24,951 bases of DNA from a virus: IMG/VR virus record IMGVR_UViG_3300042475_000045, positions 1-24,951 of that record, one strand, 5' to 3'. This document shows, one piece after another, positions 1 through 24,951 of this stretch. How positions within the stretch are numbered: the stretch's first letter is position 1; every line of letters starts with the position of its first letter. Under the pieces are notes generated by a model. It was not told the DNA's origin, did not search any database, and saw nothing but the letters and a program-made list of their open reading frames with translations. The position numbers and the translations under genes are program-made.

Positions 1-358
1 CGTTTACATTTATAACCGCTGAGCCCGATGTGGTGTCAAAGGGGTTAGTCAACGTTACGGGAGATTCAGTGTACGAACGCAACGGCGTAATGTCGTTATA
101 TCCACCGCCGGATTCAATATAGAACTTTAAGTTAGTGCCAACACCAATAAGGCTTAAGTTAGAAAGCGTAACCCAATTCCATAATGAACGGCAAATACCT
201 AGAAATATGGCCGAGGAAATACGCTGCCAGCCGCCAATAACTTCTGGATTACCCTGACGGAAACGGATTTTGTCGCACTCATACCAACCACCCTCAGTTG
301 TGTATCGAGTGTTCTCCCGGTTGACGCCCGGCTTAAACAGTATTTTTTGTAATGGCAT
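1..358 (-). CDS. Conserved phage tail protein, N-terminal part (3' end beyond window)
   Basis: The frame is open from an ATG at 358 to the left edge, about 119 codons with no stop, so this is the beginning of a larger gene. The start is supported by AAAGGTAG just upstream and by the holin gene ending 9 nt before. The protein begins MPLQKILFKPGVNRENTRY, followed by GGWYECDKIRFRQG and then a Trp/Gly-rich beta-like stretch (IGGWQRIS, SLWNWVTL, GVGTNLKFYIE). From memory, this N-terminus is conserved in many environmental podovirus-like phages. There it belongs to a large virion protein that may be a tail hub or DNA-stabilisation component comparable to P22 gp10 or T7 gp12; that role is inferred. 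No catalytic motif is visible in the part present. Confidence 0.75.
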   Translation of the reverse strand, partial: MPLQKILFKPGVNRENTRYTTEGGWYECDKIRFRQGNPEVIGGWQRISSAIFLGICRSLWNWVTLSNLSLIGVGTNLKFYIESGGGYNDITPLRSYTESPVTLTNPFDTTSGSAVINVN

Positions 359-367
359 GGGCTACCT

Positions 368-805
368 TTATTTACTGGCAACGCCTTTGGTCTTCTCAAA
401 AGAACGCATACCGGCAATGCCCAAGATGCCTGATAATATCACCCATAGCTGGTCTGCGTCTAGTACTGGCGGAGGATCCATACCCACTGGAACCCAGCCC
501 ATAGCCTGCAAGTATTTCCATGCCCATTGAAATAGTGGATACAGCAGAAACTGATACCCCATAGCAGCTACACCGATCCAACCGATGGCAGGACGCCAGC
601 CGCTGACAAACACGCTACTGGACGCCGCTTCAATTTTGTTGACTTCAATCTGGGCTAAGTCTGTAGCTTGGTCAATCCGTTTCTCTTCAAGATCAAGCTT
701 ACGTTGCTCAATCTCCATCTCCATCTTTTCTTTGTCGGTGGTAATCAGGTCGCCAGCAACCTTACCCACGGCTTCAATGATTGATCCAACGGCAAGCAAG
801 CTCAT
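368..805 (-). CDS. Holin, three-transmembrane (GTA/Holin_3TMs-like) family
   Basis: 145 aa. Residues 1-22 form a short hydrophobic helix. Residues 23-60 are a highly charged, probably coiled-coil segment. The conserved-looking VSGWRPAIGW motif (67-76) opens a hydrophobic span at about 72-95, and a last hydrophobic helix lies at about 119-133 before a basic tail. This charge pattern and the SGWRP motif fit the 3-TM holins found beside endolysins in phages and gene transfer agents. Such holins permeabilise the inner membrane so the endolysin can reach the cell wall. The ATG overlaps the endolysin stop codon (ATGA, 4 nt), which suggests coupled translation. The family call is from memory of the motif, not a search. 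Confidence 0.85.
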   Translation of the reverse strand: MSLLAVGSIIEAVGKVAGDLITTDKEKMEMEIEQRKLDLEEKRIDQATDLAQIEVNKIEAASSSVFVSGWRPAIGWIGVAAMGYQFLLYPLFQWAWKYLQAMGWVPVGMDPPPVLDADQLWVILSGILGIAGMRSFEKTKGVASK

Positions 806-1317
806 GCTAGACCTTTCAGTGTGCGGTTAATCCAGCCCTTGAGGAACTTAACCTGCACGGGATTTTTGTTGCATATCTCAACGTAACGGGCAATCTTTGC
901 CAAAGCATAGGACTCTTTGAACCGTTGGCCGTCCGTGATCTGGTTAAGTTTCTCAATAGTTTTAGCACCGATACCGCCATCAGGAGTAGCGCCAATCACC
1001 AACTGAGCCAGCTTTACGGCCATACCCATGCCTGCGTTTACACCAAAGTTGAAGATGCTATTGGCTACGTCTTGGTTAGAAATCTCATTACCCCGCATCT
1101 TGTCCCAGAACTCAACTCGGTAAAACTCACGCACCATAGGCGTAAGGGAGCCACCAAACTCCTTCTTGTCTACCAAAGACCAGCCATTCCACTGAGGGTT
1201 CTTGTTCCTAGCAATACCAGCATAGGTCATACCGCCCGTGTCGCCGGGTACTTCATGAAGAACGTAGCCACCCTCGTCTTTAATCATCTGTTCAAAAGCT
1301 GGTTCAAACTGAGCCAT
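802..1317 (-). CDS. Endolysin, GH108-type N-acetylmuramidase
   Basis: 171 aa. The N-terminal half has the glycoside hydrolase 108 signature: KDEGGYV with the presumed catalytic Glu at residue 15, then GDTGGMTYAGI (25-35). FGVNAG follows at 91-96. The C-terminal part (about 108-167) has TPDGGIGAKTIEKLN and FLKGWINRTL, matching the small helical peptidoglycan-binding domain (PG_binding_3) usual in this family. Length is normal for the family. It cleaves the glycan backbone of peptidoglycan at lysis. No signal peptide is visible, so export should depend on the holin encoded immediately downstream. The start ATG shares one base with the stop of the preceding gene (TAATG), with GAGGTAAC as Shine-Dalgarno. 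Confidence 0.93.
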   Translation of the reverse strand: MAQFEPAFEQMIKDEGGYVLHEVPGDTGGMTYAGIARNKNPQWNGWSLVDKKEFGGSLTPMVREFYRVEFWDKMRGNEISNQDVANSIFNFGVNAGMGMAVKLAQLVIGATPDGGIGAKTIEKLNQITDGQRFKESYALAKIARYVEICNKNPVQVKFLKGWINRTLKGLA

Positions 1318-1934
1318 TAGTTACCTCGTTTAGTTAGCATGGTTGCTGAAATCTCCATCATTGAAATGATGTGTTCTAAGTTGTCAGGTTGACTAGACCA
1401 TCCTGCCGTAATCTGTCCTATGAACCGACTGCGATCTGGGGGTACAGATATTCGGCAGGTATAACCAACTCCTTGCGCTATGTACCAAATGCCCAATTCA
1501 CTTTGTGGGCGTAGGTACTGACTGCAAGGTACATCCCCCGCCATTAGCTTTACAACATCATTGTTGTTTGCGTGGTTGGCTGTAAACAGACCAACATCCA
1601 AGCCTTCTAACTCTTTACTGCGACCATCTTTTGTGTACAGCCTATACAAAATACGAGTGCCCAATATTGGGTTGACTTTGAAGATGGCCACAAACTTAGC
1701 GTCTGTTTGTTTAAACAACACAGAGGCCGCATCGTCAACTCGCTCTTCGTGGATGCTTGGCATCCTCTTCTGCTCTTGGTACGCAGAGATTAAGAACGAT
1801 TGATTTTGCCAAAACATGTACCCAACAAAAGCCACAACCCCCATGACAAGGATTGCGAATAACTTGAACGGGCTATCTACATAACCCAGCACCTTGTCTA
1901 GCGTCGAATTAGGGTTTAATTTTTCTTCACTCAC
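1317..1934 (-). CDS. Membrane-anchored lysis-cassette protein of unknown function
   Basis: 205 aa with a GTG start. Residues 1-22 are polar and 23-42 form a single transmembrane helix. The remaining ~160 residues are mixed alpha/beta and would probably face the periplasm. Cys137 (DVPCSQY) and Cys160 (YTCRISVP) could form a disulphide there. The C-terminal half (FVAIFKVNP, GTRILYRLYTKDGR, FIGQITAGW) reads like a sensor fold of the PAS/GAF/dCACHE kind, a weak impression only. The gene sits directly upstream of the endolysin and shares one base with it. I do not recognise a named family. A regulator of lysis timing, a spanin-like factor or a superinfection function are all possible and unproven. 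Confidence 0.8.
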   Translation of the reverse strand: MSEEKLNPNSTLDKVLGYVDSPFKLFAILVMGVVAFVGYMFWQNQSFLISAYQEQKRMPSIHEERVDDAASVLFKQTDAKFVAIFKVNPILGTRILYRLYTKDGRSKELEGLDVGLFTANHANNNDVVKLMAGDVPCSQYLRPQSELGIWYIAQGVGYTCRISVPPDRSRFIGQITAGWSSQPDNLEHIISMMEISATMLTKRGN

Positions 1935-1937
1935 AAA

Positions 1938-2036
1938 CTAGCCCCATATCCCGCCCCATGCAATCATATACGTGCCAAAGACAACAAAAGCCACAATACA
2001 GACTGCGGCAATGATTGCTTCAGCCCAGTCTTTCAT
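1938..2036 (-). CDS. 32-aa single-TM peptide, candidate small lysis protein
   Basis: A short ORF with an ATG at 2036 and TAG at 1938-1940. It encodes a polar N-terminus (MKDWAEA), a hydrophobic helix of about 20 residues (IIAAVCIVAFVVFGTYMIAW) and a short Gly-rich end. It fills the gap between the 18-codon ORF and the GTG of the 205-aa membrane protein exactly, leaving almost no non-coding DNA. Position in the lysis cassette and single-helix composition suggest a holin/antiholin-type or accessory membrane peptide; this is inference. No strong Shine-Dalgarno is visible, and coupling to the upstream stop (TGATAAACCATG) is possible. Confidence 0.6.
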   Translation of the reverse strand: MKDWAEAIIAAVCIVAFVVFGTYMIAWGGIWG

Positions 2037-2042
2037 GGTTTA

Positions 2043-2099
2043 TCAGGCGTACCACTCAATGACGACACCGCCATCTGCTAATACTTTTGCGCTAGTCAT
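2043..2099 (-). CDS. 18-aa mini-ORF (possible micropeptide or remnant)
   Basis: An ATG at 2099 opens 18 codons ending in TGA at 2043-2045; the peptide ends in GGVVIEWYA. It overlaps the end of the preceding gene by the octamer ATGACTAG, the same octamer and geometry seen at the 22596-22603 junction between two larger genes. That arrangement and the absence of alternative coding in this gap argue for translation. The length makes it weak: it may be a decayed 3' piece of a tail-fibre assembly gene. No function proposed. Confidence 0.35.
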   Translation of the reverse strand: MTSAKVLADGGVVIEWYA

Positions 2100-2457
2100 T
2101 TAAACTTTCCCATTCAGTTTGCAATGCTGCTATCTGTGCAGCTAATAAATCTTTTCTTGCTTGCAATGCAACAGCTTTGTCTTCTTCAATCTTAGCAATT
2201 TTCTCTGCTGACATAGGTATAACAGCCTTAGAAGAAATAACAACCTTACGTTCTGTATCAATTGTTAGAGTTTCTTCTCCATACTCTTCATATGTTCCTA
2301 GAGATTGAGACTGATCTTCTTCAACATACCAAGCGCAATCTTGAACTTCTAAGGCAGGGTCTGTCCATGAAAGGTCTTGTAAAGAAGAAAGTTGAAGACC
2401 TACTAAAAATGTAGGTAGTGCTTCTCTTGATGCTGTGTTATTTTGAATTTTTATCAT
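2092..2457 (-). CDS. Tail-fibre-linked accessory protein, unknown function
   Basis: 121 aa. The N-terminal two-thirds are acidic and beta-like (SWTDPALEVQDCAWYVEEDQ). The last ~45 residues form an Ala/Glu/Lys-rich helix likely to be coiled coil (MSAEKIAKIEEDKAV onward). It overlaps the stop of the glycine-rich adhesin gene by ATGA. A small protein with a C-terminal helix directly after a fibre gene is the usual place and shape for a tail-fibre assembly chaperone, but I see no diagnostic motif. It differs from the 138-aa assembly-type protein at 5743-6159, which has a recognisable C-terminal motif. Confidence 0.72.
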   Translation of the reverse strand: MIKIQNNTASREALPTFLVGLQLSSLQDLSWTDPALEVQDCAWYVEEDQSQSLGTYEEYGEETLTIDTERKVVISSKAVIPMSAEKIAKIEEDKAVALQARKDLLAAQIAALQTEWESLND

Positions 2458-3272
2458 GGTGTGTTTACGTCAGTTGATGGGAATAAACGAGTTGTTCCGG
2501 GCCAGATGATGCGGACTGCGCCAGAACCGCCTGATCCAACGATAGGAGAGTCAGCTCTACTAGCCCCACCTCCACCAAATAAAGGTTCGTATGACTCACT
2601 CCGACCTGTCGATGTGTCTGAACTTCCACCATTTCTTCCGCCAGAACCGCCACCACCCCCAGTACCGCCAGCAGAACCGCCAGCGCCATTTGAACCTTGA
2701 CCAAATAAACCTACACCACCGCCACCTCCGCCTGGGCCACCACCGCCACCTCCGCCTCCGCCAGACCCATTTGTGCCCGCAGTTGGGCCAGTTGCACTTC
2801 CGCCAGCACCGCCATTTCCAGAGTAACCTCCAGCACCACCTCCGCCTGAAGTGCCCGCTGCTGCACCTCTAAGCCCACCATTACCACCACCCGTATACGT
2901 TCCACTAGGCACACCACCAGTTGTACCACCTCCTCCTGCTACGGCAGAAAATGCCGAACTACTAGCAGAAGGTTCTGTTCCTCCGTTTGATAGAATGAAT
3001 CCACCGTTTCCAACAACGATTGTGTAACCGACTCCGGGGGTAACGGGAACATTGTTTCTATACGCTAGTGCTCCCCCCGAGCTATTGCTTCCCGGTTCTC
3101 CGCCGCCACCAACGCAAACTACGCTGACAGAAGTTACTCCAACGGGGCATTTCCATGTATATGTTCCGGATATGGCGTAAACTGATTCACCTCTAGGCGA
3201 GGCTCTACGAGGCAAACCGCCAAGCCCGTTACCTACGGTTGGGGCGTTATACATTCCATAGGGATAAGGCAT
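2454..3272 (-). CDS. Glycine-rich adhesin/tail-fibre protein, copy 1
   Basis: 272 aa. Residues ~29-75 form a beta module (ISGTYTWKCPVGVTSVSVV, then ALAYRNNVPVTPG). About 170 residues of low-complexity Gly runs (GGGGGGGGG, GGAGG, GGTGG) follow. A conserved end reads AVRIIWPGTTR then FPSTDVNTP. Long poly-Gly segments bounded by beta strands occur in receptor-binding adhesins such as T-even gp38, where they pack as polyglycine type II helices. A receptor-binding role is therefore plausible. It is a paralogue of the 318-aa gene at 4273-5229, with both ends conserved and the Gly-rich centre divergent. Shine-Dalgarno is TAGGAG. Proline-rich frames on the opposite strand are shadows of the Gly codons. 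Confidence 0.85.
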   Translation of the reverse strand: MPYPYGMYNAPTVGNGLGGLPRRASPRGESVYAISGTYTWKCPVGVTSVSVVCVGGGGEPGSNSSGGALAYRNNVPVTPGVGYTIVVGNGGFILSNGGTEPSASSSAFSAVAGGGGTTGGVPSGTYTGGGNGGLRGAAAGTSGGGGAGGYSGNGGAGGSATGPTAGTNGSGGGGGGGGGPGGGGGGVGLFGQGSNGAGGSAGGTGGGGGSGGRNGGSSDTSTGRSESYEPLFGGGGASRADSPIVGSGGSGAVRIIWPGTTRLFPSTDVNTP

Positions 3273-3284
3273 CCGAAGCTCCTA

Positions 3285-3698
3285 TTAGAAATCTGTGTAT
3301 TCAGCAGAGAACACAATGCCGCTAGCCAACGCAACTTGAGCGCCAACGTACACTTGATCACCAGCTTTTAAACGCAACGGCGTTGTTTCAGAATAGTTTG
3401 TAAAAGATGTTTCTGGCACTGCTGTTGTAGTAGCCATTGTGTAAGCGGCCATTAACTCAGAATCTTTAATACGCTTAGTTGTACCCGTATCACTACTGAT
3501 CCAAATTACCAAGCTGGTTGCAGCAACAGTTGCACGGGGCATGGCCCACAGACGGGTTAAGATTGCACCGTTTACACCGGCAGTCAACAACAAAACCGTG
3601 TTGGCTGGAGCGTCAGCAGTCACTGTTGCAACCGCTGTACATACAGCAGAAGCTGTTTGGGGTGTCTGTGCAAACGGTGCGGTAAAAGTATTTGCCAT
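3285..3698 (-). CDS. Conserved phage structural protein (137 aa)
   Basis: 137 aa, predicted mostly beta, starting MANTFTAPFAQTPQTASAVC. Further segments are NTVLLLTAGVNGAILTRLWA, DSELMAAYTMATTTAVPET and a C-terminal AGDQVYVGAQVAL. From memory, this is a recurrent small protein in podovirus-like environmental phages, found among tail-fibre or decoration genes. No enzymatic residues stand out. The preceding gene's stop is fused to the Shine-Dalgarno (TAAGGACTAAATCATG). Lying between fibre-type genes, it is probably a virion surface or fibre-associated subunit; this is inferred from context. Confidence 0.8.
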   Translation of the reverse strand: MANTFTAPFAQTPQTASAVCTAVATVTADAPANTVLLLTAGVNGAILTRLWAMPRATVAATSLVIWISSDTGTTKRIKDSELMAAYTMATTTAVPETSFTNYSETTPLRLKAGDQVYVGAQVALASGIVFSAEYTDF

Positions 3699-3708
3699 GA
3701 TTTAGTCC

Positions 3709-3999
3709 TTAGAAGTAAAGTGAAACAGCCTGCACCTGTGCAAGCGCCGTGTTATCAGAAAAAGGTGTAGCCGCTATGGTAGTCCAAGTAGGAGCCGCAG
3801 CAGAACCAGCGGATGTTAATACTTGACCGGCTGTACCAGTCGAGTTACCTGATCCTACACCAATAGCAAGTGTCGTATTAAGCGATAGGCCGGTAGTGCC
3901 GTTGGATTGCAGTGCCAAAACACCAGAGGTGTCGGCTGTCGATTTCAGGCCGGATGAACCGGATACTACGCCGTTATCGGCGTTGAGCGAGGATGCCAT
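3709..3999 (-). CDS. Short tail-fibre-like protein, N-terminal module only
   Basis: 96 aa. Residues 24-53 (TSGVLALQSNGTTGLSLN, then AIGVGSGNS) resemble the N-terminal half of the 191-aa fibre protein at 8291-8866 (DGTLQFQVNGTTASVTLN, AIGVGSSPS). The linker GTAGQVLTSAGS(x)APTW (55-72) recurs in three other fibre genes of this window. The C-terminal domain those paralogues carry (LTNPTI...GQNY) is replaced by about 20 residues ending QVQAVSLYF. It is therefore a truncated or minimal version of the same architecture. Translated after AGGAG upstream of the ATG. Confidence 0.72.
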   Translation of the reverse strand: MASSLNADNGVVSGSSGLKSTADTSGVLALQSNGTTGLSLNTTLAIGVGSGNSTGTAGQVLTSAGSAAAPTWTTIAATPFSDNTALAQVQAVSLYF

Positions 4000-4002
4000 G
4001 TG

Positions 4003-4263
4003 TTACTCCTGTACTGTCTTTACGACGATTTCCCACTGCTGCACAGCCGTTACGCCGTTTACACGTGGTGGTAATTCTTTTGCTTCCTGTGTTTCAGGAT
4101 CATATTCTGGTGGGTCTGAATGAACAAACCGAGCATAACCAAAATGCGCCAATACTGCATCACTTGGTGGGTATGAGAATGAAGTGTCTGGATGTGCCGC
4201 TGTCAGGAAATGCTCTGCCAAAGGCCACTGAACTGGAACACCGTCTTTAAGTTGGACAATCAT
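4003..4263 (-). CDS. Small tail-fibre accessory protein (assembly-type N-domain)
   Basis: 86 aa beginning MIVQLKDGVPVQWPLAEHFL. Pro-rich segments include HPDTSFSYPP and SDPPEYDPETQ. The end is an aromatic strand QQWEIVVKTV. The composition resembles the N-terminal region of tail-fibre assembly proteins encoded next to fibres, without their usual C-terminal helical domain. It sits between a glycine-rich adhesin and the 96-aa fibre fragment. TAAGGAATACACATG couples it to the preceding stop codon. Function as a fibre chaperone or cap is inference from position and resemblance. Confidence 0.72.
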   Translation of the reverse strand: MIVQLKDGVPVQWPLAEHFLTAAHPDTSFSYPPSDAVLAHFGYARFVHSDPPEYDPETQEAKELPPRVNGVTAVQQWEIVVKTVQE

Positions 4264-4272
4264 GTGTATTCC

Positions 4273-5229
4273 TTATGGTGTGCTTACGTCTGTAGATGGG
4301 AATGTGCGAGTTGTGCCGGGCCAGATGATGCGGACTACTCCGTCGCCACCAGCACCGCCAGCGTAGCCGTAACCGTTAATCCCTCGACTGCCTCCTGCGC
4401 CGCCACCACCACCAAATTGACCGCCCGACCCGAAACCAATTGTGTATCGGGAGTTATCTACATCATTGAAGATGATTCTTGCGTTATCGCCTGCTTGCCC
4501 GCCAGACCCAGCACCGCCTCCGTTTCTTGAGGTCCCTGCCGCTCCATTAGAGCCTGAACCAAGAATACCTACGCCCCCACCCCCGCCAGAACCTACTTCA
4601 TACGCTGCCAACAACGCTGAACCACCGCCACCCGCGCCGCCACTTCCGGCGGTTGCTGCTGCTGCGCTGGTGTTGTAAGAAGCGCCAGCCCCACCATTAC
4701 CTGAATAACCCCCCGCGCCGCCGCCACCGCCGCCGTAATAAAAATAATGGGTGTACCCACCGGCCCCACCATTACCTCCTCCATCGCCCGTGTACGTGCC
4801 GCCCGCCCCTCCGGGCGCGGAATCAGCGCCGCCTAAATACGTCCCACCAGCGCCCCCGTTTGCATTAACTGTCCCTGTCCCGGCAAAGTAACTTTGAGTG
4901 CCGTTTTCACCTGCCTGTCCAGCCGCATAGGAGCTACTCGCCGCGTACGACCCATAGCCTCCTCGACCCCCTGCACCAACAACAACGGTGTATGAAGCGC
5001 CCGGAGTGACACTAACGTTATTGTTGTAGGCCAAAGCGCCACCGCCGCCGCCACCGGCCTTTTCAAAACCGTTTGATTGTCCGCCACCGCCGCCACCCCC
5101 TCCAACGCAAACGACGCTGACGGAAGTCACACCCGGCGGGCATACCCATGTGTAGGTTCCCGGAATTGCATAAGTTGATTCGGCTCTTGGCACTTCTGTT
5201 ACTCCTACTGCTTTACCTGCTCCAAACAT
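4273..5229 (-). CDS. Glycine-rich adhesin/tail-fibre protein, copy 2
   Basis: 318 aa. An N-terminal beta module (AIPGTYTWVCPPGVTSVSVV, residues ~21-40) matches copy 1 at 2454-3272 almost residue for residue. The next ~230 residues are Gly runs mixed with Tyr/Ser/Asn (GGGGGGGG, GGAGGYSGNGGAG). The C-terminus (VVRIIWPGTTRTFPSTDVSTP) again matches copy 1. Nucleotide identity is also obvious at both ends. Likely part of the receptor-binding apparatus, with the Gly-rich core as a stacked polyglycine II-like body as known from T-even gp38 adhesins; this is inference. TAAGGAGATGTTATG fuses the preceding stop and the ribosome site. Confidence 0.85.
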   Translation of the reverse strand: MFGAGKAVGVTEVPRAESTYAIPGTYTWVCPPGVTSVSVVCVGGGGGGGGQSNGFEKAGGGGGGALAYNNNVSVTPGASYTVVVGAGGRGGYGSYAASSSYAAGQAGENGTQSYFAGTGTVNANGGAGGTYLGGADSAPGGAGGTYTGDGGGNGGAGGYTHYFYYGGGGGGAGGYSGNGGAGASYNTSAAAATAGSGGAGGGGSALLAAYEVGSGGGGGVGILGSGSNGAAGTSRNGGGAGSGGQAGDNARIIFNDVDNSRYTIGFGSGGQFGGGGGAGGSRGINGYGYAGGAGGDGVVRIIWPGTTRTFPSTDVSTP

Positions 5230-5238
5230 AACATCTCC

Positions 5239-5739
5239 TTATGGCGTGTAGTTCTGGCCAGCGACAACGCCGTACCAGTTTGTGCCATCAGAGAAGAACG
5301 AAAAAATATCCATACGACTAGCTGTTGCCGTCAGTGTGGGCGCTGTGCCACCTGCCCATTTCACTGTAGACCAAGTGACCGTATAACCGCCCGCACCAGT
5401 GCGCAGGTACATGATAAAACTTCTACCCGCAGCGGCTGTTGGCATCGTGATTGTGCAGATACCAGTCAATGTCAGATTCTGCACACTACCATTTGCCAGA
5501 GTGAGCGTGATCGCTGTGCTGGTGTTAGCCGTGTATGTCTCTTCAGTATAGCCGTCGTTGATCGTTGGGTTGGTCAGTGTTGGCGTTGCAATAGTGGTAG
5601 ACCATGTAGGCGCAGAAGAGCCAGCAGAAGTCAGAACCTGACCAGACGTACCCGCAGATGTGTTTACGTAAGTTGTCCCGTCGCCATACGTTACGCCGCC
5701 CGCCGTGGGTGTGTTGTCGCCTGTGATTACTACTGCCAT
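5239..5739 (-). CDS. Tail-fibre/receptor-binding-like protein (166 aa)
   Basis: 166 aa. A short N-terminus carries GDGTTYVNTSAG, then the shared linker GTSGQVLTSAGSSAPTW (29-46). A C-terminal beta domain of ~115 residues (TLTNPTINDGYTEETYTAN ... GTNWYGVVAGQNYTP) follows. That domain is clearly homologous to the C-terminal domain of the 191-aa protein at 8291-8866. The repeated TAITLTLANG and TVTWSTVKW strands suggest a trimeric beta-structured fibre tip of the type that ends with a WYG.VAGQNY strand. It lies between an assembly-type gene and a glycine-rich adhesin. Role in host attachment is inferred. Confidence 0.8.
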   Translation of the reverse strand: MAVVITGDNTPTAGGVTYGDGTTYVNTSAGTSGQVLTSAGSSAPTWSTTIATPTLTNPTINDGYTEETYTANTSTAITLTLANGSVQNLTLTGICTITMPTAAAGRSFIMYLRTGAGGYTVTWSTVKWAGGTAPTLTATASRMDIFSFFSDGTNWYGVVAGQNYTP

Positions 5740-5742
5740 GTT

Positions 5743-6159
5743 TTACTCCGGTTTGGTGGGCCACTGAACGTCCCAAGGGAACCCTGTCTGGGTGGGGACA
5801 TCACGAAGAGCCTGACGATATGTAGTGTACTTTGCAGAGACGGAATCGGCAATGTCTTTGCCCTGTGTCCAGTCAGTTTCGGCAATTAAACGGTCGCGTT
5901 CTGAACGTACCTGACCTGTTTTTTCTGCATCGGGAATGGCTTCTACAGTGAATACACGGTTAACCTGCTTGCCGTCAAACACATACTGTGGCCCGGCAAT
6001 ACGTTGCCGCTCTGTGTGGCTAGGCTCATCACCTACGATTTGGTACAGACCAAATGGCTCTAACTTTGTCGCGCCAGCAGGGATGCTGGTGTTGCCTACC
6101 GTTGTTGGCAAGGTTACGTTGTAGCGAGTAATTTCGCCGTTTTCAATGAGTGCGTACAT
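5743..6159 (-). CDS. Tail-fibre assembly/chaperone-type protein
   Basis: 138 aa. The N-terminal half is beta-rich (MYALIENGEITRYNVTLPT, FGLYQIVGDE). The C-terminal ~50 residues carry the pattern RDRLIAETDWTQGKDI...YRQALRDVPTQTGFPWDVQWP. I associate this R-L-x-x-x-DW-T-Q ... YRQALRDvP ... FP..v.WP motif with tail-fibre assembly and tail chaperone proteins encoded beside fibres in many phages. The start ATG shares a base with the LamG gene's stop (TAATG), preceded by GGAGGAC. Such proteins are needed for folding or trimerisation of the adjacent fibre, here most plausibly the three-domain LamG protein just upstream. That client assignment is inference. Confidence 0.82.
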   Translation of the reverse strand: MYALIENGEITRYNVTLPTTVGNTSIPAGATKLEPFGLYQIVGDEPSHTERQRIAGPQYVFDGKQVNRVFTVEAIPDAEKTGQVRSERDRLIAETDWTQGKDIADSVSAKYTTYRQALRDVPTQTGFPWDVQWPTKPE

Positions 6160-8282
6160 TAAAATTGTCCTCCGTCTAGTGGTGTTGCTGTGACGGTGAA
6201 GTTGCCGCCTGTGCCTGAGTTTGTGCCGAACGATGCTGGATCAAAGCGCATATATACCGCTGGTGTTGGCACTGTTGCCGCTGTGATTGCCGATGGCAGA
6301 TTAGTTGGGTTTCCAAAGCAATCTCGGAACAGTAAACGATTTGCCTCAAGGCTGAAATCGATGTAGTTAGTTGTCCAATAGAGTTCGCCTATTTTTCCAT
6401 CGTATTCATCTGAACTTGAGTTGGCATAAGAAACACCTATTGCCTCATTTGTGCTTGACGCAAAATCTATATCCGCATTTGTGTACGTTGTCCATGTTGT
6501 GCTGTCTAACGCGCCATTTACATAGATTTTTCGATTTGATGAGTTTGAAAGATCAATGCAACCTTGAATACAGTATTGCGTTGCAGTAGCAAAAACAGTC
6601 CCCGTCCCTGCGTTAAGTATTGTTGTGTTTGAAGAATTTCTTGCGGTGATCACAAATTGAGTTGCCGCAAACCTTAATTCAAATCTCAAAGCCGTTCCAT
6701 TATAAAAACAGAAAATTGTTCTTGCCCCTGTCAAAGTGTCTGGTCGAACCCATACAGAAAAAGAAAATGTCTTGCCGTTTGAAACACCAGAAAGTGCGCC
6801 CGACTTTAATAAATAATCGGTTGGAACAAAGTCAGCCCAATTCCCCCAAAACTCATTCGGCCCACGCGCACCTGTGTACGGGTCAGAGTTGGCCGTAAAG
6901 TTGCCACCTGTGCCGTAGTTCCTTTGAGCGTTGTACCCTCCGTACATCGGTAGATAGATCAGCGGGCTTGTGCCTGTGGGCAGTTCACCGTTTACTCCAA
7001 GGTCTACAGGCTTGGCGTCAATGCCAGTGCCGCTGACAAACTTTGCAAGGTTAGAAGCTACCGACAAGTCAATGTAGCTGGTGTTAAACCAGAGTGCGCC
7101 AATCTTGCCGTTGTACCAGTTTGTTGTAGATGCCCCAGTTCCAATGTAATAACGAGGGGTTGTTGATATGTTGAAATTAATTGAGCCGCTTGTATAAGTG
7201 CTCCACGTTGCAGAAACAGCCGATCCGTTAATGTAGATATAGCGTTTTGCTGTGTCAGTAAGATCAACAGAAACAACAACATTGTAATTGCGCCCCACAA
7301 CAAAAGTGATGCCTGTTGTATCTGTACTTAGAATTATGCTTGATGTGTTTCTCGCACTAACTGACAAACCTGTAGTTGAAAACACAACATCAAATCTTGC
7401 TGAAGTAGACGATGCAAAAACAACCATCCTCTGACCTGCCGTTGCAGCATCAGGTGTAAATGAAAACGCAATGGTGAAGGTAGAACTATCAGCAATTCCC
7501 GTTGGTGCAGTCGTCCTCGACAAATAATCCGCACTTCCATCTAAATCACTATAAGGCGCGTTGTACTGGTTTGGCCCACGACCTGAACGTGCAACAGTTC
7601 CAGTCAATGTGAAGTTGCCACCAGTGCCTGAGTTAGTCGCAACCGTTGTTGGATCACTCATTGGAAAATAAATAATCGGATTAAGTGCGGCTTGCCCAGC
7701 GGCAGGTTTGAGGTCTGCGGTAACAAACAGACGGCGGTTGGCTGTAATGCTTAGGTCGCGGTAGGTATAGTCAAGGAAGATGTTTGACATCCGACCTTTT
7801 AAATACGCTAAGGATGAAGGGTTGTAGCCAATTTTGTATGTGCTAAAACTTCTATCCATGGTCTCGTTCTGAAAATCAACCCAAGATGGATCGGTCAATA
7901 CATCATTGATATAGATGTATCTTTTTGCCACATTTGATAGATCAATTGAAATTAGAAAGTGAGTCCATGTAAGTGTTGGCGCTAATCCAGCAGTAACTCG
8001 CACATCCAAAATAGTATTGCCAAGCACATCAGAACCTTGCACTCTAAATACCAAAGAACCGGAGCTGGCATCACAAAAAATAATGAATTCAGACCCTGGC
8101 CCTGCTGCATAAAAAGTATTTGATTGCGCAAAACCCCAAAGCCATCCACTAAAAGTGAGCGTTTTCCCGTCAGTATTTCCGGTCAGGTTTGAAGACCGCG
8201 TCAGATAATCATTCGTCCCATCAAAGTCGATGGCTTCGGCTTGCGTTACCGCTGATACTTGTGTTGCGTTTGAGCTAAACAT
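6159..8282 (-). CDS. Triple LamG/concanavalin-A-like repeat tail adhesin
   Basis: 707 aa from the ATG at 8282. Three tandem LamG-like (concanavalin A-like lectin) repeats are visible. Using numbering from the TTG one codon upstream, they open at DFDGTNDYLTR (20-30), SDLDGSADYLSR (246-257) and ADFVPTDYLL (484-493). Each contains a KRYIYIN or RKIYVNG strand (121-127, 348-354, 585-591). Each closes with P[LAI][IV]Y[FLM] and N[SY]GTGGNFT (218, 456, 689), giving a period of about 235 residues. Such repeats bind glycans, so host surface or capsule recognition is likely. No glycosidase motif is evident. The ATG is favoured because GAGGTG lies 4 nt upstream. It is by far the largest tail gene here and is followed directly by an assembly-type gene. 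Confidence 0.88.
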   Translation of the reverse strand: MFSSNATQVSAVTQAEAIDFDGTNDYLTRSSNLTGNTDGKTLTFSGWLWGFAQSNTFYAAGPGSEFIIFCDASSGSLVFRVQGSDVLGNTILDVRVTAGLAPTLTWTHFLISIDLSNVAKRYIYINDVLTDPSWVDFQNETMDRSFSTYKIGYNPSSLAYLKGRMSNIFLDYTYRDLSITANRRLFVTADLKPAAGQAALNPIIYFPMSDPTTVATNSGTGGNFTLTGTVARSGRGPNQYNAPYSDLDGSADYLSRTTAPTGIADSSTFTIAFSFTPDAATAGQRMVVFASSTSARFDVVFSTTGLSVSARNTSSIILSTDTTGITFVVGRNYNVVVSVDLTDTAKRYIYINGSAVSATWSTYTSGSINFNISTTPRYYIGTGASTTNWYNGKIGALWFNTSYIDLSVASNLAKFVSGTGIDAKPVDLGVNGELPTGTSPLIYLPMYGGYNAQRNYGTGGNFTANSDPYTGARGPNEFWGNWADFVPTDYLLKSGALSGVSNGKTFSFSVWVRPDTLTGARTIFCFYNGTALRFELRFAATQFVITARNSSNTTILNAGTGTVFATATQYCIQGCIDLSNSSNRKIYVNGALDSTTWTTYTNADIDFASSTNEAIGVSYANSSSDEYDGKIGELYWTTNYIDFSLEANRLLFRDCFGNPTNLPSAITAATVPTPAVYMRFDPASFGTNSGTGGNFTVTATPLDGGQF

Positions 8283-8286
8283 CAAT

Positions 8287-8292
8287 CACCTC
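8287..8292 (-). promoter_or_regulatory. Ribosome binding site of the LamG gene
   Basis: GAGGTG on the minus strand lies 4 nt before the ATG at 8282. The TTG one codon earlier is too close to the site to be the likely start, which decides for the ATG. Confidence 0.55.
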
Positions 8293-8866
8293 ACAGGTAG
8301 TTCTGGCCAGCCACTGATCCCCACCAGTACGTACCGTCTGCGGTAAATACAAACTTATCACCCTTGCTTGCGGTGCTGGTAATCGTTGGCGTTGTACTGC
8401 TTGGCCATTTAACCGATGCAGGCCATGTCACTGTGCGTGAGCCTGTTGCGTCTTGCTTTTGGAACAGTGTGAAACTCTTGCCAGCCGTGGCAGTTGGGAA
8501 CGTATAAACGCAGTTGCCTGTCAGCGTAATAATTTGCAAAGTACCGTTGGCCAAATCCAATGTAATCGCAGTGCTGGAGTTAGCTGTGTACGTTGTTTCG
8601 GTGTAGTTGGTAATCGTTGGATTGGTTAGTGTTGCACCAGAAGGTACAGTTACAGCACCCCATGCTGGTGCGGCAGTAGAACCCGCAGAAATCAATACGT
8701 TGCCAGACGAACCAAAAGAAGGTGAAGACCCTACGCCAATAGCACCCAGCGTGTTCAGTGTGACAGAAGCTGTAGTTCCATTTACTTGAAACTGCAACGT
8801 GCCGTCGGTGTTTCCCGTACTGGAAAGTGCGGTCGTGGTTGTTGTGCCTGCTGCAATGATACTCAT
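8291..8866 (-). CDS. Tail-fibre-like protein (191 aa), module A+B+C
   Basis: 191 aa from the ATG at 8866. A longer reading frame opens upstream, but its first ~58 residues (Arg-rich) fall inside the preceding fibre gene and are out of character. The 8866 ATG overlaps that gene's stop as ATGA. Module A is residues 20-48 (DGTLQFQVNGTTASVTLN, AIGVGSS). Module B is the linker SSGNVLISAGSTAAPAW (52-69). Module C is the C-terminal domain from TLTNPTITNYTETTYTAN to DGTYWWGSVAGQNYL. Modules A and B recur in the 96-aa protein at 3709, and B and C in the 166-aa protein at 5239. It is probably a beta-structured fibre tip. Function by analogy with phage fibres. Confidence 0.82.
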   Translation of the reverse strand: MSIIAAGTTTTTALSSTGNTDGTLQFQVNGTTASVTLNTLGAIGVGSSPSFGSSGNVLISAGSTAAPAWGAVTVPSGATLTNPTITNYTETTYTANSSTAITLDLANGTLQIITLTGNCVYTFPTATAGKSFTLFQKQDATGSRTVTWPASVKWPSSTTPTITSTASKGDKFVFTADGTYWWGSVAGQNYL

Positions 8867-9735
8867 ATGATTACCCACCTTTGTCCGGATGATACTGTAA
8901 CGGTGTAGGTATCCGCAATCGTGATCGGCCCTACGGAAAATGCGTTTGAACCTACTGGCAATGTATAGCTGGCACTGACTGTATCGGTGTTTACTAACAA
9001 TGCGCCGCTGGCTTTTGCTGGGTTTGGTGCGTCTTCCCAAGTTGGGGCTGCTGCGCCGTTTGCAGTCAGAACTTTACCTGCTACACCAGCAGCTGTATAT
9101 GCGTGAGCTGTTCCTGTCCCGTAGCCAACACCGCCAAGTGTAGCCGTAGCTGAAGAGTTTGTACCGCCTGACGCAATAGGTAGCGGTGAACCAGTTAATG
9201 TTAACGATCCGGCAGACAGATTTGTTGCCGTTAATGTTGATCCATTCCAAACCAGACCAGCAGAGCCTCCAAAGTTACCGCCACTGTTAAACTGAACTTG
9301 GGTGTTAGAACCACCCGCTTGGCCACCGCCAACCTTTTCAAAATCAGAGCCGTTCCAAGCCACAATAGCCTGGTCGCCCGCCAATATGGTTACGCCCGCT
9401 GTCGGGGTTGCTGGGCCGCCACGGATAACAATAGACTGCGTGCCGCCCGTGTTGTTAAACACCACATACACTTTACTGTGCTTGGGGGCGTCAATGTTTC
9501 TAGTTACTGTGCCCGTAGCCGTCCAGTTGATGACTGCCGCCCGTGCTTGGTTGGCTGCGCCGTCTGTTGTAGTGAGCGTTGTGTCTGTGTCTGCGCTAAG
9601 TGTAGTGGTGCCCGCCACTGCGGAGTCCAGCAGGGACGTAATTGAATCATTAACTGTATAGCCCCAAAGACCGGCCAAATCACCCGTTGTGGGTAACGCC
9701 AATCCTAAGTTGCTTGTGTAATCTACGACAGCCAT
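8863..9735 (-). CDS. Tail-fibre-like protein (290 aa)
   Basis: 290 aa. The N-terminus (MAVVDYTSNLGLALPTTGDL then GLWGYTVNDSITSLLDSAVAG) resembles the virion-attachment region of fibre proteins I associate with this phage group. The middle has VVFNNTGGTQSIVIRGG, then VQFNSGGNFGGSAGLVWNGS, then PIASGGTNSSATATLGGVG, the GGT[GN].[ST]A type repeat common in phage fibre shafts. The linker GKVLTANGAAAPTW (~222) is shared with three other genes. The last ~35 residues (NAFSVGPITI...SGQRWVII) are homologous to the end of the 521-aa protein next to it, so the two end in the same C-terminal cap. TAAGGAATAAATATG couples it to the preceding gene. Confidence 0.85.
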   Translation of the reverse strand: MAVVDYTSNLGLALPTTGDLAGLWGYTVNDSITSLLDSAVAGTTTLSADTDTTLTTTDGAANQARAAVINWTATGTVTRNIDAPKHSKVYVVFNNTGGTQSIVIRGGPATPTAGVTILAGDQAIVAWNGSDFEKVGGGQAGGSNTQVQFNSGGNFGGSAGLVWNGSTLTATNLSAGSLTLTGSPLPIASGGTNSSATATLGGVGYGTGTAHAYTAAGVAGKVLTANGAAAPTWEDAPNPAKASGALLVNTDTVSASYTLPVGSNAFSVGPITIADTYTVTVSSGQRWVII

Positions 9736-9744
9736 ATTTATTCC

Positions 9745-11310
9745 TTAAACAACCAGCCAACGCTGACCGCTGCCAACCGTAACAGTTACGCCTGAATTGA
9801 TCGTTACTGGCCCAACACTGAAGCCGTTTTTAGCCGTGGTCAACGTGTAATTAGATGAGATTGTCTGGTTAGTTTCTGCAATAGGAGTCTCTTGCGCAAC
9901 CGTACCCCAAGCAAATGCAGCACCGTTCCAGTACAAGTATGTACTAGATACTGTAGGAGCAACTGCAAAGTTTGTAGTTCCAGCAGATGTGTTGTAAACA
10001 ATCTGGTTAGCCGTTCCGCCTGCTACATTTGTAGCAGTTGTTGCAGTGGTTGCGTTACCTGATAAAGCCGCTGTAATTGTTCCAGCAGCAAAGTCACCAG
10101 AGCCGTCCCGTGCCACAACTTTAGAGGCCGTGTTAGCCGAAGTCGCATCCACTGTCCATGTCTGGGCAGCGGAGCCGTTAAATGCTGTGCCTGTTAGGTA
10201 CGTACCCGCCGTCAGTGAGTTGGCTACAGAACCTGCTTGGCCAGAAATAGCACCGGTTACCGCAGAACCATTGATAGCAATGGCAGTGTCAGTAACTGAA
10301 GTTAATTGGCCTTGAGCGTTTACTGCAAACACAGGAACCGCAGAAGCAGAACCGTATGTAGCGGCTGTTACTGTGGTATTGGCAATGTTAAACGTATAGG
10401 TTGGCGACTCATTTAGTCCTGTACCAGCCGTGTATGTAATAGGCGCAGAAAATTGTTGGAACACAATTGCTGTTGTGCCAACCACAATAGGAGGGGTGGT
10501 CTGCTGAACCCAAGCGGTATTAGCGTTGGCCGTGCCGCTAGTCACCAAGAAAAAGTCACCTTCATCAATCTGGTCAACTCCGGTTCCAGCGGTATCAAAG
10601 TCTGTAGCACGGGTCAGGATGTATGGCGTACTAACAGTGCCAACTTGTGTAACCGTGTAAACACCATTGTTTGCTTGCGTGACTTCGTTTTTAACCAGTA
10701 TTCGGTTTGTGGCAACAGTAACCGTTGAGTCCACAGACAGAACGCCATTGCCAGTTGCTGTAAGCGTTGCCCCTACCCCAGATGTTCCATTGTTGTAAGT
10801 ATTGGCCGGCAGCGCTGCGGTAGTTGCTAAATCCACAGCCTCATGGAAATGAATACCCGATGCAATAGCGTCAGCGTACTGCTTGTTAACAATGTCTGTG
10901 TTGCTAGTTGGAGCCGTGGTAATTGTGCCCGTAGTCATTGCCACGGACGTAGCTGTAATTGCCCCGTATGACGTGGGAACCACCACACCAGCCGCATTTA
11001 GCCACACACCTTGAGAGGATGGGTAGGTTACAAATACATCTTTTGGGTTGCTGGTAAAAGTAACCAACGACCCGCCGTTGCTAGAAGACAGCACAGTGTC
11101 ACGAGACAGTGCAGTTCCAGAAGAAGTGTAAGTACCAACACCTACTTCCCAAGCGCCTGTAGCGTTGTCTACGATAGCGTAATAAGTTGTGTTTCCGTTA
11201 CCTACAGCGGCAAAAGATTGAAAGCCTGTGACTGCACCAGCAAGCGTCAGTGTGCCCGTCCCAGCCGTTGAGGACGTTTCTTTGACCCGATCTTTTAATA
11301 CTAACGCCAT
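9745..11310 (-). CDS. Large tail-fibre-like protein (521 aa)
   Basis: 521 aa. Residues 1-110 (MALVLKDRVKETSSTAGTGT, GNGNTTYYAIVDNATGAWEV, ALSRDTVLSSSNGG) look like a conserved attachment domain. Residues ~143-290 hold a fibre domain with VNKQYADAIASGIHFHEAV, RILVKNEVTQANNGVYTV and LTRATDFDTAG, a pattern frequent in tail-fibre shafts. Low-complexity Thr/Ala/Gly beta repeats follow (SGNATTATTATNVAGG). The C-terminal cap NGFSVGPVTI...SGQRWLVV is shared with the adjacent 290-aa protein. No peptidase or glycosidase motif was found. Likely a long fibre subunit. TAAGGATAAAAAATG joins it to the stop of the preceding gene. Confidence 0.86.
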   Translation of the reverse strand: MALVLKDRVKETSSTAGTGTLTLAGAVTGFQSFAAVGNGNTTYYAIVDNATGAWEVGVGTYTSSGTALSRDTVLSSSNGGSLVTFTSNPKDVFVTYPSSQGVWLNAAGVVVPTSYGAITATSVAMTTGTITTAPTSNTDIVNKQYADAIASGIHFHEAVDLATTAALPANTYNNGTSGVGATLTATGNGVLSVDSTVTVATNRILVKNEVTQANNGVYTVTQVGTVSTPYILTRATDFDTAGTGVDQIDEGDFFLVTSGTANANTAWVQQTTPPIVVGTTAIVFQQFSAPITYTAGTGLNESPTYTFNIANTTVTAATYGSASAVPVFAVNAQGQLTSVTDTAIAINGSAVTGAISGQAGSVANSLTAGTYLTGTAFNGSAAQTWTVDATSANTASKVVARDGSGDFAAGTITAALSGNATTATTATNVAGGTANQIVYNTSAGTTNFAVAPTVSSTYLYWNGAAFAWGTVAQETPIAETNQTISSNYTLTTAKNGFSVGPVTINSGVTVTVGSGQRWLVV

Positions 11311-11319
11311 TTTTTATCC

Positions 11320-12036
11320 TTACGATGGGATGTTCGTCCAACCGGGGGTTTGTTCATCGTCTATGTTTGTCCAGCCACTGCCTTGAACATTGTTGATATT
11401 TTGCCAGTTTGGAGTCTGGCTGTCATCAATTACCGCCCAAATAAGTGCGTCACCAATATTGACGTAAAGCTGGATACCTGTTGGCCGTGCATTGATTTCT
11501 TTAACTGGCAGGTATACATCTGATCCAGTCACGTTCTCGGCAATACTTGCACCAAAAATAGTCTTAACTAAATACTCATCTGTGGCTGTAGCACTTTCCG
11601 CTTGCACGGCATTAACAAATCTTGCAGTAGTAAATTGGTCAAACACCAACCCCATTTCTTCAATGGCCGCTACAAAATCTGCCCGAGAAATATAAGAATC
11701 CGCACCAGTAGCAGATTCTGCAATAGCACCAAAAAGTGTAGCTGTAGCACTGTTGGCATCCGCGCCAACGGCAGACTCAGACAAAGAAACGTTAAAGATG
11801 TTGTTAATGGTATTAACAGTATCCGTTGCTGTAGCAATTTCTGCTCTGGCAGCAAACATATTGGCAATAACAGACTGCGTAGCTACTGCGGCGGCAAGTT
11901 CAGCTTCTGTGCCTACAAATGTAGTAAGAACAGACTGAGTGTTACTTGCAACTGCGGATTCAGCAATGTCGACACCAAACGTAGCCCCGCCTAAAGAGGC
12001 GAAAGGAGACTGAGCAAATGTTACATCTCCAAACAC
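11320..12036 (-). CDS. Repeat-containing tail protein (20-residue and 11-residue repeats)
   Basis: 238 aa with a GTG start at 12036 (GTG TTT GGA), preceded by TAGGTAG; no in-frame ATG fits better. About eight tandem units of ~20 residues begin at Phe20, 40, 61, 81, 102, 121, 140 and 161. Each is roughly F-x(3)-[IA]-[AS]E-[SI]-A-x-[AG]-x-D, as in FGAIAESATGADSY. Around 171-200 the pattern changes to RPTGIQLYVNIGDALIW. The tail then has Trp at 200, 211, 222 and 233, an exact 11-residue spacing, with DDSQTPNW and DDEQTPGW units. It is probably an elongated or solenoid structural protein of the tail. I do not know the family well enough to assign a role. Confidence 0.8.
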   Translation of the reverse strand: MFGDVTFAQSPFASLGGATFGVDIAESAVASNTQSVLTTFVGTEAELAAAVATQSVIANMFAARAEIATATDTVNTINNIFNVSLSESAVGADANSATATLFGAIAESATGADSYISRADFVAAIEEMGLVFDQFTTARFVNAVQAESATATDEYLVKTIFGASIAENVTGSDVYLPVKEINARPTGIQLYVNIGDALIWAVIDDSQTPNWQNINNVQGSGWTNIDDEQTPGWTNIPS

Positions 12037-12047
12037 CGCTCTACCTA

Positions 12048-12617
12048 TCAGGCAGCGTCAAGGGAGAACTGATACGTTACGTTCAATGTATCGCCACTGG
12101 CCACAGACTTGTCACCGCCTGTAAAGACACCGGCAGAGAACAGCACACCAGAGTTATCAGTAGTAGATGCCAAAAAAGCACCAGCAATCGTGGCCGTAGC
12201 GTTAATGCTAAAAGCTGAAGGTGAAGCAGAGTTGCTAATTACCGATGGGTCTGCTGTAGAGGCTGTGCCAAAAGTCACAGTCTTGCGGCTACCTGTGTAG
12301 TCCGTGTTTTCTGTCCAGCCAGCGTGGGATGCTAATGTGTCACCAGCGGCATATGTAGTACCAGAACCAGGTCCAGTTACCAGACCCAAGTACCAGACAG
12401 CCGTATAGCCAGAACCCTTGAAGAAGGTCTGGTTCATGTACTGCAAGCCTTCGTTTACAACCAGGTTGTGGAAAGTATCAGACCACTTCTCTAACCCGTC
12501 TGGGCCTACGCAAGTAACGGTGTAAACACCACCAGCAGAGGCACTATCGCCGCTCTTGGGGAATGTCAACAGCCCAGCAGACACGGTGTCTTGGGCTTTG
12601 CTTTTTTCTGTACTCAT
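12048..12617 (-). CDS. Conserved phage structural protein (189 aa), tail/neck
   Basis: 189 aa, beta-rich. Landmarks are GGVYTVTCVGPDGLEKWSDT, then HNLVVNEGLQYMNQTFF, YTAVWYLGLVTGPGS, HAGWTENTDYTGSRK and a C-terminal GDTLNVTYQFSL. The N-x-V-x-x-x-GL and WYLGL...AGWTE spacing is familiar from uncharacterised proteins encoded between neck and fibre genes in podovirus-like phages. It lies directly after the 150-aa protein and before the repeat protein. TAAGGACACACCATG couples it to the upstream stop. It could be a tail tube/hub or fibre-base component; no finer call can be supported from sequence. Confidence 0.78.
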   Translation of the reverse strand: MSTEKSKAQDTVSAGLLTFPKSGDSASAGGVYTVTCVGPDGLEKWSDTFHNLVVNEGLQYMNQTFFKGSGYTAVWYLGLVTGPGSGTTYAAGDTLASHAGWTENTDYTGSRKTVTFGTASTADPSVISNSASPSAFSINATATIAGAFLASTTDNSGVLFSAGVFTGGDKSVASGDTLNVTYQFSLDAA

Positions 12618-12626
12618 GGTGTGTCC

Positions 12627-13079
12627 TTAAGAGATACGAACGATGGCATTGTTTGCGTCGGGCGTTGGGAAAATGATTGTGAATGTGTCATTGCTGACCG
12701 TTTTGTCCGAACCAAAATCTAACACCGCTACAGATGGGTCGCCTGCAACAGAGTCGTTATAAATCAGTGCGCCACGGCAAGTAAACGTGGCATTGGGCCA
12801 AGAAGTGTTGCTAAACGAAACAAATGCGGTTGGTACTAAACTTGAATTGTTTCCCGATGTTGGGGATACCGAAATAACCAGTGTATTACCGCCTGTTGTG
12901 TATCCACCACCGCTTGCAACTTCGCCTGTAGCCGTGTATGCGGTAATAGTTGGACCAATATTAGCTGCCGCCGTATACAGCGCAATTTTAAATGTATTGG
13001 GTGTTGTAGGGCCAAAGTTATGAACTGCCTGGAGCAATTGAACTTTAAAGCTGGTCGTTGCGGTTTGTTGCACTGCCAT
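12627..13079 (-). CDS. Conserved phage structural protein (150 aa), tail/neck
   Basis: 150 aa, beta-rich, beginning MAVQQTATTSFKVQLLQAVH. FKIALYTAAANIGPTITAYT, EVASGGGYTTGGNTLVIS, SWPNATFTCRGALIYND and AVLDFGSDKTVSND follow. From memory, the FKIALYT ... GEV...GY..GG..L ... AVLDFG..K pattern marks a small protein widespread in environmental tailed phages and always embedded in tail gene clusters. Its length is typical. It starts one base after the adaptor gene's TGA, with AAGGTAAC upstream. A tail-completion or decoration role is likely by context; no activity is indicated. Confidence 0.8.
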   Translation of the reverse strand: MAVQQTATTSFKVQLLQAVHNFGPTTPNTFKIALYTAAANIGPTITAYTATGEVASGGGYTTGGNTLVISVSPTSGNNSSLVPTAFVSFSNTSWPNATFTCRGALIYNDSVAGDPSVAVLDFGSDKTVSNDTFTIIFPTPDANNAIVRIS

Positions 13080-13080
13080 A

Positions 13081-14004
13081 TCAAGTTACCTTTTGTCTGT
13101 ATTGACCAGAACGATAAGCGTCTTGACGCTCCATACCATCACCCAGACGTTTAGCCAAACCAAGTGCTTCTTGGTATTTAGTATTGTAGAACGCCATGAT
13201 GTCCGCTTCACCTTTCATGTAGGTGTAAGCCTCAACCAAAGAGCCATACAAAAGTACCGAGTCAAAGTTATCACCAAGCCATGAGGTACCGTTAGCGTTA
13301 GACACTGCTGAAACTGGGATAGAAAAACTTGTACCTGTACCGCCAATATTTGCCGCTGCGGCAGACAGAGTGTTACCAACAACGTAAAAAATACCGCCAT
13401 TTGTAATGGTGACTGCTGTAACCGCGCCGCCAGAAACAGTAATTGTTGCCAATGCACCACTACCAGAACCACCCGTCAAAGGCACATTGAAGTATGTACC
13501 AGCCGTATATGCACTACCACCTGTAATGGCACCAACAGAAGTAACTATGCCTTGAACAATAGAAGAAGGATAGTAGTAATAGTGAAGTTCTACAGGATAA
13601 ACCGCATCTGGCGTTGGACCAAGGATAAATGACAACTCATTAGCATCATTAGTCTGCGCGCCAAACAAAGCATAGTACTTTGGTATACCTGTATCATTGG
13701 CTTGCGGATACGCTTGACGAATATAGTTAACATCTTTGTTAAGTAAGTATTCATACGTACCTGTAGACAAAGTGCCGTCTACAACCGCCATGGAATATGA
13801 GGCTAAAAAGTCAGAAGGGCATGCCAAATATTTATTATTAGCCGTAGTTGCGCCCGTTACGTTTTTGCGAAGCGATGGAAACTGTACCGTGTTATAAATA
13901 CGCTGCTCAGCCTGCTGAACGAACACGGGTATCTCAGCGATAAAACTCGCTTCAGTATTTTCCGTATACGCTTGAATAGCGTTGCTGAGTTCAGTGTAAT
14001 TCAT
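13081..14004 (-). CDS. Head-tail adaptor protein with inserted beta domain
   Basis: 307 aa. The helical N-terminus (MNYTELSNAIQAYTENTEAS, IPVFVQQAEQRIYNTVQFP) and the C-terminal part (SWLGDNFDSVLLYGSLVEAY, TYMKGEADIMAFYNTKYQ) form the core of a phage adaptor/tail tubular protein family comparable to T7 gp11. This ring protein connects the portal side to the tail. Between YYYYPSSIV (~150) and NGTSWLG (~239) lies a Gly/Thr/Val-rich segment of about 85 residues (GGSAYTAGTYFNVPLTGGSG, GAVTAVTITNGG) that looks like a separate inserted beta domain. The ATG overlaps the upstream stop by 4 nt. The adaptor call is firm in type; the exact family name is from memory. Confidence 0.84.
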   Translation of the reverse strand: MNYTELSNAIQAYTENTEASFIAEIPVFVQQAEQRIYNTVQFPSLRKNVTGATTANNKYLACPSDFLASYSMAVVDGTLSTGTYEYLLNKDVNYIRQAYPQANDTGIPKYYALFGAQTNDANELSFILGPTPDAVYPVELHYYYYPSSIVQGIVTSVGAITGGSAYTAGTYFNVPLTGGSGSGALATITVSGGAVTAVTITNGGIFYVVGNTLSAAAANIGGTGTSFSIPVSAVSNANGTSWLGDNFDSVLLYGSLVEAYTYMKGEADIMAFYNTKYQEALGLAKRLGDGMERQDAYRSGQYRQKVT

Positions 14005-14267
14005 GCCATCGGGCCTCTAGACATTACGCCTTTAATTGCACAGCCAGTGCCGCGCATCTTAATGCCAGAAGTTTTTGGTGCTTTGTATGGATCGCGGCTA
14101 ATATTGCCAACGGACATATTTACATCATTAGCGGTATAACGATTGCCACCGTCATAGCCACTGTTCTTGATGTCAACACCGGCTTTGCCAGTCATAGTGT
14201 GAGGTGGTGCATAAACAGCACCATCACCAACTTCTTTGCCCATTACTTTTTTGCTGAATTTAGCCAT
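14001..14267 (-). CDS. Basic GKT-motif-cluster protein, 88 aa
   Basis: 88 aa from the ATG at 14267. A longer open frame adds 13 residues upstream, but these overlap the previous gene, and 14267 lies just after that gene's TAA. It begins MAKFSKKVMGKEVGDGAVY and continues PPHTMTGKAGVDIKNSGYDG, then NVNMSVGNISRDPYKAP. It ends GIKMRGTGCAIKGVMSRGPM, a variant of the [DTN]G-[CIV]-A-x-[KR]-G motif shared with four other basic genes between here and 17343. The C-terminal RGTGxAxKG...RGPMA form is familiar from environmental phages but uncharacterised. Its position just before the adaptor gene suggests a neck or head-completion factor. Function unknown. Confidence 0.75.
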   Translation of the reverse strand: MAKFSKKVMGKEVGDGAVYAPPHTMTGKAGVDIKNSGYDGGNRYTANDVNMSVGNISRDPYKAPKTSGIKMRGTGCAIKGVMSRGPMA

Positions 14268-14268
14268 A

Positions 14269-14457
14269 TTAGCCTCGCTTTTGATTAGCAATTTTAGCCA
14301 AACCACGACCCATTTTTTTCATGTCGGCGTTTGTTTTTCCAACAGTGTGCTTTTTAGGGCCGTTTTCAATCCCTACTGTAGGGCCACTGTCCCCATAATT
14401 CTTACCAACGGTCTTGCCTTTTTTAGCGATGCCGTCTGCTGATCGTGTGTATGCCAT
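14269..14457 (-). CDS. Basic GKT-motif protein, 62 aa
   Basis: 62 aa, strongly basic and Gly-rich. The motif SADGIAKKGKTVGK is near the N-terminus (residues 6-19), whereas other members of the cluster carry it at the C-terminus. The rest (GPKKHTVGKTNADMKKMG, RGLAKIANQKRG) has no predicted hydrophobic core and may be disordered until bound to a partner. GGGAG precedes the ATG, and the stop is 1 nt from the next start. No function known. Binding of nucleic acid or an acidic virion surface is possible from charge alone. Confidence 0.72.
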   Translation of the reverse strand: MAYTRSADGIAKKGKTVGKNYGDSGPTVGIENGPKKHTVGKTNADMKKMGRGLAKIANQKRG

Positions 14458-14459
14458 TT

Positions 14460-14891
14460 TTAGCTCCCTATTTGTATCGTTACTGTACCAACTTGTGCGT
14501 ATAAAACCAAGTAGTTTGGTGTTAAAACTGAATCAAAACTTCTTGCTCCACCAACAGGGTTCCATCCCCACTGGAAAACTCGGCTACCAGATTCAGGATA
14601 ACCAAATTCATCTACAGCTGTCCCGTTGCTATTTATAAGCTGCAAGCCATTCTGACCAGACACCAAATAGCTTACATCAGGACGAGGCTCCCGAACAGCT
14701 TGCGGATCATTAACTGGATACATACCCAATTGCAACTGCGGCTGATCTGGATCCCAGCATTCATGACAAACTTTAATTCTAAATGGCTTGGTCTTTACTG
14801 TTTGGGTGCGCAACTCTTTCAGCATATATCGCCCAGAGCAGCGATCACACTCTGCAATGGCATGCTTACCGGACGCAAACCGATTAGGCAT
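14460..14891 (-). CDS. Zinc-ribbon phage protein, neck-associated
   Basis: 143 aa from the ATG at 14891 (MPNRFASGKHAIAECDRC). The frame opens 7 codons earlier, but AAGGA at 14901-14905 fits the internal ATG, and the resulting 8-nt overlap with the adaptor gene's TAA (ATGCCTAA) recurs elsewhere in the window. Cys15 and Cys18 (ECDRC) pair with Cys42 and Cys45 (VCHEC) in a CxxC-x23-CxxC zinc ribbon. DPDQPQLQLGMYPVNDPQAV and REPRPD follow, a segment I recall as strongly conserved in environmental phages. The C-terminal ~60 residues form a beta-like domain. Encoded between two head-tail proteins, so a structural zinc site or DNA contact in the neck is possible; no role is established. Confidence 0.82.
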   Translation of the reverse strand: MPNRFASGKHAIAECDRCSGRYMLKELRTQTVKTKPFRIKVCHECWDPDQPQLQLGMYPVNDPQAVREPRPDVSYLVSGQNGLQLINSNGTAVDEFGYPESGSRVFQWGWNPVGGARSFDSVLTPNYLVLYAQVGTVTIQIGS

Positions 14892-15810
14892 AGAACAAAT
14901 TCCTTGGCACAAATCTCAATGGTGCTGTTTCGCGGTCTTCTGACTGCGCAATGTCCCATTGCTGCTCATAATCGGCCTTTAGAGCCATTATTCTTTGCGG
15001 GTCTACGTCAGGTAGCTTCATGCTTAATTGAACGGCTAGACCGGCCACCATGCAAGGAATAAAGCGGAAAGGAATATCTTGGACAGATGTACCTGTGCCG
15101 GCATCTTGAATACGGCGCATGCGGTAATACACAAGAGTGTATTGATCACCAGGCGCATTTGGTGTTGGCCAAATATTGATGGCTGGTATGTTTTGAATTG
15201 TCAGTGCTGCGCCCGATGTATGGCTGGCGGCAGTTGTATTGTTCTGTCCACGAGCGCAATTAATTAATTGATTACCAACAATGTTGGGATAACTAATTGT
15301 TTCGTTGTCAATCTTAATGAATCCAGCCGTGGACAAATTGGCAACTGAAGACACTGTAATAGATGTGGCCGTGCTGGTAATAGTTCCACTCAACGTCACT
15401 GTGGACAAGTTTTCCTGTCCAGATTGGCGGTTAAACCACATCTGAATTGGGCGACCTTGAGCCAGCTTGTTAGGCAAACTCATGTAAGTCGATTCTGAAA
15501 TGCCACTAATGTTGATGTCAATTTGGTTAGATGTACCGTTGCTTTGACGAACAACAGTATCTAGCAAGTTGATTGTATCAACAGGCATGGGGTATATAGC
15601 CTGCCCTGTAACCAAAGGAATCTGCCCTTGTTCAACAGTCCAAAAATTTATACCCCGATTTGCCCACTCAATTGTCAAAAGATTTAATGAACGGCGAGCT
15701 GTACGAAAGTTATAGCCAGTACGAAGTTCTTGACCGCAACGCTCAAACGCCTCTTCAATGAGGTCGTTCATGTCCAAATTAAAGGCAGTGGTTCCGGTGG
15801 TCGTAGCCAT
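14884..15810 (-). CDS. P22 gp4-like tail accessory/head-completion factor with inserted beta domain
   Basis: 308 aa. The N-terminal helices (MNDLIEEAFERCGQELRTGY, TARRSLNLLTIEWANRGIN) and the strand QIPLVTGQAIYPMPVDTINL resemble head-tail connector proteins of the P22 gp4 type, which bind under the portal. The C-terminal part (AINIWPTPN, YTLVYYRMRRIQDAG, FRFIPCMVAGLAVQLSMKLP) completes that core. Residues ~137-205 (TVTLSGTITSTATSITVSSV ... NCARGQNNTTAASHTSGAAL) form a separate beta module of a kind frequent in phage proteins (SVANLSTAGFIKIDNETI), so the protein is about twice gp4's length. The start shares one base with the upstream stop (TAATG). The role is inferred from fold-like resemblance and position. 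Confidence 0.8.
   Translation of the reverse strand: MATTTGTTAFNLDMNDLIEEAFERCGQELRTGYNFRTARRSLNLLTIEWANRGINFWTVEQGQIPLVTGQAIYPMPVDTINLLDTVVRQSNGTSNQIDINISGISESTYMSLPNKLAQGRPIQMWFNRQSGQENLSTVTLSGTITSTATSITVSSVANLSTAGFIKIDNETISYPNIVGNQLINCARGQNNTTAASHTSGAALTIQNIPAINIWPTPNAPGDQYTLVYYRMRRIQDAGTGTSVQDIPFRFIPCMVAGLAVQLSMKLPDVDPQRIMALKADYEQQWDIAQSEDRETAPLRFVPRNLFYA
14901..14905 (-). promoter_or_regulatory. Ribosome binding site fixing the zinc-ribbon start
   Basis: AAGGA on the minus strand lies 9 nt before the ATG at 14891 and inside the 3' end of the adaptor gene. No comparable site precedes the alternative in-frame start at 14912, so the shorter protein starting MPNRF is preferred. Confidence 0.6.
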
Positions 15811-16058
15811 TATTTTTTCGCAGTCTTAGCAGAGTTTATGAACGCTTGCTTAGTTGGCGCACCTTTGCTACCAGGTTTACGCATCTTCTCTTTAGAACCA
15901 GCGGCTATACGTTTTTTCTTTGCGTTAATGTTGGCATACAAGCCAATAGGCCCACCGTCAGCATATTGCATAAAGTCGGTGTTATCCTTGCGAGCTTTTT
16001 TAGTGCCGCTTGGCATTTTAGAGGGGGAGATATCCCCCATTCCACGGCTTGCTCTCAT
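15810..16058 (-). CDS. Small basic phage protein (YANI-type), 82 aa
   Basis: 82 aa, very Lys/Arg-rich. Residues 1-20 are MRASRGMGDISPSKMPSGTK. ADGGPIGLYANINAKKKRIA follows, then a basic tail GSKEKMRKPGSKGAPTKQAF. The GL[YW]ANI.AK[KR][KR]RI..GS.EKMRKPG segment recurs in many environmental phages from memory, always as a tiny ORF near neck genes. It carries ADGG but not the full GKT motif of its neighbours. Its stop is fused to the next start (TAATG). Charge suggests contact with DNA or with acidic virion proteins. Function unknown. Confidence 0.75.
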   Translation of the reverse strand: MRASRGMGDISPSKMPSGTKKARKDNTDFMQYADGGPIGLYANINAKKKRIAAGSKEKMRKPGSKGAPTKQAFINSAKTAKK

Positions 16059-16060
16059 GG

Positions 16061-16525
16061 TTAAGCTCTTGTCTTTCCGCGAATAGCACAGCCATCAGCA
16101 CGCTTAGAAGCAGAAGAAACCTTACCACCACCTTTTAAACCTAAGCTACCCATGAATTTATTCTCATCGGCCTTCTTTTTAATGCCAGTAAGAATGCGAT
16201 TTTGAGTATTGCGAGGCATTGCGTCTTCAGCTTTTTTAGCCGCACGTTTAGCGTTGTAAGACTCAGCACGCTCACGCATAGTCTCTTGACGAAGCGGGGG
16301 TTTCTTATAACGGCTAGCTAAACGGCTTGCTTCATCACCAGTATCCCGAACTTTTGACGCGGGTTTAGATTTAGCTTTTGGTTTTTCAGATGCAAAAACA
16401 GTTTCAGAAGTACCCGCAGCACCACGCTCATTAGGCATTAGCATAAGCTCTGTGCGTTCATTTGCGGCTTCCATTTCATCAATGTCGCCGCCTTCTTCGT
16501 AACGTTTCATCTTACGTGTAGCCAT
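16061..16525 (-). CDS. Basic GKT-motif protein, 154 aa
   Basis: 154 aa. It starts MATRKMKRYEEGGDIDEMEA, where the EGGD[IM]xE stretch also occurs in the 176-aa neighbour (KEGGDMAESKAM). The centre is a Lys/Arg/Ala/Glu-rich helix-prone segment (RQETMRERAESYNAKRAAKK). The end is LKGGGKVSSASKRADGCAIR then GKTRA, nearly the same as the 91-aa protein's C-terminus (YKKGGSVGSASKRADGCCIK). The similarity extends to DNA level around 16075-16110 and 16555-16590. No known enzyme domain. Probably a virion-associated or assembly factor, by position only. Confidence 0.75.
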   Translation of the reverse strand: MATRKMKRYEEGGDIDEMEAANERTELMLMPNERGAAGTSETVFASEKPKAKSKPASKVRDTGDEASRLASRYKKPPLRQETMRERAESYNAKRAAKKAEDAMPRNTQNRILTGIKKKADENKFMGSLGLKGGGKVSSASKRADGCAIRGKTRA

Positions 16526-16527
16526 GA

Positions 16528-16803
16528 TTACACCATCTTTCCGCGAGTTTTACCTTTGATACAGCAGCCATCTGCACGTTTAGATGCTGAGCCTACTGAG
16601 CCGCCTTTTTTATAGCCCATGTCGCTAATTTTCTTGCGCGCATTAGCATCAACAGCATCTTGCCTGGCTTCTTGAATAGCGTCAAAGTTAACTGGCTTAG
16701 GAATACCACGAGACTCGCGCTTCATTTCAGCACCAGCTTCACGTGCGGCTTTTCTAGATGGCATCATGTCCATCATTTCATTAAGTTTTTCACGGAGTGC
16801 CAT
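16528..16803 (-). CDS. Basic GKT-motif protein, 91 aa
   Basis: 91 aa. A helical, Met/Glu/Lys/Arg-rich N-terminal region (MALREKLNEMMDMMPSRKAA) leads to IPKPVNFDAIQEARQDAVDA and then GYKKGGSVGSASKRADGCCI, finishing KGKTRGKMV. It is the best example of the cluster's C-terminal motif, with two adjacent cysteines (Cys80-Cys81) inside it. TAAGGAAATACCATG fuses the preceding stop and the ribosome site. The C-terminal ~25 residues look like a portable tag attached to unrelated bodies in several neighbouring genes. Role unknown. Confidence 0.76.
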   Translation of the reverse strand: MALREKLNEMMDMMPSRKAAREAGAEMKRESRGIPKPVNFDAIQEARQDAVDANARKKISDMGYKKGGSVGSASKRADGCCIKGKTRGKMV

Positions 16804-16812
16804 GGTATTTCC

Positions 16813-17343
16813 TTAGCAGGTTTTGCCGCCACGTTTCATGGTAATCATTGTGCCCTTGGTTTTACCCTTGGTAGCAACACCATTAATGCTGGGAGCAGCT
16901 GTTTTAACAGAGCCCATTTTGGAAGCCGCAACACCACCTTTTTTCATGCCATGAGCTTTAGAAGCAGGTGCCGCAGCGTGAGCTTTCAAAGAAGTAGCAA
17001 TGCCACCCTTTTTCATGCCGTACTCAGCTTTTTCATGTTTGATCATGGATGCAGGTGCACCCTTTTTCTTCATGAAAGAGATTTCTTTCTTTGCCATTGC
17101 TTTAGATTCAGCCATATCGCCACCTTCTTTAAAAAGAGCCATTTTCCCGTGTTGGGTTTTTGGCTTATTCACCTTTTGAACATCTGGACGAGTACGCCCG
17201 CCAGAACCAAACTTCTTACCCTTATCCGCTTCTTCAAAATCTTTTCCAACACTTTGAGGTACACCAACTTTTTTGGCAAAGGCAGGATTGTTTGCTACCG
17301 CCGCCATAAAATTGTGTTGCTTCTTACTTGTGCTCGGCATCAT
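16813..17343 (-). CDS. Basic KKGG-repeat phage protein with PSTSKKQ N-terminus, 176 aa
   Basis: 176 aa. The N-terminal ~40 residues (MPSTSKKQHNFMAAVANNPA, KKVGVPQSVGKDFEEADKG) match a small conserved domain seen in many phage and bacterial proteins that I recall as DUF3008-like. The rest is Lys/Gly/Ala-rich: EGGDMAESKAM, EISFMKKKGAPASMIKHEKA, two GMKKGG repeats (~110 and ~133), then INGVATKGKTKGTM and RGGKTC. It combines the GKT motif and the KKGG motif found separately in neighbours. The ATG overlaps the upstream stop by 4 nt. Likely flexible and nucleic-acid- or virion-binding; no tested function is known to me. Confidence 0.78.
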   Translation of the reverse strand: MMPSTSKKQHNFMAAVANNPAFAKKVGVPQSVGKDFEEADKGKKFGSGGRTRPDVQKVNKPKTQHGKMALFKEGGDMAESKAMAKKEISFMKKKGAPASMIKHEKAEYGMKKGGIATSLKAHAAAPASKAHGMKKGGVAASKMGSVKTAAPSINGVATKGKTKGTMITMKRGGKTC

Positions 17344-17588
17344 TTCCCCGCTTGAATAAGCTGGTCAATTTTTGCTTCAAGCTTGTTAAAGCGTTGGTCA
17401 ATGTGGTTAGTAATTCTGTCAACTTCTGCTTGAGTAACGTTATCACGGGCAACCTCCTCACGTGTTTTGTTCAACAGGATCGTGACACGAGCCAGCTCCC
17501 TGAACTTTTCATTCATCATGTAGCCTAGCAGTCCAATCACCAAAGATAGGACGGCAGACCAGGCGGTGTTTAGATCTAACAATTCCAA
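17340..17588 (-). CDS. Small membrane-anchored coiled-coil protein, 82 aa
   Basis: 82 aa. Residues ~9-25 are a hydrophobic helix (AWSAVLSLVIGLLGYMM). A charged amphipathic helix fills the rest (NEKFRELARVTILLNKTREE, DRITNHIDQRFNKLEAKIDQ), typical of a bitopic inner-membrane protein with a coiled coil. It overlaps the previous gene by 13 nt and the next by 4 nt. This architecture resembles small phage holin-like or membrane-remodelling factors, yet it sits in the head/neck region, 15 kb away from the lysis genes. I leave the function open. Confidence 0.75.
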   Translation of the reverse strand: MELLDLNTAWSAVLSLVIGLLGYMMNEKFRELARVTILLNKTREEVARDNVTQAEVDRITNHIDQRFNKLEAKIDQLIQAGK

Positions 17589-17821
17589 GCCCTCAATGCT
17601 TTATTGATCCTTGAATCCGGATCGTTGGCAGTCTTGGCGCTGGTCAGTTTCTTTTTCATGCCACCCATCCGCGCACAGAATGAGTCTTTGCGAGAGCCGC
17701 CTTCCGGCTGGGGACGTTTCAAGTTCATACCTTGCGCTTTGGCGGAGGCTCGGCCTTTGGCGTTCAAGCCGCCCTTCTCGGACTTGCCTTCTTTCCTCTG
17801 CCATGCTGGACTCTTAGCCAT
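17576..17821 (-). CDS. Small basic conserved phage protein (DUF6321-like), 81 aa
   Basis: 81 aa. It starts MAKSPAWQRKEGKSEKGGLN and contains AKGRASAKAQGMNLKRP, then SRKDSFCARMGGMKKKLTSA, ending DPDSRINKALRAWNC. The KSPAWQRKEGK..KGGLNAKGR...L..P ... SF.ARM.GM sequence is a frequently seen phage ORF that I recall as a DUF6321-type domain. Its function is unknown. It is strongly basic with a short conserved core. It overlaps the previous gene by the octamer ATGGCTAA. An internal protein or DNA-associated packaging factor would fit the charge and position but is inference. Confidence 0.8.
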   Translation of the reverse strand: MAKSPAWQRKEGKSEKGGLNAKGRASAKAQGMNLKRPQPEGGSRKDSFCARMGGMKKKLTSAKTANDPDSRINKALRAWNC

Positions 17822-18095
17822 AAAACACCGTAATTTTGGCGGCAGCGGGCAAAGTTATGTGGACATCTGTACTAAACAAAACGCCTTCGCCGGGTATCGT
17901 AAACGACATTGGATTTGTTGGTGCGGTAGCAATATTAAATTCTATAAGAATGGGGCCACCGGAACCCCCGTCACGAAAAGTAATGTCGCCAGCAGTGCCG
18001 CCAGTTATAAATTGATATCCTCGCACCCGAGTGCGATAGGCCACCGCAGTTGCTGTAGCTTCTATGTGCACGGATTTTACGTCTGTTTGCATCAT
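17814..18095 (-). CDS. Small beta-rich phage protein, 93 aa
   Basis: 93 aa, likely a single beta-sandwich or barrel. Successive strands read VKSVHIEATATAVAYRTRVR, YQFITGGTAGDITFRDGG, PILIEFNIA, MSFTIPGEGVLFSTDVHITL and KITVFYG. No signal peptide, membrane segment or catalytic motif is present. From memory, the QTDVK...ATA...AYRTR.(R/K)G start is shared by small phage structural ORFs. The ATG overlaps the stop of the 54-aa coiled-coil gene by ATGA, and the two look co-translated. A capsid- or neck-associated subunit is the best guess from context. Confidence 0.78.
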   Translation of the reverse strand: MMQTDVKSVHIEATATAVAYRTRVRGYQFITGGTAGDITFRDGGSGGPILIEFNIATAPTNPMSFTIPGEGVLFSTDVHITLPAAAKITVFYG

Positions 18096-18256
18096 GATGA
18101 TTGCTCCGTTTCCGGTTCTGGGGCTTCTAGCCTGTTAATGAGCATTTTGTACGCTTGGATCGTGGCTTGAGATTGAATCAAAAAAGTTTGGGCTTTCTGT
18201 GCTTCAGTCTCAAGGTCACGAATCTCAGTCTCCAAGAATTCCTTGGTGATCTGCAT
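18092..18256 (-). CDS. 54-aa coiled-coil protein
   Basis: ATG at 18256 and TGA at 18092-18094. The product starts MQITKEFLETEIRDLETEAQ, continues with a helix rich in Gln/Ala/Leu (IQSQATIQAYKMLINRL) and ends in an acidic Pro tail (EAPEPETEQSS). The heptad-like pattern of Ile/Leu indicates a coiled coil. It fits exactly between the TAA of the 192-aa gene (1 nt apart) and the ATG of the 93-aa gene (4-nt overlap), which strongly supports translation. Small coiled-coil proteins of this appearance are encoded in several proteobacterial phages. Role unknown. Confidence 0.78.
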   Translation of the reverse strand: MQITKEFLETEIRDLETEAQKAQTFLIQSQATIQAYKMLINRLEAPEPETEQSS

Positions 18257-18257
18257 A

Positions 18258-18836
18258 TTAGCTGTTTGTTGTAGTCAACATGATGTAGTACGCAGTACCT
18301 GCGCTGTCTACAATCTTCAATGAGTTTGTAGCTGCGCCCTGTGTATTGGCAGTAATCATGCCAGATGGAACGTTAAACAAGTTGGCCACTGTGCCAGCAC
18401 CGCTGTTTGTAAAGCGGATAAAAGAAGCGTTTGTCCAAGTGCCACCAGAGGCAAAGTTGGAGTCAGCCTGAATAGCTGCAATTGTACCGCCAGGGTTTGT
18501 AGATGTGCCGCCCAGAGTAGCACGAAGAGCGTTACCTGCGCCAGAAATGGTGCCAGAGCCGTTGATGCTCAAGCTAATGTGAGCGCCGTTAACAGTACCG
18601 CCAGTAGCTGCGCCAGCGCCTGTGACTTGAGTCAAAGCACGGTAAGTTTCGCCAGAGCCAGTTGATGTTAAAGCTAAACGCTGATAAGACAGACGTGTAT
18701 CGCCAGTGGCAGCGGATGATGTGACGTAAGCAGAGTCAACATTAGTTGCTGTTGTTACTGTCAAAGGGGTAGAAGCTGATCCGGTAGAGAAGCCGTTCTG
18801 AGATACGACTGGGCCGGAGAACGTGGTGGTTGCCAT
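18258..18836 (-). CDS. Head fibre/decoration-like structural protein, 192 aa
   Basis: 192 aa. The N-terminus FSGPVVSQNGFSTGSAS (6-22) is a signature I associate with phage capsid decoration or fibre-like proteins. The body is Thr/Ser/Gly/Ala-rich beta repeats with recurring G-aliphatic turns (GGTVNGAHISLSINGSGTIS, AIQADSNFASGGTWTNASFI). The end reads NSLKIVDSAGTAYYIMLTT, a terminal strand motif seen in surface fibres. It is the first gene after the terminator that follows the major capsid gene. TAAGGACACATCATG provides a clean ribosome site. Assignment to the capsid surface rather than the tail is inferred from position. Confidence 0.8.
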   Translation of the reverse strand: MATTTFSGPVVSQNGFSTGSASTPLTVTTATNVDSAYVTSSAATGDTRLSYQRLALTSTGSGETYRALTQVTGAGAATGGTVNGAHISLSINGSGTISGAGNALRATLGGTSTNPGGTIAAIQADSNFASGGTWTNASFIRFTNSGAGTVANLFNVPSGMITANTQGAATNSLKIVDSAGTAYYIMLTTTNS

Positions 18837-18933
18837 GATGTGTCCTTACATACAAGTAGAGCGCATTAGTCTGTATGTCGTCAGCCGGGACTGTCTAATG
18901 CACCGGATAACCCCGGGTTGAAAGCAATATACA

Positions 18934-18962
18934 ACAAAAGAAAAGGGGGCACAAGCCCCCTT
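18934..18962 (-). terminator. Intrinsic terminator after major capsid gene
   Basis: Read on the minus strand, an 8-bp stem AAGGGGGC/GCCCCCTT with the 4-nt loop TTGT is followed by TTCTTTTGTT. A GC-rich stem plus T-tract is the classic rho-independent form. It lies 24 nt beyond the capsid TAA and is the only strong terminator I find in the window. It should reduce transcription into the fibre/neck genes relative to the capsid. Confidence 0.85.
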
Positions 18963-18967
18963 ATTCA

Positions 18968-18987
18968 AATATTTCCTAAGAAATATT
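18968..18987 (-). other. AT-rich hairpin overlapping the capsid stop codon
   Basis: A perfect 8-bp inverted repeat (AATATTTC / GAAATATT, 4-nt loop) covers the last two bases of the capsid gene's TAA and the following 18 nt. It lacks its own T-tract and precedes the GC-rich terminator by 5 nt. It may stabilise the 3' end of the capsid message or influence termination; this is inferred from structure only. Confidence 0.6.
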
Positions 18988-19894
18988 ATGCGCCGGCAGA
19001 ACCGAACATGCCCAATGGATCGCTCCAGCCGAAGCTGTAACGCTCACGAGACTTGTAACGGACGTTACCAGTATCAAAGTCACCGTCCATAGACTGTGAC
19101 AAAGGAGTACGCACAAAGTGCTTCATGCCGTTAGGAACGTCTGTGGTCAGGAACCAAGCGTTAGTATCGGTCAAGAAGTGGTTAATGGTAAATCCACCAG
19201 GGATAGAACCATTGTTCTTCAATGCGTTGATATCGTTGTCAGCAGTAGACACACGCAATTCAGTCTCAAGCAAGCGAGTTGCCGTGAACTGTAATGCAGG
19301 TGGAACAACCAACTTATTAGGCTTAGCAGCGATCAACAAGCCACGCTCATCTGTCCACAAGCTAATCTGAATAACAGCGTTTTCCAACGATGTTTCATTC
19401 AAGTCAGCAGGGGTAGAAGGAACGTTACTGTTAGTGCCGCCAGACACTAGGGGGTGGCTAGCAGAGAACAAAGCGACACCATCACCACCAGCATAAGCAT
19501 TGCTGAAACCGTTATTCAAAACGGATGCAGCTTTAACTTGCTTGGTGTAAGCCATAGCGCGGGCCAAAGCTTTTGTGTAACGTGCAGACAGTGAGTCATA
19601 CAAGTTATCTTCAATAGCCTCTTCAGTCAAGCTGAAGCCCAAAGCAATGGTTTCGTGGTTGTATCGAGCAGTCCATGCTTCCTGCGCATTGTCATAAGCG
19701 ATGGCAGAGCCCTCGTTCTTGACAGGTGCAGCAGAGAAACCAGACAGTTTTGTCTCTTCTTCAAAGCTACGCTCAGATGTTTCTGTTTCGTAGATCTCTT
19801 TGTGCTCTTCGCCGTATTTGGCGTACTCAAGACCGAACAATGCGTTCAGACCTGGGAGCAACTCTTTAAGTAGTTGTGCGCGTGAAATAGCCAT
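18986..19894 (-). CDS. Major capsid protein (Mu gpT-like/HK97-fold)
   Basis: 302 aa. The helical N-arm (MAISRAQLLKELLPGLNALF, YAKYGEEHKEIYETETSERS) is followed by EEETKLSGFSAAP and AITALGF-type core segments. GVALFSASHPLVSGGTNSNV, then LLIAAKPNKLVVPPAL and IPGGFTINHFLTDTNAWFLT follow. The RGLLIAAKPNKLVVPP strand and the SASHPL-(x)-GGT.SN loop are typical of the Mu gpT-like major head subunit group of HK97-fold coat proteins. The size matches an unprocessed coat, and I see no protease gene, so assembly probably uses the separate scaffold upstream. TAAGGAGCTAAATCATG is the strongest ribosome site in the window, and the gene ends at two hairpins; both fit high expression. Confidence 0.93.
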   Translation of the reverse strand: MAISRAQLLKELLPGLNALFGLEYAKYGEEHKEIYETETSERSFEEETKLSGFSAAPVKNEGSAIAYDNAQEAWTARYNHETIALGFSLTEEAIEDNLYDSLSARYTKALARAMAYTKQVKAASVLNNGFSNAYAGGDGVALFSASHPLVSGGTNSNVPSTPADLNETSLENAVIQISLWTDERGLLIAAKPNKLVVPPALQFTATRLLETELRVSTADNDINALKNNGSIPGGFTINHFLTDTNAWFLTTDVPNGMKHFVRTPLSQSMDGDFDTGNVRYKSRERYSFGWSDPLGMFGSAGA

Positions 19895-19902
19895 GATTTA
19901 GC

Positions 19903-19908
19903 TCCTTA
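19903..19908 (-). promoter_or_regulatory. Stop-fused ribosome binding site of the major capsid gene
   Basis: TAAGGA on the minus strand combines the stop codon of the 277-aa gene with the Shine-Dalgarno core, extended by a further G, and lies 8 nt before the next ATG. The same stop/ribosome-site fusion recurs at seven other junctions in the window, so terminating ribosomes are well placed to re-initiate. Confidence 0.7.
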
Positions 19909-20739
19909 GACCGCTGTGGCAGTGTAGTAGGAATGAGTGCCAAAGTTAAGTTTGACAAGCATTTCTGGATACTGGGTGAAAACAATAGTGGAAGCGCTAG
20001 GAATAGCGGTAACACTGCCGGGAACTGCAATAGTGGCATTGATGGTCACTGACGTTGCACCAGCAGCCGCAGCCGCAGACACAAACGAACCAGTCTGAAC
20101 ATACTGACCATTAGAAGCAATGTAGCCAACTTCTGTACCAACTACCAATGCATTAGGCAAAGCCGAGCAAGTAATAGTAGTAGAAGAAGATGAACCAGTC
20201 ACGCTAGTTGTAACGGCAGTTTCTCCAACCAAACCAACTGCGCGTAAAGCGAAGTCAGCACTTGTAGTGGATGCGCCATACAGGGCGGCAACAGCAGAAT
20301 TACCTGTGTTAACGTTACCTGCATTCTGAATCAAACCAAAGTTTTGACCTAACATAGCAGTAGAAGCAGAGGCAATAACTGTGGTTGCAGAGCACATCAC
20401 TACTTTGAACACTGTGTCAGGATCATCGCAGACGATAGCTTGGCAGTCACCTGCAGCAGTACCGGCGGGCCAGTATTGTGCAAATTGCTTTTGCTTAGTT
20501 GTGGGGTTAGTGTAAGAGCAACCCAAGAACACACCAACAATACCGGTGCCGGTAGAGTCAGTAGTGTCTGCGTTATCTACAATAGAACCACGAATAATGT
20601 TTACGATATCACCGTAAAAAATGTTCGTAGCATAACCATACTGGATCGAGTAATTGCGGGTAGAACCAGCAAATACCTGACCACCGATCAAGTTGATCGG
20701 CTTTAGGCCGTAAGGGGCCGAGACGACGGGATAAGCCAT
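19906..20739 (-). CDS. Capsid-associated structural protein, 277 aa
   Basis: 277 aa. The N-terminus PVVSAPYGLKPINLIGGQVF, with GSTRNYSIQYGYATNIFYGD, is a widely seen signature (x-x-P-[FY]-G-L-[RK]-P-[IV] ... Y.I......IF.GD.V) in phages of this group. The C-terminus (QYPEMLVKLNFGTHSYY) is likewise typical. Residues ~173-253 (SSSSTTITCSALPNALVVGT, AGATSVTINATIAVPGS) are a low-complexity beta insert. It is encoded directly before the major capsid protein and has a good ribosome site (TAGGAG). It is most likely a decoration, cement or minor capsid protein. A second coat-like subunit is an alternative that virion proteomics would settle. Confidence 0.83.
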   Translation of the reverse strand: MAYPVVSAPYGLKPINLIGGQVFAGSTRNYSIQYGYATNIFYGDIVNIIRGSIVDNADTTDSTGTGIVGVFLGCSYTNPTTKQKQFAQYWPAGTAAGDCQAIVCDDPDTVFKVVMCSATTVIASASTAMLGQNFGLIQNAGNVNTGNSAVAALYGASTTSADFALRAVGLVGETAVTTSVTGSSSSTTITCSALPNALVVGTEVGYIASNGQYVQTGSFVSAAAAAGATSVTINATIAVPGSVTAIPSASTIVFTQYPEMLVKLNFGTHSYYTATAV

Positions 20740-20758
20740 TTAAGACTCCTATTTAAAT

Positions 20759-21208
20759 TTAAGTACCTTTACCAAAGCTACTTGAGGATTTACGCTCTTG
20801 GAAGAGTGGCATCCGCGCATCGCTTTGACGCATGAAACTGTTGTCTACGGCATCTGTCTGAGCTTGTGTTTGATTAGCGAAGTGTTGTGTACGCTGTTGA
20901 ACAAAGTCAGTAGGTGTTTTGCAAAGCAACAATCCGCCGATCTCAATGTTGTCGCGGTAGCGGCTATTGGGATCAGCTAACAGTTTAAATTTTGGTTGTT
21001 CCTCAAGTGCAACGGGTTCCCAACCTTCACGGAGTTTGGCCGATAAGTTACGGGGATCAGCATTGTTTAACGTTGAGACACGAACCCAGCGATAGTTATA
21101 CCCAGGCTGCTTGTCTGGCTCAGGTAATATTTCAGGAAGCGCCCACTGCTTTGGACGCTCTTCTACATCGCGTGTTTCAAACTCTCTTGTAAGTCTTTTT
21201 TCAGCCAT
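20759..21208 (-). CDS. Conserved head-module protein of unknown function, 149 aa
   Basis: 149 aa. It starts MAEKRLTREFETRDVEERPK. A conserved-looking core follows: GYNYRWVRVSTLNNADPRNL, AKLREGWEPV and DNIEIGGLLLCKTP. The Gln/Arg-rich tail (FVQQRTQHFANQTQAQ) is probably disordered. From memory, YRWVRV...ADP.N...KL.EGWEPV recurs in proteins encoded between scaffold and coat in environmental podovirus-like phages. It overlaps the scaffold stop by the octamer ATGGCTGA, so expression is tied to the scaffold. It might be an assembly cofactor or minor head protein; nothing more can be supported. Confidence 0.8.
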   Translation of the reverse strand: MAEKRLTREFETRDVEERPKQWALPEILPEPDKQPGYNYRWVRVSTLNNADPRNLSAKLREGWEPVALEEQPKFKLLADPNSRYRDNIEIGGLLLCKTPTDFVQQRTQHFANQTQAQTDAVDNSFMRQSDARMPLFQERKSSSSFGKGT

Positions 21209-22163
21209 TTTGGGCCTCCACTTTCAGAAACTCTCTCACGTATTGTTCGGGAGTGATTCCTAATTTTTTAATCGTATTCAACTGGCTCTGCTTAAGCTTC
21301 ACCTTGTTTGGAGATGTGCTACGGGCTACCGGGGCTACTACTGTGCTAGGTTTTGTTCTAACAGGCTCAGTTTTAGCCGTTGATTCGCTTGATTTCTTTT
21401 GGAAAACCTCTGGAAATCTTCTACGGATTGTTTTGTCCAATTCCGAATAATACTCATCCGAGCCAACTGTAACGCCAGAATCCTTTAGATCTTCATGAAC
21501 ACCTAAAGCATAAGCCGTCATTCCTTTATTTTGGCCGAACCATTTATTACGGGTCTGCCAATTTTCAGCCTTGTTGTCAGGCCTAGGAACAGATTGTTGT
21601 TGCTCTTGACGCGGTTGTACTTCAAATTGTTCCTCTTGTAAAGGGGGTAACTTAAAGTTTTTAATCTGCATCAACTTGTAATTGATGTTTTGCAATACCT
21701 GCTGAGCCTCAATCATCTGGTCGGTATCACCAGAATCATATGCCTCGCGGTATGCGCGCTTGGCCATTTCCAACTCCATGTTGGCAGCATTCTGTACCGT
21801 GGCAATATATTCTTTCTCGCCATTGGTAAGAATATTCTTAATGCGTTTATTCTCTTCCAACAGGCGTTGGGCTACGTTTATAGCCTCATGCTGCTCACGG
21901 CGCGCTGATTCTTTCTCACGGCGTTCATCGTGCCAGACCTTACGCATTTGCTTGAGTTTAGTTTTGACCTCATCGTCATACTTATCAAGCTCATCTTTCT
22001 CTAGTTCTTCAACCAGAGGTTTTGGCATAGGCTCACGGCCACGGTCTTGCGCCGGCGTGTCGTCTTCTATTTCAATCTCAAACTCGGGCTCTTTTGCCTC
22101 AGGTTTGTTTTTTTCTGCCGCTTCGTCTGGAAACGTAAATTCTTCTTTTTCAAATTCAGGCAT
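21201..22163 (-). CDS. Scaffolding protein-like (capsid assembly)
   Basis: 320 aa, highly charged and predicted mostly helical. The N-terminus is acidic (EFEKEEFTFPDEAAEKNKPE, EFEIEIEDDTP). A long coiled coil covers about residues 65-170 (KLKQMRKVWHDERREKESAR, EAINVAQRLLEENKRIKNIL). A Gln-rich linker and a conserved patch DEYYSELDKTIRRRFPEVFQ follow. The basic C-terminus (NKVKLKQSQLNTIKKLGITP, EQYVREFL) would contact coat protein, as the C-terminal helix of P22 gp8 does. Position between portal and coat matches P22. It should be absent from mature virions. AAAGGAG lies upstream of the ATG. Confidence 0.85.
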   Translation of the reverse strand: MPEFEKEEFTFPDEAAEKNKPEAKEPEFEIEIEDDTPAQDRGREPMPKPLVEELEKDELDKYDDEVKTKLKQMRKVWHDERREKESARREQHEAINVAQRLLEENKRIKNILTNGEKEYIATVQNAANMELEMAKRAYREAYDSGDTDQMIEAQQVLQNINYKLMQIKNFKLPPLQEEQFEVQPRQEQQQSVPRPDNKAENWQTRNKWFGQNKGMTAYALGVHEDLKDSGVTVGSDEYYSELDKTIRRRFPEVFQKKSSESTAKTEPVRTKPSTVVAPVARSTSPNKVKLKQSQLNTIKKLGITPEQYVREFLKVEAQNG

Positions 22164-22174
22164 TTTGTACTCCT

Positions 22175-22603
22175 TTATTTGCGTTTAATACCACGGGGAT
22201 CATCAACAGTACCTTCTACGGAGTCGTCGTTAATGATACGGAACTCTCGACCATGAATCACCAAACGGGTACCCGCATGAGGACGCACAAGAACGAAATC
22301 GCCTTTTTGACAATACGCGCCATTTGGAAAGCGTGCAGGGTCTTTGTAACAGTCTGGGCCCATATCGACAACAAACAAGACAGTTGTGAGTGTCTCTTCA
22401 TTGCGCATGGTTTCGTCTGCTTTAATTAAACCAATCTCACTATCTTCAAACTCTTTCTCCGCCTCTGGGATGGCGCAAAGAATTCGATAGCCAGACGGCT
22501 TAGGTAATAGTTTTCCTTTTTCCTCTGCGGTTGAAGCAAAGTTATAAGACCCGACTACTTGCGGGTTGCTGGCGTCTGTAGCCAACAGGATGGAACTAGT
22601 CAT
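22175..22603 (-). CDS. GroES/Cpn10-like co-chaperonin
   Basis: 142 aa. From residue ~34 the sequence follows the Cpn10 fold: KPSGYRILCAIPEAE (35-49), a putative mobile loop with EDSEIGLIKADET (53-65) where IGLI stands in place of the GroES IVL tripeptide, LFVVDMGPDCYKDPA, then GDFVLVRPHAGTRLVIHG and FRIINDDSVEGTV. The N-terminal ~33 residues and the basic tail are extra relative to bacterial GroES (about 95 aa). T4 gp31 shows that a phage co-chaperonin can adapt host GroEL to a phage coat protein. The location next to the scaffold and two genes from the coat suits that job. No GroEL gene is present. The start overlaps the previous stop by ATGACTAG. Confidence 0.82.
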   Translation of the reverse strand: MTSSILLATDASNPQVVGSYNFASTAEEKGKLLPKPSGYRILCAIPEAEKEFEDSEIGLIKADETMRNEETLTTVLFVVDMGPDCYKDPARFPNGAYCQKGDFVLVRPHAGTRLVIHGREFRIINDDSVEGTVDDPRGIKRK

Positions 22604-22787
22604 CCATTTTCTCCATGGTTTGTTGCAGGTCTAGTGCATATCCTCGCACAGTGAGTAGACCCTTAATCTCACCGCAGAGTTTCTTGTACTCCTCAAAGTT
22701 TTCTGCTCGGCCCTCAGCCAAGTAGTCTCTGAGTTGGGCAACCTTTTCGTCGGATTGCTTTACCAGTACTTCAATTACGTCCATCAT
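22596..22787 (-). CDS. Small helical conserved phage protein, 63 aa
   Basis: 63 aa, all-helical and acidic: MMDVIEVLVKQSDEKVAQLR, ENFEEYKKLCGEIKGLL, GYALDLQQTMEKMDD. The start overlaps the portal stop codon (ATGA at 22784-22787, with a second ATG next to it), and its own end overlaps the co-chaperonin start by 8 nt, so it is translationally sandwiched. From memory, a protein with KLCGEI.GL...RGYA..L recurs directly after the portal in many environmental podovirus-like phages. No motif suggests a reaction. A portal-assembly or packaging cofactor is possible. Confidence 0.8.
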   Translation of the reverse strand: MMDVIEVLVKQSDEKVAQLRDYLAEGRAENFEEYKKLCGEIKGLLTVRGYALDLQQTMEKMDD

Positions 22788-24951
22788 TCTTCCTTAGTCT
22801 GATTGTTCATGCCGCGCTCTTGGCTTGCCTTGTTTTGGTGTGTGCTTGACAGGTGAGTCAAGACCTCAACACTCTTATCAAGTAAGTGCGACTGTTTAGT
22901 ATTTTCCATCTGAGCCATAGCTCTTGCTGCTTCAATCTGCTGACGCTGAGCTTCAATAGTTAACTGCTCTTGTTTGAGCTGGGCATCTGTAGCATCTTTT
23001 GCAACTTTTCGTTGTTGCTCTGCCTGCTTGATCTGCAACTCTTGTTGTTGCAATTGAACCATCGGATCTTGAGCCTGTTGCTGAGCTTGAGCCTGAGCTG
23101 CCTGCTGTTGATTGCTTGCAAGTAAACGCTGTGATGCCTGTGCCAACAAGGGTGCCAAACGTGCTTCGACTTCTGGATCCATGTTGATATCTTCGCCAGA
23201 CTCGTCCTTTTGAGGTGGCAAGCTCATACCCAACTGCAATTCAATCTGCTTGCGGTACTCAAATCCTAGGTGCTCATTAACGTGTGCCATCATTGCAGAC
23301 TGCAACTGCTGAGCCATAGGGTTGTTCTGGAGCAAAGACATGATCTTAGGATCTTGCATGGCCGACATGTGAACCATGATGTGAGCCTGATGGTCTTGGT
23401 ACATAAACGCCTTGACCGGCTTCATCATCAATACGTTCTGGTTCTCAGATACTGGATCTGTAGGCTTCTGATCTTCTTCCATAGGAACAAGCTTAGCCGC
23501 TTCTTTAATACCTAATACCTCCAACATCTGACGATGCAAGAGCGGCATGTTGTAGATCTGTGGTGACTGCTGAGCCAGCTGCATTACCGCTTGGTACTGG
23601 ACAATCTTCTGCGCCATAGTGGACGCATTAGGGTCACTGACCGGAATAACGTACACATCATCATAGTCACTACGTTTAGCTCTACGTGAACCCTCAGTAG
23701 GCTGGTAGTCGTATTCCTCAGGCGTATACGCTGCAATAATTTCCTTCAAGAGCTTTAACTCTTGCTTCATTGCATAGTGCACGCGCGCCTGAACGGCACT
23801 CATAACTTTTAACGTGCGCTCAAGGATGGCCAGCGTAGTACCCACTGGAGCATTGGCCGACATATCGCTAATCTGAAGATCTGCCGTATTAGCAAAGCGG
23901 CGTCCCTCGTCCACAATCTGACCCAGCAAAGCCATCAGTGTTTGACTAGGTTCTTTGTATGGAAGTGGTAATAAGTTATCGCGGATAGTTCCGCTAGGTA
24001 CATCCACATCTCTCCACTCGCCCGGAGAAATAGGGGTATCGTCACCCTTTACACGTAGGCCGCGAGCTTTAAATCCACCAGGCAAGTTACTAAGAGTACC
24101 AGCATCGACAAGCTGACGGATAAGAGAAGTACCCGACTTGGCAAACGCTCCAATAAGGTGAATAAGTCCGAAACAATAGAATCCAAATCCAGGAACGTAT
24201 CCATAGTGGACATAGTGCTGTCGTTTTTGGCATGTTTCATCATCTTCATTCCAATTACGGCGTACGGCTAAAACTTTGTTTGAACCTTTTTCAACAGTGA
24301 CGATGTACGGTAATTTAATACCTGTAGGCTTGCCATCTTCTTCATGCTCAAAACCAGGCAAATCTAAATCTACGCTCATCTCAAGAAGTTTATAGCGGCT
24401 GTCAGTTGTGGCTCTAAAGCCCATCTTCTCAGCAATCTTCTTCTCAACTTCATCCAGCACATTCTCTGGGTCACCCAAATCAATGTCTCGATAAAAGCCA
24501 GCCACCTGTAAGCGGCGTAGCTCATTCTCGGTCTTACGCATTACATGAGTAACACGCTCAGCCGTTTCTAAGTTACTCGCGCCATAAGGAACAACCAAGT
24601 CCTCCGCCGGCACAAACAAAGAGATCTGACGCTCAATGTGTGGATCGTAATAGACCTTCTTAAACGCATTACCAGACAGACCCAAGCCCCACAGCATGCG
24701 CTCATGCTCAGGACGGAATTCAGTCATTACATCGGTCAACTGGTAGTTCATATCCTCTTGGACACGGACAGCAGAAGCCTTTTTCTCGGGGGTTTCTTTG
24801 CCAATAATCTGAGTCTTCACCGGCCCAGCCGCTGGAAAGCTACTCATCATTGTCTCAGCTTGGAACTTAACCAGAGCCTCAGACAACAAGGGGTGATATA
24901 CACCGCATGCGCCTTCCCACGGCTCGGTACGCTCCTCAATCTTCATACCTA
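22784..24951 (-). CDS. Portal protein, P22-like (5' end beyond window)
   Basis: At least 720 aa are visible; the frame stays open to the right edge (xTA GGT ATG), so the ATG at 24946 is probably internal and ~100 or more N-terminal residues are missing. Portal features: ERTEPWEGACGVYHPLLSEA, PVKTQIIGKETPEKKASAVR, DMNYQLTDVMTEFRPEHERM, a wing/clip region with GFGFYCFGLIHLIGAFAKSG, and NTADLQISDMSANAPVGTTL before the long stem helix. The C-terminal ~130 residues are Gln/Ala-rich coiled coil (QQQELQIKQAEQQRKVAKDA), comparable to the barrel of P22 gp1. The dodecameric ring at one capsid vertex is the DNA channel and docks terminase and tail. Confidence 0.92.
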   Translation of the reverse strand, partial: GMKIEERTEPWEGACGVYHPLLSEALVKFQAETMMSSFPAAGPVKTQIIGKETPEKKASAVRVQEDMNYQLTDVMTEFRPEHERMLWGLGLSGNAFKKVYYDPHIERQISLFVPAEDLVVPYGASNLETAERVTHVMRKTENELRRLQVAGFYRDIDLGDPENVLDEVEKKIAEKMGFRATTDSRYKLLEMSVDLDLPGFEHEEDGKPTGIKLPYIVTVEKGSNKVLAVRRNWNEDDETCQKRQHYVHYGYVPGFGFYCFGLIHLIGAFAKSGTSLIRQLVDAGTLSNLPGGFKARGLRVKGDDTPISPGEWRDVDVPSGTIRDNLLPLPYKEPSQTLMALLGQIVDEGRRFANTADLQISDMSANAPVGTTLAILERTLKVMSAVQARVHYAMKQELKLLKEIIAAYTPEEYDYQPTEGSRRAKRSDYDDVYVIPVSDPNASTMAQKIVQYQAVMQLAQQSPQIYNMPLLHRQMLEVLGIKEAAKLVPMEEDQKPTDPVSENQNVLMMKPVKAFMYQDHQAHIMVHMSAMQDPKIMSLLQNNPMAQQLQSAMMAHVNEHLGFEYRKQIELQLGMSLPPQKDESGEDINMDPEVEARLAPLLAQASQRLLASNQQQAAQAQAQQQAQDPMVQLQQQELQIKQAEQQRKVAKDATDAQLKQEQLTIEAQRQQIEAARAMAQMENTKQSHLLDKSVEVLTHLSSTHQNKASQERGMNNQTKEE

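Follow-up and report, generated by a model that had tools for sequence, protein, structure and literature searches.

Organization of the locus

The window, the whole stretch of DNA analysed here, is one IMG/VR virus record of 24,951 bases, in which 186 open reading frames (ORFs) were searched. Its structural genes lie on the minus strand in the order portal, GroES-like protein, scaffold, capsid, DUF6321 protein, motif ORFs and two SU10-type adaptors (Table 1). The arrangement is nearly constant across the loci listed: capsid, DUF6321, a cassette, an 82-aa protein, adaptor, 150-aa, 62-aa and 88-aa proteins, and second adaptor. The major capsid protein is 73% identical to those of Pag-Yong1 and MinM2, and its named relatives include MinM2/Pag-Yong1, DSL-LC04, HTVC023P and CRP-902; a PDB sequence search with the window capsid protein as query gave no match. 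The 82-aa protein that closes the cassette combines a conserved N-terminus (MRASRGMG.I.PSKMP) with an interchangeable C-terminal module and belongs to a family of 116 in relatives among the loci listed.

Table 1. Positions of the cassette genes and their landmarks in the window
Feature	Position	Strand	Evidence and remarks
Major capsid protein	18986..19894	-	phrog_371 E=1.3e-22; upstream landmark
DUF6321 protein, without tag here	17576..17821	-	PF19846 E=3.5e-17
82-aa coiled-coil/membrane-type protein	17340..17588	-	upstream cassette border
176-aa protein	16813..17343	-	tag INGVATKGKTKG at 16852-16902; N-terminal 43-aa module at 17212-17340; tag HMM E=1.1e-8
91-aa variable-body protein	16528..16803	-	strict C-terminal tag SASKRADGCCIKGKTRGKMV at 16531-16590; HMM E=1.1e-10
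154-aa variable-body protein	16061..16525	-	strict C-terminal tag SASKRADGCAIRGKTRA at 16064-16114; HMM E=4.9e-11
82-aa small basic protein, closes cassette, without tag	15810..16058	-	phrog_16028
First SU10-type head-tail adaptor	14884..15810	-	PF24175 E=1.6e-7; downstream cassette border
62-aa fixed single-copy protein	14269..14457	-	N-terminal motif SADGIAKKGKTVG at 14404-14448; HMM E=6.6e-8
88-aa fixed single-copy protein	14001..14267	-	C-terminus RGTGCAIKGVMSRGPMA at 14004-14054; tag HMM E=0.11 (marginal), scored on 14001-14306 from an alternative upstream GTG start at 14306
Second SU10-type adaptor	13081..14004	-	PF24175 E=4.9e-21; PDB 7z47 adaptor E=0.0012

An initial annotation had described five ORFs here that share a short motif, at the C-terminus in four and at the N-terminus in the 62-aa ORF. 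All five are present on the minus strand with the motif so placed, and the two SU10_adaptor Pfam matches flank the 62- and 88-aa ORFs, in keeping with the further claim that these genes are interleaved with adaptors. The shared motif is real: a 17-residue tag HMM, trained on other phages after exclusion of the window and of L121, a near-identical relative, recovers four of the ORFs with E values from 5e-11 to 7e-8 and the fifth at 0.11 (marginal); the first window ORF to follow them is noise (E=1.7). Moreover, the loose motif arises 0-6 times in 20,000 shuffles of each motif protein and occurs nowhere else among the 186 window ORFs, so that Lys/Gly-rich composition does not explain it. The shuffling and the HMM search rule out the chance origin that the annotation itself had raised as an objection.

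The 176-aa protein consists of its N-terminal module, a Lys/Gly-rich middle, the tag and a 12-residue tail. The body of the 91-aa protein is also present in a few relatives (for example L049, L050 and L067), and structure prediction for this tagged ORF gave a low-confidence model with no confident fold. The 62-aa family conserves an N-terminal ADGI[TA]K.GKT.G.NLGDSGP. The C-terminus of the 88-aa protein bears only a loose resemblance to the tag; its family, with 79 relatives among the loci listed, conserves a C-terminus of its own (GIK[IMV]RGTG[AC]ATKG.MARGPMA), a possible homologue of the tag. A further shared string, EGGD[IM]xE, lies in a minority type of protein start, MK..[FY]..GG, that 28 of the 289 ORFs among the matches listed have.

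The tag peptide

The tag consensus is [ST]AS-x-RADG-[CIV]-A-x-[KR]-GKT-[KR]-G-[KR]-MV-stop, about 17-20 residues long. Application of the HMM to all cassette ORFs of 149 loci, among the IMG/VR loci listed, yields 354 tags. Gly1, Gly6 and Thr8 are present in all of them and the Asp, Ala and Lys in 342 each, figures that slightly overstate full invariance because the HMM was trained on tags already bearing these residues, and both it and the two DNA patterns described below lean towards the core. Asp at position 0 is thus kept in 342 of 354 tags, Lys7 is replaced by Arg in a single one, and Lys and Arg swap freely at positions 5 and 9.

The tag ends no more than 15 residues from the protein C-terminus in 316 of the 354, and among the 289 motif ORFs of the first pool (matches listed) the motif mostly lies within 12 residues of it. 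Tags with 11-12 extra residues, with TRA ends and in an N-terminal version indicate that the exact C-terminus is dispensable. The second motif of the initial annotation, GxKxGG ahead of the tag, corresponds to a flexible linker. An AlphaFold model of a tagged DUF6321 protein has a pLDDT below 50 over the tag, which is modelled as disordered.

Several lines of evidence place selection at the level of the peptide. The conserved residues are encoded by a full mix of synonymous codons. Tag identity is 0.736 within a genome and 0.726 between genomes (permutation 96/500), so that the shared motif does not stem from gene conversion or recent tandem duplication; the values suit a partner common to all these phages. 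Taken together, invariant residues, mixed codons and equal identity within and between genomes argue for selection by something that all these phages share. The tag is a protein-level, portable, mostly C-terminal peptide under selection.

The core also matches the Walker A pattern G-x4-G-K-[ST] in 342 of 354 tags, with Ser at Thr8 in none (the HMM was trained on Thr there). The fold context speaks against an NTPase: the tag sits at the chain end behind a polar S-A-S-x-R-A, no NTPase domain surrounds the GKT, and 98 representative proteins gave no Pfam NTPase match. Among the papers searched for the tag strings, none contained the peptide.

Distribution across phages

Loci were collected by two scans of IMG/VR with degenerate DNA patterns, the second having another core, with I in place of C, and extending over the stop codon. 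The first pool, chosen by degenerate motif, contains at least 289 motif ORFs including those of the window, and conservation was rechecked with the HMM on all cassette ORFs and with the second pool. The same head-block core genes accompany the tag in 118 of 120 first-pool loci and 117 of 118 new second-pool loci among the matches listed, counts that carry a bias from choosing loci by motif patterns, which the second pool and HMM recheck reduce and do not remove. One phage lineage accounts for 235 of the 238 loci among the IMG/VR matches listed. In 237 of 239 cases (matches listed), the tag ORF is on the same strand and lies between the major capsid gene, on its upstream side, and the first adaptor, on its downstream side. 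Across 18 long virus records, 49 matches fall into one cluster per record, each under 5 kb; a reversed-pattern control on these records gave none. The shared head-block genes, fixed strand and place, and single cluster per record indicate that the tag marks one cassette of one lineage. Each locus has one to six tag copies, among the loci listed. Portability does not extend freely to other phages: the tag stays within one lineage and a single slot.

Cultured phages have just a weak tag variant, in MinM2, Pag-Yong1 and Pra-JY27, where it is carried by protein UMO75986.1. Among GTDB contigs, 4 of 63 pattern matches place a terminal tag in an ORF, and one of these (L173) is likely a chimera. The tag-bearing phages form a large uncultured group, and the named lake relatives suggest that most of them are from freshwater. 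The relatives HTVC027P, CRP-902 and 023Pt_psg01 keep the head genes and have no such proteins in the slot. The cassette is therefore not required for head assembly, which suits cargo but also other accessory roles.

Variable bodies behind a constant tag

All 225 tag proteins have a pI above 9, and their VILFWYC fraction is 0.15 versus about 0.30 in globular neighbours, which bears out the description of this class as very basic with no hydrophobic core. The first-pool bodies fall into 103 BLAST clusters (among the matches listed). A body homologue is detectable in 6-9% of phage pairs, as opposed to 63-100% for neighbouring genes, among loci that are related to each other, so that the pair counts are not independent; the rate is 27% when the adaptors are at least 85% identical. 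The comparison neighbours scoring 63-100% include small Lys/Gly-rich genes.

Where they are shared between phages, bodies are under purifying selection. Bodies have a dN/dS of about 0.2-0.26 and tags one of 0.14-0.15, with 42 unsaturated pairs giving 0.26 and 0.14; values near 1, which the initial annotation had named as the alternative outcome, are not seen. Neutral drift of disordered linkers behind non-homologous bodies is unlikely, given the dN/dS of the bodies and the fact that small basic neighbours stay recognisable.

Bodies can be replaced in otherwise close relatives. In one pair (L055 and L113) the flanks are about 95% identical DNA, and the tag genes have only their first ~8 and last ~30 codons in common, with a completely different body between. 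Bodies are much closer than their flanks in 9 of 189 pairs, and in most cases shared bodies follow the genes around them. Support for horizontal body exchange as the general pattern is thus only partial.

The 98 representative bodies gave nothing against Pfam, NCBIfam and PADLOC beyond isolated, chance-level matches of single members. The same set had few matches in PHROGs, the best being the N-terminal 43-residue module of one member. As these bodies fall into no known family, no effector activity is visible in them.

Two modules link the cassette indirectly to virion proteins elsewhere; for tag-bearing phages themselves, a search found no virion proteome. The first module is DUF6321 (PF19846). 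In most relatives the domain ends in W[NK]C; in others it continues ...WNCADGGYV..ADGCAxxGKTKGRFV-stop, so that the tag directly follows the domain in 13 of 98 distinct homologues of relatives among the loci listed. The DUF6321 tree implies about six tag gains or losses, at least two of them forced by well-supported branches. DUF6321 with and without the tag is a natural plus/minus pair. Like the tagged proteins, DUF6321 is small, basic and part of this gene block, standing alone in the window and forming the very C-terminus of virion proteins in cyanophages; unlike the tag, it is a domain of about 80 residues rather than a linear peptide, and serves as a tag carrier in some relatives. In cyanophage S-SCSM1, a protein with DUF6321 at its end bears a virion-protein annotation, and a virion proteome of this phage by mass spectrometry exists (PMC9602691).

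The second is the N-terminal module of the 176-aa protein, the only motif ORF to match phrog_16759 (E=3.8e-22). These first 43 residues are 86% identical to phiKZ PHIKZ165.1, and CBB_322, detected in virions by mass spectrometry with 30 peptides (PMC5259590), begins with the same module. Unlike the tag, from which it is distinct, this module is N-terminal, and the searches made found no tag in phiKZ-like phages. Unrelated bodies, DUF6321 with and without the tag, body replacement in near-identical phages and conservation through scrambled codons all uphold the idea of a tag attached to different carriers.

Proposed role of the tag

For an invariant, portable, terminal and linker-borne peptide on replaceable bodies in a head cassette, a signal for docking or loading is the best reading. 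Recruitment by the tag is well supported. The fuller proposal, to which we give about an even chance, is that a partner in the head takes up basic, disordered accessory proteins by means of the tag, and that they probably end up inside the capsid. The conserved address peptide, which follows a flexible Gly/Ser-rich linker and nearly always sits at the C-terminus or close to it, would be bound by a single phage partner that does not vary and most likely belongs to the head during assembly. This partner would gather the varied accessory proteins, small, basic and for the most part disordered, that the fixed capsid-adaptor cassette encodes. The captured proteins would most likely enter the procapsid and be delivered together with the DNA, much as the capsid-targeting sequence serves to load the internal proteins of T4. 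Binding to a partner, a head protein as that partner and ejected internal cargo are each inferred, as is loading into the capsid. Internal loading is favoured by the basic, disordered bodies, by the relatives that lack these proteins and keep the head genes, and by the two co-carried modules (CBB_322 type and DUF6321) found in virion proteins elsewhere.

Alternatively, the tag may be a structural docking peptide that anchors accessory proteins, such as decoration or neck whiskers, on the head exterior or at the portal/adaptor neck. The adaptor genes follow immediately on the cassette, two related motifs are on proteins between the adaptors, and invariance across genomes suits a structural partner. 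However, strongly basic, disordered and extremely variable bodies would be unusual for neck parts, and the adaptors themselves are acidic and conserved. This placement appears unlikely.

A nucleic-acid binding tail, with which the proteins would condense or escort the genome, is a rather improbable reading. A basic Gly-rich peptide that binds DNA or phosphate would fit the high pI of all tag proteins and the phosphate-loop pattern G-x4-G-K-T in 342 of 354 tags. The near-invariant Asp0, the single Lys7 to Arg replacement and the free Lys/Arg exchange at positions 5 and 9 instead point to specific contacts rather than bulk charge; the GKT has no NTPase fold around it, and the bodies are basic already. 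Near-invariance of D, G, A, G, K and T, with Lys/Arg freedom at two other positions only, favours recruitment by a specific partner. The initial annotation had left the role open among DNA condensation, portal docking and host nucleic-acid binding; here, non-specific DNA binding loses ground to recruitment by such a partner.

The basic residues and the short hydrophobic end (RMV, RFV) bear a loose likeness to certain C-terminal recognition tags. A degradation or localisation signal that a host protein reads at the C-terminus or close to it would account for this feature. Strict confinement to a head gene cassette speaks against it, as do the extended, TRA-ended and N-terminal variants, and we regard such a signal as very unlikely. 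That the tag DNA is a homology arm for gene swapping and the peptide functionless is barely credible and, as a DNA-level recombination site alone, largely refuted: conserved DNA does resume at the tag in swapped genes, but a DNA landmark would conserve bases, whereas here amino acids are kept with synonymous codons mixed and a tag dN/dS of about 0.14-0.15, and tags are no more alike within a genome than between genomes.

If recruitment into the head is correct, the tag groups many phage proteins that belong to no family as a single functional class of candidate early-acting cargo, whose function can be tested. It would also make a short peptide available for loading proteins into phage heads.

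Comparison with known systems

In encapsulins, a C-terminal cargo-loading peptide behind a flexible linker sends unrelated proteins into an HK97-fold shell. The tag resembles these peptides in being C-terminal, linker-borne and attached to unrelated carriers. It differs from them in sequence, and the encapsulin shell is cellular, whereas the shell here is that of a phage and contact with it is putative.

The T4 internal proteins IPI, IPII and IPIII are small and basic, with differing bodies and a common short capsid-targeting sequence (CTS) that is N-terminal, about 10 residues long and cut off by the head protease (PMC9026906, PMC9391042). In both systems, small basic proteins with differing bodies have a short conserved peptide at one end, and the proteins are accessory, several per genome, and diverge in their bodies between related phages. 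Unlike the CTS, the tag is C-terminal and about 17-20 residues long, and its carriers are putative virion proteins. Judged by position alone, it is not an N-terminal peptide of the T4 kind, 316 of 354 tags ending within 15 residues of the C-terminus. As the T4 peptide is N-terminal and cleaved, the tag would work like the CTS rather than be a CTS: a non-homologous system, set apart by the terminus it occupies. The T4 strategy of a fixed address and hypervariable cargo would, if this reading holds, have arisen independently in unrelated phages. In a broader formulation, the tag is a universal, cassette-exchangeable C-terminal address label by which an abundant uncultured phage lineage fills its particles with an open-ended range of unrelated, uncharacterised proteins for injection. 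This would be a natural plug-in cargo system that matches no described one; we advance it tentatively, at somewhat less than even odds.

Modular proteins of the cassette

The untagged 82-residue protein that closes the tag-gene cassette combines, in the window and its relatives, a constant N-terminus (MRASRGMG.I.PSKMP) with a C-terminal module of at least two unrelated kinds, GSGEKMRKPG..GAPT or GNYTKP.LRKR..GTGAGQWSARKAQL. These alternative endings on a fixed N-terminus may be a further sign of module swapping within the cassette. The slot of many relatives also holds an additional conserved small basic protein, GERYLPE.AIK.LSP.EYAATTRAKRAGKA.GKQFV, of which none was seen in the window. In the related phages DSL-LC04 and HTVC023P, the same slot is filled by different small basic modules without the tag, namely KFKVYPSAYANA.. 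and KW..EKWV.IG.PKK..Y..CGR...

Coordinates of the features discussed (L handles denote related loci)
Feature	Location
82-residue protein	window 15810-16058
GERYLPE protein	L008:2145-2393, L009:5348-5581, many other loci
Slots with untagged modules (DSL-LC04, HTVC023P)	L218:11340-11790, L217:16198-16850
613-residue tagged ORF, Patulibacter MAG	L173:162-2003
N-terminal 43-residue module of ORF 16813-17343	window 17212-17340
DUF6321 (PF19846), stand-alone protein	window 17576-17821

Provenance of related records

The Patulibacter ORF, which ends in the tag, seems to be chimeric: its assembly probably fused an acyltransferase to a short phage ORF that begins with MKRYAKGG. The phage records OQ594354.1, OL906435.1 and PP438419.1 (L123/L222), each 65,014 bases long, are 100% identical across the 9 kb compared, yet their stated cyanobacterial hosts are Synechococcus, Planktothrix and Planktothricoides, so these host assignments need checking.

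Modules shared with other phages

DUF6321 also occurs at the very C-terminal end of several larger proteins from PHROGs and cyanophages. The N-terminal module of ORF 16813-17343 is unusually conserved across very different phages: PHIKZ165.1 of phiKZ is 86% identical to it, and in Rak2-like jumbo phages it stands at the start of large virion proteins.
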